Origin: Microlunatus elymi
GTDB lineage: Bacteria > Actinomycetota > Actinomycetes > Propionibacteriales > Propionibacteriaceae
DNA: 64,000 nucleotides
Direction: 5' to 3'
NCBI RefSeq assembly: GCF_007362775.1
Contig: NZ_CP041692.1
Span: 2,914,001-2,978,000, forward strand
The translations under genes were made by a program, and so were the position numbers. Numbering within the stretch: position 1 is the stretch's first letter; the number at the start of each line of letters is the position of its first letter. The notes below the pieces were generated by a model. The model worked only from the letters and a program-made list of their open reading frames with translations, had not been told where the DNA came from and did not search any database. This document shows, one piece after another, positions 1-64,000 of this stretch.

Positions 1-1481
1 TGACCTCGAGCGACATCGCCTGGACCTACAACCTGGTGATGACCAACACGGTCGCGGCCACCGCGAACGGCACTCTGGTCGCCAACATCGCATCCGTGGC
101 CGCGCCCAACGCGAACACGTTCGTGATCAAGACCAAGTCCAAGCAAGCCAACCTGCTGTACGAGTCACTGCCGGTGGTGCCCGAGCACATCTGGAAGAGT
201 CACGTGGCCAACCTGAAGGCCTACACCAGCAAACCGAGCAAGGGACATCCCGTCGTCGGCTACGGCCCGTATGTGCTGACCGGGTTCAACACCACCTACG
301 CAACTCTGCAGGCCAACAAGAACTTCGTTCTGGGCGCACCGAAGTACGACACCTTGATCAGTCAGTACTTCTCCAGCACCGACGCCGCGGTCAACGCGCT
401 GAAGACCGGCCAGGTGCTGCAGAACGGCAGCTTGACGGCGACCCAGTACAACGCGCTCAAGAACACCGCCGGCATCACCACCTATCGGCAGGCACCGAGC
501 GGCTGGACCGGGATCGAGATCAACCCGGGCGCCAAGACCAAGTCGGGAAAGCGGATCGGCACCGGCAACCCGATCCTCGCCGATCCGCAGGTACGCAAGG
601 CGATCGCGTACGGGATCGACAAGCAGACGCTGGTGACGAAGGTGCTCGACGGACTTGGCGAGGCCGGCGCCGGCTACATCCCGTCCGGCTATCCGCAGTG
701 GGCCTGGCAGCCGGATGCCGCGCAGAAGATCAGCTTCGACCAGGCCAAGGCCGATCAGATCCTGGATCAGGCCGGATATCCGAAGGGAGCCAACGGCATC
801 CGGACCGACAAGAAGACCGGGAAGCCGCTCGAGTTCCGGCTGGGCATCCACTCCGACGACAGCAACGACGCCGCCATCGCGACCTATCTGGTGCCGTGGA
901 TGAAGGCGATCGGCATCCAGCTCAAGGTCCAACCGATGAGCTTCAGCCAGCTCAACGACAACCTGGCCAAGGGGGATTGGGACATCCTGATGGATGGCTG
1001 GTCGACCGGTCCGGATCCGACCTATCTGCTGAGCATCCAGACCTGCGGGGTGCTTCCCAACGACAACGGCCAGGGTGGCAACACCGACGCCTTCTTCTGT
1101 GATCCGACCTACGACCAGCTCTACGCCAAGCAGCAGACGCAATTCGATCAGTCGGCTCGGGCGGACACGATCCGGCAGATGCAGAACATTCTCTACAACG
1201 CCGACGTCGACATCATGCTCTACTACAAGGACCAGTTGTCTGCCGTCCGCACCGACAAGGTGACCTACATGACGGGCAAGGCCAACGCACAGGGCGTGTT
1301 CCCGCTTCAGAGCCTCTTCTACAACTGGACCCACGCCGCGCCGGTCGCAGCCAAGAGCACCCAGTCGTCCAACACGGGCCTGTTCATCGGCATCGGCATT
1401 GCGATCGTCGTGATCGTCGTCGGCGGAGCTACGGCATTGATCTTGGTGCGGCGTCGCCGGACGGCAGCGGATCGCGAATAG
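1..1481 (+). CDS. Peptide-type ABC transporter solute-binding protein (SBP family 5), 5'-truncated
   Basis: The gene runs in from the left edge; the reading frame is open from base 3. The visible part is the C-terminal two thirds of a family-5 extracytoplasmic solute-binding protein: it contains the GSGPYVLTGF-like segment (here GYGPYVLTGF), the conserved VRKAIAYGID block and the LLDGWSTGPDP-type segment. Such proteins capture peptides, nickel or opines for Dpp/Opp importers. Unusually, the protein ends with a hydrophobic segment of about 22 residues (LFIGIGIAIVVIVVGGATAL) followed by RRRR, a C-terminal membrane anchor. The stop lies 3 bp before the first permease gene, so it heads the transporter operon. 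Substrate cannot be told from sequence. Whether the missing N-terminus carries a normal signal peptide is not visible. Confidence 0.9.
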   Translation, partial: TSSDIAWTYNLVMTNTVAATANGTLVANIASVAAPNANTFVIKTKSKQANLLYESLPVVPEHIWKSHVANLKAYTSKPSKGHPVVGYGPYVLTGFNTTYATLQANKNFVLGAPKYDTLISQYFSSTDAAVNALKTGQVLQNGSLTATQYNALKNTAGITTYRQAPSGWTGIEINPGAKTKSGKRIGTGNPILADPQVRKAIAYGIDKQTLVTKVLDGLGEAGAGYIPSGYPQWAWQPDAAQKISFDQAKADQILDQAGYPKGANGIRTDKKTGKPLEFRLGIHSDDSNDAAIATYLVPWMKAIGIQLKVQPMSFSQLNDNLAKGDWDILMDGWSTGPDPTYLLSIQTCGVLPNDNGQGGNTDAFFCDPTYDQLYAKQQTQFDQSARADTIRQMQNILYNADVDIMLYYKDQLSAVRTDKVTYMTGKANAQGVFPLQSLFYNWTHAAPVAAKSTQSSNTGLFIGIGIAIVVIVVGGATALILVRRRRTAADRE

Positions 1482-1484
1482 CCG

Positions 1485-2558
1485 ATGGCGACCAACATCA
1501 TCGGGCCGACCGAGGGCGAGATCGCCGAGGTCGACGAGGCGGTTCGGGCCGATCGGCGGCCCGAACCGAGCGCGTTCTGGCCGTATCTGATCCGCAAGAT
1601 CATCACTGCACTGGTCAGTCTGCTGGTCGTGCTGGTGATCGGCTTCATCCTGTTCACGATCATGCCGCAGAACCCGGTTGCGTCGATTGCCCGCGCCAGC
1701 GGCAAACCGATGGACGCAGCACAACTCGAGGCGCTGCAACAGTCGCTCGGTCTGGATGAGCCGATCTGGCAACGGTTCATCACCTACGTCTGGCACAGCA
1801 TCACGTTGAATCTGGGTTATTCCTATGGCTACAACCAATCCGTGGCCTCACTGGTTCTGCCGCGGATCGGTCCGACCCTGTTGTTGACCGGGTCGTCCAC
1901 GCTGATCTCGATCGTGATCGGCCTCTGGCTGGGCGCTCGGGCCGGCTGGCGCCCGGGCAGCCTGTTGGATCGGATCTCGTCGGCCGTCTCGCTCACGCTG
2001 TGGTCGGTGCCGACGTTCTGGCTCGGTTTGATCTTGCTGATCGTGCTCGGCACCGGAGTCGGACCGATCCCGGCACTGTTTCCCTCCGGTGGGATGATCA
2101 CGCCCGGATTCAGCGGAGGTCCGGTAGCCGAAATCTTCAACGTGGCTTGGCATCTGGTGTTGCCGTGCCTGACCTTGGTGCTGGTCGTCTTCGCCCAGTA
2201 CGTCACGATCATGCGGTCGTCGCTGATCGACGAGTTGGGCAGTCCGTATCTGCTGACAGCCCGGGCCAAGGGCCTCAGAGACGATGACGTACGTCGCAAG
2301 CATGCGATGCCCAACGCCCTGCTGCCGACGGTGACCGTGATCTTCCTCCAGATCGGGGGACTCATCTCCGGCGCGATCACGGCCGAGACCGTGTACAGCT
2401 GGCCGGGACTCGGGCTGCTCACCTACGACGCGCTGAAAATTCCTGATCTTGGTCTGTTGCAGGGGACCTTCGTGATCTTTGCGGCGTCGATCATCGCGAT
2501 GAATCTGGTCGCGGACCTGTTGTACCGGGTGATCGATCCGAGGGTGCGCGCACAGTGA
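1485..2558 (+). CDS. Dpp/Opp-type ABC transporter permease (DppB-like)
   Basis: Inner-membrane subunit of a peptide-class importer, 357 aa. It has a cytoplasmic N-terminal extension of about 40 residues, then several hydrophobic segments; the first (ITALVSLLVVLVIGFILFTI) precedes the FTIMPQNPV segment typical of DppB-like subunits, which usually continue with the periplasmic P-G-DP region. The EAA loop that docks to the ATPase is visible around residues 258-285 (ARAKGLRDDDVRRKHAMPNA). The ATG at 1485 follows the previous stop by 3 bp. The gene overlaps the next permease by 4 bp (GTGA), which indicates translational coupling. The family is secure; the transported substrate is unknown. Confidence 0.93.
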   Translation: MATNIIGPTEGEIAEVDEAVRADRRPEPSAFWPYLIRKIITALVSLLVVLVIGFILFTIMPQNPVASIARASGKPMDAAQLEALQQSLGLDEPIWQRFITYVWHSITLNLGYSYGYNQSVASLVLPRIGPTLLLTGSSTLISIVIGLWLGARAGWRPGSLLDRISSAVSLTLWSVPTFWLGLILLIVLGTGVGPIPALFPSGGMITPGFSGGPVAEIFNVAWHLVLPCLTLVLVVFAQYVTIMRSSLIDELGSPYLLTARAKGLRDDDVRRKHAMPNALLPTVTVIFLQIGGLISGAITAETVYSWPGLGLLTYDALKIPDLGLLQGTFVIFAASIIAMNLVADLLYRVIDPRVRAQ

Positions 2559-3460
2559 CAACGACCGGGGCCTCGACGCTCGCCAGGACCGGCGCACCGC
2601 CGCGAACCCAAGCGCTGCAACGATTCGTGCGTGCGTACCTGCACAATCGGGGTGGGATGGCGGGGCTGCTGGTGCTCGTCGTGTTCATCCTGATGGCGTT
2701 GACCGCACCGCTGTGGATCACCGAAAACGATCTGAGCGCGGCTGCCGCGACCGGGCCGCTGCTGGCACCGCCCAGCCCGGGATATCCCCTGGGGACGGAT
2801 CAAGCCGGCCGGTCGGTGCTGTTGCTGTTGATCTACGGATCCCGTCCGTCGTTGGCGATCGGCGTGATCGCGACCGTGGCCACGGTGGTGATCGGGGCCG
2901 CGATCGGGCTGATCGCGGGGCATTACTCCGGCGCCGTCGGCAACGTGCTGATGCGGGTGACGGACTGGTTCATCGCACTGCCCGGGTTGCCGTTGGCGAT
3001 CTCCCTGTCGGTCGTGCTCGGGCAGGGAGCGGTTTCGATCACGGTCGCCATCGCGATCACCTCGTGGACCGGCGCGGCCCGACTCGTACGAGCCCAGACG
3101 CTCGCCGTCGAAGCCCGCCCGTTCGTCGAGCGGGCCCGGGCGCTCGGCGCCGGCAACACGCAGATCATGGTCCGGCACGTGCTGCCGAACGTGATGCCGT
3201 TGATCTTGGTGTCCAGCACCCTGACGGTGGCCAGTGCGATCCTGTCCGAGACCACGTTGACATTTCTCGGCTTGGGCAATCCGACCGACGTCAGCTGGGG
3301 TTCCATGATCAATCAGGCCTTCACCCAGGGCGCCATCACCGCCGGCGCCTGGTGGTACGTGTTGCCGCCTGGGCTCGCGATCGTGATCGTCGTGCTCGGC
3401 TTCACACTGGTCGGCCGGGCGGTGGAGGCGATCCTGAATCCGCGGATGGCCGGCCGATGA
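2555..3460 (+). CDS. Dpp/Opp-type ABC transporter permease (DppC-like)
   Basis: Second membrane subunit of the same importer, 301 aa. It carries the DppC-type N-terminal region (short cytoplasmic arm, first membrane segment at about residues 35-55, then LGTDQAGRSVLLLLIYGSR, the conserved GTD.GRD-like signature). The EAA loop is at about residues 193-216 (RARALGAGNTQIMVRHVLPN). Start is GTG at 2555, overlapping the upstream TGA; the end overlaps the next gene by ATGA. It forms the heterodimeric channel with the upstream permease. Confidence 0.93.
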   Translation: MTTTGASTLARTGAPPRTQALQRFVRAYLHNRGGMAGLLVLVVFILMALTAPLWITENDLSAAAATGPLLAPPSPGYPLGTDQAGRSVLLLLIYGSRPSLAIGVIATVATVVIGAAIGLIAGHYSGAVGNVLMRVTDWFIALPGLPLAISLSVVLGQGAVSITVAIAITSWTGAARLVRAQTLAVEARPFVERARALGAGNTQIMVRHVLPNVMPLILVSSTLTVASAILSETTLTFLGLGNPTDVSWGSMINQAFTQGAITAGAWWYVLPPGLAIVIVVLGFTLVGRAVEAILNPRMAGR

Positions 3461-4437
3461 GCCTGCTGGAGGTGAGCGGACTGTCTGTGAGCTATCGGGC
3501 CGGCGGCGACGACGTGCGTGCGGTACGGGGCGTCGACCTCAGCCTCGAGCCGGGCGAGACTCTGGGCGTCGCGGGAGAGTCCGGGTCCGGCAAGACCACG
3601 ATGGTGCTCAGCCTGCTCCGGTTGCTGCCGGCCACCGCAACGGTGTCGGGATCGGTGCGCTTCCGTGACGAGGAGCTGTCCGAGGCGCGCTGGGGACGGA
3701 TCAGGGCGATTCGCTGGGCCGAGGCGTCGGTGGTGTTCCAAGGTGCGATGAGTGCCCTCAATCCCGTACGCACGGTGGGCGAGCAGATCCGTGAACCGAT
3801 CCTGTTGCACGAGAAGGTCTCCGAGAAGCAGGCCGCGGCGAGGGCGAACGAACTGTTGGACAACGTCGGCGTCTCGGCCGCTCGGGCCAGCAGCTACCCG
3901 CATGAACTGTCCGGCGGACAGCGTCAGCGGGTGATGATCGCGATGGCGTTGGCGTGCCGGCCGGACCTGATCATCGCCGACGAACCGACGACTGCGCTGG
4001 ACGTGATCGTCCAAGCTCAGATCCTCGGGTTGCTGACCGAGCTGGTCGCCGAAAGCAAGATCGGCATGATCATGATCAGCCACGACCTGTCGGTGTTGAG
4101 TTCGGTGTGCTCCAGACTGGCCGTCATGTACGCCGGTCGGATCGTCGAGATCGGGCCCTCCAAACAACTGATGGACACCCCGGAACATCCGTACACGCGG
4201 GCGCTGTCCGGAGCCTTTCCCACGATCGGTGACCCCGCGTCCCGGATGGCACCGACAGGGCTCGCCGGGGATCCACCCGATCTGCGGTTGGCGCTGCCGG
4301 GATGTGCGTTCGAGCCGCGTTGTCCGGTGGCCCGCCCCGAGTGCGCCACCGCCGACATCGAGCTGTGGCCGGCGGGACCCGGCCGGGAAGCGGCGTGCGT
4401 GATCACCCGCGACCGCCGCAGCGGAGCGACACCATGA
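3457..4437 (+). CDS. Peptide-type ABC transporter ATPase (DppD/OppD-like)
   Basis: Cytoplasmic ATP-hydrolysing subunit, 326 aa. Walker A GESGSGKTT is at about residues 40-48, the ABC signature ELSGGQRQRV at about 150, Walker B LIIADEPTTALD at about 170, and the H-loop SHDLSV near 207. The C-terminal oligopeptide-transporter extension carries the cysteine cluster CAFEPRCPVARPEC, which in this family can bind an iron-sulfur cluster. The start is the ATG at 3457 that overlaps the permease stop; a longer in-frame extension upstream would run through the permease gene in another frame and is rejected. It pairs with the next ATPase. Confidence 0.94.
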   Translation: MSLLEVSGLSVSYRAGGDDVRAVRGVDLSLEPGETLGVAGESGSGKTTMVLSLLRLLPATATVSGSVRFRDEELSEARWGRIRAIRWAEASVVFQGAMSALNPVRTVGEQIREPILLHEKVSEKQAAARANELLDNVGVSAARASSYPHELSGGQRQRVMIAMALACRPDLIIADEPTTALDVIVQAQILGLLTELVAESKIGMIMISHDLSVLSSVCSRLAVMYAGRIVEIGPSKQLMDTPEHPYTRALSGAFPTIGDPASRMAPTGLAGDPPDLRLALPGCAFEPRCPVARPECATADIELWPAGPGREAACVITRDRRSGATP

Positions 4438-5429
4438 CGACGGATCAGGACATCGATCTGGCCGTGAACCGGGCGGTGCTGCAGGCGCGTAACGTCGCGG
4501 TGACCTTCCCCGCTCGCCGTGGCCGCGGGCAGGCGCGTGCCGTCGATGATGTCAACCTCGGTGTCGGAGCGGGCGAGATCCTGGCGCTGATCGGGGAGTC
4601 CGGATGCGGCAAGAGCACGCTGGCACGTGTGCTGGTCGGGCTGATCCGGCCCACCTCCGGAACGGTCGACTACGGCGGCCGGCCGCTCGGCTACCGGGGT
4701 GCTGAGTTGAAGGCCTACCGGCGGCAGGTGCAGCTCGTACTGCAGGATCCCGCGGCCGCCCTGAACCCACGACAGAACGTTTTCGATGCGGTGGCCGAGG
4801 GTCTGCGGCTGCACGGCCTCCGGGACCAGTTGACTGCGCGAGTGCATGCCGCCATGGAGCAGGCCGGACTCCGTCCGGTGGAGAACTACCTGGCGCGCTA
4901 TCCCCACGAACTCTCCGGCGGCCAGCAGCAACGGGTCGTGATCGCCGGTGCGCTTGCCCTCGGCCCTTCGGTGATCGTGGCGGATGAGCCGGTCTCCTCC
5001 CTCGATGCGTCGGTCCGCGGCGAGATCTTGAAGCTGTTCCTGGACCTGCGGGACCGACTCGGTCTGTCCGCCGTCGTGGTCAGTCACGATCTCGGGCTGG
5101 CCTGGAACGTCGCCGATCGGGTCGCGGTGATGTACCTGGGGCGGATCGTGGAGATCGGCACGGTCGAGGAGGTGTTGATCACCCCGCAACATCCCTACAC
5201 CAAGGCACTGATCTCGGCGGTCGGAAGCACCGGTGAGCGCCCGCATCCGCTGCTGATGGGCGAACCTCCCGATCCGACCCGTATCCCGTCCGGCTGCCGG
5301 TTCCATCCGCGCTGCCCGTTGCGGGCGGCGTCCGGTGAACGAGGTCGGGTCTGTGACACGATCCCGCTGCCGGTGTTGGCCGCCGATGCAGGGCAACGCC
5401 AGGTCGCCTGCCATCTGGCCGAGGGGTAG
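4434..5429 (+). CDS. Peptide-type ABC transporter ATPase (DppF/OppF-like)
   Basis: Second ATPase of the importer, 331 aa. Walker A GESGCGKST is near residue 55, signature ELSGGQQQRV near 159, Walker B VIVADEPVSSLD near 181, and a C-terminal CRFHPRCPL oligopeptide-binding extension. The ATG at 4434 overlaps the previous stop (ATGA). It is the last gene of the five-gene operon; downstream lies a 255-bp gap. With the upstream ATPase it forms the heterodimeric motor that energises uptake. Confidence 0.94.
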   Translation: MTTDQDIDLAVNRAVLQARNVAVTFPARRGRGQARAVDDVNLGVGAGEILALIGESGCGKSTLARVLVGLIRPTSGTVDYGGRPLGYRGAELKAYRRQVQLVLQDPAAALNPRQNVFDAVAEGLRLHGLRDQLTARVHAAMEQAGLRPVENYLARYPHELSGGQQQRVVIAGALALGPSVIVADEPVSSLDASVRGEILKLFLDLRDRLGLSAVVVSHDLGLAWNVADRVAVMYLGRIVEIGTVEEVLITPQHPYTKALISAVGSTGERPHPLLMGEPPDPTRIPSGCRFHPRCPLRAASGERGRVCDTIPLPVLAADAGQRQVACHLAEG

Positions 5430-5684
5430 CGGACAGTCCGGAGCACGACGATCAGCCGGCCAGTTGTTGATCATGACTCTTGTCGATCATTACTCCTTGT
5501 TGATCATGGCCTGCAGTTGATCATGCTGTTGTTGATCGTGCTGTTGTTGATCATGCTGTGCCGAGGCGGTGAGGTGGTCTTGATCGAGCCGTCGACCGGC
5601 CTGTGAGCCGGCTGTGATCGGCATCGCCGAGAGTCGGCATCACCTGCCCGTTCAGGGCAGGGCAACGATGCCGAGGAGACGACG
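5430..5684. repeat. Intergenic region with TTGATCATG repeat cluster
   Basis: This 255-bp gap contains no gene. Between about 5464 and 5562 the hexamer TGATCA or the 10-mer TTGATCATG recurs: TTGTTGATCATG near 5464, 5499 and 5546, TTGATCATG near 5517, and one-base variants near 5482 and 5532. Spacing is irregular (about 12-20 bp). The remainder leads into the hydrolase gene, whose Shine-Dalgarno GAGGAG is at 5673-5678. Confidence 0.7.
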
Positions 5685-7561
5685 ATGAGACCAACGTCCG
5701 TGAGACCCGAAGAAGAAGGGCGCGGAGCTGCCGGTGTGCAGTCAGGGCCGACAAGACGAATCGGCCGAAGGCGGCTGGCCGTTGCCGCCGCCGTACTGCC
5801 GCTGCTGACCGGCACGGTGTTGGCGGCCTCACTGGGCGCTGGTACGTCCGCCCGGGCCGACGGGCTGACTGCGAGCACGGCAACCAAACCGCCGGATCCT
5901 ACCTCCCAGCTGGAGAAGAAGCGGGTCGACTCGGTGCCGACGCCGAAGCTGGACTGGTACACCTGCTCGACGGCGTACGACGAAGGTCAGTGCGCGAGCG
6001 TCAAACTCCCGCGCGACTATGACCGGCCAAAGGGGCGAAGGTCGAGATCGGGCTGATCCGGTATCCGGCGACCGACACCAAGCGAGGAACGATCTTCGTC
6101 AATCCGGGCGGGCCGGGTGGCTCTGCGGCCGACCTCGCCGCCGCGGCCGACGGGCTGTTCCCGACGTCCGTACTGGCCCACTACGACATCGTCGGCATCG
6201 ACCCGCGCGGCGTCGGCTACAGCGACCTGGTGCAGTGCTTTGCCAGCGAGAAGACCCAACGCCCGGTGCTGGCCAAGCTGAACGTCGCCTTTCCGGTCGG
6301 TACGAAGCAGACCAAGACCTACGAGCAGGGTGCCGCTGCCGCGGGCAAGGCCTGCTCGCACCACGGCGCGCCGCTGACCGGTGCCGTGTCGACCGCCGAG
6401 GACGCCCGCGACATGGACGTCATCCGGCGTGCGGTCGGTGACAAGGAGCTCACCTACCTCGGCTTCTCCTACGGCACCTATCTCGGCCAGGTCTACGCCA
6501 ACCTGTTCCCCGATCGAGTCCGCTCGATGGTGCTGGACGGCGTCCTGGACCCGATTGCCTGGGCCGGCACCGCGAAGACCAAGAGCACCCCGCAGACGAT
6601 CCGGGTGCCGTCCGGTCAGGCGTCGCTGCGCGCGTTCAACGAGTTGCTCGATCGCTGCGACCGGGCGAAGAAGTGCACGTTCAAGACCGCCTCGCAGACC
6701 TCCCGGCAGCGCTTCGCCAAGCTCGCCCAACGTCTGCACCAGCACAACATCCAGACGCCCGACACCTACAACTACTACGTCTACAGCTACGCCGACGCGA
6801 TCGCCGAGATCACCTCGGACCTGTACGCGCCCGACGGCGGCCAGTACGTGGTCGAATTCCTGCAGGCGTTGGAGAAGGGCAAGAACAGCACCCTGCCGCC
6901 GGGTCCGATCGACGACACCGACCTGGCACGCAAGACCGCCGCACAGCACAAGCCAGCAGCTCTGCGTGAAACTGTTAACGGACTGCGTAACACCGAGCAG
7001 ACGTCGTACGGATTCCCCTACGACAACAGCTTCGAGGCGTTCACCGCGCCGCTGTGTACCGATTCGCTCAACCCGGCCAAGGTGACCGACTGGCCGAAGG
7101 CAGTGAACAAGATCAACTCCTCGGCGAAATACTTCGGCGGGTACTGGGCCGGGTCGTCGGCGCCGTGTGCGAGCTCGACCTGGACGATCAAGGACGAGGA
7201 CGCCTACCGCGGCCCGTTCGACAAGCGGACCTCAGGACCGGTGCTGGTGGTCGGCGACTTCTGGGATCCGGCGACCAACTATCGCAGCGCGGAGAAGGTG
7301 TCCAAGCTGCTGCCGAACAGCCGGCTGCTGCTCAGCGACAGCTGGGGGCACACCGCGTACGGCACCTCGGCCTGCGTCACCGACGCGGTCACGACCGCGC
7401 TGGTCCAGGCCAAGATGCCGGCCAAGGGCACCCGATGCGTCGGTGACGACCAGCCGTTCGGCGTCTCCACCCCGACACCCAGATCGCGGACGACGGCTGT
7501 CAGCGGAGTTGATCCGGCGAAGGTGAGTGAGATCCTGCGATCCCATCCGGGACGCTACTGA
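5685..7561 (+). pseudogene. S33-family tripeptidyl-aminopeptidase-like secreted hydrolase, apparent frameshift
   Basis: Two adjacent frames together encode one alpha/beta-hydrolase of the actinobacterial SCO7095/TAP type (about 625 aa). The first frame (from ATG 5685, SD GAGGAG) has a twin-arginine-like or Sec signal region (RRLAVAAAVLPLLTGTVLAA), then a mature start ending in LPRDYDRPKG. It then breaks near 6029-6036 in the run AAAGGGG. The second frame continues with AKVEIGLIRYPA and NPGGPGGSA (oxyanion region). The nucleophile elbow is GFSYGTYLG (6460-6490), the acid lies in VVGDFWDPATN, and the histidine in SDSWGHTAYG, so the full triad is retained downstream. Adding one base near 6033 restores a single frame. 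It may be a true pseudogene, a phase-variable homopolymer, or a sequencing error; the intact coding quality on both sides suggests a recent or artefactual break. Confidence 0.8.
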
Positions 7562-7584
7562 TCAACTGATCATCAGCCAGTCCA

Positions 7585-7615
7585 GAGGGCCGCGTGGGCA
7601 TCCCACGCGGCCCTC
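7585..7615. terminator. Perfect hairpin terminator-like structure
   Basis: A 14-bp perfect stem (GAGGGCCGCGTGGG paired with its complement) closes a 3-nt loop (CAT), 24 bp after the hydrolase stop. There is no T-run, as is common for actinobacterial terminators. Confidence 0.8.
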
Positions 7616-7759
7616 GCTGCGTCGTGAATCGGGTAACGGTTCGCCAGTTGCCGGACACCCCCGTAGCCTTGGCGACGAAGATCGTCGGACGCGCACGATA
7701 GGGTTCTGCAGCGACGCTGGAACGGCGTGCCCACGAACCCGATGGCAGGAGAGGAACCG

Positions 7760-8170
7760 ATGTCCATAGGAGAGATTGCCGGTCTGATCGCGGCGATCGC
7801 TTTTGCGATCCTGGTGATCCTCTTCGCGGTGCCCCTGCTGAAGCTGGGCCGGGTGCTGGAGGAGGTCCGGCTGGCGGTCCGCGACATCGGGCACGAGAGC
7901 GTGCCGATCCTGACCGAGATGCAGGGCACGGTTCGGGCGACCAACGACGAGCTGGGCAAGCTGTCCGTGGTCACCGACGACCTGTCCAAGGTCAGCCAGC
8001 ACGCCACCGTGGTCAGTGAGAACGCCGCCAACATGGCGACGCTGTTCTCGGCCACCGTCGGCGGCCCGCTGGTCAAGACCGCCGCGTTCACCTACGGCAT
8101 CCGGCAGGCGATCCGGGGCGATTCCAAGTCCTCCAAGACGAGCAAGACGGTGGGGCGACGCAAGAAATGA
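7760..8170 (+). CDS. DUF948-type single-span membrane protein
   Basis: A 136-aa protein with an N-terminal membrane segment (IAGLIAAIAFAILVILFAVPLL, about residues 5-26, written here as two overlapping stretches of a single helix). A charged, predicted helical region follows (EEVRLAVRDIGHESV, then TEMQGTVRATNDELGKLSVV), then a lysine-rich tail ending GRRKK. This matches the DUF948 family, small membrane proteins found just upstream of alaS in many Actinobacteria; function is unknown. The ATG at 7760 is preferred over 7727 because AGGAGAGG lies 6 bp upstream of it. The gene ends in an ATGA overlap with the next one. Confidence 0.85.
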   Translation: MSIGEIAGLIAAIAFAILVILFAVPLLKLGRVLEEVRLAVRDIGHESVPILTEMQGTVRATNDELGKLSVVTDDLSKVSQHATVVSENAANMATLFSATVGGPLVKTAAFTYGIRQAIRGDSKSSKTSKTVGRRKK

Positions 8171-8448
8171 TCAAGCGACTGTTGTGGTTCGCGATCGGTG
8201 CCGCGGTCGGCATCTTCGTGATCAAGAAGGTACGGGACTACGTCGCGAAGGCGAGGCCCGAGGCGATCGGCCAGCGGCTGGCCGACCAGGCCGGCGGTCT
8301 CGGTGACCGGGCATCGTCCTTCATCGATCGGGCTCGAGCTGCCATGGCCGAGCGCGAAGCGGAGCTCCGCGACGCGATCGGCCAGCCCCAGATTCCGGGC
8401 AGCTCGCTCCCCGGCAGCACGCCGACCGACGACCCTCGCGAGCGCTGA
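8167..8448 (+). CDS. Small membrane protein (DUF6167-like)
   Basis: A 93-aa protein with one N-terminal membrane segment (LLWFAIGAAVGIFVIKKV), a middle region of predicted helices rich in Ala, Arg and Glu, and a proline-rich tail. Its position, overlapping the DUF948 gene by 4 bp and preceding alaS, matches a conserved actinobacterial gene annotated as DUF6167. Function is unknown; the coupling to DUF948 suggests the two proteins act together in the membrane. Confidence 0.75.
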   Translation: MIKRLLWFAIGAAVGIFVIKKVRDYVAKARPEAIGQRLADQAGGLGDRASSFIDRARAAMAEREAELRDAIGQPQIPGSSLPGSTPTDDPRER

Positions 8449-8542
8449 GTCCGCCTGCCCGAGCAGCCTCTCCCGATCATCGGGACGAGGTCGCCGCCGG
8501 CCCGCCGACCCCGTCTCGCATCACCCGTAAGGAACCACTGAC

Positions 8543-11212
<2,670 letters not shown>

Positions 11213-11222
11213 AGGCTCGGTC

Positions 11223-11711
11223 GTGCCCGAACTTCGCAGGGGTCGCCGGCTCGGCGTCGACTGGGGTGACGCCCGGATCGGTGTCGCGGTCAGCGACCCC
11301 GACGGCCTGCTCGCCGTGCCGCTGGACTTCGTAGCGGCCGGCGACGGCGAGTTGGGTCGGCTGACCGCGGTCATCAGCGAGTACGAACCGATCGAGGTCG
11401 TGGTCGGGCTGCCGCGATCGTTGAACGGGACCGAAGGGCCGGCGGCCATCAAGATCCGGGCCAAGGCAGCGGGGCTGGCCGCCGAGTTGGCGGCGCGGCC
11501 GGACCTGGCAGGGATCGCGATCCGGCTGGTCGACGAGCGGCTGTCCACGGTGGCGGCTGGGCGCAGGCTGAGTGCGAGCGGAAAATCAGCGAAAGCACAG
11601 CGCAGATTGATCGACTCCGAGGCCGCCCGCGAGATCCTGGACCGCGCCCTGGACGCCGAGCGCAACAGTGGCAATCCGCCGGGGCAGCTACTATCGAGCA
11701 CCGATTCGTAA
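11223..11711 (+). CDS. ruvX: YqgF/RuvX Holliday-junction-resolvase-like nuclease
   Basis: A 162-aa RNase H-fold protein of the YqgF family, linked to 16S rRNA 5' processing and proposed as an alternative resolvase. Visible motifs: GVDWGDARIGVAVSD at the N-terminus (first catalytic Asp), VVGLPRSLNGTEG in the middle, and VDERLSTVAA near the C-terminal third. Starts at GTG 11223, 10 bp after alaS, with the alaS-ruvX-mltG order conserved in Actinobacteria. Confidence 0.93.
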   Translation: MPELRRGRRLGVDWGDARIGVAVSDPDGLLAVPLDFVAAGDGELGRLTAVISEYEPIEVVVGLPRSLNGTEGPAAIKIRAKAAGLAAELAARPDLAGIAIRLVDERLSTVAAGRRLSASGKSAKAQRRLIDSEAAREILDRALDAERNSGNPPGQLLSSTDS

Positions 11712-11768
11712 CGGGCGCTTCACCAGGCGTTCTCGACCCCAGCTCGTGAGAACAGGAATTCAGCCGAC

Positions 11769-12887
11769 GTGACATCACTCCTCGACCAGGAGCCGGAGAA
11801 GCGCAGCGCCTCCGCGGCCCGCCGCGGCAAGGGCTGCCTCGCGGTGCTGGTCGCGCTGGCGATCCTGGTCGGCGGCGGCTACCTCGGCTGGCACAAGCTG
11901 TCCGGGGTGGTCGAGAACGCACTGTCCACGCCGGACTACACCACCAAGCAGGGCGTCGCCAACGTCACGGTGACCGTGCCCGAGGGGGCGTCGCTGACCT
12001 CGATCGGACAGGAACTGGTCGAGGCCGACGTGGTCAAGTCGACCAAGGCGTTCAGCAAGGCGATCCAGAAGTACGACGGGCAGCCGACGGTGCAGGCGGG
12101 CTCCTACAAGATGCGCACTCAGTTGCCCGCGACGGTCGCGCTCACCCGGCTGACCACACCGCAGAAGTACCGCATCCGCAACCAGATCCAGATCCTCGAG
12201 GGTCTACGGCTGAGTGAGCAGGTGGCGGTGCTGGCCAAGGAGACCAAGATCCCGGCCAAGCAGTATCAGGCCGCGCTGAAGAAGCCGGGGGATCTCGGTC
12301 TGCCGACCTGGGCGAAGAATCGCCCGGAGGGCTTCCTCTTCCCGGACAGCTACGAGCTGACCGACAACGCCACCGCGACCTCGGTGCTGCAGCAGATGAC
12401 CGAACGCTTCAACCAGGTGTCGGCCGAGATCGATCTGCCCGGCCGGGCCAGCGCGCTGCACCTGACCCCGTACCAGGTGGTGATCGTGGCCAGCCTGATC
12501 GAGGCCGAGGTGAATCGGCCGGCGGACCGGCCGAAGGCAGCCCGGGTGATCTACAACCGGCTGGCCAAGGGCATGCCGCTGCAGCTGGACTCGACCGTCC
12601 ACTACGCGATCGGCCGGCGCGGCAAGGTGACCACCACCGCGCAGGAGCGGGCCAGCAAATCGCCGTACAACACCTACGTGCACAAGGGTCTGCCACCCGG
12701 CCCGATCGGCGCGCCCGGCAAGGCGGCGCTGGAGGCCGCGGCCAACCCCGCCGCCGGCAGCTGGCTTTATTGGGTCGCCATCAACCCGCAGACCGGCGAG
12801 ACGGTGTTCACCAACACCAAAGCCGAACACGACGCGGCCGTGCTCCGCTTCCAGCAGTGGTGCCAAGCCCACAAGGGCAAATGCTGA
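11769..12887 (+). CDS. mltG: Endolytic transglycosylase MltG (YceG family)
   Basis: Inner-membrane enzyme that cuts nascent glycan strands and sets peptidoglycan chain length. It is 372 aa: a cytoplasmic arm, one membrane segment (GCLAVLVALAILVGGGYLGW, about residues 20-40), a LysM-like region (VTVPEGASLTSIGQELVEAD) and the YceG catalytic domain. The catalytic glutamate lies in ASLIEAEV (about residue 245), followed by ARVIYNRLAKGMPLQLDST and the closing YWVAINPQTGETVF. Start is GTG 11769. Its stop is directly followed by the aroE ATG. Confidence 0.95.
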   Translation: MTSLLDQEPEKRSASAARRGKGCLAVLVALAILVGGGYLGWHKLSGVVENALSTPDYTTKQGVANVTVTVPEGASLTSIGQELVEADVVKSTKAFSKAIQKYDGQPTVQAGSYKMRTQLPATVALTRLTTPQKYRIRNQIQILEGLRLSEQVAVLAKETKIPAKQYQAALKKPGDLGLPTWAKNRPEGFLFPDSYELTDNATATSVLQQMTERFNQVSAEIDLPGRASALHLTPYQVVIVASLIEAEVNRPADRPKAARVIYNRLAKGMPLQLDSTVHYAIGRRGKVTTTAQERASKSPYNTYVHKGLPPGPIGAPGKAALEAAANPAAGSWLYWVAINPQTGETVFTNTKAEHDAAVLRFQQWCQAHKGKC

Positions 12888-13700
12888 ATGACCGTACGTT
12901 GTGCCGTGCTCGGCTCGCCGATCGAGCACTCGCTGTCCCCGGCGCTGCATCGCGCCGCCTACGCCGCGCTCGGGTTGACCGACTGGGAGTATCAGCGGCA
13001 TCGGGTGGAGGCCGACGAACTGGCCGGCTTCGTTGCTGGTCTTGATCCCAGTTGGCGAGGGCTGAGCCTGACGATGCCGCTGAAGGTGGCCGCGCTGGAG
13101 CTGGGGGAGCCGGACGAACTGGCCCTGCTGGCCGAAGCTGCGAACACCATGATCATTTCCGCCGACGGAGGTCGGAGGGTCTACAACACCGACGTCGGCG
13201 GTCTGGTCTCGGCGTTCGCCGCCGCCGGAGTGACCAAGATCAACTCCGCGACCGTGCTCGGTTCCGGCGCGACCGCACGCTCGTCGATGATCTCGGCGTC
13301 CCGGATGGGCGCGGAGCGGATCCTGCTGATGGCGCGCCGAGTTGATCATGCTCGGAGCTCGCTCGGAGGATTGGCTGATCGGCTCGGCGTCGGCCTCGAC
13401 GTGGTCGGCTGGGGAGATCGGGTTCCGGTCGCGGACGTGCTGATCTCCACCGTCGTCGGCGGTGCCGCCGACCCGATCGCCGACGCCGCGGCGGCCGCCG
13501 CCCGGGTGATCTTCGACGTCATCTACGACCCCTGGCCGACCGCTCTGGCGACCGCCGCCGAGCAGTCCGGCAGGACCGTACTCAACGGGTTGGATCTGCT
13601 CGTACATCAGGCCATCGGCCAACTCGAGCTGATGACCGGCCGTACGGTCGACCCCGAAGTCCTGCTGCAAGCCGGACGTACCGCCCTCGCCGCCCTCTGA
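12888..13700 (+). CDS. aroE: Shikimate dehydrogenase
   Basis: Reduces 3-dehydroshikimate to shikimate with NADPH, the fourth step of the chorismate pathway. It is 270 aa. Substrate-binding motif GSPIEHSLSPALHRAAY is at the N-terminus, the catalytic lysine in LTMPLKVAAL, and the C-terminal GLDLLVHQAIGQLELMTG is typical. The dinucleotide loop is GSGATARSS, where GxGGxxx would be usual. It follows mltG with no gap; the rest of the aro cluster (aroC-aroK-aroB) is 2.3 kb away, separated by a repeat-rich island. Confidence 0.95.
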   Translation: MTVRCAVLGSPIEHSLSPALHRAAYAALGLTDWEYQRHRVEADELAGFVAGLDPSWRGLSLTMPLKVAALELGEPDELALLAEAANTMIISADGGRRVYNTDVGGLVSAFAAAGVTKINSATVLGSGATARSSMISASRMGAERILLMARRVDHARSSLGGLADRLGVGLDVVGWGDRVPVADVLISTVVGGAADPIADAAAAAARVIFDVIYDPWPTALATAAEQSGRTVLNGLDLLVHQAIGQLELMTGRTVDPEVLLQAGRTALAAL

Positions 13701-13723
13701 ACCAGACCCCACCGCGCCCCGCC

Positions 13724-13782
13724 GGATTCCAGGAGGTTCTGGTCGTTCCGGGTGCAGGTATGGGTGCCGCCCCTCCTCAAAC
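13724..13782 (+). repeat. 61-nt palindromic REP-like element, family 1, copy 1
   Basis: Left arm GGATTCCAGGAGG, conserved centre TATGGGTGC, right arm CCCTCCTCAAAC partly decayed. First of six copies downstream of aroE. Confidence 0.75.
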
Positions 13783-13830
13783 CTTCCCTCGAGCCAGGGC
13801 TGGCAGGACCCCTAACCGCGGGCCCACGAC

Positions 13831-13891
13831 GAATTCCAAGAGGTTCTGGTCGTCCCCGGCGCGGGTATGGGTGCGTGCCCTCCTGGAATTC
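13831..13891 (+). repeat. REP-like element, family 1, copy 2
   Basis: GAATTCCAAGAGG at the left end and CCTCCTGGAATTC at the right form a 13-bp stem with one mismatch; centre TATGGGTGC. Nearly identical to copy 3, 105 bp away, including the intervening spacer. Confidence 0.85.
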
Positions 13892-13935
13892 TCCTCCTAC
13901 CGGGCTGGCGGGCCCACGGGCGGGCACCCCACGAC

Positions 13936-13996
13936 GAATTCCAGGAGGTTCTGGTCGTCCCCGGCGCGGGTATGGGTGCGTGCCCTCCTGGAATTC
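13936..13996 (+). repeat. REP-like element, family 1, copy 3 (best copy)
   Basis: Perfect 13-bp inverted repeat: GAATTCCAGGAGG pairs with CCTCCTGGAATTC across a 35-nt centre that includes GGTCGTCCCCGGCGCGGG and TATGGGTGC. This is the type copy. Confidence 0.9.
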
Positions 13997-14039
13997 TCCT
14001 CCCACCGGCTGGCGGCCCCACGGGCGGGCACCCCACGAC

Positions 14040-14099
14040 GAATCCCAGGAGGTTGCGGTCGCCACAGCGTCGGTATGGGTGCGTACCATCCTGCGATTT
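14040..14099 (+). repeat. REP-like element, family 1, copy 4
   Basis: GAATCCCAGGAGG left arm, GGTATGGGTGC centre, degenerate right arm CATCCTGCGATTT. Spaced 104 bp from copy 3. Confidence 0.75.
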
Positions 14100-14211
14100 G
14101 CTGCCGGTGAGTCGGGGTTGGGGTCGGACCTCGTTCCGGTGCTCGTGGGGCGGATAGCGCTCCGAGCGGCCCATGCGGTTGGGCGTTCCGAGCCACCGAT
14201 CCTTGGCCCAC

Positions 14212-14271
14212 GGATTCCAGGAGGTTCCGGTCGTTCCCAGTGCAGGTATGGGTGCGTATCCTCCTGAAACT
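14212..14271 (+). repeat. REP-like element, family 1, copy 5
   Basis: Left arm GGATTCCAGGAGG, centre GGTATGGGTGC, right arm CCTCCTGAAAC. Followed 107 bp later by copy 6. Confidence 0.8.
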
Positions 14272-14318
14272 CTCCTCCCCACCGGGTCCGGCAGACCCCT
14301 CGCCGATCCTTGGCCGAC

Positions 14319-14380
14319 GGATTCCAGGAGGTACTGGTCGTTCCGAGTCCGCGTGTGGGGGCACACCCGCCAACTCTGCA
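14319..14380 (+). repeat. REP-like element, family 1, copy 6 (decayed)
   Basis: Left arm GGATTCCAGGAGG and GGTCGTTCCG are clear; the centre is changed (GTGTGGGGGC) and the right arm is lost. It lies next to the 3' end of the nuclease-like gene on the opposite strand. Confidence 0.65.
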
Positions 14381-14416
14381 CGAGACGCGTGGTGACGCCG
14401 GGCTCACTCATCGCTG

Positions 14417-15403
14417 TTACGACTCCGGATGCTCGGATGGTGCCCAGCCCGGGGGTGTCAAGGTCCACCGGTCCTTCGAGAGGTGTCGCTCGAGTCCGCG
14501 GCGGTAGCCGGCGATCACGCGCTGGATCAGACCGTCGCGAGCTGCGCGGAAATCGAGCGAGTCCGATCGCACCACGGTGACGTTGTGATCCTCGAAGAGT
14601 TCCTCGCGGAGGTTGTCGTTGTGGTGCTGCCAGCGATCACGGTGGCCCTCACCGTCGAACTCGGTCGCCAGAGCCGCCTCCGGATCGAACAGATCCGGTT
14701 TGCCGAGGAGCGCGCCCGATCGGGTATAGACCGGACGGTTGATCAAGGGTTGTGGCAGGCCGGCCTCGCGGCAATAGCACCACCGCAACCTGGACTCCCA
14801 ACCACTGCGTACGCCCGGGCGGGCCAGCTCGAACACCTCCCGGGCGCGGCCGATCCCGGTAGCGCCGCGCTGCCGAACGATGAATGCGTTCAGCTGATCA
14901 TTCGTCAGATAGGTCTTCGCCAGCATCGCCTCCACGAAGACGACCGCTTCCTCCAAGTCGGCTGACCAGCGCGCGCCGTCGAACGCGGTCCGGACCCCGA
15001 ACGTGATCGGAATCCGCCGATGGACCATGACCTCGGCGGACGGCAGCACGGTCTGGTGATAGCGCACGCCCGGAACGGGCCGGCGATGTGGTGCGCCGAG
15101 GATGTCGACCGGAAGCAAGCGCCCGGTTCGAGCGTCGTAGCCGTCCAACCAGTCCGCGCCGAGGATGTACGCCGCCGCCCAGCCACCAATCGCCATGCCG
15201 GCACCGAGCAGCGGCACGCAGTCGATGATCCGCTGCGTCGGCGTGATCGACTCGGCAGCGGGCACGTACCAGCCGCGGCTGGACCGACGCCACCGAGTGC
15301 GTACCCGAAGCCGACTCCTGCCGACGCCCAGCTCGGCAAGATCGGCGACAGCACGCGGAGGAGTGACGGCGGGACGTTCCTCGGAGAATCGACTTCGGGC
15401 CAT
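14417..15403 (-). CDS. AbiEi-like winged-helix / DUF559 (Vsr-like) nuclease-fold protein
   Basis: A 328-aa protein. The N-terminal part (GRSRLRVRTRWRRSSRGWYV) resembles the winged-helix domain of AbiEi-type proteins. The C-terminal part resembles the DUF559/Vsr-like PD-(D/E)XK nuclease fold: E203 in GWESRLRW, D237 in GKPDLFDPEA, and E248-F-D250-G in ATEFDGEGHR form the expected acidic set, and H253 follows. Function is unknown; the family is numerous in Actinobacteria. It lies alone on the minus strand between aroE and aroC, with six palindromic repeats beyond its 3' end and three beyond its 5' end. A paralogue with the same layout is at 29033-29953. Related proteins are sometimes labelled type IV antitoxins, but no AbiEii-like partner is present, so that label is not supported here. 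Confidence 0.75.
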   Translation of the reverse strand: MARSRFSEERPAVTPPRAVADLAELGVGRSRLRVRTRWRRSSRGWYVPAAESITPTQRIIDCVPLLGAGMAIGGWAAAYILGADWLDGYDARTGRLLPVDILGAPHRRPVPGVRYHQTVLPSAEVMVHRRIPITFGVRTAFDGARWSADLEEAVVFVEAMLAKTYLTNDQLNAFIVRQRGATGIGRAREVFELARPGVRSGWESRLRWCYCREAGLPQPLINRPVYTRSGALLGKPDLFDPEAALATEFDGEGHRDRWQHHNDNLREELFEDHNVTVVRSDSLDFRAARDGLIQRVIAGYRRGLERHLSKDRWTLTPPGWAPSEHPES

Positions 15404-15522
15404 CGGTAAATCCTCAAGCCGAACGCCACGATCACCGCCGAGTTATCCACAGGCCGCCGCTCCTCACGCCTCAGCTCCGTGGAGCCTGACGAATCTGCCG
15501 ACTCACGGCCGCGTTCAAGTTC

Positions 15523-15584
15523 GGAATTTCAGGAGGTTCCGGCTCGCCGGCGTGCTCCTATGGGTGCAGGCCCTCCTAGGATTC
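15523..15584 (+). repeat. REP-like element, family 1, copy 7
   Basis: CGGAATTTCAGGAGGTTCCGG at the left (here read in two parts, GGAATTTCAGGAGG and TTCCGG), centre CTATGGGTGC, right arm CCCTCCTAGGATTCG. It lies about 120 bp beyond the start codon of the nuclease-like gene. Confidence 0.8.
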
Positions 15585-15615
15585 GTCGTACGAGCGCTCG
15601 GCGCGCTCAAGTTCA

Positions 15616-15690
15616 GGATTCCAGGAGGCTGGGGCTCGCGGACTGCTCCTATGGGTGCGGGTCCTATGGGTGCGGGCCCTCCTGGGATTC
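15616..15690 (+). repeat. REP-like element, family 1, copy 8 with duplicated centre
   Basis: Arms GGATTCCAGGAGG and CCTCCTGGGATTC are intact. The centre block TCCTATGGGTGCGGG occurs twice in a row, making this copy 75 nt instead of 61. Confidence 0.8.
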
Positions 15691-15803
15691 GCGGCACGGG
15701 AGCGCTCGCTCCCTTCTCCAGAGCTCAGGAAGGTTCGGGGCACCCTGGTCCAGCAGCACAGGTTCGCAGAGGTCTTCAGAGCTGACCGCAGGGACCCGCG
15801 CCA

Positions 15804-15865
15804 GGGACTCAAGGAGGTTCCGCAGCTCACCGGGCGCCTATGGGTGCGGGGCCTCCTGGGATTCG
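15804..15865 (+). repeat. REP-like element, family 1, copy 9
   Basis: Left arm GGACTCAAGGAGG, centre CTATGGGTGCGGG, right arm CCTCCTGGGATTC. It is the last copy before aroC, about 125 bp upstream of the aroC start. Confidence 0.8.
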
Positions 15866-15989
15866 CCGCGAGCCGGCACGGATGCATCCCCAGGGAGCAG
15901 CCCCACCTGGATCGGGGCCAACTGGGCGTCGAGGCGGTCCGGGCGAGACCGGGATCCGGCACCGGAGGGCGCGTGAAAGGATTGCGCTC

Positions 15990-17186
15990 ATGCTGCGTTG
16001 GTTGACCGCTGGTGAGTCGCATGGCCAGGGCCTGGTGTCCATCCTCGAAGGGCTGCCGTCCGGAGTCGAGATCACGACCGAGGACATCGCCGATGCGCTG
16101 GCCCGGCGCCGGCTCGGATTCGGCCGGGGCGCCCGGATGAAGTTCGAGGCCGACAAGGTCACCATGATCGGCGGCGTACGCCACGGCCTCACGCTCGGCT
16201 CGCCGGTGGCGATCGAGATCGCCAACACCGAGTGGCCCAAGTGGGAGACGGTGATGTCGCCGGACCCGGTGGACGCCGAGGTACTGGCCAGCCAGGCCCG
16301 CAACGCGCCGTTGACCCGGCCGCGCCCGGGCCACGCCGACCTGGTCGGGATGCAGAAGTACCGCGTCGACGAGGCCCGTCCGATCCTGGAACGGGCCAGT
16401 GCCCGGGAGACCGCATCGAGGGTCGCGCTCGGCCGGGTCGCCTCGGCCTACCTGCAGCAGACGTACGGGGTCAGCGTGCTCAGCCACGTGGTCGAGCTCG
16501 GCTCGGTCCGGGCGGCGTACGGACTGATGCCGACCATCGACGACCTCCCCAGGATCGACGAGGATCCGCTGCGCTGCGTCGATCCGGACGCGAGCCCGAA
16601 GATGGTCGAGGAGGTCAAGTCCGCGCAGAAGGACGGCGACACCCTCGGTGGTGTGGTCGAGGTGCTGGTCTGGGGTCTGCCTCCGGGCCTCGGCTCGCAC
16701 ATCCAGGGTGACCGGCGGCTGGACGCCCGGCTGGCCGCGGCGCTGATGGGCATCCAGGCCATCAAGGGCGTCGAGGTCGGCGACGGTTTCGAACTGGCCA
16801 GGACTCGGGGCAGCCTGGCCCACGACGAGATCGTGCTGGAGGGCGGCGGGATCGCACGTGCCTCGCATCGCTCCGGCGGCACCGAGGGCGGGATGAGCAC
16901 CGGCGAAGTGCTGCGCGTTCGGGCGGCGATGAAGCCGATCTCCACCGTGCCGCGAGCGCTGCGGACCGTCGACACCAACACCGGTGAGCCGGCGGTCGCG
17001 CACAATCAGCGGTCCGACGTGTGTGCGGTGCCGGCGGCCGGAGTGGTGGCCGAGGCGATGGTCGCCCTGGTGCTGGCCGAGGCAGCGGTGGAGAAGTTCG
17101 GCGCCGACTCGGTCGCCGAGGCCCGCCGCAACTACGAGTCCTACCTGGCCGACATCGCCGAGCGCGGGCTGAAGCTGCATGACTGA
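15990..17186 (+). CDS. aroC: Chorismate synthase
   Basis: Converts 5-enolpyruvylshikimate-3-phosphate to chorismate using reduced FMN, the last step of the common aromatic pathway. It is 398 aa, starting [15 protein letters not shown], the family's invariant N-terminus. [24 protein letters not shown] and [13 protein letters not shown] are also visible. ATG 15990 has GAAAGGA at 15975-15981; a longer in-frame extension into the repeat region is rejected. It overlaps aroK by 8 bp. Confidence 0.97.
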
Positions 17187-17778
17187 GGAGTACGGGGCCG
17201 GCCCTTCGACAGGCTCAGGCACCTCGACCGGCTCAGCGACCTCACCGGGCGCAGGGGCCGCGGAGGTCGGGCCGATCGTGCTGGTCGGCCCGCCGAGTTC
17301 GGGCAAGACCACGGTCGGCCGGCTGCTCGCCGCCGAACTGGGCACCGACTTCCTCGACGTCGACGAGTTGATCGAACAGCGCACCGGCAAGCTGATCGGC
17401 GAGATCTTCGCCGACGACGGCGAGCCGGCGTTCCGGGAGCTCGAGACGGCGACCACGATCGAGGTGATCACCGATCCGACCCAACCGCAGTCCCGGGTGA
17501 TCTCGCTCGGCGGCGGCGCCGTCACCTCGGCCCAGATCCGGCGTGCGCTCACCCCGTACCGAGTGGTCTGGCTCAGGGTCGGGATCGCCGCGGCAGCGAA
17601 GCGGATCGGCCTGAACACCGCCCGCCCGCTGCTGCTGGGTAACGTACGGGGCCAGTTGATCAAGCTGATGCGAGAACGGGAACCGCTGTACGCCGAGGTG
17701 GCGACCATCGATCTGGCCACCGACGACGTCGAACCCGAGGAGCTCGTGCAGTTGATCATCGACGGACTCCGTGGGTAA
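17179..17778 (+). CDS. aroK: Shikimate kinase with repeat-derived N-terminal extension
   Basis: Phosphorylates shikimate at O3 with ATP. The P-loop [15 protein letters not shown], shikimate-binding [18 protein letters not shown] and SLGGGAV are all present. It is 199 aa, about 25-30 more than usual. The extra residues form a Gly/Ser/Thr-rich N-terminus (about residues 6-33) encoded by a segment containing CCTTCGACAGGCTCAGG, a sequence that recurs as a dispersed repeat in many high-GC genomes. The ATG at 17179 overlaps the end of aroC and fits translational coupling. A later start within the extension is not obvious, so the extension is probably translated. Confidence 0.93.
17201..17241. repeat. 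CCTTCGACAGGCTCAGG-type dispersed repeat inside aroK
   Basis: Two imperfect units in a row (TTCGACAGGCTCAGGCACC, then TCGACCGGCTCAGCGACC) lie in frame in the first 25 codons of aroK. This 17-mer is known to me as a common intergenic repeat in high-GC Actinobacteria; the copy number in this genome cannot be seen here. Confidence 0.6.
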
Positions 17779-17820
17779 CGACCAATCGCTGACAACCGCG
17801 AACGGGAGTGGTGGAAGATC

Positions 17821-18969
17821 TTGAACGCGCCGAGCTTCACGATCACCGTGCAGACCGACCAGCCGTACGACGTCCGGATCGGCCCGGGCGTGATCGAGGC
17901 CGTGCCCGAGCTGGTCCGGTCCAGCCAGCGCGTCGCGATCCTGCATCCGCAGAGCTGCATGGATCTGGTCTCCGGACTGGAGCGGCGTTTGGTCGATCAG
18001 GGCCAGGAGGTGGTCCGGATCCCGGTGCCGGACGCGGAAGAGGCCAAGACCGCCCAGGTGCTGGCCTACTGCTGGGCCTCCCTCGGCAAGGCCGGCTTCA
18101 CCCGTTCCGACAGCGTGATCGGTGTCGGCGGGGGAGCGACCACCGACCTGGCCGGGTTCGTTGCGGCGACCTGGTTGCGCGGGGTCCGGCTGGTCACCGT
18201 GCCGACCACCCTGCTCGGCATGGTCGACGCCGCGGTCGGCGGCAAGACCGGGATCAACACCGCCGAGGGGAAGAACCTGGTCGGCGCGTTCTACGAGCCG
18301 GCCGGAGTCGTCTGTGACCTGACCGCGCTGCGTACGTTGCCGGTCGAGGAACTGCGACCTGGCCTGGCCGAGGTGATCAAGTGCGGGTTCATCGCCGACC
18401 CGGCCATCCTCGACCTGGTCGCCGATCGGACCGCCCAGGTGCAGGATCCGGAGTCGGCCGAGCTGGCCGAGCTGGTGCGACGGTCGATCACGGTCAAGGC
18501 CGAGGTGGTTGCCAAGGACCTGCGTGAATCGACCTCGGTCGGCACTGCCGTCGGCCGCGAACTGCTCAACTACGGCCACACCCTGGGGCACGCGATCGAG
18601 CGCCGTGAGCACTACCGCTGGCGGCACGGCAACGCCGTCAGCGTCGGCATGGTGTACGTCGCCGAGCTGTCCCGGCGGGCCGGGCACCTGTCCGACGAGG
18701 TCGCCTCCCGGCACGCCGAACTGCTGTCGTCGGTCGGCCTGCCGACCACGTACGACCCGGACGCCTTCGACGATCTGCTGGCCGGGATGGCGCTGGACAA
18801 GAAGAGCCGCGGTTCGACGCTGCGGTTCGTGATCCTGGACGACAGGTCGTCTCCAGGCGACGCTGCGCGTCGACACACCCAGGCCACCATGCTGGTCGGG
18901 CCGCCGACCTCGATGCTGGAGGAGGCGTACGCGGCGATCAACGGTGAGAGCCAGATATCGGCCCGATAA
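17821..18969 (+). CDS. aroB: 3-dehydroquinate synthase
   Basis: Cyclises DAHP to 3-dehydroquinate, the second step of the shikimate pathway, using NAD+ and a divalent metal. It is 382 aa. GVGGGATTDLAGFVAATWLR and PTTLLGMVDAAVGGKTGIN are the nucleotide and substrate motifs; LAEVIKCGFI and the metal-binding HTLGHAIE and RHGNAVSVGM regions are intact. The start is TTG 17821 with GGAAG at 17813-17817; no ATG or GTG in frame fits better. It closes the aroC-aroK-aroB cluster. Confidence 0.95.
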   Translation: MNAPSFTITVQTDQPYDVRIGPGVIEAVPELVRSSQRVAILHPQSCMDLVSGLERRLVDQGQEVVRIPVPDAEEAKTAQVLAYCWASLGKAGFTRSDSVIGVGGGATTDLAGFVAATWLRGVRLVTVPTTLLGMVDAAVGGKTGINTAEGKNLVGAFYEPAGVVCDLTALRTLPVEELRPGLAEVIKCGFIADPAILDLVADRTAQVQDPESAELAELVRRSITVKAEVVAKDLRESTSVGTAVGRELLNYGHTLGHAIERREHYRWRHGNAVSVGMVYVAELSRRAGHLSDEVASRHAELLSSVGLPTTYDPDAFDDLLAGMALDKKSRGSTLRFVILDDRSSPGDAARRHTQATMLVGPPTSMLEEAYAAINGESQISAR

Positions 18970-19106
18970 AGATTCGCTCGGGGAGTTGGTTGATATGGCA
19001 ATCACATGGTTACCTCAACCGGGGTCGGATCCGGCCCGGACTCGTTTGTCCGGTGTTCGTCGGATCGGACCGGACCCAATAGCGATCTCGTGAGGAGCCC
19101 GTCTCG

Positions 19107-20774
19107 ATGACAGCAGCACGCCCGGTGTTCCGGGTCGCGAACGGCGTTGTCGCCGTCGTGCTTGCCGTGGTCGGGCTGGTGGCCGCGCCGCACTCCACCG
19201 CAGCCGCGGACGACGGTGCCGAGGTTCCCGGGCAGTACATCTCCAAGCTCTACACCGAGGCGCTCGGCAGACTGCCGTACCAGAGCGAGTGGGCGGCCGC
19301 GGCCGCGGTCTTCACCGAGGGCGGCTGCGGTGCGCAGACCCTGGCCGAGGTGGGCCAGCAGGTCTACACGTCGGCCGACTACGCCAAGCTCGGCTACGAC
19401 AACGTGGCCAAGCTCAGCACCCTGTACCGCGGCGTCTGGAACACCGAGGCCGACCCGTCCGATCTGTCGACCTGGCGCGACGAGCTCGATCACGGCGAGT
19501 CCTGGTCGACGGTGGTGGCACGGTTCTTCGTCAGCGACGAGTTCAACGCGCTGGTGCCGAAGATCTGCTCCGGCGCTCGCGACGCCAGCGCCACGTCGTA
19601 TGCCTGGTCCGGTCGGACGCCGGCCGCCCTGCCCAGCGACAGCGCCGGCTTCAACGGCAACCAGGAAGATCTGCAGCGGATCCTCGACAACACGCCGGAC
19701 GGCGGCATCGTCCAACTGGCCGAGCGGTCGCTGGTCACCATCAGCCAGCCGCTGACCGTGCCGGCCGGCGTCACCCTGACCACGACCGCCGAACCGGACA
19801 CCGGGCACTACGCGATGATGGGCCGGTTGGTCCGCGGCGGCGACTTCGACGGCCCGGTGGTCCAGATCGCCGGCGGCGGCAAGCTGACCGGCGTCTGGGT
19901 CGACGGCGGGCGGACCGGCCCCGGTGCCGGCCATCCCGGCCGCAGCGACGTCCGGGTGTTGGGCGGCCACGGCACCCAGGTGATCGGCAACAAGGTCTCC
20001 AACAGCGCGGGCACCGCCGGCATCGAGGTGTACGGGCAGTCCCGCGGCTATCCGTGCTCGGACGTGACGATCAGCCGCAACGTCGTCACCGCGTACGCGA
20101 ATGATCACTACCTGACCCGTCAACTGGACGACGGCACCACGGCCGGGATGTGGACCGACGGCATCACCTCCGGCTGCGCGGACACGGCGATCACCCGGAA
20201 CCAGATCGTCGACACCGGCGGCGTCGGCATCGGCCTCTACCCGGCCACCTCGGATCCGAACAGCACCGTCGCGCAGCACTCGCTGATCAGCAGGAACCGG
20301 ATCCTGTCCGCCGGCATCGGCATGTACGCGGGCATCGTGGCCGATCCGCAGTACTACCTGCCCAATCGCGACGACGCCGGCGACTACGACTACCGCGGCG
20401 CCCGGATCACCGGCAACCTGCAGTGGACCGCGCCGAACACCCACTTCGTGATCGGCATCGCGGCCGGCACCCGGGCCTGGTACGGCGGTGCCGCGATGGT
20501 CGGACCGAACAGCGGCCACGGTCTGACCGTCACCGGCAACAGCACCGGAAAGCTGTCCGCGCGGGTGCGTACCGGCATCGCGGTCAGCGGGATGGACGAC
20601 GTCACGCTCGGCAGGAACCCGGCGCGTTGGACGCACGACGGCGTACCGGGGAAGACCGGGAACGCCTGCCCGGTCGCGGCAGTGGCCGCCTCGGTGACGG
20701 CCGGCACGGCTGCCGGGCTGGAGTCCGACCAGCCGATCGACGACGTCGGCTTCGACGGCTGCATGGGGGAGTGA
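19107..20774 (+). CDS. Secreted DUF4214 plus right-handed beta-helix protein
   Basis: A 555-aa predicted secreted protein. A signal peptide (VANGVVAVVLAVVGLVAAPH, then AAADD) is followed by a DUF4214-like domain at about residues 45-150 (YISKLYTEALGRLPYQSEW and ARFFVSDEF). The rest, from about residue 180, looks like a parallel beta-helix: repeated short strands with G-x-N and N-x-V/I patterns (VIGNKVSNSAGTAGIEVYG, ISRNVVTAY, ITRNQIVDTGGVGIGLY, ISRNRI). DUF4214 is found in proteins linked to surface or phycobilisome-linker-like contacts; beta-helices often bind or cut polysaccharide. No catalytic motif can be assigned. It stands alone upstream of the glycosidase locus and may act on an extracellular glycan. 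Confidence 0.75.
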   Translation: MTAARPVFRVANGVVAVVLAVVGLVAAPHSTAAADDGAEVPGQYISKLYTEALGRLPYQSEWAAAAAVFTEGGCGAQTLAEVGQQVYTSADYAKLGYDNVAKLSTLYRGVWNTEADPSDLSTWRDELDHGESWSTVVARFFVSDEFNALVPKICSGARDASATSYAWSGRTPAALPSDSAGFNGNQEDLQRILDNTPDGGIVQLAERSLVTISQPLTVPAGVTLTTTAEPDTGHYAMMGRLVRGGDFDGPVVQIAGGGKLTGVWVDGGRTGPGAGHPGRSDVRVLGGHGTQVIGNKVSNSAGTAGIEVYGQSRGYPCSDVTISRNVVTAYANDHYLTRQLDDGTTAGMWTDGITSGCADTAITRNQIVDTGGVGIGLYPATSDPNSTVAQHSLISRNRILSAGIGMYAGIVADPQYYLPNRDDAGDYDYRGARITGNLQWTAPNTHFVIGIAAGTRAWYGGAAMVGPNSGHGLTVTGNSTGKLSARVRTGIAVSGMDDVTLGRNPARWTHDGVPGKTGNACPVAAVAASVTAGTAAGLESDQPIDDVGFDGCMGE

Positions 20775-20811
20775 CGGCCCGCCCCGGGGCTCCAGCCGAC
20801 CCCCCGTCACA

Positions 20812-20823
20812 GAAACCGGTTTC
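20812..20823. promoter_or_regulatory. LacI-type operator in the GH43 promoter
   Basis: Perfect 12-bp palindrome GAAACCGGTTTC. A good -10 hexamer TATGAT follows at 20832-20837, so the operator falls in the promoter spacer, a position that would block RNA polymerase. A one-mismatch copy is upstream of the sugar-transport operon. The fused LacI regulator encoded in between is the likely ligand. Confidence 0.75.
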
Positions 20824-20872
20824 AGAGGTCGTATGATCTGGCAGTGTCCGTGGTCGACCTCGAAGGACTGTG

Positions 20873-22567
20873 ATGCCGCGCTACGCCAACCCCGTGCTCG
20901 ACGCCGACTGGCCGGACCCTGACGTCATCCGCGTCGACGATGCCTACTACCTGGTCGCATCCAGCTTCAACCGGGTGCCCGGGCTGCCGATCCTGCGGTC
21001 GACGAATCTGGTCGACTGGGAGATCGTCTCGCACGCCTTGCCGGAACTTCCGCCGGCCGAGCAGTACGCGCTGCCGCGCCACGGCTGCGGCGTCTGGGCT
21101 CCGAGCATCCGCCACCACGACGGCCGGTTCGTGGTCGTCTACCCGGACCCCGACTACGGTCTGTTCGTCGTCAGCAGCGAGTCGGCCGAAGGTCTGTGGA
21201 CCGCGCCGTACTGTCTGGTCCCGGGTCAGGGTCTGATCGACCCCTGCCCGCTGTTCGACGACGACGGCCGGGCGTACCTGGTGTTCGGCTGGGCCCGCAG
21301 CAGGGCCGGCATCGCCAACCGGCTGAGCGTGATCGAGGTCGAACCTGATCTGTCCGCGGTGATCGGCGCCCCGCAGACCGTGATCGACGGGGACGACCTG
21401 CCGGGCTTCCGCACTCTGGAAGGGCCGAAGTTCTACCGCCGCGGCGGCTGGTACTGGATCTTCGCGCCGGCCGGCGGCGTCGAGACCGGCTGGCAGTCGG
21501 TGTTCCGTTCCCGCTCGGTCTGGGGCCCGTACGAGGAACGCCGGGTGCTGGAGCAGGGCTCGACGCCGGTCAACGGCCCGCATCAGGGCGGCTGGGTGAC
21601 TGCTGCCGATGGCTCGGACTGGTTTCTGCACTTCCAGGATCGGGGCTGCTTCGGCCGGGTCGTGCATCTGCAGCCGATGACCTGGCGAGCCGACGGGTGG
21701 CCGGTGTTCGGCGCCGCCGGCGAGCCGGTGCCCGGTGGTGTGGGGCCCGGTGGTGACGTGCCCGGGCCGGAGCGCGACGCCTCGGATCGTGACGGGCGGG
21801 TCGGTCCGTCGGCCGGTGAGCCGTGCCGCGACGACGACTTCGCCGCTGCGTCGAAAGGTGCCGACACGTTCGCGCCCGGCGGCGACCCGATCGCCGGGCT
21901 GAATCGGTGGTGGCACTGGGCCGCGAATCCGGAGCCGGGCTGGCATCAGGTCGGCGAGGGCGCGCTGCGGCTGCAGGCCCGGGTGCGGGTGATCGACGAT
22001 CTGCGGCAGTCCCCTCAGCTGCTGGCCCAGCAGTTGCCCGGGCAGCCGGCGACGATCACCACGTCGGTCGCGCTGGAGGGCGCCGGCGACGGGCTGCGCG
22101 CCGGTCTGGTCGTGCTCGGCGCCACGTACCAGTGGGTAGGGCTGGCCCGACGGGACGGTCGGCTGCTCGTGGTCGTCGGACGAAGCGACCGGGCCGGGCA
22201 GGAGTACGAGGCCGAGGTGATCGATCCGGCCGACCCGAAGCCGAGCGAAGGCGAGCTGAACGAAGTTGGCCTGAACGAAGTTGGCCTGAACGAAGTTGGC
22301 TTGGGCGCCCACGTGGACCCGGCCGGCATCGTACGGTTCTCCTGCCGCCTCGGCGAGGACTGGCTGCCGATCGGCCCCGACTACCAGGCCGAACCAGGAC
22401 GATGGATCGGCGCCGAGGTCGGTCTGTTCGCCGACCGGCTCCTGGGCAGTGAGCCGGCGGCGGCCCGGTTCGGTCCCTGGAGGGTCCGACCCGACCGCGG
22501 CGAGGCAGACCCACCGCGGGTTGCAGAAACCGAGCACTTGACGGCCGAGCGAAGGATTGTTGCGTGA
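20873..22567 (+). CDS. GH43-type glycoside hydrolase (beta-xylosidase/arabinofuranosidase-like)
   Basis: Cytoplasmic, 564 aa, no signal peptide. The five-bladed propeller of family 43 is suggested by YANPVLDADWPDPDVIRVDD (catalytic base Asp), DPCPLFDDDGRAYLVFG and GFRTLEGPKFYRRGG (general acid Glu, about residue 182). The C-terminal 200 residues look like the beta-sandwich found in xylosidase-type GH43 enzymes. Likely role: hydrolysis of imported xylo- or arabino-oligosaccharides. Near residues 462-476 there are three perfect copies of a 15-bp unit encoding LNEVG. ATG 20873 (SD GAAGGA 20862-20867) is preferred over the GTG 3 bp upstream. It ends in a GTGA overlap with the regulator. Confidence 0.85.
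   Translation: MPRYANPVLDADWPDPDVIRVDDAYYLVASSFNRVPGLPILRSTNLVDWEIVSHALPELPPAEQYALPRHGCGVWAPSIRHHDGRFVVVYPDPDYGLFVVSSESAEGLWTAPYCLVPGQGLIDPCPLFDDDGRAYLVFGWARSRAGIANRLSVIEVEPDLSAVIGAPQTVIDGDDLPGFRTLEGPKFYRRGGWYWIFAPAGGVETGWQSVFRSRSVWGPYEERRVLEQGSTPVNGPHQGGWVTAADGSDWFLHFQDRGCFGRVVHLQPMTWRADGWPVFGAAGEPVPGGVGPGGDVPGPERDASDRDGRVGPSAGEPCRDDDFAAASKGADTFAPGGDPIAGLNRWWHWAANPEPGWHQVGEGALRLQARVRVIDDLRQSPQLLAQQLPGQPATITTSVALEGAGDGLRAGLVVLGATYQWVGLARRDGRLLVVVGRSDRAGQEYEAEVIDPADPKPSEGELNEVGLNEVGLNEVGLGAHVDPAGIVRFSCRLGEDWLPIGPDYQAEPGRWIGAEVGLFADRLLGSEPAAARFGPWRVRPDRGEADPPRVAETEHLTAERRIVA
22256..22300 (+). repeat. Three perfect 15-bp in-frame repeats in the GH43 gene
   Basis: CTGAACGAAGTTGGC repeated three times without change, encoding LNEVG three times, followed by LGAHVDP. 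The lack of any silent differences suggests recent expansion by slippage. Confidence 0.95.
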
Positions 22568-24504
22568 GCGAGCAGGTACGGGTCCGGGCGACCATCTCCG
22601 ACGTCGCGGACGCCGCCGGGGTGTCCCGGGCGACGGTGTCCCGAGTGATGAACAACCAGGCCACTGTCAACGCCGACCTGGCCCGCCGAGTTCGCGAGGT
22701 GGCCGACCAGCTGCGATATCGGCCCAGCAACGTCGCCCGCAGCCTGTCGCTGGGGCGGACCCAGAGCATCGCGGTGATCGTGCCGGACCTGGGCAATCCG
22801 ATGTTCCAGGGAGTGGTGCACGGACTGACCGAAGCCGCCGCACTCGAGGGCTATCGGGTGATGATCATCGAGACCGACGAGGACCCGACCGCCGAACCCA
22901 CCGCCGCCCGGGAGGCCAGGGCCCGCTGCGACGCGGTGGTGCTGGTGTCGCCGGGAACCGCCGAGCAGCAGCTGGCCGAACTGGTTTCCGAACTGCAGCC
23001 GGCCATCGTGCTCGGCCGCGGCATGGTCGACCACTCCGGCGCGCCCGAGCTCGCCTTCGACTTCGCCGCCGCGGTCGGCACCCTGACCGACCATCTGACC
23101 GAGCTCGGCCATCGTGACCTGGTCTATCTGAACGGTCCCACCAGCAGCGTGGCCAACCTGGCCCGGCTGGACGGTTTCGATCGCGTTCAGGCCCAGCATC
23201 CGCAGTTGCGGATCGCCCAGTTGAGTTGCGGCAGCCGGATGGCCGACGGGTACGCCGCGGCCGAGCGGGTGCTGGCCAGCCGGGCCACCGCGGTGATCGC
23301 CTACAACGACCTGGTCGCCTTCGGGCTGCTGGCCCGGTTGAACGAGATCGGCGTCGCGGTGCCGCAGGACCTGTCCGTCGTCGGCTTCGACGACATCGAA
23401 CTGGCCGCCTATGCGGTGCCGCCGCTGACCACGGTGGCGGTGCCCAAACTCGAGCTCGGCCGACGCGCCTGGGAACACCTACGAGCCCGGATCCACGGCG
23501 GGGGTGCCGACGACGAGCCCAACTTCGTACCGGAGTTGGTTCGTCGTGCCTCGACCGGCCCGGTGGCCCCGCGCCGGTCGGCCCGCCGGCGGCAGCCGCG
23601 GCAGACGGTCAGCTCGCTGGCCTGGCGGCACGACCAGAACGCCGACGTGCTGATGGCCGACGACAGTCTGCCGCTGCTGCGCTACGACCGGGGCGAGCAG
23701 ATGGCGACGGTGCACTCGCCGCGCCCGTACGCCCATCCGGTGCACACGCTGGCCGGCGTGCCGACCACCGCGGCCAGTCCGCGTGATCATCGGCACCAGC
23801 ACGGGTTGTCGTTCGCGGCGCCGGACGTGAACGGCACCTCGTACTGGGGCGGCCGGACGTTCCTGCCCGACGTCGGCCCGACCCTGCTGGCCAATCACGG
23901 CCGGCAGGTGGTCGTGCAGCGGCTGGCCGATCGGGTCGAGCAGGACGCGGTGCTGCGGGAGCGGTTGCGCTGGGAGGACGAGTACGGCGACACCTGGCTG
24001 ACCGAGCACCGGATCCTCACCGGCTCGTTGCTGCCCGAGGCCGGCGCCTGGGCCCTCGGCTGGCGGTCGAAACTGTCCGCCGACGTCACCGACATCACCT
24101 TCGCCAGCCCGGCGACCAGCGGCCGGCACGGCGCCGGCTACGGGGGCATCTTCTGGCGGCTGGACACGGTTGCGGTGAAGGCCGTCTTCAGCGAGTTGGG
24201 CAGCGGCGAACAGTCGGTGCACGGCTGCCGTACGCCGTGGGTCGCCTTCGTCCGGCAGGGCCCGCAGGGGAGCACGACGGTGATCTTGGAGCAGCCGTCC
24301 GACGGCGAGATCCTGCCCTGGTTCTGCCGCGTGTCCGACTACACCGGGGCCTGCCCTGCCGTCGCCTGGGATGCCGAGCGCCGGCTGCCCTACGGCTCCA
24401 CCCTGGACCTCGGCCTCAACGCCGTCCTGCTCGACCGCGAAGTCGTACCCGATGAGGTGCCGGCCCTGCTGGCGACTCTGCCGGCCTCGGCCCCGATCGC
24501 CTGA
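22564..24504 (+). CDS. LacI-family regulator fused to a DUF6807 (PmoA-like) domain
   Basis: A 646-aa fusion. Residues about 8-60 are a LacI helix-turn-helix and hinge (TISDVADAAGVSRATVSRVM, then YRPSNVARSLSLGRTQ). Residues about 65-340 are the periplasmic-binding-like effector domain (IAVIVPDLGNPMFQ, YNDLVAFGLL, VVGFDDIELAAYAVPPLTTV). After a basic linker (RRSARRRQPRQ), residues about 360-640 match DUF6807: RPYAHPVHTLAGVPTT, DHRHQHGLSFA, NGTSYWGG and VEDEYGDTWL-like stretches. DUF6807 proteins usually stand alone near sugar catabolism genes. The GTG 22564 overlaps the GH43 stop. It probably represses the GH43 and ABC transport genes through the AACCGGTT-core operators; the role of the fused domain is unknown. 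Confidence 0.88.
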   Translation: MSEQVRVRATISDVADAAGVSRATVSRVMNNQATVNADLARRVREVADQLRYRPSNVARSLSLGRTQSIAVIVPDLGNPMFQGVVHGLTEAAALEGYRVMIIETDEDPTAEPTAAREARARCDAVVLVSPGTAEQQLAELVSELQPAIVLGRGMVDHSGAPELAFDFAAAVGTLTDHLTELGHRDLVYLNGPTSSVANLARLDGFDRVQAQHPQLRIAQLSCGSRMADGYAAAERVLASRATAVIAYNDLVAFGLLARLNEIGVAVPQDLSVVGFDDIELAAYAVPPLTTVAVPKLELGRRAWEHLRARIHGGGADDEPNFVPELVRRASTGPVAPRRSARRRQPRQTVSSLAWRHDQNADVLMADDSLPLLRYDRGEQMATVHSPRPYAHPVHTLAGVPTTAASPRDHRHQHGLSFAAPDVNGTSYWGGRTFLPDVGPTLLANHGRQVVVQRLADRVEQDAVLRERLRWEDEYGDTWLTEHRILTGSLLPEAGAWALGWRSKLSADVTDITFASPATSGRHGAGYGGIFWRLDTVAVKAVFSELGSGEQSVHGCRTPWVAFVRQGPQGSTTVILEQPSDGEILPWFCRVSDYTGACPAVAWDAERRLPYGSTLDLGLNAVLLDREVVPDEVPALLATLPASAPIA

Positions 24505-24626
24505 CTGTCGCTTCGAACACGCCACGGCCCAGGCCCCGGCGCCGGTCCGCTGATTCGTGATGAACCGATTCCTTGTCGAAATTGTCTCCTGCTATTGACA
24601 TCTGCAACTGTCGTCCACCAAGCTGA

Positions 24627-24638
24627 GCAACCGGTTTC
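24627..24638. promoter_or_regulatory. Second LacI-type operator, upstream of the sugar ABC operon
   Basis: GCAACCGGTTTC matches 11 of 12 bases of the GAAACCGGTTTC operator at 20812. A perfect -35 hexamer TTGACA is at 24595-24600; a weak -10 (CAAGCT, 18-bp spacing) would place the operator over the transcription start. The 177-bp gap before the solute-binding gene holds nothing else recognisable. Confidence 0.65.
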
Positions 24639-24681
24639 GGATCTTGGAGACCGTGGTCGCAACGAAGCGAAGGGAAACGTT

Positions 24682-26001
24682 ATGGGTGGCTTTTCCGATC
24701 CAACCGTCTCGCGCCGGGCGATGCTCGGGCTGGGCCTCGGGGCCGCTGCGGCCGGGGTCGCCGGTTGCAGTCGTTTCGGCGGCGGCGGTTCGACCTCCGC
24801 CGACGGCTCGACCACGTTGAACATGATCTGGTGGGGAGACTCCGAGCGGGCGAAGTCCACCGAGGCGATGCTGGACGTCTTCAAGAAGAAGAATTCCGGC
24901 ATCAACATCAAGACCGAGTACCAGGACAGCGGCCCGTACAAGGACAAGATGGCGACCCGGTTCGCCTCCGGCGACGTACCGGATCTGTGCAACCAGCGCC
25001 GCGACAGCATCCGCGAGTACGCCGACCGCAGCGCCCTCCTGGACCTCAACCAACACCTGGATGTGCTGAACACCAAGGACATCCCGGACAGCGTGCGCAA
25101 GATCGGCCAGGTCCAGGACAGCATGTACGGCATCCCGGCCGGGCTGAACGCCGTCGGCTTCGTGATCAACAAGGAGCTGGCGGAGAAGTACGGCGTGGAG
25201 ATCCCGGACGGCAACACCTGGTCCTGGGACGACCTGTGGAGCTTCTCCCGCAAGATCACCAAGGCCAGCGGCAAGAAGGTGTACGGCACCGACGTCGACT
25301 TCGCGACGATCCAGAACCTCGTCGTCTTCGTCCGGCAGACCGGCGAGGAGTTGTACAACGAGGACGGCACCTTCGGGGCGAGCGAGAAGACCTTGACCGA
25401 CTGGTTCTCGATGTCGGTGTCGGAGCGCAAGACCGGTGGCCTGTCACCGGCCGGCTTCCTCGACGCCAGCGGCAGCTCTGCCGATCAGGACGGACTGACC
25501 AAGAAGGTGCTGGCCTCCCAGATCATCCCGACCAACAACCTGAAGGCCGAGTCCGAGTCCGTCGGCACCGAACTTCAGCTGAACAGGATCCCCGGCGAGA
25601 CCCAGGGTGCACGTCGAGGGATGTCCATCGACACCTCGATGTACTGGTCCATCGCGGCGAAGTCGAAACACGTCGACGATTCGCTCAAGCTGCTCGACTT
25701 CATCGTGAACGACGTCGAAGGCAACCGGGCGGTCGGGCCGACTCGCGGCGTACCGATGAGCTCGAAGGTCGCCGACGCGATCTATCCCGATCTCGGGCCG
25801 GAGGACAAGGCTTCGATCGACTACATCAAGGGTCTGAGCAAGGAGACGCTGCCGGAGTCTCGACCCGATCCCGTCGGCGGTTCGGCGGTGCAGGATGCCT
25901 GCACCAGCATCGCCACCGAGGTGATGTTCGGCCGGATGAAGCCGGCCGATGCCGCCAAGAAGTTGATCAGCAAGGCAAACGAGGCGCTCGGTAAGAAATG
26001 A
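24682..26001 (+). CDS. Sugar ABC transporter solute-binding lipoprotein (family 1), Tat signal
   Basis: A 439-aa carbohydrate-binding protein. The N-terminus has a twin-arginine motif (SRRAMLGLGLG) followed by a lipobox VAGC, so it is likely exported folded and lipid-anchored. The mature part follows the family-1 pattern: TTLNMIWWGDSERAKSTEAM, DKMATRFASGDVPDL, YGIPAGLNAVGFVINKELAE. It delivers an oligosaccharide to the two downstream permeases. ATG 24682 with AAGGGA at 24670 is preferred to upstream codons. It overlaps the first permease by ATGA. No ATPase gene is nearby; a shared MsiK-type ATPase elsewhere is the usual actinobacterial solution. Confidence 0.92.
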   Translation: MGGFSDPTVSRRAMLGLGLGAAAAGVAGCSRFGGGGSTSADGSTTLNMIWWGDSERAKSTEAMLDVFKKKNSGINIKTEYQDSGPYKDKMATRFASGDVPDLCNQRRDSIREYADRSALLDLNQHLDVLNTKDIPDSVRKIGQVQDSMYGIPAGLNAVGFVINKELAEKYGVEIPDGNTWSWDDLWSFSRKITKASGKKVYGTDVDFATIQNLVVFVRQTGEELYNEDGTFGASEKTLTDWFSMSVSERKTGGLSPAGFLDASGSSADQDGLTKKVLASQIIPTNNLKAESESVGTELQLNRIPGETQGARRGMSIDTSMYWSIAAKSKHVDDSLKLLDFIVNDVEGNRAVGPTRGVPMSSKVADAIYPDLGPEDKASIDYIKGLSKETLPESRPDPVGGSAVQDACTSIATEVMFGRMKPADAAKKLISKANEALGKK

Positions 26002-26957
26002 CTTCCGTGACCGACTCCGCCCACGCCGAGACCGCCGATGCGCCCGCTGCGAGGGCCAGCGCGGCGGTGCCGGGGCGGCGACGCCGGCGTCACCTGATCG
26101 ACTGGTCGGCCTACGTCTTCCTGGTGCCCTGGTTCGTCGGGATGCTCTTCACCGTGATCCCGTTCGGCGCATCGCTGGTGCTGGCGTTCACCGACTACGA
26201 CCTGCTGAACCCGCCGAAGTTCATCGGGATGCAGAACTTCACCGAGATTCTGCACGACGAGCGGGTGCACAAGTCGCTGGTGGTGACCTTCATCTACTGC
26301 TTGGTGTCGGTGCCGACGTCGTTGGCCGCCGCGCTCGGGGTGGCGCTGATGCTCAACAGGGGCTTGCGCGGATTGCCGATCTATCGCGCGATCTACTACC
26401 TGCCATCGCTGCTGGGCAGCAGTGTCGCGGTGGTGATGTTGTGGCGGCAGGTCTTCAGCACCCAGGGAATCGTGAACACCGCGTTGGCCTGGTTCGGCAT
26501 CCAGGGCCCGAGCTGGACCTCGGATCCGCACACCGCGTTGAGCGTGTTGATCTTGCTGCACATCTGGACCTTCGGTGCGCCGATGGTGATCTTCCTGGCA
26601 GCGCTGCGCCAGGTGCCGACGATGTACTACGAGGCGGCCGCGGTCGACGGCGCGTCCCGGTGGCGGCAGTTCCGGTCCATCACCCTGCCGATGATCAGCC
26701 CGATCATCTTCTTCAACCTGGTGTTGGCCACCATCGGTGCAATGCAGAGCTTCACCCAGAGTTTCGTCATGAGCAACGGAACCGGTGGGCCGGCGGACTC
26801 GACGCTGTTCTACAACCTGTACCTCTACATCCAGGGCTTCAGTCGTTTCCACATGGGCTATGCCTCGGCGCTGGCCTGGGTGCTGCTGTTGATCATCGCC
26901 GCCCTGACCGCGATCAACTTCCTGGCCCAGCGCTACTGGGTCTTCTACGAGAACTGA
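25998..26957 (+). CDS. Sugar ABC transporter permease (MalF/LacF-like)
   Basis: A 319-aa inner-membrane protein with about six membrane segments. It starts with a cytoplasmic Arg-rich arm (RRRRHLIDWSAYVFLVPWF). The EAA docking loop is near residues 211-231 (YEAAAVDGASRWRQFRSITL). It overlaps the solute-binding gene by 4 bp and is followed 13 bp later by the partner permease. CUT1-class uptake of di- or oligosaccharides is inferred from family. Confidence 0.93.
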   Translation: MTSVTDSAHAETADAPAARASAAVPGRRRRRHLIDWSAYVFLVPWFVGMLFTVIPFGASLVLAFTDYDLLNPPKFIGMQNFTEILHDERVHKSLVVTFIYCLVSVPTSLAAALGVALMLNRGLRGLPIYRAIYYLPSLLGSSVAVVMLWRQVFSTQGIVNTALAWFGIQGPSWTSDPHTALSVLILLHIWTFGAPMVIFLAALRQVPTMYYEAAAVDGASRWRQFRSITLPMISPIIFFNLVLATIGAMQSFTQSFVMSNGTGGPADSTLFYNLYLYIQGFSRFHMGYASALAWVLLLIIAALTAINFLAQRYWVFYEN

Positions 26958-26970
26958 AGGCAGGATCACC

Positions 26971-27882
26971 GTGGCCGTCAGCGACACCCTTGTGCCGAAG
27001 CGAACCGCAGCCGAACGCCGTACGTCCGGGTTCAGCTATGTCGAGGGCGGCGGCACCTCACCACGAACGCGTTTTCTCCGCTACGTGGTGATCACCGGGA
27101 TCGCGCTGTTCATGATGTACCCACTGCTGTGGATGGTGTCCAGCACCTTCAAACCCGACAACAAGATCTTCACCCAGCTGGGATTGTGGCCGCAGGAGTG
27201 GAAGTTCAGCAACTTCTCCGAGGGCTGGAACTCGCTGGAGCATCCGTTCAGCCTGTACTTGATCAACTCGACGATCCTGGCAGTCTTCGACGTGGTCGGC
27301 ACTGTGGTCTCGAGCGCCCTGGCCGCCTTTGCCTTTGCCCGCTTGAACTTTCCGGGTCGCAAGATCTTGTTCGCGATGATGTTGGGCACGCTGATGCTGC
27401 CCAGTCACGTCCTGCTGATCCCGCAGTACATCGTGTTTTCCAAGCTGGGCTGGTTGAACACGTACCTGCCGCTGGTGGTGCCGCACTTCCTGGCCACCAA
27501 CGCGTTCTACATCTTCTTGATGGTGCAGTTCATGCGCGCCCTGCCACGAGAGCTCGACGACGCGGCACGGATCGACGGCTGCGGGACGTTCCGCATCTTC
27601 TTCCGGATCATCGCGCCGTTGTGCGTTCCTGCCTTCGCGACCACGGCGATCTTCACGTTCATGAACAGCTGGAACGACTTCTTCTCACCGCTGATCTACC
27701 TCACCGACTCCGACCTCTACACGGTGCCGCTGGCGTTGCGGCAGTTCATGGACTCGGAAGGGCAGAGCTCGTGGGGGCCGATGTTCGCGATGTCGATCGT
27801 GTCCCTGCTGCCGATCGTCGGATTCTTCATCGCCGGCCAGAAGTATCTGATGCAGGGGATCGCCACCACCGGGCTCAAATGA
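26971..27882 (+). CDS. Sugar ABC transporter permease (MalG/LacG-like)
   Basis: A 303-aa partner permease with a first membrane segment at YVVITGIALFMMYPLLWMV, then PDNKIF typical of MalG-like subunits. The EAA loop is near residues 190-212 (RELDDAARIDGCGTFRIFFR), and the C-terminal QKYLMQGIATTGLK is characteristic. GTG 26971 follows AGGA. It ends 3 bp before the stop of the convergent acetyltransferase gene. Confidence 0.93.
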   Translation: MAVSDTLVPKRTAAERRTSGFSYVEGGGTSPRTRFLRYVVITGIALFMMYPLLWMVSSTFKPDNKIFTQLGLWPQEWKFSNFSEGWNSLEHPFSLYLINSTILAVFDVVGTVVSSALAAFAFARLNFPGRKILFAMMLGTLMLPSHVLLIPQYIVFSKLGWLNTYLPLVVPHFLATNAFYIFLMVQFMRALPRELDDAARIDGCGTFRIFFRIIAPLCVPAFATTAIFTFMNSWNDFFSPLIYLTDSDLYTVPLALRQFMDSEGQSSWGPMFAMSIVSLLPIVGFFIAGQKYLMQGIATTGLK

Positions 27883-27885
27883 TCA

Positions 27886-28485
27886 TCAACCGTCCTGCTG
27901 AACGCCGGTCTGCTTGGGCTCGGCGACCTGATCCAATGCGCCGGGTGTGAGCACGGACATGATCAACTGGTCGTACCAGCGGCCGTCCCAGAGCAGGGCG
28001 TGCCGCAGTACGCCCTCGGTCTCGAAGCCGATCTTGCTGAACGACTTGATCGCGCGTTCGTTGAAGGCGTAGACGGCAAGCTGGATCCGATGCAGGCCGA
28101 GGATCCCCAGGCCGAAGTTGATCACCGCCTCGCCGGCCTCGGTGCCGTACCCCTGACCGGCGACGTCGGTGCCCCGCAAGCTGATCTTGTACGTCATCGA
28201 CTCGTTGGCGCGGTCAAGATCATCCAGCGCCACCCGACCGAGATAACTCGCGTCCTGGCCTCGTACGATCGCCCACTCGGCTTGATCATCCCGGCCGGCC
28301 ACAGTCTCCAGCCGCTGCCTGAGTTGATCTTGGTCGGGCGTTCGGTGGGCTCCGGTCAGTCGACGGATCTCCGGGTCCGAGGCAGCCCGCCGGACCTGCG
28401 GCCCGAACCGAGGTCCGATCGGAACCAGCTGGGTGCGCGGAGTCTTCAACGGTGGCTGCTTGGCCAGGAACTCGGACCGGATCAC
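27886..28485 (-). CDS. GNAT acetyltransferase (RimJ/RimL-like)
   Basis: A 199-aa protein. Motifs: TPRTQLVPIGPRF at the N-terminus, the acetyl-CoA loop GQGYGTEAGEAVINFGLGIL, and LAVYAFNERAIKSFSKIGF then EGVLRHALLWDGRWYD. These match the RimJ/RimL type that acetylates protein N-termini or small amines. It lies alone on the minus strand between the sugar operon and a repeat region. Substrate unknown. Confidence 0.9.
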   Translation of the reverse strand: MIRSEFLAKQPPLKTPRTQLVPIGPRFGPQVRRAASDPEIRRLTGAHRTPDQDQLRQRLETVAGRDDQAEWAIVRGQDASYLGRVALDDLDRANESMTYKISLRGTDVAGQGYGTEAGEAVINFGLGILGLHRIQLAVYAFNERAIKSFSKIGFETEGVLRHALLWDGRWYDQLIMSVLTPGALDQVAEPKQTGVQQDG

Positions 28486-28539
28486 CCGCGAAACGCTACC
28501 GGTTCGCCCCGGCCGTCAGTTTCGTCAGGGTCTGTCGGC

Positions 28540-28683
28540 ATGGAATGGATCTTGCTCGTCCTGCTTCTCTTCGCTCCGGGGCCGGCGCAGACCGCCATCA
28601 CCCAGCAGCACAGCATCGACGCAAAGCGGCGCAGTGACCTCGTCCGGATCGAGACCAAGCTCGACGCCGACCGGGCCACCTGA
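28540..28683 (+). CDS. Possible 47-aa small membrane protein
   Basis: The short frame encodes a hydrophobic N-terminus (MEWILLVLLLFAPGP), then a polar helix rich in Arg, Lys, Asp and Glu (QHSIDAKRRSDLVRIETKLD). This looks like a single-span micropeptide. It is divergent from the acetyltransferase gene and 54 bp from its start. There is no strong ribosome binding site (CAGGG about 9 bp upstream), so it may not be translated. I do not recognise the family. Confidence 0.35.
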   Translation: MEWILLVLLLFAPGPAQTAITQQHSIDAKRRSDLVRIETKLDADRAT

Positions 28684-28812
28684 AGGTCCAGCCCCGACCA
28701 CGTACGCGCTGTCGCAGGCCGGGCTCCTCCTCGGTCGGCCGCCGTCACCGCCACCGATCCGCCAGTCGACCGAATGCCCCGACCCCCCATCTCCGCCCGC
28801 CCCCCAACCGCA

Positions 28813-28953
28813 CGAAGTCGCGACAACACGACTTCGTGCTGTCGGGAGCCGGTTTCAGCGTCCCGAAGTCGCGACAACACGACTTCGTGCTGTCGGGAGC
28901 CGGTATCAGCGTCCCGAAGTCGCGACAACACGACTTCGTGCTGTCGGGCGGTC
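28813..28953 (+). repeat. 51-bp tandem repeats containing an 8-bp stem hairpin (family 3)
   Basis: Two full units plus a partial third, with exact 51-bp period (CGAAGTCGCG begins at 28813, 28864 and 28915). Each contains CGAAGTCG and CGACTTCG, a perfect 8-bp stem around the loop CGACAACA, then TGCTGTCGGGAGCCGGT. Units differ at single positions only. Confidence 0.9.
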
Positions 28954-29032
28954 GATGTCATCGACGGACCGTCCGCACGGTTGTCGGGGCGGCCTGTGGA
29001 TAACTTGGGGGGACCACGCCCGGACCTGCCTC

Positions 29033-29953
29033 ATGCTCTCGGACATGGAACCGGAACCTTCTGCCTTCAATCGCTCCGAGGCACTCGAGGCGGGCATCTC
29101 GACCGCGCGGCTTCGGGGTCCAGGATTTCGCCGCCTCTACCGCGGCATCTATGTCGACGCGACGACGCCAGCAGACACCGCGTTCAGGGCGCGCGCGGCA
29201 TTGCGGTACACGGCGCCGGATGGCTTCATCAGTCATCACACCGCCGCATTGATCTGGGGCGGCGTACCGCCGAGCACCCCGGACGTTCACATCAGCCGTC
29301 GGCGAAAGCGGCGCAGCGTGCGGCGAGGGTTGATGGTGCACCTGGCGTCCCGCGCGGCTCGGACGACCACGTTTCGACGAATGCCCATCTCGACGCCCGA
29401 ACAATCCTTCCTGGACGTGGCCGCCAGCGGCGCGAACCTCGTTGAGCTCGTGGTGCTGGGGGACAGCCTGGTGCGAGCGAAGCGGACGACACCGGAACGA
29501 TTGCTCAAGGCCGCAGCCGAGTCTCGCGGTTATCGTTCCCGCGCTGCCCGGCGGGCTGCTCGGTATGTACGCGCTGGAGTCGACTCAGTGATGGAGTCGC
29601 TGATGAGGATGCTGATCGTGCTGGCCGGTCTGCCGGAGCCGACGGTGAACTTCACCCTGCGTGGTGAAACCGGTGACTGGGAGCGACGCTTCGACACGTA
29701 CTACAGGGAGTACAAGCTCCTCGTCGAGTACGACGGCCGCCAGCACGCCGAAGACCCGGCCCAATGGGAAGAAGACATCTACCGCCGCGAGGAGTTGGAG
29801 CGGCTGGGATTCAGGTTGTTGATCATCACCTCCCGGGGCATCTACCGTGAACCGTTGCGCACCCTCGAGCGGGTCCGTGCGGCCCTGATCGAAGCGGGCG
29901 CCACAGGCATCCCGACGACCTTCAACGACGATTGGCGCCGATACTTCGGCTGA
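29033..29953 (+). CDS. AbiEi-like / DUF559 (Vsr-like) nuclease-fold protein, paralogue
   Basis: A 306-aa paralogue of the protein at 14417-15403. An N-terminal AbiEi-like segment (EALEAGISTARLRGPGFRRL, then YRGIYVDA) precedes a C-terminal DUF559 nuclease-like domain. Candidate acidic residues are E188 (SVMESLMRML), D221 (WERRFDTYYRE) and E232-Y-D234-G (LVEYDGRQH), matching the E / D / ExDG pattern of its paralogue. Start is ATG 29033 or 29045; neither has a strong SD. It is flanked upstream by three family-3 palindromes (28813-28953) and downstream by two inverted copies (29970-30047). Function unknown; an endonuclease acting on palindromic DNA is a speculation from context. Confidence 0.78.
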   Translation: MLSDMEPEPSAFNRSEALEAGISTARLRGPGFRRLYRGIYVDATTPADTAFRARAALRYTAPDGFISHHTAALIWGGVPPSTPDVHISRRRKRRSVRRGLMVHLASRAARTTTFRRMPISTPEQSFLDVAASGANLVELVVLGDSLVRAKRTTPERLLKAAAESRGYRSRAARRAARYVRAGVDSVMESLMRMLIVLAGLPEPTVNFTLRGETGDWERRFDTYYREYKLLVEYDGRQHAEDPAQWEEDIYRREELERLGFRLLIITSRGIYREPLRTLERVRAALIEAGATGIPTTFNDDWRRYFG

Positions 29954-29969
29954 CCGTGGTACCCAGCTG

Positions 29970-30047
29970 CGCAAGACGTGTTGTCGTCGCGCCTTCGGGC
30001 GCTCGGCACAGGAAGCGGTGCCGAAGTCGTGTTGTCGCGACTTCGGG
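29970..30047 (-). repeat. Two inverted family-3 palindromes downstream of the nuclease-like gene
   Basis: CCGAAGTCGTGTTGTCGCGA followed by CTTCGGG at 30021-30047 is the reverse complement of the 28813 unit. A degenerate copy (GACGTGTTGTCGTCGCGCC then TTCGGGCG) is at 29974-30002. Orientation is opposite to the upstream array, so the gene lies between inverted repeat clusters. Confidence 0.8.
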
Positions 30048-30191
30048 CGGTCGGTCGGCCGCGGTGTCGGTGCGTCCCGGACCGGGGTCGGGGATTGCAG
30101 CGCTGGGTTGCGGGGGCCGGGTCGGTTAGGATTGTGCGCTGCCCGAGTGTTCGGGCTCGATCTTTGGACAAATACATGAAGGGTTTGGCGC

Positions 30192-30755
30192 GTGGTCTCC
30201 ACTAACGATCTGAAGAACGGCATGGTGCTCGACCTGGACGGACAGCTCTGGTCCGTGGTCTGGTTCCAGCATCACAAGCCGGGTAAGGGCAACACCGTTG
30301 TCCGCACCAAGCTCAAGCATGTGTTGTCCGGCAAGGTCGTCGACAAGACCTTCAACTCCGACACCAAGGTCGACACCGCCCAGGTCGACCGCCGCGAGAT
30401 GCAGTACCTCTACAAGGACGGCGCCGGCTGGGTGTTCATGGACACCCAGACCTACGACCAGATGACGCTGGACGAGAACGTGGTCGGCGACGCCAAGAAC
30501 TACCTGCTCGAGGAGCAGATCGCCATCGTCGCGATCCACGAGGACAACCCGCTCTACATCGATCTGCCGGCCTCGGTCGAGCTCGAGATCACCTACACCG
30601 AACCCGGCTTGCAGGGCGACCGGAGCTCCGGCGGCACCAAGCCGGCCACCGTGGAGACCGGCCTGCAGATCCAGGTGCCGTTGTTCCTGACCACCGGCGA
30701 GAAGGTCAAGGTCGACACCCGCACCGGCGAGTACCTCGGCCGGATCGGCGGCTGA
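30192..30755 (+). CDS. efp: Translation elongation factor P
   Basis: Relieves ribosome stalling at polyproline stretches. It is 187 aa, the full three-domain length. The loop [17 protein letters not shown] carries the conserved lysine tip. Domain III ends with [20 protein letters not shown] and GEYLGR. Starts at GTG 30192 with TGAAGGG at 30177-30183. nusB follows 3 bp after the stop, the usual actinobacterial efp-nusB pair. Confidence 0.97.
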
Positions 30756-30758
30756 TCC

Positions 30759-31229
30759 ATGCCGTCGGCGTCCGCTTCCGGGGCCGCTGCGAACCAGCCG
30801 CCTACCCGGACCAGGTCGACCAGAACCAAGGCCCGGAAGCGAGCCCTGGACATCCTGTTCGAGTCGGAGTTGCGCGGACGCAGTCCGATCGAGACCCTGG
30901 CCGAACGTACGGCCGATGCCGACCCGCCGGTCCGCGATTACACCGCCGACCTGGTCCGCGGCGTACAGCGGCACCAGGACGAGTTGGACGGCCGGATCCG
31001 GGCGCATCTCGCGCCGGGCTGGACACTGGCGCGGATGCCGCGGGTCGATCGGGCCGCGGTCAGGATCGCCGTGTACGAGATCGATCACGTCGACGCGGTT
31101 CCCGATCCGGTCGCGGTCTCCGAGGCTGTCGAGCTGGTGGGGGAGCTGTCCACCGAGGAGTCGCCCGGCTACGTGAACGGTCTGCTCGGCGCGATCGTCG
31201 AGGACAAGGCCCGACTGGCCGGCAACTGA
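30759..31229 (+). CDS. nusB: Transcription antitermination factor NusB
   Basis: RNA-binding protein of the rRNA antitermination complex, 156 aa. After a Ser/Thr-rich N-terminus of about 20 residues it begins TKARKRALDILFESELRG, the family signature. RMPRVDRAAVRIAVYEI and the C-terminal ELSTEESPGYVNGLLGAI complete the all-helical fold. In many relatives pyrR-pyrB-pyrC follow; here a terminator and an MFS gene follow. Confidence 0.96.
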   Translation: MPSASASGAAANQPPTRTRSTRTKARKRALDILFESELRGRSPIETLAERTADADPPVRDYTADLVRGVQRHQDELDGRIRAHLAPGWTLARMPRVDRAAVRIAVYEIDHVDAVPDPVAVSEAVELVGELSTEESPGYVNGLLGAIVEDKARLAGN

Positions 31230-31242
31230 CTTGGACGTACGA

Positions 31243-31289
31243 AAGCCGCCGGGCCGATCCCCAGAGAAAGGGGACCGGCCCGGCGGCTT
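31243..31289. terminator. Bidirectional terminator between nusB and the MFS gene
   Basis: A 13-bp perfect stem, AAGCCGCCGGGCC paired with GGCCCGGCGGCTT, closes a 21-nt loop that contains a second small stem (TCCCC / GGGGA). It lies between convergent stop codons. Confidence 0.8.
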
Positions 31290-31310
31290 CGTCGTTGTCC
31301 GAGGTACGGG

Positions 31311-33575
31311 TCAGGCGGGCTGCCCCGGATCGGTCCCGTCGGTGCGCAACCGCTGCGAGACCGCGCTGGTCAGCTCGCGTTCGACGCCGCGCAGCTGCTC
31401 GATCCGGCGTTCCAGCTCGACGCGCTGCTGATCGGCCTCGTCCAGGGTCCGTTCGGCCTCGGCCCGCGCCAGCCGGATCACCCGGTCGGCGGTCTGTTGG
31501 CTGTCCAGCAGCAGGTTGTACTCGTACTGCCTCAGCTCGTCGCCGCCGACGCCGTCGGGAGCGGGGCTGTGCGGCGGTTCGGCGGCCAGCAGTTGCTCCC
31601 GAATCTCCTGGATCTGCCGGTGGAACGACCCGATGGTCGCGTCCACCTGATGGGAGACGTCGTACAGTCGTACGGCGATCTCCTCCAGCTTGTCCCGTCC
31701 CAGCTGCTGCTGCGCACGGACCCGATCCTGCGCGGCGGCCAGCACGTCCAGCGCGGCCACCGAGAGTCGCTCGGACGGATCGTCGAGATCGTTCGGATCC
31801 CAGTTGATGCCGCCGGTTTGAGTCGGCACCGCATGCTCGGCAACCGCTGTCAATTCGGCATCGGGGTGCTGCGCCGATCCGGCCGCGACCGGTACCGGCC
31901 GATTCACCGTGTCGGCCTGAGCCCCGTCGGCCAGAGCGGCGCCGGAGTGGGCGGGGCGGATGTCGGCGGCCGGTTCCCCGGCAGCGGAGACTACCTCGGC
32001 AGCGTCGGAGTCATCCGGCTTCTGCATGCTGACGGTGGTCCGCAGCGGCACCTCCTTGACGAAGATCACCGCGAGCAGGGTGGCGATCGCGACGATGGCT
32101 GCGATCAGGAACAGCTCACCGAACGAGTCCCCGTACGCGTTGTGCACGATCGTCTGAATCGGAGCCGGCAGATCCTTGATGTCCAGGTCACCGGCGCCGC
32201 TGCCACTGGCCGCCGCGGCCGGGCCACCCAGCGCCTTCAGCCCGGCCGCGATCTTGTCGCCGACCTCGTTGGCCAGCACCGCACCGAGTACGGTCACGCC
32301 GACCGCACCGCCGAGCGAGCGGAAGAACGAGATCGTCGCCGAGGCGGCACCGATGTCCTTCACGTCCACGGTGTTCTGTACCGCCAGCACGATGTTCTGG
32401 ATCAGCGCGCCGACGCCGATGCCCATCACGGCCATCCAGATGGCGACCTGCCAGTAATCGGTGGTGTGGTCGGTGAAGCCGAGTCCGCCGAGGCCGATCA
32501 GCAGCAGGAAGCCGCCCATCACCATCACCGGCTTCCAGCGACCGGTCCGGCTGACGATCTGGCCGATGATCACCGAGCTGAGCATCTGGGTGATGATCAA
32601 CGGAATGGTCATCAGGCCGGCCTTCGTCGGCGAGTGGCCACCGGCCAGCTGGAAGTACTGGGTCAGGAAGGTGCTGGCACCGAACATGGCGACGCCGATC
32701 GCCAGGCTGGCGATGATCATCAGCGCGGTGGTGCTGTTGCGCATCACCCGGATCGGCACCATCGGCTCGGAGACGCGCAGCTCGACCAGTACGGCCAGTC
32801 CGGCGGCGACGATGAAGACAGCGGCGAAGACGGCCGACTGCCAGCTGATCCAGTCGTAATCCTTGCCGGCGAAGGTGACCCAGAGCATCGGCGTGGCGGC
32901 CGCGATGGCCAGCAGCAGAGCGCCGAGGTAGTCGATCTTGACCTTGCGCTTGGCGATGGCCGGCAGCTTCAGGGTGGCCTGGAGCAGGAAGAGCGCGATT
33001 ACGGCCAGCGGTACGCAGACGAAGAAGCACCAGCGCCAGTTGAGGTTGTCGGTGATCACACCGCCGAGCAACGGCCCGGAGACGGTGGCGACGGCCATCA
33101 CCGCACCCATGTAACCGCTGTAGCGGCCACGCTGCCGGGGCGCGATGATCGTGCCCATGATCGCCTGGACCAGTGCGGTCAGACCGCCCATCGCGATGCC
33201 CTGGACCGCGCGGCCCAGCATCATCTCCCAGATCTCATGGGAGACGCCGGCGACGACGGAGCCGGCGACGAAGAGCAGGATCGACAGCTGGATCAGCAGC
33301 TTCTTGTTGAAGAGGTCGGCCAGCTTGCCCCAGATCGGGGTGGTGATCGTCATCGCCAGCAGCGATGCGGTGATCACCCAGGTGTACTGACGTTGGGTGC
33401 CGTGCAGGTCCGACATGATCGTCGGCAGCGCGGTGGACACGATGGTGGACGAGATCAGTGCGGTGAAGAGTGCGGCCAGCAGGCCGACCATCACCTCCAG
33501 GATCTGCTGGTGTGACAGCACCTCGCCGGACCGGTGGTCTGCGGCGGGGCTGCGTTCCGCGACTGCGGTGCTCAT
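31311..33575 (-). CDS. DHA2-type MFS drug exporter with long coiled-coil C-terminal tail
   Basis: A 754-aa protein. The first 530 or so residues are a 14-helix MFS exporter of the EmrB/QacA group: LISSTIVSTALPTIMSDL (motif D1-like), IWGKLADLFNKK (motif A) and VSGPLLGGVITDNLNWRWCF (antiporter motif C). The remaining roughly 220 residues are cytoplasmic: a low-complexity linker, then a charged heptad-like helix region (RAQQQLGRDKLEEIAVRLYD, and ERTLDEADQQRVELERRIEQ). Such a tail is not normal for the family. The ATG at 33575 overlaps the stop of the MarR gene (ATGA), so regulator and exporter form an operon. Proton-driven drug or metabolite efflux is inferred. Confidence 0.92.
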   Translation of the reverse strand: MSTAVAERSPAADHRSGEVLSHQQILEVMVGLLAALFTALISSTIVSTALPTIMSDLHGTQRQYTWVITASLLAMTITTPIWGKLADLFNKKLLIQLSILLFVAGSVVAGVSHEIWEMMLGRAVQGIAMGGLTALVQAIMGTIIAPRQRGRYSGYMGAVMAVATVSGPLLGGVITDNLNWRWCFFVCVPLAVIALFLLQATLKLPAIAKRKVKIDYLGALLLAIAAATPMLWVTFAGKDYDWISWQSAVFAAVFIVAAGLAVLVELRVSEPMVPIRVMRNSTTALMIIASLAIGVAMFGASTFLTQYFQLAGGHSPTKAGLMTIPLIITQMLSSVIIGQIVSRTGRWKPVMVMGGFLLLIGLGGLGFTDHTTDYWQVAIWMAVMGIGVGALIQNIVLAVQNTVDVKDIGAASATISFFRSLGGAVGVTVLGAVLANEVGDKIAAGLKALGGPAAAASGSGAGDLDIKDLPAPIQTIVHNAYGDSFGELFLIAAIVAIATLLAVIFVKEVPLRTTVSMQKPDDSDAAEVVSAAGEPAADIRPAHSGAALADGAQADTVNRPVPVAAGSAQHPDAELTAVAEHAVPTQTGGINWDPNDLDDPSERLSVAALDVLAAAQDRVRAQQQLGRDKLEEIAVRLYDVSHQVDATIGSFHRQIQEIREQLLAAEPPHSPAPDGVGGDELRQYEYNLLLDSQQTADRVIRLARAEAERTLDEADQQRVELERRIEQLRGVERELTSAVSQRLRTDGTDPGQPA

Positions 33576-34195
33576 GCGGTGGTCTTCTCCCATGCGGTTC
33601 GTGGGTGGGTCTGATCGGAGGTCGTGGTGGTGGCGGAGATCGCGGGCGCGGCCTCACTGCCCGGCGGTGGTGCGGGGTTCGGTGGCGCTGTCGATGGAAG
33701 AGTCGGCGAGAAGTCCGGGGGAGTGTCGAACGGGTCCTGCCCGGCAGCGACCGACTGCTCGACGTGGCCAACCCACCTGACCACCGAGTCCTCCAGCCGT
33801 TTGAGCAGGCGGACCGAACGTTCGGCGTCCTCGTCGGTCCAGTCGGCAAAGGACCGCGCGATCAGTTCGACGGCACGTTCCTGCCGGCGGCGCAGGTGCG
33901 CCCGGCCGGCGTCGGTGAGATGGATCCGGCAGGCTCGCGCGTCGTCGGGATCCGCGACCCGCTTCACGTACCCGTCGGTCTCCAGGGCCGCGACCGCCCT
34001 GGAGGCAACCGACGGCTTCACCCGCAGGCGTTCGGCCAGATCGCCGAGCCGAGGATCGGTGTCCTGGACCACGTGCAGCAGCGCCATCGGAGTAGCGGAC
34101 ACGCTCTGCTCGCCGTCCCGGTGTGCCATGTGCCGGGTGATCCGCGACAACGACACCAGCGACTCCAGCAGCTCGGTCGCCTGCGTGCGTTCCAT
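33572..34195 (-). CDS. MarR-family regulator of the MFS exporter
   Basis: A 207-aa protein with a MarR winged helix: RLGDLAERLRVKPSVASRAV is the recognition region and DPDDARACRIHLTDAGRAHL the wing. A Pro/Ala/Thr-rich tail of about 50 residues follows the domain. ATG 34195 has AAGGG 8 bp upstream and is preferred over an upstream start. The gene precedes and overlaps the exporter gene, and a perfect palindrome lies just upstream, suggesting local autoregulation relieved by an efflux substrate. Confidence 0.92.
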   Translation of the reverse strand: MERTQATELLESLVSLSRITRHMAHRDGEQSVSATPMALLHVVQDTDPRLGDLAERLRVKPSVASRAVAALETDGYVKRVADPDDARACRIHLTDAGRAHLRRRQERAVELIARSFADWTDEDAERSVRLLKRLEDSVVRWVGHVEQSVAAGQDPFDTPPDFSPTLPSTAPPNPAPPPGSEAAPAISATTTTSDQTHPRTAWEKTTA

Positions 34196-34216
34196 GGATT
34201 GACCCTTCGTACGGTT

Positions 34217-34233
34217 GGTTGCTGAAAGCAACC
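34217..34233. promoter_or_regulatory. MarR operator candidate
   Basis: GGTTGCTGAAAGCAACC, a perfect 7-3-7 inverted repeat 22 bp upstream of the MarR start. A half-site GTTGCTT recurs at about 34248. The AT-rich stretch around it (CATATTGG, AAACTAAAATG) is where a promoter would be expected. Confidence 0.7.
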
Positions 34234-34335
34234 ATATTGGAGACGTCGTTGCTTAGGGAAACTAAAATGACGTGGCGTACGTCACGGTCTCAGGTTCACC
34301 TCAGTCGCCGAGACGTACGGGGTTGGCGTCGCCTT

Positions 34336-34413
34336 CCGATCAGCCGCGCGCAAAACCAGCCGCCGCGCGCGGAATATCCCGTGCGAGAGAAGGTGTCGCG
34401 CGCGGCTGATCGG
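34336..34413. repeat. Inverted-repeat element with 16-bp perfect arms
   Basis: CCGATCAGCCGCGCGC at 34336-34351 pairs exactly with GCGCGCGGCTGATCGG at 34398-34413. The inside includes a minus-strand copy of the family-2 unit (34370-34407). Confidence 0.85.
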
Positions 34414-34766
34414 GAGGCCGCACCCCGGGTGACCGCGGAACCGTGTGCTGGCCAACGCCGACGGGGTCCTGTGATCCGGTGCGTTCGGACGAAGATCGGA
34501 GGAGCATCGGCACGTCAGAGTTCTGTTATGGGTTCCGAAGCTCCTGCAATTCGAGCACACCCGATTCGCCGGGCCCGGTCTGGGACGGAATCCCAGCTTC
34601 GGTGGGAACGTGCGAGATGCGGCTCGGGCCAGCAGCGGGATCCATGCTTCGGCCAGAGATCCGCAAGGGGCAGTTCGGACCGCCGGGAAGATCCAGTTGC
34701 GGGGAGATCCAGTTGCGGTGAGATCCAGTTGCGGCGGCGAGACGCAGTCCCGCAGCCCGGGTCACC

Positions 34767-34803
34767 AGCCGCGCGCGAAACCTGCTCCCGCACTCGAAAT
34801 TCC
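34767..34803 (+). repeat. Family-2 REP-like unit
   Basis: AGCCGCGCGCGAAA, then CTCCCGCA, then CGAAATTCC. The same order with few changes occurs at 44877-44912 (plus strand) and 34370-34407 (minus strand). Confidence 0.75.
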
Positions 34804-34805
34804 GG

Positions 34806-34985
34806 CTGCGGGAGCCGTTTTCGCGTGCGGCTATGGACAGCGCCGGTCGGTATCGGCTGCGGGAGCCGTTTTCGCGTGCGGCTATGGACAGCGCCGGTCG
34901 GCATCGGGTGCGGGAGCCGTTTTCGCGTGCGGCAATGGACAGCGCCGGTCGGCATCGGGTGCGGGAGCCGTTTTCGCGCGCGGCT
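34806..34985 (+). repeat. 51-bp tandem repeat array, 3.5 units
   Basis: Units starting at 34806, 34857, 34908 and 34959 share TGCGGGAGCCGTTTTCGCG and GGACAGCGCCGGTCGG. The period is exactly 51 bp and units differ at only a few positions. The GGGAGCCGTTTTCGCG part is the reverse complement of the family-2 core, so the array looks like an amplified family-2 element. Several frames stay open through it because 51 is a multiple of 3; none has other coding features. Confidence 0.9.
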
Positions 34986-35187
34986 TGCGGCGCCGAGCGG
35001 CAAGGGAGCGAAGACTGCGCGGGGGCCAGGGCCGGGCCCAGCAGTTAGGGGCCGTAGGACCTGCGCAGTCCCGGTCCACTCACGAGTTCGACGGCAGCCG
35101 GCGGTTCGTGCGGTGTTCGTTTCGGGGCGGCGCCACACACCCGAGGCGCGCGTTTCGAGCCTGGCTGAGGCGAGGGTGCCGCTGGGG

Positions 35188-35670
35188 TCAGTTGTCGACG
35201 GTCAGGGCGCGGCTGAGGCGGCCGAGGAGTTCGGCGAGTTGGGAGAGGTCGGCATCGTCCCACTCGGCCAGCCTCTGCAGCATCAGTTCGCTGCGGCCGG
35301 AACGGGATTCGCGTACGGCGGTACGACCCTGGTCGGTGAGAGTCACCAACCGGGCGCGGGCATCCTGCGGATCGCGGACTCGGGCCAGCAGCCCCAGCCC
35401 TTCCAGCACGGCCAGGCTGCGGCTGAGGGTGGACTTGTGCAGCCGGGTCTTCCCGGCCAGATCGACCGCCCGGACGCCCTGCCCGTCGGGATCGAGCTCG
35501 AGGATGGTGATCAACAGGGCGTAGCCGGCGGCATCCAGTTCCGGGTGGATCTGGCCGGCCATCCGTTCCGACAGTCGACGCGCACGCCGAAACAGCAGAC
35601 TCAGTTCGCGCTCGAGCTCACCGATGGCGACCCGGCGTTGTTCATCGGCGTCCGGCTGATCGATCCCCAC
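35188..35670 (-). CDS. MarR-family transcriptional regulator
   Basis: A 160-aa protein with winged-helix features: RAVDLAGKTRLHKSTLSRSL is the recognition helix region and DPQDARARLVTLTDQGRTAV the wing. Start is GTG 35670. It stands alone, divergent from carA by 167 bp, and its target is not apparent from neighbours. It is only distantly similar to the MarR protein at 33572. Confidence 0.9.
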   Translation of the reverse strand: MGIDQPDADEQRRVAIGELERELSLLFRRARRLSERMAGQIHPELDAAGYALLITILELDPDGQGVRAVDLAGKTRLHKSTLSRSLAVLEGLGLLARVRDPQDARARLVTLTDQGRTAVRESRSGRSELMLQRLAEWDDADLSQLAELLGRLSRALTVDN

Positions 35671-35798
35671 GGGGCGTCAGCGTAGCCGTCGCCGACACCC
35701 CGTACAGCCAAACCGCCGCACGCCCGATGCTGAGCCGGACGTACCGGTGGTGATCGATCGGGGCGCAGTGCTGATAGTGTCTGCCGCGTACATGCCAA

Positions 35799-35830
35799 CC
35801 TTTAAGACCTGTCCCGTGAGGCAGGAAAGG
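35799..35830 (+). promoter_or_regulatory. PyrR-binding RNA hairpin covering the carA ribosome binding site
   Basis: CCTTT and AAAGG form an outer stem; CCTG and CAGG an inner stem; the loop is TCCCGTGAGG. The core GTCCCGTGAGGC fits the PyrR recognition pattern (GUCCnGnGAGGY). The descending side contains AAAGGA (35826-35831), the SD of carA 6 bp before its ATG. PyrR bound with UMP would stabilise the hairpin and block translation. A -10-like TAGTGT lies at 35775-35780. Confidence 0.7.
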
Positions 35831-35837
35831 ACGGTAG

Positions 35838-37025
35838 ATGTCGCACTCTGCGCCTCAGCCTGACCATGCCCGAAACCGGGCTCGAATCCCCGCCCTCCTC
35901 GTTCTCGAGGACGGCCGCTCCTTCACCGGCGTCTCGTACGGCGCCGAGGGCGAGACATTCGGCGAGGCGGTCTTCCAGACCGGCATGTCCGGATATCAGG
36001 AAACCCTCACCGATCCCAGCTACCACCGCCAGGTCGTGGTGGCGACCGCACCGCACATCGGCAACACCGGCTGGAACGACGAGGACGACGAGTCCCGCCA
36101 GATCTGGGTGGCCGGCTACGTGATCCGCGATGCCGCCCGAATCCCCAGCAGCTGGCGATCCACCCGCAGTCTGGATGCGGAACTGCAGTCTCAGGGCGTC
36201 GTCGGAATCGCCGGCGTCGACACTCGCGCGATCACCCGACATCTGCGCGATCGAGGTGCCATGCGGGTCGGCATCTCCACCACCGAACTCGACCCGGCCA
36301 AGCTGCTGGAACGGGTCAAGCAGCAGCCGCAGATGAGCGGCGCACACCTTGCCGACGACGTCACGGTCGGCGAGCCCACGGTGATCCGGGCGATCGGGGA
36401 GCGCAAGTTCACCGTCGCCGCAGTCGATCTTGGGATCAAACAGATGACCCCGCATCGGATGGCCCAGCGCGGGATCGAGACCCATGTCCTGCCGTCCACC
36501 GCGACCTACGCGGACCTGCAGGCGATCGGGGCCGACGGCATCTTCTTCTCCAACGGGCCCGGGGATCCGTCTGCCGCAGACACCCAGGTCACGTTGCTGC
36601 AGGAAGCCCTGTCCGACGGGCTGCCGTATTTCGGCATCTGCTTCGGCAACCAGCTCTTCGGCCGCGCCCTCGGTCTCGGCACCTACAAGCTGACCTACGG
36701 ACACCACGGCATCAATCAGCCGGTGATGGACCTGGGAACCCGCAAGGTCGAGATCACCGCGCACAACCACGGCTTCGCGGTGGACGCGCCGATCGGTGAG
36801 GACGTGCGGACTCCGTACGGCACCGCCCGAGTCAGTCACGTCTGCCTGAACGACGACGTGGTGGAGGGTCTGGAGCTCCGTGATGATCATGGAAGGCTGG
36901 CGGCGTTCTCCGTGCAGTACCACCCGGAGGCCGCGGCCGGTCCGCATGACGCGTCCTACTTGTTCGACCGGTTCGTCGAGTTGATGCAATCGCGATCGCA
37001 GCGCTCGACGGAGGGAGACGCCTGA
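35838..37025 (+). CDS. carA: Carbamoyl-phosphate synthase, glutamine-hydrolysing small subunit
   Basis: Hydrolyses glutamine and channels ammonia to CarB for carbamoyl phosphate, feeding both pyrimidine and arginine synthesis. It is 395 aa. [17 protein letters not shown] marks the N-terminal domain. The class I glutaminase has [15 protein letters not shown] (nucleophile Cys), HNHGFAVD, and [20 protein letters not shown] (catalytic His and Glu). It is the first gene of the run carA-carB-pyrD-pyrF and is preceded by a PyrR-type hairpin. The stop shares one base with the carB ATG. Confidence 0.97.
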
Positions 37026-40000
37026 TGCCACGCCGTACCGACCTGAAGTCGATCTTGGTGATCGGCTCCGGCCCGATCGTGATCGGGCAGGCCTGCGAAT
37101 TCGACTACTCCGGCACCCAAGCCTGCCGCGTGCTCAAGGCCGAAGGCTTCCGGGTGATCTTGGTCAACTCCAACCCGGCCACGATCATGACCGATCCGGA
37201 GCTGGCCGACGCCACCTACGTCGAGCCGATCACCCCGGAGTTCGTCACCAAGGTGATCGACAAGGAACGCCCCGACGCTCTGTTGGCGACCCTCGGCGGC
37301 CAGACCGCGCTGAACACCGCGGTTTCCCTGTGGGAGCAGGGAATTCTCGCCAAGTACGGCGTCGAGCTGATCGGCGCCTCGGTGGACGCCATCCAGCGCG
37401 GAGAGGATCGCGAGTCCTTCAAGACCATCGTCACCGAGCTGCCGCCGGGACGGGACGGCGAGGCACAGGCCGAGGTCGCCCGCAGCCGGATCTGCCACAG
37501 CTTCGACGACGTAATCGCCGCCGCAGCTGATCTTGGTTATCCGCTGGTGGTACGTCCCAGCTTCACCATGGGCGGTGTCGGTTCCGGCTTTGCCCACAAC
37601 GAATCCGACCTGCGCCGGATCGCCGGCGCGGGCCTGGACGCCAGCCCGACCACCGAGGTGTTGATCGAGGAATCGATCCTCGGCTGGAAGGAGTACGAGC
37701 TGGAGGTGATGCGCGACCGGGCCGACAACGTGGTGATCGTCTGCTCGATCGAGAACTTCGATCCGATGGGCGTGCACACCGGCGATTCGATCACGGTGGC
37801 GCCGGCGATGACGCTGACCGACCGCGAATACCAGCGGATGCGCGACGTCGCCCTCGGCATCATCCGCTCGGTCGGTGTGGAGACCGGCGGCTGCAACATC
37901 CAGTTCGCGATCAATCCCGAAGACGGCCGGATGATCGTGATCGAGATGAATCCGCGGGTGTCGCGTTCCAGTGCACTGGCCTCCAAGGCGACCGGCTTCC
38001 CGATCGCCAAGATCGCGGCCAAGCTCGCGGTCGGCTACACCCTGGACGAGATCCCGAACGACATCACCGGGGAGACCCCGGCGAGCTTCGAGCCGACGCT
38101 GGACTACGTGGTGGTGAAGGTGCCGCGGTTCGCGTTCGAGAAGTTCCCGGCCGCCGACAGCACGCTGACCACGCACATGAAGAGCGTCGGCGAGGCGATG
38201 GCGATCGGCCGCAACTTCGCCGAGGCGCTCGGCAAGGCGCTGCGCAGCCTGGAGAATCCGTCCGCCCCGTTCGACGTGTCCGGTGAGATCACCGAGACCG
38301 TCGACGAGTTGCTGGAGCAGGCCGCTCGACCGCACGACGGCCGGATCGGCGTTGCCTACAAGGCGATCCGGGCCGGTGCGACCAACGAACAGGTGCACCA
38401 GGCGACCAAGATCGATCCCTGGTTCGTCGACCAGTTGATCTTGATCAACGAGGTGGCCGAGGAGATCCGCCAGGCTCCCGAGCTGACCGCCGAGTTGATC
38501 TTGTACGGCAAGCAGCACGGCCTGTCCGATGCACAGATCGGCAGCCTGCGCCATCTGGACGAGCAGGTCGTCCGCGGTGTCCGGTGGGCGCTCGGACTCC
38601 GCCCGGTCTACAAGACGGTCGACACCTGCGCGGCCGAGTTTGCCGCCCGGACTCCGTACCACTACAGCAGTTACGACCTCGAGACCGAGGTCGAGCCGCG
38701 GACCAAGCCCGCGGTGATCATCCTCGGCAGCGGTCCGAACCGGATCGGGCAGGGGATCGAGTTCGACTACTCCTGTGTGCACGCGGCGATCGAGCTGAGC
38801 AAGTCGGGCTACGAGACGATCATGATCAACTGCAATCCGGAGACGGTGTCCACCGACTACGACACCTCCGACCGGTTGTACTTCGAGCCGCTCACCTTGG
38901 AGGACGTGCTCGAGGTCGTCCACGCCGAGCAGAAGGCCGGTCCGGTGGCCGGAGTCATCGTCCAGCTCGGCGGTCAGACCCCGCTGCGGTTGGCGCAGGC
39001 GTTGAAGGACGCGGGAGTTCCGATCGTCGGCACCAGCCCGGAGGCGATCAATCTGGCCGAGGAACGTGGCGCTTTCGGCGACGTGCTCGACCGGGCCGGG
39101 CTGCCGTCGCCGAAGCACGGGATGGCGCGATCGTTCGACGAGGCCAAGATCATCGCCGACGAGATCGGCTACCCGGTGCTGGTCCGGCCCTCGTACGTGC
39201 TCGGCGGACGAGGGATGGAGATCGTCTACGACGAGGGCTCGCTGTCCTCCTACATCCGCCGGGCGACCGCGGTCTCGCCGGAACATCCGGTACTGGTCGA
39301 CCGGTTCCTGGACGACGCGGTGGAGATCGACGTGGATGCGCTCTACGACGGCACCGATCTCTATCTCGGCGGAGTGATGGAGCACATCGAGGAGGCCGGC
39401 GTGCATTCCGGCGACTCGGCCTGTGCACTGCCGCCGATCACGCTGGGTGCCGAGGTGATCGACAAGATCAGGAAGTCGACCGAGGCGATCGCCGACGGCG
39501 TCGGAGTGCGCGGTCTGCTGAACATCCAGTACGCGCTGGCCGGTGACGTGCTGTACGTGTTGGAGGCCAACCCGCGGGCGTCCCGTACGGTGCCGTTCGT
39601 GTCCAAGGCGACTTGGACCCCGCTGGCCAAGGCAGCGGCCCGGATCATGCTCGGCAGCAGCATCGCCGAACTCCGTACCGAGGGCGTGCTGAAGGCGACC
39701 GGGGACGGGGCCGACGAACCCCTCGGCGCGCCGGTCGCGGTGAAGGAGGCGGTGATGCCGTTCAACCGGTTCCGCACCCTGGACGGGGCCTCCGTCGACA
39801 CCATCCTCGGGCCGGAGATGAAGTCCACCGGCGAGGTGATGGGTCTCGATCAGTCCTTCGGGACCGCGTTCGCCAAGAGCCAGGCCGGTGCCTTCGGTCC
39901 GCTGCCGAGCTCCGGGCGGATCTTCGTGTCGGCCGCCAATCGGGACAAGCGGCACATCATCCTGCCGGTGAAACTGTTGAGTGAGCTGGGCTTCGAGATC

Positions 40001-40378
40001 CTCGCCACCGCGGGCACCGCGTCGGTGCTGGAACGCAACGGGATCCCGGTCACCCGGACACGCAAGCACAGCCAGGGCACGGGACCAGGAGGGGAGAAGA
40101 CGATCGTGCAGGCGATCACCGACGGTGAGGTCGACATGATCTTCAACACCCCGCAGGGTCAAAGCACCGACGGACGGCCGCGTTTCGACGGGTACGAGAT
40201 CAGGACCGCCGCGGTGGCCCGCAACGTGCCGTGCATGACGACGGTGCAGGGGCTGACAGCAGCGGTCCAGGGGATCGAGGCGATCCGATCGGCCGGCGTC
40301 GGCGTGAAATCCTTGCAGGATTGGGAAAAGTCGGTGTTGCCATCCGATTCGGCGGCGGAGGCCGCGACCGGACGGTGA
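37025..40378 (+). CDS. carB: Carbamoyl-phosphate synthase large subunit
   Basis: Makes carbamoyl phosphate from ammonia, bicarbonate and two ATP. It is 1117 aa with the tandem ATP-grasp halves. The first half begins [20 protein letters not shown] and [12 protein letters not shown]; the second begins near residue 565 with [23 protein letters not shown]-grasp motifs ([32 protein letters not shown]) and [19 protein letters not shown]-like blocks are present. The C-terminal allosteric MGS-like domain starts near residue 960 ([17 protein letters not shown]). The GTG of pyrD overlaps its stop. Confidence 0.98.
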
Positions 40379-41532
40379 GTCGGATGCCGACCGCTGATCA
40401 GGATCAGCCGCCGCGCATGGGCGTCGTGGCGACGCGACACCCGGTCTCCCCGCTGACCAAGATCCTTGATCTTGGTTACCACCGGGCCGTCCGGCCGATG
40501 ATCTTCCGGATCGGCGGCGGCGACGCCGAGAAGGCACACGAGCAGACGCTGCGGTGGTTGGCTCGGGCGGGCACGATCGCGCCGGTCCGGGCCGCGCTCG
40601 CGGCGGCGTTCAATCGGCACCGCGCCCCCAGAACCGTTGCCGGCATCGACTTTCCGGGCATCGTCGGGTTGGCGGCGGGGATGGACAAGAACGGGATCGC
40701 CGCTCATGGCTGGGGAAGTCTGGGCTTCGGCTTCGCCGAGTTGGGCACGGTCACCGGGCAGCCGCAACCGGGCAATCCGCAGCCACGGCTGTTCCGGTTG
40801 CCGGCGAGCGGTGCGGTGATCAACCGGATGGGGTTCAACAACGCGGGCGCCGCGCAACTGGCCGCCCGCCTGTCCGGCCTCGGCGTACGACGCGGCAACA
40901 ACGCTCTCGGTATCCCGCTCGGCATCTCCATCGGCAAGACCAAGATCGTCCCGCTGGATGAAGCGGTCGAGGACTACCTGAGCTCGCTGAGGGAACTGGC
41001 CCCGTACGCCGACTACGTCGCGGTGAACGTGTCCAGCCCGAACACCCCGGGCCTGCGATCCTTGCAGGACCGGAAGGCGCTGACCGAGCTGCTGACGGCC
41101 CTCACCGCCGAAGCGAGCAAGATCAACTCCGTACCGGTGCCGATCTTCGTCAAGATCGCACCCGACCTGACCGAGCCCGCGCTGGACGAGGTGGTCGAGG
41201 TCGCCGCCGAGGTCGGCGCGGCCGGGCTGATCGCCACCAACACCACACTGTCGCGAGACGGCATCGACTACGCCGACCTCGCGCTCGCACCACAGGCGGG
41301 CGGGCTGTCCGGCGCACCGTTGGCCCGGCGCGCCCGGCAGGTCGTCGGACACCTCGCGGCGCGGTCCCGGCTGCCGATCATCGGAGTCGGCGGGATCGAG
41401 ACCGCCGACGACGCCGCCGCGCTGCTCGATGCCGGGGCAACGCTACTGCAGGTGCTGACCGGCTTCATCTATCACGGCCCCGGTCTCGTCGACCGGATCA
41501 ACCAGCGGACCAACCAGGAGACCAAGCGATGA
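40375..41532 (+). CDS. pyrD: Dihydroorotate dehydrogenase, class 2 (quinone)
   Basis: Membrane-associated FMN enzyme oxidising dihydroorotate to orotate with quinone as acceptor; 385 aa from GTG 40375, 4-bp overlap with the carB stop (ATG 40384 is possible). Class 2 features: an N-terminal helical arm ([20 protein letters not shown]), [30 protein letters not shown], and [15 protein letters not shown] with the catalytic serine. C-terminal [19 protein letters not shown] binds FMN phosphate. It is coupled to pyrF by ATGA. Confidence 0.97.
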
Positions 41533-42383
41533 GTCAGATTCGGACCGGATTCGGCGAACGTCTGCGTGCGGCCGTGCAGAAGCACGGGCAACTGTGCGTC
41601 GGGATCGACCCGCATCCGGGGATCCTGGACCGCTGGCAACTGCCGCACGACGCGTACGGACTGGAGCGCTGTGCCCGCGGCATGGTCGAGGCGGTGGCCG
41701 GCCGGGTCGCCATCGTGAAGCCCCAGTCGGCCTTCTTCGAGACGTACGGATCGGCCGGAATCGCTGTGCTGGAACGGGTTCTCACCGATGCGCGCGAGGC
41801 CGGCGTACTGACCCTGCTGGACGCCAAGCGCGGCGACATCGGCTCCACCATGGACGCCTACGCGGCTGCCTACCTCGCCGACGGCGCGCCGCTGGCTGCC
41901 GATGCGATCACGCTCAGCCCGTACCTCGGTTTCGGTTCGCTGGACGGTGCGATCGCGATGGCGGAGCAGAACGGCCGCGGGGTCTACGTGCTGGCAGCGA
42001 CCAGCAATCCGGAGGCACCCCAGGTGCAGCGGGCGATCACTGCCGACGGCAGGATGATCAGCCAGTCGATCATCGACAAGGTCGCCGCATGCAACGTGGA
42101 CGCGGTACGCGCCGGCGAGTGGGGCAACGTCGGGATCGTCTTCGGCGCGACCGTGCCGGCCGATCACGGTCTGCGCCTGGACGACCTGGGTGGCAGCATC
42201 CTGGCCCCCGGCTTCGGCGCCCAGGGCGGCACCGTCGACGATCTTCGCGCCGTCTTCGGTACGGCGTACCCGCAGGTGCTGCCGTCCAGCAGTCGCGCGA
42301 TCCTGGCCGTCGGCCCGGACCCGGTGACGATTCGGGCCGCCGTTGAACAGACCCAGCGGTCACTGGCCGGCGATACGGCCTGA
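41529..42383 (+). CDS. pyrF: Orotidine 5'-phosphate decarboxylase, type 2
   Basis: Decarboxylates OMP to UMP, the last step of de novo pyrimidine synthesis. It is 284 aa, the longer type 2 form found in Actinobacteria and some other phyla. The active-site block is [17 protein letters not shown] (Asp-Lys pair); [11 protein letters not shown] at the N-terminus and [18 protein letters not shown] binding the phosphate are clear. The end is followed by four copies of a short repeat and a palindromic terminator-like sequence. Confidence 0.97.
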
Positions 42384-42436
42384 TTCGCCTGACCCTGAAT
42401 CGCCCGACCCCTGATTCGCCCGACCCCTGATTCGCC
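42380..42436 (+). repeat. Four short tandem repeats (about 16 bp) across the pyrF stop
   Basis: CTGATTCGCC(C/T)GACCC-type units begin at 42380, 42395, 42411 and 42427. The first overlaps the pyrF stop codon. Confidence 0.8.
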
Positions 42437-42494
42437 GCCAGGTCCCGACACAGCGGCGCAAAACCTGCCCCGTACCGATCGCGGTCAGGTTGTC

Positions 42495-42518
42495 GGGACG
42501 CTTCCGCGGAAGCGTCCC
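42495..42518. terminator. Perfect 24-bp palindrome after pyrF
   Basis: GGGACGCTTCCG followed directly by its reverse complement. A hairpin with essentially no loop could end the pyrimidine operon. A similar block (GACGCTTCCGCGGAAGTCTC) recurs at 44730-44749 on the other side of the IS element. Confidence 0.6.
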
Positions 42519-43032
42519 GCTTCGTGACGCCGCGGCTTCACGGCCGAGAGTTCTACAGTCCAGATTTCAGGAGGCACGGCACCCATAGCGCGCCGCTGAA
42601 TGCCCGAACCTCCTTGGATTCCGCATTCGGGCCGGGTCCTCGACACGGGAGCAACCTGGGCCACCTTGGTACCACGCCGTTCGGTCAGGTCGAGACGCTT
42701 ACGCGGAAGTGCGTCGCCCATGATGGAGAACATCCGGGCAGGAGCCGAAGATCGAAATCGACTGTCCGGACGTACGCGAAGTCTCGATCCCGCGCAGGTT
42801 CGGTTCTCCCGCGCATGCTCCAACCTGCTCGCGAGCGCCGACCGTGCGCGGGAAGCGGCTTGGTAGTGCTTGGTCGCTCCGAGCTGCCCAGAGCGCGGAT
42901 GCGCGGGACCCGAGCCGTTGGCGGTGCTGGCGGATGCGGCGTCGTTCAGTTCGCATTCGCCCGGGACGGGCAAGTTCCGCCGACCACGTCCCGGCGACTC
43001 CGTACGAAAATCAGGCCGACTGTGCAAGACCG
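42519..43032. other. Gene-free stretch left of the IS element
   Basis: No supportable gene. It contains one family-1 palindrome (listed) and fragments resembling family 2, such as GGTTCTCCCGCGCATGC near 42797-42815. Confidence 0.6.
42563..42622 (-). repeat. REP-like element, family 1, copy 10 (inverted)
   Basis: GATTTCAGGAGG, GCACCCATAGCGC, then CCTCCTTGGATTCC. The GCACCCATA centre is the reverse complement of TATGGGTGC in the 13.7-15.9 kb copies. Confidence 0.8.
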
Positions 43033-44690
43033 CTAGCCTCGATATTTCGTGATCTTGGTGTTGTGACCGTGGGTTGAAACACGGAAGTGCCTGTCCTGCT
43101 TGGAAGACTAGCGATTGTCTGAGTCGTGAATCATCCAAGGGGAAAGGCACTCCGCAGGTGAAGCGTAACCGAGGTGGCGGACTGGTTCTTGATCCCAGGC
43201 GTGAGTCGTTGATTTCGTCGTCGGGTGCGTTGTTGTTGACCGAGACGATCCGGGCTGCCGGTCTGGATCGGGCCTTGTCGAGGGCGTTGGCTCGGTGGCG
43301 GGCCGATCGCTACGTGCATGATCCGGGCAAGATCCTGCTCGATGTGACTGTCGCGGTCGCCCTGGGTGGGGATTGTCTGGCCGATGTGGCCGCGGTCCGG
43401 GCCCAGCCTGAGGTGTTCGGCCCGGTGGCCTCGGACCCGATAATCTCACGACTGTTCACAACACTGGCCGCCGATGTCGATGAGGTGGTGACCGCGATCC
43501 GCTCGGTTCACGCGACGGCCCGGGGCCGGGTCTGGGCCCGGCGGCGGCCGGTGTCGGGACCGTCCGGGCAGCGCGATGGCGGGCAGGTGATCATCGATAT
43601 CGATCCCACGTTGGTGACCGCGCATTCGGACAAACAAGGCGCCGGCCGGACCTATAAGCGGGGTTACGGGTTCCATCCGATCTGCGCGTTCGTCGATCAC
43701 GGCGAACACGGCACCGCCGACACGCTGGCCATCGATCTGCGGCCGGGATGGGCCTCGGCGATGGACAGTGCCGACCACATCAACACCCTGGACCACGCCC
43801 TGGCTCAACTCCCGCCCGGTGAACGCGACGCGGTGCTGGTGCGGACCGATTCCGGACCAGGCAACAAAGACTTCCTCGACCACGTCATCGCTGCCGGTCT
43901 GGAATACAGCGTCGGGTTCAAGGCCAGCAACCGGGTCGCGGCCGCGATCGAGACGATCCCGGACCAGGCCTGGCAGCCGGCCCTGGACAGCAACGGTGAT
44001 CGGCGTGAGGGTGCCGAGGTCGCCGAACTCACCCGGTGGATGCCACCCCTGACCCGTGGCCAGGACGAGTGGCCGGCCCAGATGCGGGTGATCGCCCGCC
44101 GGGAACGGCCCCATCCCGGCGCCCAGCTGAGGTTGACCGATCACAACGGCTGGCGGGTCACCTGCTTTGCCACCAACACCCGCGGCCCGGGCTGGACCAT
44201 CCCGGTGCTGGAAGTCCGACACCGCCAACGCGCCCGCTGCGAAGACCGGATCCGCGCCCTGAAAGACACCGGACTACGCAACCTGCCCTTCCACGGCTAC
44301 AACCAGAACCGGATCTGGGTCGAGATCGTCGCCCTGGCAGCCGACCTCCTGGCCTGGACCCAGACCCTGGCCTTCGAACCCACCGCCGACATCCGCCGGT
44401 GGGAACCCAAACGACTCCGCTTCCGCATCCTCGCCGTGGCCGGACGCATCATCCACACCAGCCGCCGACACCTCCTGCGACTCCCACGCGGCTGGCCCTG
44501 GAACCACTACATCGACCACGCCTGGACCAGCCTGAGCACCGCCTGACCAACCAGCCCCTACCCCAACGACCAAGGACCACGGAGAACCGGCGGACACAGC
44601 GCCGGAGCCCACCCCTGCCCACACCATCGATCGAAGCCTCAACCACTACAACCATGATCAACAACGAGCCAGACGAAAGATCGAGGCTAG
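43033..44690 (+). mobile_element. IS1380-family insertion sequence
   Basis: The element is 1658 bp with 18-bp terminal inverted repeats: CTAGCCTCGATATTTCGT at 43033-43050 and ACGAAAGATCGAGGCTAG at 44673-44690 (17 of 18 match). It carries one full-length transposase gene. No matching short target duplication is evident (ACCG on the left, GCGG on the right), which suggests an old insertion or later rearrangement. Confidence 0.88.
43158..44546 (+). CDS. IS1380-family transposase
   Basis: A DDE transposase of 462 aa, from GTG 43158 (VKRNRGGGLVLDPRRESLIS). The N-terminal SSGALLLTETIRAAGLDRAL, the first catalytic Asp in IIDIDPTLVTAHSDKQGAG, a second in LVRTDSGPGNKDFLDHV and the C-terminal RHRQRARCEDRIRALKDTGL (catalytic Glu region) are in the IS1380 order. 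It is uninterrupted and may be active. The frame is open further upstream, but an upstream start would lie in the terminal region and lacks family similarity. Downstream 44547-44672 has no gene. Confidence 0.92.
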   Translation: MKRNRGGGLVLDPRRESLISSSGALLLTETIRAAGLDRALSRALARWRADRYVHDPGKILLDVTVAVALGGDCLADVAAVRAQPEVFGPVASDPIISRLFTTLAADVDEVVTAIRSVHATARGRVWARRRPVSGPSGQRDGGQVIIDIDPTLVTAHSDKQGAGRTYKRGYGFHPICAFVDHGEHGTADTLAIDLRPGWASAMDSADHINTLDHALAQLPPGERDAVLVRTDSGPGNKDFLDHVIAAGLEYSVGFKASNRVAAAIETIPDQAWQPALDSNGDRREGAEVAELTRWMPPLTRGQDEWPAQMRVIARRERPHPGAQLRLTDHNGWRVTCFATNTRGPGWTIPVLEVRHRQRARCEDRIRALKDTGLRNLPFHGYNQNRIWVEIVALAADLLAWTQTLAFEPTADIRRWEPKRLRFRILAVAGRIIHTSRRHLLRLPRGWPWNHYIDHAWTSLSTA

Positions 44691-44776
44691 GCGGAGATTC
44701 AATCCGTACCGCAGCGCGCAGCTCGCTCAGACGCTTCCGCGGAAGTCTCCCGGCCCAGGCCCCGACCCGGACCCTC

Positions 44777-44836
44777 CAATTTCAGGAGGTACGGCACCCA
44801 TAGCGCATCGCTGAGTGCTCCAACCTCCTTCGATTC
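44777..44836 (-). repeat. REP-like element, family 1, copy 11 (inverted)
   Basis: CCAATTTCAGGAGG, GCACCCATAGCGCATCGCTG, CCTCCTTCGATTCC. Closely resembles copy 10 and has the same orientation, so the IS lies between direct copies. Confidence 0.8.
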
Positions 44837-44876
44837 CGCCGCGGACCCGGACGTTCGATATCGCCGGCCCGGGCAC

Positions 44877-44912
44877 AGCCGCGCGCGAAATGCTCTCCCG
44901 CATCCGATATTC
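44877..44912 (+). repeat. Family-2 REP-like unit
   Basis: AGCCGCGCGCGAAA, CTCCCGCA, CGATATTCC, matching 34767-34803. More degenerate pieces (TTTCCGGTGCGGCTGATCGG, GTTTCGAGTGCGGCTG) follow up to 44980. Confidence 0.7.
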
Positions 44913-45032
44913 CGCGAGCGCGGGACGATTTCCGGTGCGGCTGATCGGACGCCGCCCGTTTCGAGTGCGGCTGAAGACGCCGCGGGCCGATCTTCGGGGC
45001 GGTGGGTCACGGACCCCGGTTAGGGTCCCGGT

Positions 45033-45659
45033 GTGGCGATCATTCACAAGGCGACCCTGACTCCGTCGAAGCCCGAGGTGTTGCGGGGCTGGCTCGATCG
45101 GCAGCCGTGGGGTGGCAGCGGCGAGATCGAGCAGGTGGCCGGATACCGGTTCGACAATCCGGCCGGGGAGGTGGGCGTCGAGGGGTTCGTGCTGCGGCGC
45201 GGCGACCGGCTGTTGCACGCGGTGCTGACCTACCGGGGCGAGCCACAGCGAGACGGCCAAGGGTTGATCGCGACCATGCAGCACTCGGTGCTCGGCCGCC
45301 GTTGGGTGTACGACGCCGCCACAGACCCGGTTGCTCTGGGCTGCTTCCTGCGGGCCGTACGCGGTGAGCAGGACCAAGCGGCGCTGGAGTTGTGGGACGG
45401 TGATCGGCGGACCGGGCTGCGGGAGCAGACGCTCCGCCTGCTGGCCCAGGACGGGTCCGGACCGGACACACCGGACGGATACGACGGACCGGACCGACAG
45501 GACGAGTTCGCGAACCCGGACGCATCGACAGTGGTTCGGGTCGCGATCGACGGCGGCGAACTGCGGATCGCGCGGGTGCTCGGCATCCCGGTGGATGGCA
45601 GCCGCCGATTGACGGCACGCTGGGACGGCGGCAGCGCGGTTCTGGCCGCTCTTCGCTGA
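45033..45659 (+). CDS. Maltokinase N-terminal cap-like (CG0192-type) protein
   Basis: A 208-aa protein beginning AIIHKATLTPSKPEVLRGWL, a pattern I associate with the CG0192/maltokinase N-terminal cap family of Actinobacteria. GVEGFVLRRGDRLLHAVLTY, MQHSVLGRRWVYDAATDPV and C-terminal IARVLGIPVDGSRRLTARWD support it. Standalone members have no proven function; in maltokinase the cap modulates the trehalose-to-glycogen kinase. No kinase gene is adjacent. GTG 45033 chosen by homology. Confidence is moderate. Confidence 0.65.
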   Translation: MAIIHKATLTPSKPEVLRGWLDRQPWGGSGEIEQVAGYRFDNPAGEVGVEGFVLRRGDRLLHAVLTYRGEPQRDGQGLIATMQHSVLGRRWVYDAATDPVALGCFLRAVRGEQDQAALELWDGDRRTGLREQTLRLLAQDGSGPDTPDGYDGPDRQDEFANPDASTVVRVAIDGGELRIARVLGIPVDGSRRLTARWDGGSAVLAALR

Positions 45660-45822
45660 CCCGCGATCCGCGAGGGACCCGCCGCAGCCCCCGGTGCGAC
45701 CGGGCCAGTGTCCGCGATAGGTTGCCCCAAGAGCGCACCGGGCGGCGAAGCAGCTGCTCCGAGCGGTTGCGCCGTACCCCAATGACGCCGAGAGAAGCGG
45801 GCCCGTAATCGATGGAGTTGTT

Positions 45823-46146
45823 GTGCCGATCCCACCACTGAGCGAGGAGCAGCGGCAGCAGGCGCGTGACGCCGCGACCGCGGCCCGGCGCCGGCGAGCC
45901 GAGGTGAAGGAGTGGCTGCGCTCGGGCAAGCTGACGATCGCCGCCGTACTCGAGTTGGCCGACCAGGACGACGTGGTCGCGCACACCAAGGTGATCGACG
46001 TGCTCAAGTCCCAGCCGCGGGTCGGCGACGTCCGCGCCGCGAAGGTGATGGAACGGCTCAAGATCGCGCCGAATCGCCGGCTGCGCGGGCTCGGGCGGCA
46101 CCAGATCGACGGCCTGGTCGCCGAGTTCCCGCCCGATCAACAATGA
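45823..46146 (+). CDS. mihF: Actinobacterial integration host factor
   Basis: A 107-aa nucleoid-associated DNA-binding protein of the mIHF/sIHF type, unrelated to HU-like IHF. After an N-terminal helix (EEQRQQARDAATAARRRRAE) it has VKEWLRSGKLTI and the helix-two-turn-helix region VIDVLKSQPRVGDVRAAKVM followed by GRHQIDGLVAEF. GTG 45823 has GGAG at 45814-45817. It overlaps gmk in frame space and is the standard gmk neighbour. The 163-bp gap upstream holds nothing recognisable. Confidence 0.93.
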   Translation: MPIPPLSEEQRQQARDAATAARRRRAEVKEWLRSGKLTIAAVLELADQDDVVAHTKVIDVLKSQPRVGDVRAAKVMERLKIAPNRRLRGLGRHQIDGLVAEFPPDQQ

Positions 46147-46190
46147 CGTCGATCAGAGCGATGCAGGCGAACGAGGAGAGGGGAGCGGGC

Positions 46191-46808
46191 GTGGCCGAGG
46201 AGAACGTGATGGATGAGTCCGTACGGTCGTCTGCCGCGGACCCGTCCCGGCTGCCGAACACGGCCCACCTGATCGTGCTGTCCGGACCGACGGCGGTGGG
46301 CAAGGGCACTGTGGTCAATCGGCTGCGCCGGGACCATCCCGATGTCTGGGTGTCGGTTTCGGTGACCACCAGGCCACCCCGTCCCGGCGAGGTCGACGGC
46401 GTGCATTACCTGTTCGTCGACGCGGCCGAATTCGATCGGCTGATCGCCGACGGCGAGCTGCTGGAGTGGGCGGTCGTGCACGGCGTGCACCGGTACGGGA
46501 CCCCGCGGCAGCCGGTCCTCGACGCCCTCGCCGCGGGCCGTTCGGCGATCCTCGAGCTGGATCTGCAGGGTGCCCGGCAGGTGCGTCAGACCTGGCCGGA
46601 GGCACATTTCGTGTTCCTCGCCCCGCCGACCTGGGAGGAACTGCTGCATCGCCAGGCGATCCGCAACACCGAGGATCCCGCCGAACGCGAGCGCCGATTG
46701 CAGACCGCGCGTCAGGAGATGGCGGCCCAGGACGAGTTCGACCAGACGATCGTCAACACCGAGGTTGGGCAGGCCGTCGCCGACTTGGTAGGCTTACTGG
46801 GCCTTTGA
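46191..46808 (+). CDS. gmk: Guanylate kinase
   Basis: Phosphorylates GMP to GDP with ATP. P-loop LSGPTAVGKGTV and GMP-binding SVSVTTRPPRPGEVDGVHY with HRYGT are present; ILELDLQGARQVRQTWPEA follows. I chose GTG 46191 because GGAGAGGGGAG lies 6-16 bp upstream (205 aa, near family length). ATG 46143, which overlaps the mihF stop (ATGA), would add 16 residues and remains possible. Confidence 0.94.
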   Translation: MAEENVMDESVRSSAADPSRLPNTAHLIVLSGPTAVGKGTVVNRLRRDHPDVWVSVSVTTRPPRPGEVDGVHYLFVDAAEFDRLIADGELLEWAVVHGVHRYGTPRQPVLDALAAGRSAILELDLQGARQVRQTWPEAHFVFLAPPTWEELLHRQAIRNTEDPAERERRLQTARQEMAAQDEFDQTIVNTEVGQAVADLVGLLGL

Positions 46809-46898
46809 CTTCCGGGCGCGCTTTGGCGTGCCTTCACCTCAGGTGACAGCACCTCAGGCGACCAGGACAGTCCACCCATCCCGTTTCGAAGGGGCATC

Positions 46899-47264
46899 TT
46901 GACCGAGAACCAGACTGCCTTCCAGGGCATCAACAACCCGCCGATCGACGAACTGCTGACCAAGGCCGATTCGAAGTACCGGCTGGTGTTGTTCGCCGCC
47001 AAGCGAGCCCGGCAGATCAACGCCTACTACTCCCAGCTCGGCGAGGGCCTGCTGGAGCACGTCGGCCCGCTGGTCGAGACCGGCGTCCAGGAGAAGCCGC
47101 TGTCGATCGCGCTGCGCGAGGTCAACGCCGGCGTGCTGAACTGCATCGAGGGCGAGGAGGGCGACACCGACGGCGAGCAGCCGAGTCTGTCCGCGGTCGA
47201 GGACGGGCTGAGCGTCGACGAGGTCCCCACCCCGACCTTTGACGACACCCCGCCCAGCGCCTGA
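46899..47264 (+). CDS. rpoZ: RNA polymerase omega subunit
   Basis: Assembly and stability subunit of RNA polymerase, 121 aa. [20 protein letters not shown] and [19 protein letters not shown] are the conserved helices around the beta'-contact site. The C-terminal acidic tail is typical of Actinobacteria. It starts at TTG 46899 with GAAGGGG at 46888-46894. gmk-rpoZ-coaBC-metK is the standard order. Confidence 0.96.
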
Positions 47265-47270
47265 CGCTCG

Positions 47271-48533
47271 ATGAGCCGGATCCTGCTGGGCGTCTCCGGT
47301 GGCATCGCCGCCTACAAGGCGGCGGAGTTGCTGCGTCGCCTCAAGGAATCCGGCGACCAGGCCGAGGGGCACGATGTCACCGTCGTTCCCACCGAGGCCG
47401 CGCTGCGCTTCGTCGGCGCGCCGACCTGGGAGGCGCTGTCCGGTCATCCGGTCAGCACCGACGTCTTCACCGAGGTCGATTCGGTCCGCCACGTGTCGCT
47501 CGGCCGCCGGGCCGACCTGGTGATCGTCGCCCCCGCCACCGCCGACCTGCTGGCCAGGGCTGCGGCCGGTCGGGCCGACGATCTCCTCACCGGTTGTCTG
47601 TTGACCGCCACCTGTCCGGTGATCTTCGCCCCGGCCATGCACACCGAGATGTGGCGGCACCCGGCCACCCAGCACAACGTCAGCACGCTGCGCCATCGTG
47701 GCGCCGTCGTCGTCGATCCCGCCTCCGGCCGGTTGACCGGCGCGGACAGTGGTCCCGGGCGGCTGCCTGAGCCGGAAGAGCTCGCGACCATTGCTCGTAC
47801 GGTGTTGGCCGGCCCGGCGATCGCTGCCGCCGCGGCGCGCCGGGATCTGGCCGGGCTGCGGATCGTGATCAGCGCCGGCGGCACCCACGAGCCGCTCGAC
47901 CCGGTGCGCTTCATCGGCAACGCGTCCTCGGGGCGGATGGGCTGGGCGCTGGCCCGGGCCGCGGTGCTGCGTGGAGCCGACGTCGCATTGGTCGCGGCCA
48001 ACGTGACATTGCCCGATCCGGCCGGCACCGAGGTACGGACCGCGACCACCACCCGCGAGCTGGAGGAGCAGGTCGGCAAGGCCGCCGACGGTGCCGACAT
48101 CGTCGTGATGGCGGCGGCACCGGCCGACTTCCGACCGGCCAGCGAGCAGCCGAGCAAGATCAAGAAGAGTTCCTCCGCTGACGCCGATCAGGGGCTGGAG
48201 CTCTCCCTGGTGCAGAATCCAGACATCCTCGCCGGTCTGGTCCGCGCCCGCACCGACCAGCGTCAGGTCCTGGTCGGCTTCGCCGCGGAGACCGCCGACA
48301 CACCAGAGCAGCTGATCTCGCTGGGCCGCGACAAGCTGGCCCGCAAGGGCTGCGACCTGCTGGTGCTGAACGCGGTCGGCCACGGCCGGGTGTTCGGCCG
48401 GGCCGACTCGGAGATCCGGATCATCGGCGGCAGCGCCGACGAGTCCGAGACTCCGCCGGCGTTGGCCGGGTCCAAGGAACTGCTGGCGCATCACATCCTG
48501 GATGCCGCGCTCCAGGTCAGATCCGAGCGGTAA
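47271..48533 (+). CDS. coaBC: Bifunctional phosphopantothenoylcysteine decarboxylase / synthase
   Basis: Catalyses two steps of coenzyme A synthesis: ligation of 4'-phosphopantothenate with cysteine (CoaB, CTP) and decarboxylation (CoaC, FMN). It is 420 aa. Coa[21 protein letters not shown], active-site His in [11 protein letters not shown], and APAMHTEMW, where the usual PxMN carries His, as I recall from other Actinobacteria. Coa[21 protein letters not shown] and [12 protein letters not shown], then AAPADFRPA. Six bp separate it from rpoZ. Confidence 0.96.
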
Positions 48534-48590
48534 GGTCTGCCGCAATCGAGGTGTGTCCCGCTTCGGTCCGATCGACATCGCGAAAGACTC

Positions 48591-48606
48591 TGGACACAGC
48601 TGTCCA
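48591..48606. promoter_or_regulatory. Inverted repeat upstream of metK
   Basis: TGGACA and TGTCCA flank CAGC, 30 bp before the metK start. It may be an operator or a minor hairpin. No SAM riboswitch pattern was recognised in this 103-bp gap. Confidence 0.35.
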
Positions 48607-48636
48607 ACACATCGACTCCCACGAGAGGTTCATCCG

Positions 48637-49830
48637 ATGGCCACACGCCTGTTCACCTCGGAATCGGTCACCGAGGGGCACCCGGACAAGATCGCCGACC
48701 AGATCAGCGACTCCGTACTGGATGCCCTGCTGGAACAGGATCCGGACAGCCGGGTCGCGGTCGAGACTCTGGTGACGACGGGCCTGGTGGTGGTGGCCGG
48801 TGAGGTGACCACCAAGGCGTACGCAGAGATCCCGCGGATCGTCCGCAACCGGATCCTGCACATCGGCTACGACTCGTCCACCAAGGGTTTCGACGGTGCC
48901 TCCTGCGGTGTTCAGATCGCCATCGGCGCGCAGTCGCCGGACATCGCCCAGGGCGTCGACAAGGCGTGGGAGACGCGTTCCGGCGAGTCGACCGACGAGT
49001 TCGACTTCCAGGGCGCCGGCGACCAGGGGCTGATGTTCGGCTTCGCCTGCACCGAGACGCCGAATCTGATGCCGTTGCCGATCGACCTGGCGCACCGGCT
49101 CGCCGAGCAGCTCAGCTTCGCCCGCAAGGAAGGCGAGATGGCCTACCTGCGTCCCGACGGCAAGACCCAGGTGACCATCGAGTACGACGGCGACAAGCCG
49201 GTCCGGCTGGACACCGTGGTGGTCTCCAGCCAGCACGCGGCCGATGTCGATCTTGATGCGCTGCTGGCTCCGGACGTGCGTAAGCACGTGGTCGCGCCGG
49301 TCGTCGAGAAGTACGACATCGACGCCTCGGACTACAAGCTGCTGGTGAATCCGACCGGCCGGTTCGAGATCGGTGGCCCGATGGGTGACGCGGGTCTGAC
49401 CGGTCGCAAGATCATCGTCGACACGTACGGCGGGATGGCCCGGCACGGCGGCGGCGCATTCTCCGGCAAGGATCCGTCCAAGGTCGACCGCTCGGCCGCG
49501 TACGCGATGCGCTGGGTGGCCAAGAACGTGGTGGCCGCCGGGCTCGCGGACCACTGCGAGTGCCAAGTCGCCTACGCCATCGGCAAGGCGCATCCGGTCG
49601 GCTTCTACGTCGACACGTTCGGCACCGAGAAGGTGCCGACCGAGCAGATCCAGCAGGCGGTGCTCGACGTCTTCGACCTGCGCCCCGGCGCCATCGTGCA
49701 GGACCTCAAGCTGAAGCGGCCGATCTTCGCCGGCACCGCTGCCTACGGTCATTTCGGCCGCGAACTGCCCGACTTCACCTGGGAGAGCACCGACCGCGCC
49801 GAGGCACTGGCCGCCGCCGTCAAGGGCTGA
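48637..49830 (+). CDS. metK: S-adenosylmethionine synthetase
   Basis: Makes SAM from methionine and ATP. It is 397 aa starting [20 protein letters not shown], the canonical N-terminus with the ATP-site His. [12 protein letters not shown] and [20 protein letters not shown] (P-loop-like) are intact; [17 protein letters not shown] is the metal and phosphate region. ATG 48637 chosen by family; an upstream open stretch is not coding. metH in the same window supplies methionine from homocysteine. Confidence 0.98.
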
Positions 49831-49844
49831 CGCCCGCGGGCGTC
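49829..49844. terminator. 16-bp palindrome at the metK stop
   Basis: GACGCCCGCGGGCGTC, perfect, overlapping the TGA of metK and followed by a second palindrome GTCCCGGGAC (49842-49851). Likely end of the coaBC-metK transcription unit. Confidence 0.55.
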
Positions 49845-49896
49845 CCGGGACGATCCCGCTATCGTTCAGCGCCCCATTGTTCAGGCCGCGAATTGT

Positions 49897-50361
49897 TCAG
49901 CGGGGTGAGTGGGTCTTGATGCCGACCGACCGGGCGGCGGCAAGTTGCCGCTCGTCGTATGAGATGAAGACGTCGGCATCGACTGCCAGGCATTGGGCGA
50001 CATGGATCGCGTCCAGGGATCGCACAGCCTGGCCCGCGAAGAGGTGGGCGGCGTCGCGGTAGATCGATCGATCGGGGGTGAAGAGGTTGACCCGATTCAA
50101 CACCTCCGTCACGTTCGCTGGGTCGACGGCGACGTTGCCGGAGTCGTGGTCTATTCGGTGCACCGTTCGCCAGACCTCGGTGACCAGCAGGTCGGCAGAC
50201 AGGAATCCGCCCCCGACGCTGTGAACGTGATCGACGAACGCGGCCAGCGCCGCGCTCTCGTCCTCATTTATGAGGAGTTTGCACCAGGACGAAGAGTCCA
50301 CGTAGTAGTACCTGGGCTCGCCCGATGATGCCGTTGCCGACAACGGATCAGCCGAGCTCAC
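49897..50361 (-). CDS. PIN-domain toxin (VapC-like)
   Basis: A 154-aa protein. PIN-domain residues: YYVDSSSWCKLLINEDES (first Asp), LLVTEVWRTVHRID (Glu), RSLDAIHVAQCL (Asp) and VFISYDERQLAAARSVGI (last Asp). VapC toxins cleave tRNA or rRNA. The GTG at 50361 overlaps the antitoxin stop (GTGA). A longer frame upstream runs through the antitoxin gene in another phase and is rejected. Confidence 0.88.
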   Translation of the reverse strand: MSSADPLSATASSGEPRYYYVDSSSWCKLLINEDESAALAAFVDHVHSVGGGFLSADLLVTEVWRTVHRIDHDSGNVAVDPANVTEVLNRVNLFTPDRSIYRDAAHLFAGQAVRSLDAIHVAQCLAVDADVFISYDERQLAAARSVGIKTHSPR

Positions 50362-50621
50362 CGGTCGCCCTTGAGATCGTCGATGATCGTCGCCAACGGA
50401 GTCGGTGATTTCACCCTCGGAATCCCGCTCACCGGCGCGGTCGTCTTCGCCGGAGTCATCGCTCCATTGATCAGTCCACGTTCGATCGGAGTCATCTCCG
50501 GCGGCACAAGAACGGCCTGGACAACGCCATTGCTGGTCACCTGGATGATCTCGCCCGCGACGACGCGGGCCAGCACCTTGCTGCTCTGGTTGCGTAATTC
50601 CCGAATCGGAACCTTCTCCAC
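50358..50621 (-). CDS. Phd/YefM-type antitoxin (VapB role)
   Basis: An 87-aa protein with the N-terminal Phd/YefM fold, PIRELRNQSSKVLARVVAGE and IIQVTSNGVVQAVLVPPE, that binds DNA as a dimer. The C-terminus (PTPLATIIDDLKGDR) would wrap the toxin. GTG 50621 is the start. It is translationally coupled to the PIN toxin and preceded by a perfect palindrome that is probably its operator. The pair sits between metK and priA, a backbone boundary where accessory genes seem tolerated. Confidence 0.88.
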   Translation of the reverse strand: MEKVPIRELRNQSSKVLARVVAGEIIQVTSNGVVQAVLVPPEMTPIERGLINGAMTPAKTTAPVSGIPRVKSPTPLATIIDDLKGDR

Positions 50622-50629
50622 GCCTGTCA

Positions 50630-50648
50630 GCGTAGCACTGTGCTACGC
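50630..50648. promoter_or_regulatory. Toxin-antitoxin operator palindrome
   Basis: GCGTAGCACTGTGCTACGC, a perfect 9-1-9 palindrome ending 9 bp before the antitoxin start codon. Position and symmetry fit autorepression by a Phd/YefM dimer. It also overlaps the shared upstream region of priA, 69 bp from its start. Confidence 0.8.
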
Positions 50649-50716
50649 CAGAAGACGAGCGCACACAGGCGCCCTGTGGACAGCACCAGCGTAGTGGTGG
50701 TGCGGTATGAGAATCT

Positions 50717-52858
50717 TTGCCAGTGCCTGAACTGCCTGCCGACCAACCGGAGTTGCCGGTAGCGCGGGTGGTGGTGGACGTTTCGCTGCTGCATCTGGAC
50801 CGCCCGTTCGACTACGCGGTGACCGCGAGCCAGGACGCCGAGGCGGTGCCCGGTGCGCGGGTGCGGGTCCGGTTCGCCGGCAAGCTGCGGGACGGGTTCG
50901 TGGTCGAGCGGGTGGCCGAGACCGATCATCCGGGCACGCTGGCGCCGCTCTACAAGGTGGTCTCCGCCGAGCCGGTGCTCACTGAGGCGGTCGATCGGCT
51001 GATCCGGGCCGTCGCCGACCACTACGCGGGCAGCTATGCCGACGTCCTTCGATTGGCGGTGCCACCGCGGCATGCGGCCACCGAGAAGGCCGATCCGGTA
51101 CGCCGCCCGCCGGTCGAACCGCAGCAGTTTGACGGTCCGTTCTCCCGCTACCCGACCGGACCCGGCTTTCTCGGTGCGCTGCGTCGCGGCGACCGGCCAC
51201 GGGCGGCCTGGCAGCTGATTCCCTCCGCTGACGCCGGCGCCGCCGACGCCGGTGACTGGGCGTACGGGATGGCCTGCGCCGCCGCGGCCGCCCTGGCCGG
51301 GGGTGCGGGCAGTCTGTTGATCGTGCCCGGCACCCGTGATCTTGATCGGCTCCGGGCGGCGTGCGAGCAGGTGCTGGGGAAGCAGGGCTTCGTCGCGCTC
51401 ACAGCTGATCTTGGTCCGGCGGCCCGCTATCGCGCGTTCCTGGCCGCGCTGCGAGGCGACGTGCCGGTGGTGATCGGGACTCGGGCGGCCGCCTTCGCAC
51501 CGGTTTGTGATCTTGGTCTGGTCGGGCTGTACGACGACGGGGACGATCTGCTCGCCGAGCAGCGGGCACCGTATCCGCACGCCCGCGAGGTGCTGGCGAT
51601 CCGGGCCGCGCAGGCCGGTGCAGCGGTGTTGTTCGGCTCGTACGCGCGCAGCTGCGAGGTGCAGCGGATGGTGGACCGTGGCTGGCTCACCGAACTTGCC
51701 GCCGAGCGTACGGTGCTGCGCCGTACTGCACCCAAGATCAAGATCGCCGCCGACACGGATCGAGCCCTGGACCGGGATCCGGCGGCGCACGCGGCCCGGT
51801 TGCCGCACGACGTGTTCGAGACCATCCGAGCGGGTCTGGCCGCGGGACCGGTGCTGGTTCAGGTCCCGCGCAGCGGCTATCTGGTGTCGTTGAGCTGTCA
51901 GGACTGCCGGGAGCCGGTGCGTTGCTCGCACTGCCACGGCCCGACCCGCGCCTCCCGACGCTCGCTTGCTGGGGCGCAGACGCACCCGCAGATGCAGGGC
52001 AAGATCAGTACGGCCGCCGACCATGATCAACTCGACCTGCTGTCGGCGGCCGATCAAGATCAACTTCCGGATGATCATGATCAGCGATCGGACCTGCCGG
52101 AGGTGTTGCTGTCCTGCCGGTGGTGCGGTCGGTTACTGCCGGACTGGCGATGCGACAACTGCGGCTCGCAGCGCTGGCGGGCACCGGTCGTCGGCGCCGG
52201 GCGCACCGCAGAGGAGTTGGGTCGGGCCTTCCCGGCCACGACGATTCGCCAGTCGATGGGCGGCCGGGTACTGGCCGAGGTGCCCGACACCCCGGCATTG
52301 GTGGTGGCCACCCCGGGCGCCGAACCGATCGCGGCCGGCGGCTATGCGGCGGCCGTACTGCTGGACACGCCGTTGATGTTGCTGCGCGCCGACCTGCGCG
52401 CGGGCGAGGAAGCATTGCGTCGCTGGCTGGGCGCCACCGCGTTGGTCCGGTCGGGGGAGCAGGGCGGTTCGGTGATCGCGGTCGGCGACAGTTCCGGTCG
52501 TACGTTGCAGGCGCTGGTCCGGCTCGACCCTGCCGGTTTCGCGGCCCGCGAGCTGGCTGAACGCGCCGAGGCGCACTTCCCGCCGGCGGTGAAGTTGATC
52601 ACGGTCGACGGCCGGGCCGAGGCACTGACGGAGTTCGGGCAACTGCTGAAGTCGCCGCAGCCGACGGAGCTGCTCGGCCCGGTCGAGATCGGCCCGTCGG
52701 CCTCCGGCGAGGTGATCATCAACCGGCTGACGCTGCGGGCGCCGCTGTCGCTCGGCAGCGAGCTGGTTGCTGCGACCAGAGCCGTCGTCGCGACGCGGTC
52801 GGCCAAGAAGGCCGAGGGCGCACTGCGGATCCAGGTCGATCCGATCCAGATCGGCTGA
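50717..52858 (+). CDS. priA: PriA-like primosomal protein lacking helicase motifs
   Basis: 713 aa. The N-terminal 3'-DNA-binding domain is recognisable (ARVVVDVSLLHLDRPFDYAV, GARVRVRFAGKLRDGFVVER). The zinc region has pairs CQDC, CSHC, CRWC and CDNC. There is no Walker A lysine or DEAH box: SLLIVPGTRDLDRLRAACEQ and VIGTRAAAFAPVCDLGLVGL align by position, but the ATPase residues are missing. This is the usual state of actinobacterial PriA, which is thought to be non-helicase. An insertion of about 50 residues between the zinc pairs (about residues 414-462) contains HDQ and DQDQ stretches encoded by GATCAA/GATCATGATC repeats. Start TTG 50717 or GTG 50723. Confidence 0.92.
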   Translation: MPVPELPADQPELPVARVVVDVSLLHLDRPFDYAVTASQDAEAVPGARVRVRFAGKLRDGFVVERVAETDHPGTLAPLYKVVSAEPVLTEAVDRLIRAVADHYAGSYADVLRLAVPPRHAATEKADPVRRPPVEPQQFDGPFSRYPTGPGFLGALRRGDRPRAAWQLIPSADAGAADAGDWAYGMACAAAAALAGGAGSLLIVPGTRDLDRLRAACEQVLGKQGFVALTADLGPAARYRAFLAALRGDVPVVIGTRAAAFAPVCDLGLVGLYDDGDDLLAEQRAPYPHAREVLAIRAAQAGAAVLFGSYARSCEVQRMVDRGWLTELAAERTVLRRTAPKIKIAADTDRALDRDPAAHAARLPHDVFETIRAGLAAGPVLVQVPRSGYLVSLSCQDCREPVRCSHCHGPTRASRRSLAGAQTHPQMQGKISTAADHDQLDLLSAADQDQLPDDHDQRSDLPEVLLSCRWCGRLLPDWRCDNCGSQRWRAPVVGAGRTAEELGRAFPATTIRQSMGGRVLAEVPDTPALVVATPGAEPIAAGGYAAAVLLDTPLMLLRADLRAGEEALRRWLGATALVRSGEQGGSVIAVGDSSGRTLQALVRLDPAGFAARELAERAEAHFPPAVKLITVDGRAEALTEFGQLLKSPQPTELLGPVEIGPSASGEVIINRLTLRAPLSLGSELVAATRAVVATRSAKKAEGALRIQVDPIQIG

Positions 52859-52904
52859 GACCGCGCATCCGACCGGCCGGGGCGGCTCAATAGACTGCCT
52901 GCTC

Positions 52905-53831
52905 GTGAAACTCGTCTTCGCCGGTACGCCCGAGGTGGCGGTACCGTCCCTGGAAGCCCTGCTCGATTCCGGCCATGAGGTGGTCGCGGTCGTCACCCGG
53001 CCGGACGCACCCAGCGGCCGTGGACGCAGGCTGCAGCCGAGCCCGGTGGCAGCGCGGGCGGCCGAGGCGGGCTTGGAAATCCTGAGGCCGGAGCGGCCGC
53101 GAGACGCCGACTTCGTGACCCGGCTGACCAAGCTGGCGCCGGACTGCTGCCCGGTGGTCGCCTACGGTGCGCTGATCCCCCAGCGGGTGATCGACATCCC
53201 CGAGCACGGCTGGGTCAACCTGCACTTCTCCCTGCTGCCGGCCTGGCGCGGGGCGGCGCCGGTGCAGCACGCGATCATCAACGGTGACCAGATCACCGGT
53301 GCGGCCACGTTCTCGCTGGTGAAGGAGATGGATGCCGGTCCGGTCTATCGGACCGTCACCGATCCGATCGGCGCGACCGACACCGCCGGTGATCTGCTGC
53401 ACCGGCTCTCGCTCTCCGGTGCGCAGCTGCTGGTGCAGACCTTGGACGGCATCGAGGCGGGCACGCTGACGCCCGAGCCGCAGCCGGCCGACGGCATCAG
53501 CCTGGCACCCAAGATCACCGTCGACGACGCCCGGCTGGACTGGACTCGGCCGGCGATCGTGGTGGATCGGCTGATCCGCGGCTGCACCCCGGCACCGGGC
53601 GCCTGGAGCTCCTTCCGCGGCGATCGGTTCAAGATCAACTCCGCGACCGTGGACGAACGGGATGATCTTGATCCGGGCGAACTGGAGATCACCAAGAAGT
53701 CGGTCCGAGTCGGCACCGGGGCCGGAAGTTTGATCTTGACCCAGGTGCAGGCGCAGGGCAAGAAGCCCATGCAGGCAGCGGATTGGGCTCGGGGCGTGAG
53801 CTTCGAGCCGGGGGAGCGGCTGGGCGGATGA
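52905..53831 (+). CDS. fmt: Methionyl-tRNA formyltransferase
   Basis: Formylates initiator Met-tRNA using 10-formyltetrahydrofolate. It is 308 aa. VFAGTPEVAVPSLEALLDSG opens the formyltransferase domain; NLHFSLLPAWRGAAPVQHAI contains the folate and catalytic loop (Asn, His and the S-L-L-P signature), and D in EMDAGPVYR follows. The C-terminal OB-like domain ends KPMQAADWARG. GTG 52905 chosen by family N-terminus. It overlaps rsmB by ATGA, as in most Actinobacteria. Confidence 0.97.
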   Translation: MKLVFAGTPEVAVPSLEALLDSGHEVVAVVTRPDAPSGRGRRLQPSPVAARAAEAGLEILRPERPRDADFVTRLTKLAPDCCPVVAYGALIPQRVIDIPEHGWVNLHFSLLPAWRGAAPVQHAIINGDQITGAATFSLVKEMDAGPVYRTVTDPIGATDTAGDLLHRLSLSGAQLLVQTLDGIEAGTLTPEPQPADGISLAPKITVDDARLDWTRPAIVVDRLIRGCTPAPGAWSSFRGDRFKINSATVDERDDLDPGELEITKKSVRVGTGAGSLILTQVQAQGKKPMQAADWARGVSFEPGERLGG

Positions 53832-55252
53832 GCCCGGACAAGTCGGCCGCACCTCGGGACGGCGGCAACGGCCGCGGCAAGCTCGGCAGCCGCGGTCGGG
53901 GCCGCCAGAGCCGGCCGCGCGGCGCCGATCCGGCCCGGTTGCTGGCCTTCGACGCCTTGCGTGCGGTGCACGCCGAGGACGCCTACGCGAACTTGATCTT
54001 GGCCGAGTTGCTGCGCCAACGGCAGATGCCGGCCCGCGATGCCGCCTTCGCCACCGAACTGTTCAGCGGGACCTGCCGGATGCAGGGCAGCTATGACGCG
54101 ATCATCGAGCGGGCTGGAGGCCGTAAGCTCAACAGCTTGCAACCGGCCGTGCTCGATCTGCTCCGGCTCGGCACTCATCAGCTGCTGGCGATGCGGGTGG
54201 CCGATCACGCGGCGGTGTCGGCGACGGTCGAACTGGCCGCGGCAACCGTCGGACGCCGTGTCACCGGTCTGATCAACGCCATCCTGCGCAAGATCAGCGC
54301 CGATGACTACGGCGGCTGGGTGACCAAGATCAGCAACGGCTGGCCGGCGCCCGACGCCTTGGCACTGCGGACCGCGCATCCACGCTGGATCGTCGACGCG
54401 TACGCCGACCTGTTGCCACAGACCGAACTGGAGCCGGCCCTGCGGGCCAACAACGTCCAGCCGGTCTCCTCACTGGTGATCCGGCCCGGCCTGGCAACGG
54501 TGCAGGAACTGCTCGACGCGGGAGCCCGTCCGGGCCGGCACTCGCCGTACGCGGCGCAGTGGACCGGCGATCCGGCGCTCCTGCCCGCTGTCGCCGAGGG
54601 CCGGGCCGGTGTTCAGGACGAGGGCTCCCAACTGGTCGCGCTGGCGCTGGCCCGGGCCGAGGCCGCCGACGGTCCGTGGCTGGATCTGTGTGCCGGCCCG
54701 GGTGGCAAGTCGGCGTTGTTGGCCGGACTCGCCCGCGAGCACGGCGCTGCCTTCCTGGCCGGCGAGATCGCGGCGCACCGAGCCCGGCTGGTGGCTGCCG
54801 CCTTGCGGGCCTATCCCCAGTCCGATGAGCGGCTGGTGATCACCGCCGACGGCACCCGTCCGGCCTGGCGACCGGGCAGTTTCGCTCGGGTGATCGCCGA
54901 TGTGCCGTGCAGCGGCCTTGGTGCGCTGCGCCGCCGGCCGGAGTCGCGCTGGCGACGGGACGCCGACGCCGTCGATCAACTGCATCCGTTGCAGAAATCC
55001 CTGCTGCACAACGCGATCGCGGCTCTGCGCCCGGGCGGTGTAGTCGCCTACGTCACCTGCTCGCCGCATCGGCTCGAGACCGAAGCCGTCGTCACCGAGG
55101 TGCTGTCCGAGCACGATGATCTTGACCTGCTCGACGCGCCGGCGCTGCTTCCGGAGGTCGAGGACGCTGCGGTCGGCCGGTTCATCCAGCTCTGGCCGCA
55201 TCGACACGGCACCGACGCGATGTTCGCAGCGTTGCTGCGCGTGTCCGGCTGA
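53828..55252 (+). CDS. rsmB: 16S rRNA (cytosine-5) methyltransferase RsmB-type with NusB domain
   Basis: A 474-aa protein that methylates a cytosine of 16S rRNA (C967 in E. coli numbering). A basic N-terminal tail (GKLGSRGRGRQSRPRGADPA) precedes a NusB-like RNA-binding domain (RLLAFDALRAVHAEDAYANL and LLRLGTHQLLAM). The Rossmann methyltransferase has WLDLCAGPGGKSALLAGL (SAM binding), IADVPCSGLGALRRRPE (motif IV Cys) and AYVTCSPHRLETEAV (motif VI catalytic Cys). Translationally coupled to fmt. Confidence 0.96.
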   Translation: MSPDKSAAPRDGGNGRGKLGSRGRGRQSRPRGADPARLLAFDALRAVHAEDAYANLILAELLRQRQMPARDAAFATELFSGTCRMQGSYDAIIERAGGRKLNSLQPAVLDLLRLGTHQLLAMRVADHAAVSATVELAAATVGRRVTGLINAILRKISADDYGGWVTKISNGWPAPDALALRTAHPRWIVDAYADLLPQTELEPALRANNVQPVSSLVIRPGLATVQELLDAGARPGRHSPYAAQWTGDPALLPAVAEGRAGVQDEGSQLVALALARAEAADGPWLDLCAGPGGKSALLAGLAREHGAAFLAGEIAAHRARLVAAALRAYPQSDERLVITADGTRPAWRPGSFARVIADVPCSGLGALRRRPESRWRRDADAVDQLHPLQKSLLHNAIAALRPGGVVAYVTCSPHRLETEAVVTEVLSEHDDLDLLDAPALLPEVEDAAVGRFIQLWPHRHGTDAMFAALLRVSG

Positions 55253-55308
55253 AGGTAGCGAGCTCTGGAGGCCCGCGGCGGTGATCACTCACGGCCTCGC
55301 GGCCTGGC

Positions 55309-55986
55309 TCAGCGCTGAAGAACGTCGGCGTGATCACGGAGAAACTCGTTCAGCATTCGTGCGGGCCGGCCGGTGACCTCCTCGACGGTGCGGTTGACCT
55401 CAGCCCAGCTGAGCGGAGACGCCGTCTGCGCGGCCGGCAGGTCGGTCGCGTACGGCTCGGGGACGCCCTCGTCGCGAAAGCGTTGCGCCAGCTCCGACGG
55501 CGGCAGGTCGACATAGCGGATCTCCCGGCCGAGAGCGACGGTCATCGCCGTAGCGATCTCCTGGTGGGTAAGGGACTGCGGCCCGGTCAACAGGTAGTCC
55601 CGGGACGGTCCGACCCGTCCGGTGAGCAGCGCCGCAGCAACGTCGCCGATGTCACGAGCGTCGATGTAGTTGGCCGGTGCCGTGCCGTAGGCACCATGGA
55701 ACCGATCGTCACGCAGGTCGCGAAGCAGGTTCTGCATGAACATGGTCGGCTGCACGATCGCGTACGGCACGTCGCTGCCGCGCAGGTGCTCGTCGACCTC
55801 TCCGTGGACGCCGCTGCTGAGTTTGTTGCCGGGCTTGGCGTCGCGGACCGACACCGAGACGATCTGCGCGACGCCGGCATCCCGGGCGCGGTCGGCCCCA
55901 CGGCACTGCCGAGCCGGATCGCCGAGGACCGGATGAGGTACGTCGACCTGATGCTGGACGGCATGCAGACCGATCGGGCGGGGCAA
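55309..55986 (-). pseudogene. Truncated NmrA-like NAD(P)-binding protein remnant
   Basis: The open frame (225 aa) matches the C-terminal part of NmrA-type SDR proteins from about residue 35 on: AGVAQIVSVSV, VHGEVDEHLRGSDVPYAIVQ, PTMFMQNLLRDLR, ANYIDARDIGDVAAALLTGR and YLLTGPQSLTHQEIATAM. The N-terminal glycine-rich dinucleotide motif is absent, and the first 34 residues have no family character. Only 19 bp separate it from rpe, so about 70-90 codons have been lost. Most likely a 5'-deleted pseudogene. Confidence 0.75.
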
Positions 55987-56005
55987 GCATCGTAGACTCG
56001 CGGCC

Positions 56006-56671
56006 GTGCACCATCACGCGACCAGCAAGATCATGCCCAGCCTGTTGTCGGCGGACTTTGCCAACCTGCAGTCCTCGATCGAGCAGATCCCGGACGCGGA
56101 CGCTCTGCATGTCGACGTGATGGACAACCACTTCGTACCGAACCTGACGCTCGGATTGCCTGTGGTGGAAGCGATCCGTAAGGTCACCGACAAGTTCCTG
56201 GACATCCATCTGATGATCGAGGAGCCGGACGTCTGGGCGCCGGGCTATGCGGAAGCCGGGGCGGAGTCGGTCAGCTTCCATCTCGAAGCCGCCAAGGCGC
56301 CGATCCGGCTGGCGCGGGAGATCCGCGCCAAGGGGGCCCGAGTCGGGATGGCGATCAAGCCGGCCACCCCCATCGAGCCGTACGCCGAACTGCTGGTGGA
56401 AATCGACATGTTGTTGATCATGACCGTCGAGCCCGGATTCGGCGGACAGAAGTTCCTCGACCTGACTCTGCCCAAGATCACCGCCGCCCGCGAGTTGATC
56501 ACCAAGACCGGTCTGGACATCTGGCTGCAGGTCGACGGCGGAGTCTCCGCCGAGACCATCGAACGCTGCGCCGACGCCGGAGCCGATGCCTTCGTGGCCG
56601 GTTCGGCCGTCTTCGGTGCCGACGACCCGAACGCCATGATCAACCAACTGCGTACGACCGCCACTCGCTGA
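56006..56671 (+). CDS. rpe: Ribulose-phosphate 3-epimerase
   Basis: Interconverts ribulose-5-phosphate and xylulose-5-phosphate in the pentose phosphate pathway. It is 221 aa, a TIM barrel: [35 protein letters not shown] (metal and catalytic Asp), [25 protein letters not shown] and [20 protein letters not shown] (second catalytic Asp). GTG 56006 start. fmt-rsmB-rpe is a conserved order, here with a remnant gene on the other strand between rsmB and rpe. Confidence 0.97.
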
Positions 56672-56748
56672 GCAGCCCACCTCCCGGATCGGGACCCTGG
56701 GCAGGTTCAGAATCCCGCACGTGCTGGAAACTCCGGCCGGATCTAGGC

Positions 56749-57504
56749 TCACGCGCCCAGATGACGGGGCAGGAACTCCTGGTCGATGCCGATCCAGCGG
56801 ACGGTCCGATGATCACCCGGGTTGGCGTGCAGCGTCTTCTCCGGTGAGGCGAAGGCGTCGAACAGGGCGAGCGCGGACTGCCGGTCGACGTGTTCGTCGT
56901 CCCACGGCAGCAGGAACTGCACGGGGACGGTGATCTTCCGCGCGGCGGCGAGCTGGGACTCGTACACGAAGAAGCCGCCGCCGAAGATGGCGGCACGGAT
57001 CCGGGTGTCCGCGGCGGTGAGCGGGATGCCGATCGCTGTGCCCAAGGAGACGCCGCCGCCGTAGCCGATCGGCGCGTCGGGGCCGATCTCGGGCAGCGAC
57101 TGCAGGGCATCGATGGTGGCCTGCCATTCCGGAACGGCGCGGTCGGCCAGTGAGCGCGCATAGTCGACGCTGGCCGCCTCGAACCGGGCGTGGTCGCCGG
57201 CCTCGAGCGCTGCCCTGAACTCGCTCCGCGCTGCCTGGTCGTGAGCCGAGATCGGCCGCTCGCCGTGACCGGGCGCGTCGATGGCGACCACGGTGTAGCC
57301 CCAGCGGGTGACCAGATCGCGGGCCCGGGCCACCTGTGCCGGAGTCTTCTTGTGCAGCCCGCCGCCGTGGCCGATCAGGATCACCGGCGCGTGATCGGAG
57401 CTCGCGGCGGGGGACCAGAGGACGCCCGGGATCTCGCCGACTCGGAAGTCGCGTTCAAGGATGTCGTCGGTCGTGGTCCGGGCGAGGAAATCTATCTTGT
57501 GCAT
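56749..57504 (-). CDS. Alpha/beta hydrolase (esterase or dienelactone-hydrolase-like)
   Basis: A 251-aa cytoplasmic hydrolase. ILIGHGGGLHKKTPAQVARA supplies the oxyanion region, YTVVAIDAPGHGERP is typical, and the nucleophile elbow is GYGGGVSLGTAIG (Ser in GVSLG). The likely acid is in LLPWDDEHVD and the His in NPGDHRTVRW. No signal peptide. Substrate unknown. It is a monocistronic minus-strand gene; the upstream 45 bp to PAC2 hold no other gene. Confidence 0.88.
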   Translation of the reverse strand: MHKIDFLARTTTDDILERDFRVGEIPGVLWSPAASSDHAPVILIGHGGGLHKKTPAQVARARDLVTRWGYTVVAIDAPGHGERPISAHDQAARSEFRAALEAGDHARFEAASVDYARSLADRAVPEWQATIDALQSLPEIGPDAPIGYGGGVSLGTAIGIPLTAADTRIRAAIFGGGFFVYESQLAAARKITVPVQFLLPWDDEHVDRQSALALFDAFASPEKTLHANPGDHRTVRWIGIDQEFLPRHLGA

Positions 57505-57549
57505 GTCGGGCCTTTCTAGCGTTCCGTGCCGCTGCAGCCCAACCGATTT

Positions 57550-58401
57550 TCACTTCTCCCGGCGGCGTCTCAGGTAGCGCTCGAACTCGGCGGCGATCGC
57601 ATCGCCGGTGGCTTCGGGGAGTTCGCTCTCGTCGCTCTGGTGCTCCAGCGAGGAGACGTAGTCGGCGACGTCGGAGTCGTCGGCGGCCAGTTCGTTGACC
57701 CCGCGCTCCCAGGCGCGGGCCAGCTCCGGAAGATCACCCAGATCCAGCGACTGGTCGAGCAGATCCTCCAGCCGGTTCAACAGCGCGAGGGTGGCCTTCG
57801 GCGAGGGCGAGCTGGACACGTAGTGCGGGATCGCCGCCCACAGGCTGAGGGTCTGGATGCCGGCCTGTTCCAGCTCGCCGCCGAGAATGCCGAGCACCCC
57901 GGTCGGACCCTCGTAGGTCGATTCGGTCAGCCCCAGGTCCTCCATCACTGCCGGATCGGAGCTGGTGGCCGACACCGGGATCGGCCGCGTGTGCGGATGG
58001 TCGGCCAGCAACGCGCCGATCAGGAACACCCGGTCGGCGTGGGCCGACCGCAGCGCGGAGACCAGCAGTTGGCAGAACTGACGCCAGCGGAAGTTGGGCT
58101 CCAACCCCTCGATGATCACCAGATCCCGTCCGTTCGGCAGCTTGCCGGTACGGATCTCGGTCGTCGGCCAGGCGATCCGTCGGGAGTCGCCGCTGCCGCG
58201 GACCTCCGGCCGATTGACCTGATAGTCGTAGAAGTCGTCGGGGTCGAGCGAGAACGCCTGCCGGGTATGGCACGTCTCGGCGAGGTGTTCGACGGCCTGC
58301 GACGCGGCGCTGCCCGCGTCGTTCCAGCCGCCGAACGCCACGAACACCACCGGATCGTCCAGATCCCGCAGACTGGTCACTGCTGAGGACTCATCAGCCA
58401 T
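57550..58401 (-). CDS. PAC2 family protein
   Basis: A 283-aa protein of the PAC2 (proteasome assembly chaperone-like) family of Actinobacteria. FVAFGGWNDAGSAASQAVEH, DFYDYQVNRPEVR, GIEPNFRWRQF-type (here EGLEPNFRWRQF), LGALLADHPHTRPIPVSATS and PTGVLGILGGELEQAGIQTL with IPHYVSSSPSPKATLALL are characteristic. The biochemical role in bacteria is not settled. It lies 23 bp downstream of metH on the same strand, so they may be co-transcribed. Confidence 0.93.
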   Translation of the reverse strand: MADESSAVTSLRDLDDPVVFVAFGGWNDAGSAASQAVEHLAETCHTRQAFSLDPDDFYDYQVNRPEVRGSGDSRRIAWPTTEIRTGKLPNGRDLVIIEGLEPNFRWRQFCQLLVSALRSAHADRVFLIGALLADHPHTRPIPVSATSSDPAVMEDLGLTESTYEGPTGVLGILGGELEQAGIQTLSLWAAIPHYVSSSPSPKATLALLNRLEDLLDQSLDLGDLPELARAWERGVNELAADDSDVADYVSSLEHQSDESELPEATGDAIAAEFERYLRRRREK

Positions 58402-58424
58402 AGTGGGTCCAATCTAATCCGCGG

Positions 58425-62210
<3,786 letters not shown>

Positions 62211-62294
62211 TTGCAGCCTTCGATCGGGTTGGCGGGCGTGAGTGAACTCTCAGCATAGGGTCTGAGTTCTCGCGCCGATCAGGTCATACCGCAC

Positions 62295-62322
62295 CGCGAA
62301 CTGGCGGATTGGCCAGTTCGCG
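62295..62322. promoter_or_regulatory. Perfect inverted repeat between metH and the HAD gene
   Basis: CGCGAACTGGC and GCCAGTTCGCG flank GGATTG: an 11-6-11 perfect inverted repeat in the 139-bp divergent intergenic region, 85 bp from the metH start and 28 bp from the HAD start. A regulator operator or a leader hairpin is possible. No cobalamin or SAM riboswitch consensus was recognised. Confidence 0.6.
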
Positions 62323-62349
62323 ACCGAACCTGGGAGAATCACGAACGCC

Positions 62350-63138
62350 ATGATCAGCGAATCCGCAGCCAGCCCATCCCGATCGTCGATCCAGCCGTCA
62401 ACCTCGTTGGCAGACCCACCACTGCCGGTCGACGCGACCGTCCGACCCGCCGGGCATCCCGGCAGTGGACTGTCCGCTGCGCTGTGGGATTTCGACGGCA
62501 CGCTGGCCGACACCGAACCGATCTGGATCGCCGCCGAGTTCGAACTGATCCCCCGACTGGGTGGTCAGTGGAGCCACGAACATGCGCACAAACTCGTCGG
62601 CCGATCGCTGCTGGAATCGGCCGGCTACATGGCCGACGTGATCGGCCGCGATGATCTTCGTCCGGAGTGGATCGTTGATCAACTTCTGCAGGTGGTGATC
62701 GACTTCTGCCGGCGCGGACCGATCCCGTGGTGTCCCGGTGCCCGGGAACTGCTGGAGTCGCTGCGGCTGGCCGGGGTGCCGTGTGCGCTGGTCTCGGCGT
62801 CCTACCGTTCACTGCTCGACGTGATCATCGAGCAGTTGCCGGCGGGCTCGTTCGCGGCCTCCGTCGCCGGTGACGAGGTCAGCCGCGGCAAACCCGATCC
62901 GGAGCCGTACCTCACGGCCTGTGGCAAGCTCGGCGTGCAGGCGCAGGATTGTGTGGCGTTCGAGGACAGCCCGCCGGGAGCACGGTCGGCCGGCGACGCC
63001 GGAGCCACTGTGGTGGTGATCGAGAACGTCGTACCGGTGCCTGCGGCGCCCAACCAGGTCAGGGTTTCCTCGCTTGCCGAACTCGACGCCGCAGCGGTGT
63101 TCGGGTTGCTGCGTCGCGACGGTGACGATGCGCACTGA
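62350..63138 (+). CDS. HAD-family hydrolase (beta-phosphoglucomutase/phosphatase-like)
   Basis: A 262-aa HAD phosphatase. Motif I LWDFDGTLADTEPIW (nucleophile Asp), motif II VSASYR, motif III/IV GKPDPEPYLTACGKLG and FEDSPPGARSAGDAGA are in order; the helical cap lies between motifs I and II. The N-terminal 45 residues are Ser/Pro-rich and not part of the fold, so translation may begin later. Sugar-phosphate dephosphorylation is a family-level guess. It overlaps the next gene by 11 bp. Confidence 0.9.
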   Translation: MISESAASPSRSSIQPSTSLADPPLPVDATVRPAGHPGSGLSAALWDFDGTLADTEPIWIAAEFELIPRLGGQWSHEHAHKLVGRSLLESAGYMADVIGRDDLRPEWIVDQLLQVVIDFCRRGPIPWCPGARELLESLRLAGVPCALVSASYRSLLDVIIEQLPAGSFAASVAGDEVSRGKPDPEPYLTACGKLGVQAQDCVAFEDSPPGARSAGDAGATVVVIENVVPVPAAPNQVRVSSLAELDAAAVFGLLRRDGDDAH

Positions 63139-64000
63139 GCCATTGAGACCCGGCCGGCGCGGACCGGTCGCGATGATCATGATCATCGCGATGTTGATCA
63201 TGACCAGCGGCTGCACGGGCCATGATCAACAACCCGCGCCATCGCCGTCGGCGACCGCATCGGTGAAGCGAGCGTTCACCGTGATGACCACCGACAAGGA
63301 GATCACCGCGGATCCGGCCGCTGTGCACGACACGGCCTCCACCATGCTGACTCAGAACGTGTTCCAGCGGTTGGTGACCGCGTCGCCGACCGACTCCTAT
63401 CCGGAGCCCGATGCCGCGCAGGAGTGTCGTTTCCCGACCAAGACGAGCTATGTCTGCACGCTGCGGCCGAACCTGAAGTTCAGCAACGGCGATCCGCTCA
63501 CCTCGGCCGATGTGAAGTTCAGCATCGAACGTGCCACCCGGTTGGACGTCGCCGGCTCGTCGGCCCCGCAGCTGTCGTCGCTGCGGCGGATCGAGACACC
63601 GAACCCGACCACGGTGCAATTCGTGCTCAGCCAGGAGGACACCCAGTTCCCGTGGGCGCTCGCCTCGCCGGCGGCCTCGATCGTGGACTCGAAGGTCTAC
63701 AACTCCGATCATGTCCGGCCGATGGACGAGCCGGTGGTCGGCTCCGGCCCGTACGAGGTCAGCAAGATCAGCAAGAACCTGATCGAGTTCACCAGGTACA
63801 CCGACTACATCGGCTATGCGGCCGGCAAGGTCGACACCATCGAACTGCGAACGATGCCCGATTCCGCCAGCATCGAGGAGGCGATGGCCGCGCACGAGGT
63901 CGACGTGGTCTGGCGTGGGCTGAGTGCGGCGGCGCAGCAACGTCTGCACACCCAGATCGGCGCGTCCCGGACCCACACCTCGAAGGCGGGCTTCAGCCAG
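63128..64000 (+). CDS. Family-5 solute-binding lipoprotein, 3'-truncated by window end
   Basis: The visible 291 residues begin MRTEPLRPGRRGPVA, then a hydrophobic signal core rich in Met and Ile (MIMIIAMLIM), and a lipobox TSGC. Family-5 features follow: TMLTQNVFQRLVTASP, LRPNLKFSNGDPLTSADVKF, and GSGPYEVSKISKN. It is the same class as the protein at the left edge (peptide or related substrates). The signal core is encoded by overlapping GATCATGATC repeats (63173-63202). ATG 63128 overlaps the HAD gene; GTG 63122 is an alternative start. Confidence 0.9.
   Translation, partial: MRTEPLRPGRRGPVAMIMIIAMLIMTSGCTGHDQQPAPSPSATASVKRAFTVMTTDKEITADPAAVHDTASTMLTQNVFQRLVTASPTDSYPEPDAAQECRFPTKTSYVCTLRPNLKFSNGDPLTSADVKFSIERATRLDVAGSSAPQLSSLRRIETPNPTTVQFVLSQEDTQFPWALASPAASIVDSKVYNSDHVRPMDEPVVGSGPYEVSKISKNLIEFTRYTDYIGYAAGKVDTIELRTMPDSASIEEAMAAHEVDVVWRGLSAAAQQRLHTQIGASRTHTSKAGFSQ

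Follow-up and report, generated by a model that had tools for sequence, protein, structure and literature searches.

The aroE-aroC locus

The window, a 64,000-nucleotide stretch of the Microlunatus elymi chromosome, contains a cassette inserted between aroE (shikimate dehydrogenase, ending at 13700) and aroC (chorismate synthase, starting at 15990), both named from Pfam matches. The cassette carries a predicted nuclease gene, here called a, and nine copies of a palindrome, family a:

13701..15989, unstranded: inserted cassette between aroE and aroC, from the Pfam names of its neighbours and from relatives without it
13724..13784, + strand: family-a copy 1 (75.6 bits)
13831..13891, + strand: family-a copy 2 (85.9 bits)
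13936..13996, + strand: family-a copy 3, perfect 13-bp arms (90.1 bits)
14040..14099, + strand: family-a copy 4 (70.3 bits)
14212..14272, + strand: family-a copy 5 (83.4 bits)
14319..14379, + strand: family-a copy 6, degenerate (28.9 bits)
14417..15403, - strand: predicted nuclease gene a, 328 aa, with an AbiEi-like middle and a C-terminal Vsr/MTES_1575/DUF559-type REase domain
14606..14797, - strand: conserved residues of the predicted catalytic core, E203 / D237 / E248-x-D250-G / H254 / D263 / R266
15524..15584, + strand: family-a copy 7 (71.1 bits)
15616..15690, + strand: family-a copy 8, 75 nt, internal duplication (60.1 bits)
15805..15864, + strand: family-a copy 9 (67.4 bits)

The nine elements reported by the first-pass annotation are genuine, with six at 13724-14379, three at 15524-15864 and the gene between them, and all nine share one orientation. 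An independent repeat search grouped eight of the nine (group D1). The eight copies used to build the family-a model score E-values of 2e-22 to 4e-14 in the model search, values that follow from how the model was made, while the degenerate copy at 14319-14379, which was left out of the model, scores 1.5e-5; what puts the array beyond chance is the genome-wide tally of that model, at least 79 places. Several details of the original description needed revision. The 13-bp arms GAATTCCAGGAGG/CCTCCTGGAATTC are perfect in the copy at 13936-13996 and in that copy only, and TATGGGTGC, which had been taken for the centre, is positioned 4 nt before the right arm. The spacing of about 105 bp holds for four intervals on the left (107, 105, 104 and 107 bp) but not for a fifth (172 bp) or for those on the right (92 and 189 bp), and the 61-nt length holds for six copies, two others being 60 nt and one 75 nt. 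The idea that the arms stay paired despite sequence drift failed, as the paired share of cells over 72 copies is 82.7%, vs 82.8% after shuffling; 276 of 500 shuffles reach the observed value, and no covariation was detected between the arms. Structured RNA was dropped as a candidate, given this lack of covariation and the lack of any Rfam match in 13000-16500.

The cassette is missing from the aroE-aroC locus in 13 of 18 other genomes of the genus, in which that locus has no nuclease match and a gap of 22-163 nt (768 nt in one genome) separates the end of the aroE alignment from that of aroC. Site searches with model R1 found nothing in genomes G012 or G006; model R3 found nothing in G006 and one site at E 0.07, position unlisted, in G012.

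The predicted nuclease

From its conserved motifs, protein a is a predicted nuclease of the Vsr/MTES_1575/DUF559 type. Its catalytic-core residues are invariant across the 18 sequences of alignment A7 and are kept in 81-100% of 64 aligned homologues. The protein's own Pfam match to MTES_1575 has an E-value of 0.018, and the best values among the 18 aligned homologues are 2e-5 for MTES_1575 and 1.2e-4 for DUF559; residues 107-187 match AbiEi weakly (PADLOC, 2.3e-5). Pfam, NCBIfam and PADLOC scans gave no transposase domain in the gene, and no helicase or HEPN domain was matched in the protein. A single-sequence structure prediction was unusable (pLDDT 32.5), and a PDB profile search returned no relevant match, its four hits to designed pentatricopeptide-repeat proteins (E ~2e-9) being judged spurious since no stretch passed alone.

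Dispersed copies and other nuclease genes of the genome

The genome-wide count proposed by the first-pass annotation places family a at a minimum of 79 sites in the 5.1 Mb chromosome (model search; 150 of 1123 first-look candidates scored). All copy numbers given here are lower bounds, as the whole-genome model and DNA searches scored part of the first-look candidates. None of 81 examined family-a sites lies inside a predicted gene and three overlap a gene end by 30 nt, the gene predictions coming from our own codon-usage script, not a standard gene finder. Three solitary copies fall within the window:

34490..34555, + strand: solitary family-a copy (23.6 bits)
42559..42624, - strand: solitary family-a copy (41.2 bits)
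44774..44839, - strand: solitary family-a copy (29.9 bits)

Family a is nearly missing from other genomes, with two weak matches in one of 56, so that the first-pass annotation's refuting outcome of palindromes equally common without the gene was not seen. A match to the palindrome pattern in Arthrobacter OV608 has the core without the outer arms and looks like chance; it came from a search of outside genomes in which the genome's own records may be absent.

The same genome encodes other nucleases of this superfamily, and one of them, gene h, lies in the window with palindromes of its own:

28799..28965, unstranded: three palindromic repeats of gene h (repeat search groups D1/D2), unrelated in sequence to family a
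29084..29953, + strand: second superfamily nuclease gene, h (Pfam MTES_1575 4.3e-9, DUF559 6.7e-6); the frame is open further upstream
29975..30061, unstranded: two palindromic repeats on the other side of gene h, inverted (repeat groups I4/I5, 26 nt at 100%, and D3)

Paralogue c also has a distinct palindrome, found in its own genome only and known at three places away from the gene, so that the palindrome of h is a third beside those of a and c. We rejected the idea that family-a palindromes are common to all genes of the family: for the eight other family genes of this genome the median distance to the closest family-a site is 20.9 kb, a closeness matched by 11% of random sets.

Matched palindromes at homologues

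Matched palindromes bracket many homologues of gene a and usually differ from gene to gene. We scored left-right matching in the flanks of 72 homologues, the window gene plus 71 others, which stand for 74 of 118 match rows (two genes occupy two rows each; rows were sampled roughly by E-value, with some contig-end matches omitted). Matched flanking palindromes were found at 44 of the 72, vs 1 of 173 control genes and 2 of 51 controls with intergenic flanks; under a stricter score the counts were 34 vs 0 and 1. In these comparisons the better of two starts was used for homologues and one start for controls, and control regions were hand-picked at round coordinates; Fisher values overstate independence because the homologues are related to one another. 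Matched repeats are far commoner at the nuclease genes than at controls, contrary to the other refuting outcome, repeats beside random genes with no such enrichment. Two controls among the 51 passed at the threshold score of 18. One has inverted ends and is presumably a transposase; the other is a 160-aa non-nuclease gene with strongly matched repeats, which counts against exclusivity. The remaining 28 homologues, including the window's own unit (score 16), fell below threshold. Some of these failures are due to fragment genes or uncertain starts, and others may be truly solitary; two, G000e and G034, were mis-extended to short fragments and are counted as misses.

A phylum-wide draw gave a similar picture, with 13 of 26 homologues bracketed by matched palindromes. 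Across the order and phylum, the palindromes, mostly about 55-70 bp long, usually differ between genes, yet the left and right copies match. For 20 clear units entered by hand, the median distances are 78 nt between match start and upstream palindrome (n = 19) and 36 nt for the downstream palindrome (n = 18). Protein and palindrome co-diverge weakly (Mantel r 0.167, 42 of 5000 permutations). Among phages and viral contigs, the pattern scan gave no match, and none of the 42 and 69 stretches from protein and profile scans proved to be a relative by tblastn; plasmids gave one 30%-identity match, on an Arthrobacter replicon.

Each of the four families searched genome-wide also occurs at a distance from its gene, and outside the genome that carries the cognate gene the dispersed copies of the families searched were seen in close kin alone. 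Many of the copies are found at gene ends or in the space between convergent genes. The palindrome of the G047 unit occurs at 16 or more near-identical places in that genome, two of them at the gene, and at none in 56 other genomes. Its arms co-vary, all 16 copies lie outside predicted genes, and no target-site duplication was seen by eye in their flanks. Model R3, built from sites of two other species that adjoin no homologue found, gave three close pairs, all of which bracket a homologue.

A proposed REPtron-like unit

RAYT/TnpA-REP genes are described as bracketed by REP palindromes that are dispersed in intergenic DNA, as repeat-specific and as forming several units per genome (PMC2817692, PMC3733652, PMC8266576). 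The present locus shares this layout, with the gene flanked on both sides (six plus three copies here) and family a dispersed through intergenic DNA; the genome likewise holds several units, each with a different palindrome. The enzyme differs, being a predicted Vsr/MTES_1575-type nuclease here and a Y1 HUH transposase there: no Y1/HUH transposase was found in the genome (PF01797, E up to 0.001), in a search positive in 5 of 14 control genomes, and RAYT-driven REPs were accordingly dropped as a candidate. REPs are given as 20-40 bp (PMC3733652), shorter than most of the palindromes seen here. As an association, the proposed pairing of a REP-like array with a PD-(D/E)XK-type enzyme is strongly supported, and more widely than first suggested: homologues in many genomes have palindromes of their own. 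The comparison with RAYTs and REPtrons stands for an enzyme gene between dispersed repeats but not for descent, no Y1 transposase having been found in the genome and family a having no GTAG tag.

We consider it probable that the locus is a REPtron-like unit with an unrelated enzyme, in which a stand-alone nuclease is encoded between copies of its own palindrome of about 57-70 bp, and we infer that the nuclease recognises and mobilises these palindromes. A dimer of the protein would sit on the cognate palindrome, each arm taken by one monomer, and would nick or cut the DNA there or close by, whether in duplex, cruciform or hairpin form. Repair of the break, or copying from the palindromes beside the gene, could then spread solitary palindromes into intergenic DNA and duplicate them locally into arrays with a spacing of about 105 bp, and the whole cassette may occasionally be moved, as between aroE and aroC.

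The palindromes might instead serve a defence or toxin-like nuclease as operators and as anchor or decoy sites, with no movement of them by the protein, which would repress itself at the flanking copies while the dispersed copies titrate it or mark self DNA. The AbiEi-like region, the usual presence of one palindrome upstream of the gene (median 78 nt) and the fact that family a is conserved in sequence but shows no covariation, which is what duplex binding sites should give, all favour this reading, but palindromes lie downstream too (median 36 nt), the near-identical dispersed G047 copies and local tandem arrays need a spreading process, and no toxin partner adjoins gene a between aroE and aroC; on balance we regard it as unlikely. 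Less plausible still are MITE- or REP-type elements moved by an unrelated transposase, with the nuclease genes as cargo or preferred neighbours. Dispersed repeats that are non-autonomous generally rely on an enzyme supplied in trans, and the enzyme here is unproven; against this, the palindromes differ between genes while the gene superfamily is the same each time, and Y1_Tnp, the family covered by the genome-wide search, was not found in the genome. A chance placement of an intergenic accessory gene among ordinary terminators or structural intergenic repeats seems very improbable. The position of many copies at gene ends or between convergent genes would suit terminators, and hairpins are no rarity beside genes (16 of 173 controls have a dyad score of 13 or more, vs 40 of 72 homologues), but left-right matching is nearly absent in controls, the sequences are long and gene-specific, and the family-a consensus (72 copies) has no T-run.

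Returning to the REPtron-like reading, we see about an even chance of a broader generalisation: a second, independently evolved REP-type class, widespread in Actinobacteria, whose enzymes, stand-alone metal-dependent nucleases of Vsr-like type, would each recognise and propagate a dispersed palindrome of their own, about 60 bp long, with several orthogonal enzyme-palindrome pairs per genome. RAYTs are described as the enzymes paired with dispersed bacterial palindromes, the spread of such repeats is called poorly understood, and CGTC repeats are described as having no known enzyme (PMC8266576, PMC3733652). If true, a second class of enzyme that shares this layout but uses hydrolytic chemistry would make repeat spread testable in parallel, would suggest a role for some members of a family that has no name beyond DUF559/MTES_1575, and would provide numerous natural pairs of compact nuclease and long candidate recognition site, with several pairs per genome acting as built-in specificity controls.

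Relation to known systems

By motif comparison, protein a may be related in nuclease type to EDxHD homing endonucleases such as I-Bth0305I. That enzyme is reported to act as a dimer on a target of nearly 60 bp (PMC3943268); here, in contrast, complete candidate sites lie on both sides of the gene and also elsewhere in the genome, gene a does not appear to interrupt a coding target, and the scans of viral contigs yielded no relatives. The nuclease domain belongs to the same sequence family as MTES_1575 (PF18741) and DUF559 (PF04480). MTES_1575 has been reported from giant HEPN fusion proteins, as a REase domain with the Vsr fold (PMC3710099), in passages that mention no palindromes, whereas the protein here is stand-alone, at about 330 aa. 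In open-licence papers we found none pairing such nucleases with palindromic repeats. The weak AbiEi match recalls type IV toxin-antitoxin systems, but here a nuclease domain is attached, palindromes bracket the gene and no AbiEii toxin gene lies beside it. Likewise, no C5-methyltransferase directly adjoins gene a, unlike in Vsr mismatch repair, and its lack of a transposase domain separates it from classical insertion sequences.

As to orientation, the REPs on either side of RAYT genes are reported to be inverted; the family-a copies all point one way, the repeats of gene h are inverted, and symmetric palindromes are uninformative. The family-a consensus (72 copies) has no GTAG tag or variant at either palindrome end. 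As a separate observation, GGTAGTC occurs at one end of the G043, G040 and G055 palindromes, which may be coincidence.

Palindromes around gene a

Two nuclease-superfamily genes of the window are referred to here:
14417-15403, minus strand: gene a, between aroE and aroC
29084-29953, plus strand: gene h

Gene a is surrounded by nine imperfect dyads in one common orientation, six on its left and three on its right, and the coordinates and copy counts (6 + 3) of the first-pass annotation proved correct on re-examination. Its regular 61-nt element is borne out as to the nine dyads and is less regular in detail: perfect 13-bp arms occur in one of the nine copies, copy 6 is degenerate, and copy 8, 75 nt in length, contains an internal duplication. 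The TATGGGTGC that had been placed at the centre is conserved and instead adjoins the right arm, while the proposed spacing of about 105 bp holds for four of the seven within-group intervals (104-107 bp), the others being 172, 92, and 189 bp.

A covariance model built from eight window copies and run on the Microlunatus elymi chromosome gave at least 93 matches (E cutoff 1), or at least 79 places with strands merged (150 of 1,123 first-look candidates scored). With two weaker ones from fetched loci, 81 family-a places were examined: predicted genes contain none of them, and at three there is a 30-nt overlap with the end of a gene; the same gene caller leaves 12.7% of the window intergenic. These places form 45 groups (5-kb gap), and 23 of the 34 intervals under 400 bp measure 91-122 bp. 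Information content drops to background just beyond the element edges (45 selected copies), and the blocks RAT..CAGGAGGTT, TATGGGTGC, and CTCCTG..RAT are conserved in 72 aligned copies, with little variation in spacing. The earlier observation was largely right, but its argument that the arms stay paired despite drift was wrong for family a, with 82.7% of cells paired in these 72 copies versus 82.8% in shuffles. Given conserved blocks at near-fixed spacing and arms lacking covariation, family a looks, from its sequence, like a conserved duplex site rather than a structure-conserved hairpin.

The neighbors of gene a encode shikimate dehydrogenase (aroE) and chorismate synthase (aroC), which lie 2.29 kb apart in this genome with the cassette in between. 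Both were present in the fetched locus of 13 of 18 other genus genomes, with alignment ends 22-163 nt apart (768 in one) and no nuclease match in those 13 loci; in the remaining five, aroE was not within the fetched 1.5 kb. Because aroE and aroC sit close together without the nuclease in 13 genomes, the cassette looks like an insertion in the M. elymi lineage.

A predicted nuclease

The 328-aa product of gene a matches library entries weakly (MTES_1575 REase, E 0.018; AbiEi, 2.3e-5) and has no match in NCBIfam; among 18 aligned homologues, 12 match MTES_1575, eight DUF559, and six DUF2726 at E up to 0.1. Residues E203, D237, E248, D250, G251, and R266 are kept in 97-100% of 64 homologues, and H254 and D263 in 81%. 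Since catalytic residues are conserved across these homologues, protein a is predicted, and expected, to be an active nuclease, whose chemistry should be metal-dependent hydrolysis. Its single-sequence fold was unusable (pLDDT 32.5).

Matched flanks at homologues

To the window we added 71 homologue loci fetched from the order (72 in all). Dyads with a score of 10 or more lie within 450 nt on both sides of the gene in 22 of the first 31 loci and on one side in nine, a setting that had no control; they are mostly 55-70 nt long, usually unlike between genes, and often alike left versus right. Flank matches were scored by local alignment between the 350-nt left and right flanks, with 173 genes from 20 regions and, separately, 51 genes with intergenic gaps on both sides as controls. 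Taking the better of two gene starts for homologues and one start for controls, scores of at least 18 were reached by 44/72 homologues versus 1/173 and 2/51 controls, and of at least 24 by 34/72 versus 0/173 and 1/51. Matched dyads on both sides were found at 22/72 homologues versus 0/173 controls (score at least 15) and at 24/72 versus 2/173 (at least 10). Fisher values for the order-level comparisons are 3.3e-9 or smaller, homologues being interrelated and not independent. The window's own unit scores 16 and was counted as a miss. One of the two intergenic controls passing at 18 has inverted ends and, as read from its sequence, is a transposase gene; the other is unrelated, a 160-aa gene of genome G047 (L257:4431-4913) with no visible nuclease similarity, lying between matched repeats of about 130 nt and perhaps representing another sort of repeat-bracketed gene.

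In a phylum-wide draw, 29 of 296 genomes held a homologue. Among 27 loci fetched from other genomes, 26 had enough flank, with scores of at least 18 in 13 and at least 24 in 11 (Fisher 3.9e-6, the homologues again not mutually independent). A search for relatives of the protein found none in viral contigs and one distant match in plasmids.

From repeat back to gene

Across 57 related genomes, family-a elements are confined to M. elymi save for two weak matches in G005, and gene-a homologues are present in 39. Taken alone, this apparently negative distribution separates gene from repeat. A fuller dyad at the two G005 matches, however, pointed to a related family, present in G019 and G005, whose half-site is AGGAGGTTNNGCACC. 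Seven sites of this family, none next to a then-known homologue, yielded the model R3, which was searched over 40 genomes. R3 gave at least 88 matches in G019, representing at least 50 distinct places (136 of 1,971 candidates scored), five places in G005, and few or weak matches elsewhere; one or more matches with E no higher than 0.1 were present in 21 of the 40 genomes. Among the matches listed, pairs of sites spaced by about 1 kb on the same contig occur three times (in G018, G019, and G008), and each of the three brackets a nuclease homologue, that of G008 having been missed in the homologue search and recovered by translating and searching the interval between the pair. Among the 50 G019 places, the sole pair under 2 kb is the one at the nuclease gene, and single R3 sites adjoin homologues of G014 and G005. 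The test is positive and reciprocal. The bracketed G008 gene (L199, G008:C1:3234655-3235742) is seemingly broken, its N- and C-terminal parts lying in different frames.

Different palindromes at different genes

G047, from another family of the order, encodes a homologue 40% identical to the window protein. The palindrome beside this gene was located at 16 or more places in its genome, including two at the gene itself, in a search that scored 16 of 56 candidates. The copies are 58-70 nt long and 94-100% identical (better strand). Not one of the 16 falls within a predicted gene, many are situated between convergent genes, and the palindrome was not found in 56 other genomes. Its arms co-vary: both-side changes occur in 12 cells versus 6.3 in shuffles (4/500 shuffles this high), and 1/500 shuffles reached the covariation score, in a control that can be inflated by relatedness. 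Certain near-identical G047 and G019 copies (L281 and L282, L284-L287) have longer flanks in common, so larger-segment duplication may account for some of the copies.

Gene c, an M. elymi paralogue, has a different palindrome at six or more places, three of them within 1.3 kb of the gene, in a search that scored 16 of 31 candidates; 56 other genomes yielded no copy. Eight other family genes of M. elymi are not unusually near family-a sites. Protein and palindrome similarity correlate weakly (r 0.167, 42/5000 permutations; 24 hand-picked units, phylogeny not controlled). Gene h forms a third unit (28799-30061), a second superfamily nuclease gene flanked left and right by palindromic repeats of its own, whose sequence is unrelated to that of family a, and at L196 (G000:C1:2997000-3001000) another M. 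elymi family gene has GGCACGTG..GGATTTTCGGG repeats on both sides.

Relation to REPtrons and a possible mechanism

The boldest inference of the first-pass annotation, that a repeat family has a nuclease of its own, survived potentially refuting tests and extends over the phylum. The organization resembles that of REPtrons, but the enzyme that defines them, the Y1 transposase, was not found in the M. elymi genome. Among the known kinds considered, there is none in which dispersed palindromes go with a Vsr-type nuclease, and on these two grounds we rate the system as categorically new.

EDxHD endonucleases are Vsr-like. One of them, I-Bth0305I, is described in a review (PMC3943268) as dimerizing on its target, which spans nearly 60 bp, and the present palindromes are about equally long and two-fold symmetric. 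Because of this symmetry and length, the simplest inference is that a nuclease dimer would sit on the palindrome with one monomer per arm. Cutting could then lead to break repair from flanking copies; alternatively, an extruded hairpin might be processed. Either route could yield solitary palindromes and local arrays and, on rare occasions, move the entire cassette.

Palindromes at the homologues of L190, L191, L192, and L195 (G043, G055, G040) have GGTAGTC at one end and so contain GTAG, a tetranucleotide known from REPs, through either coincidence or convergence.
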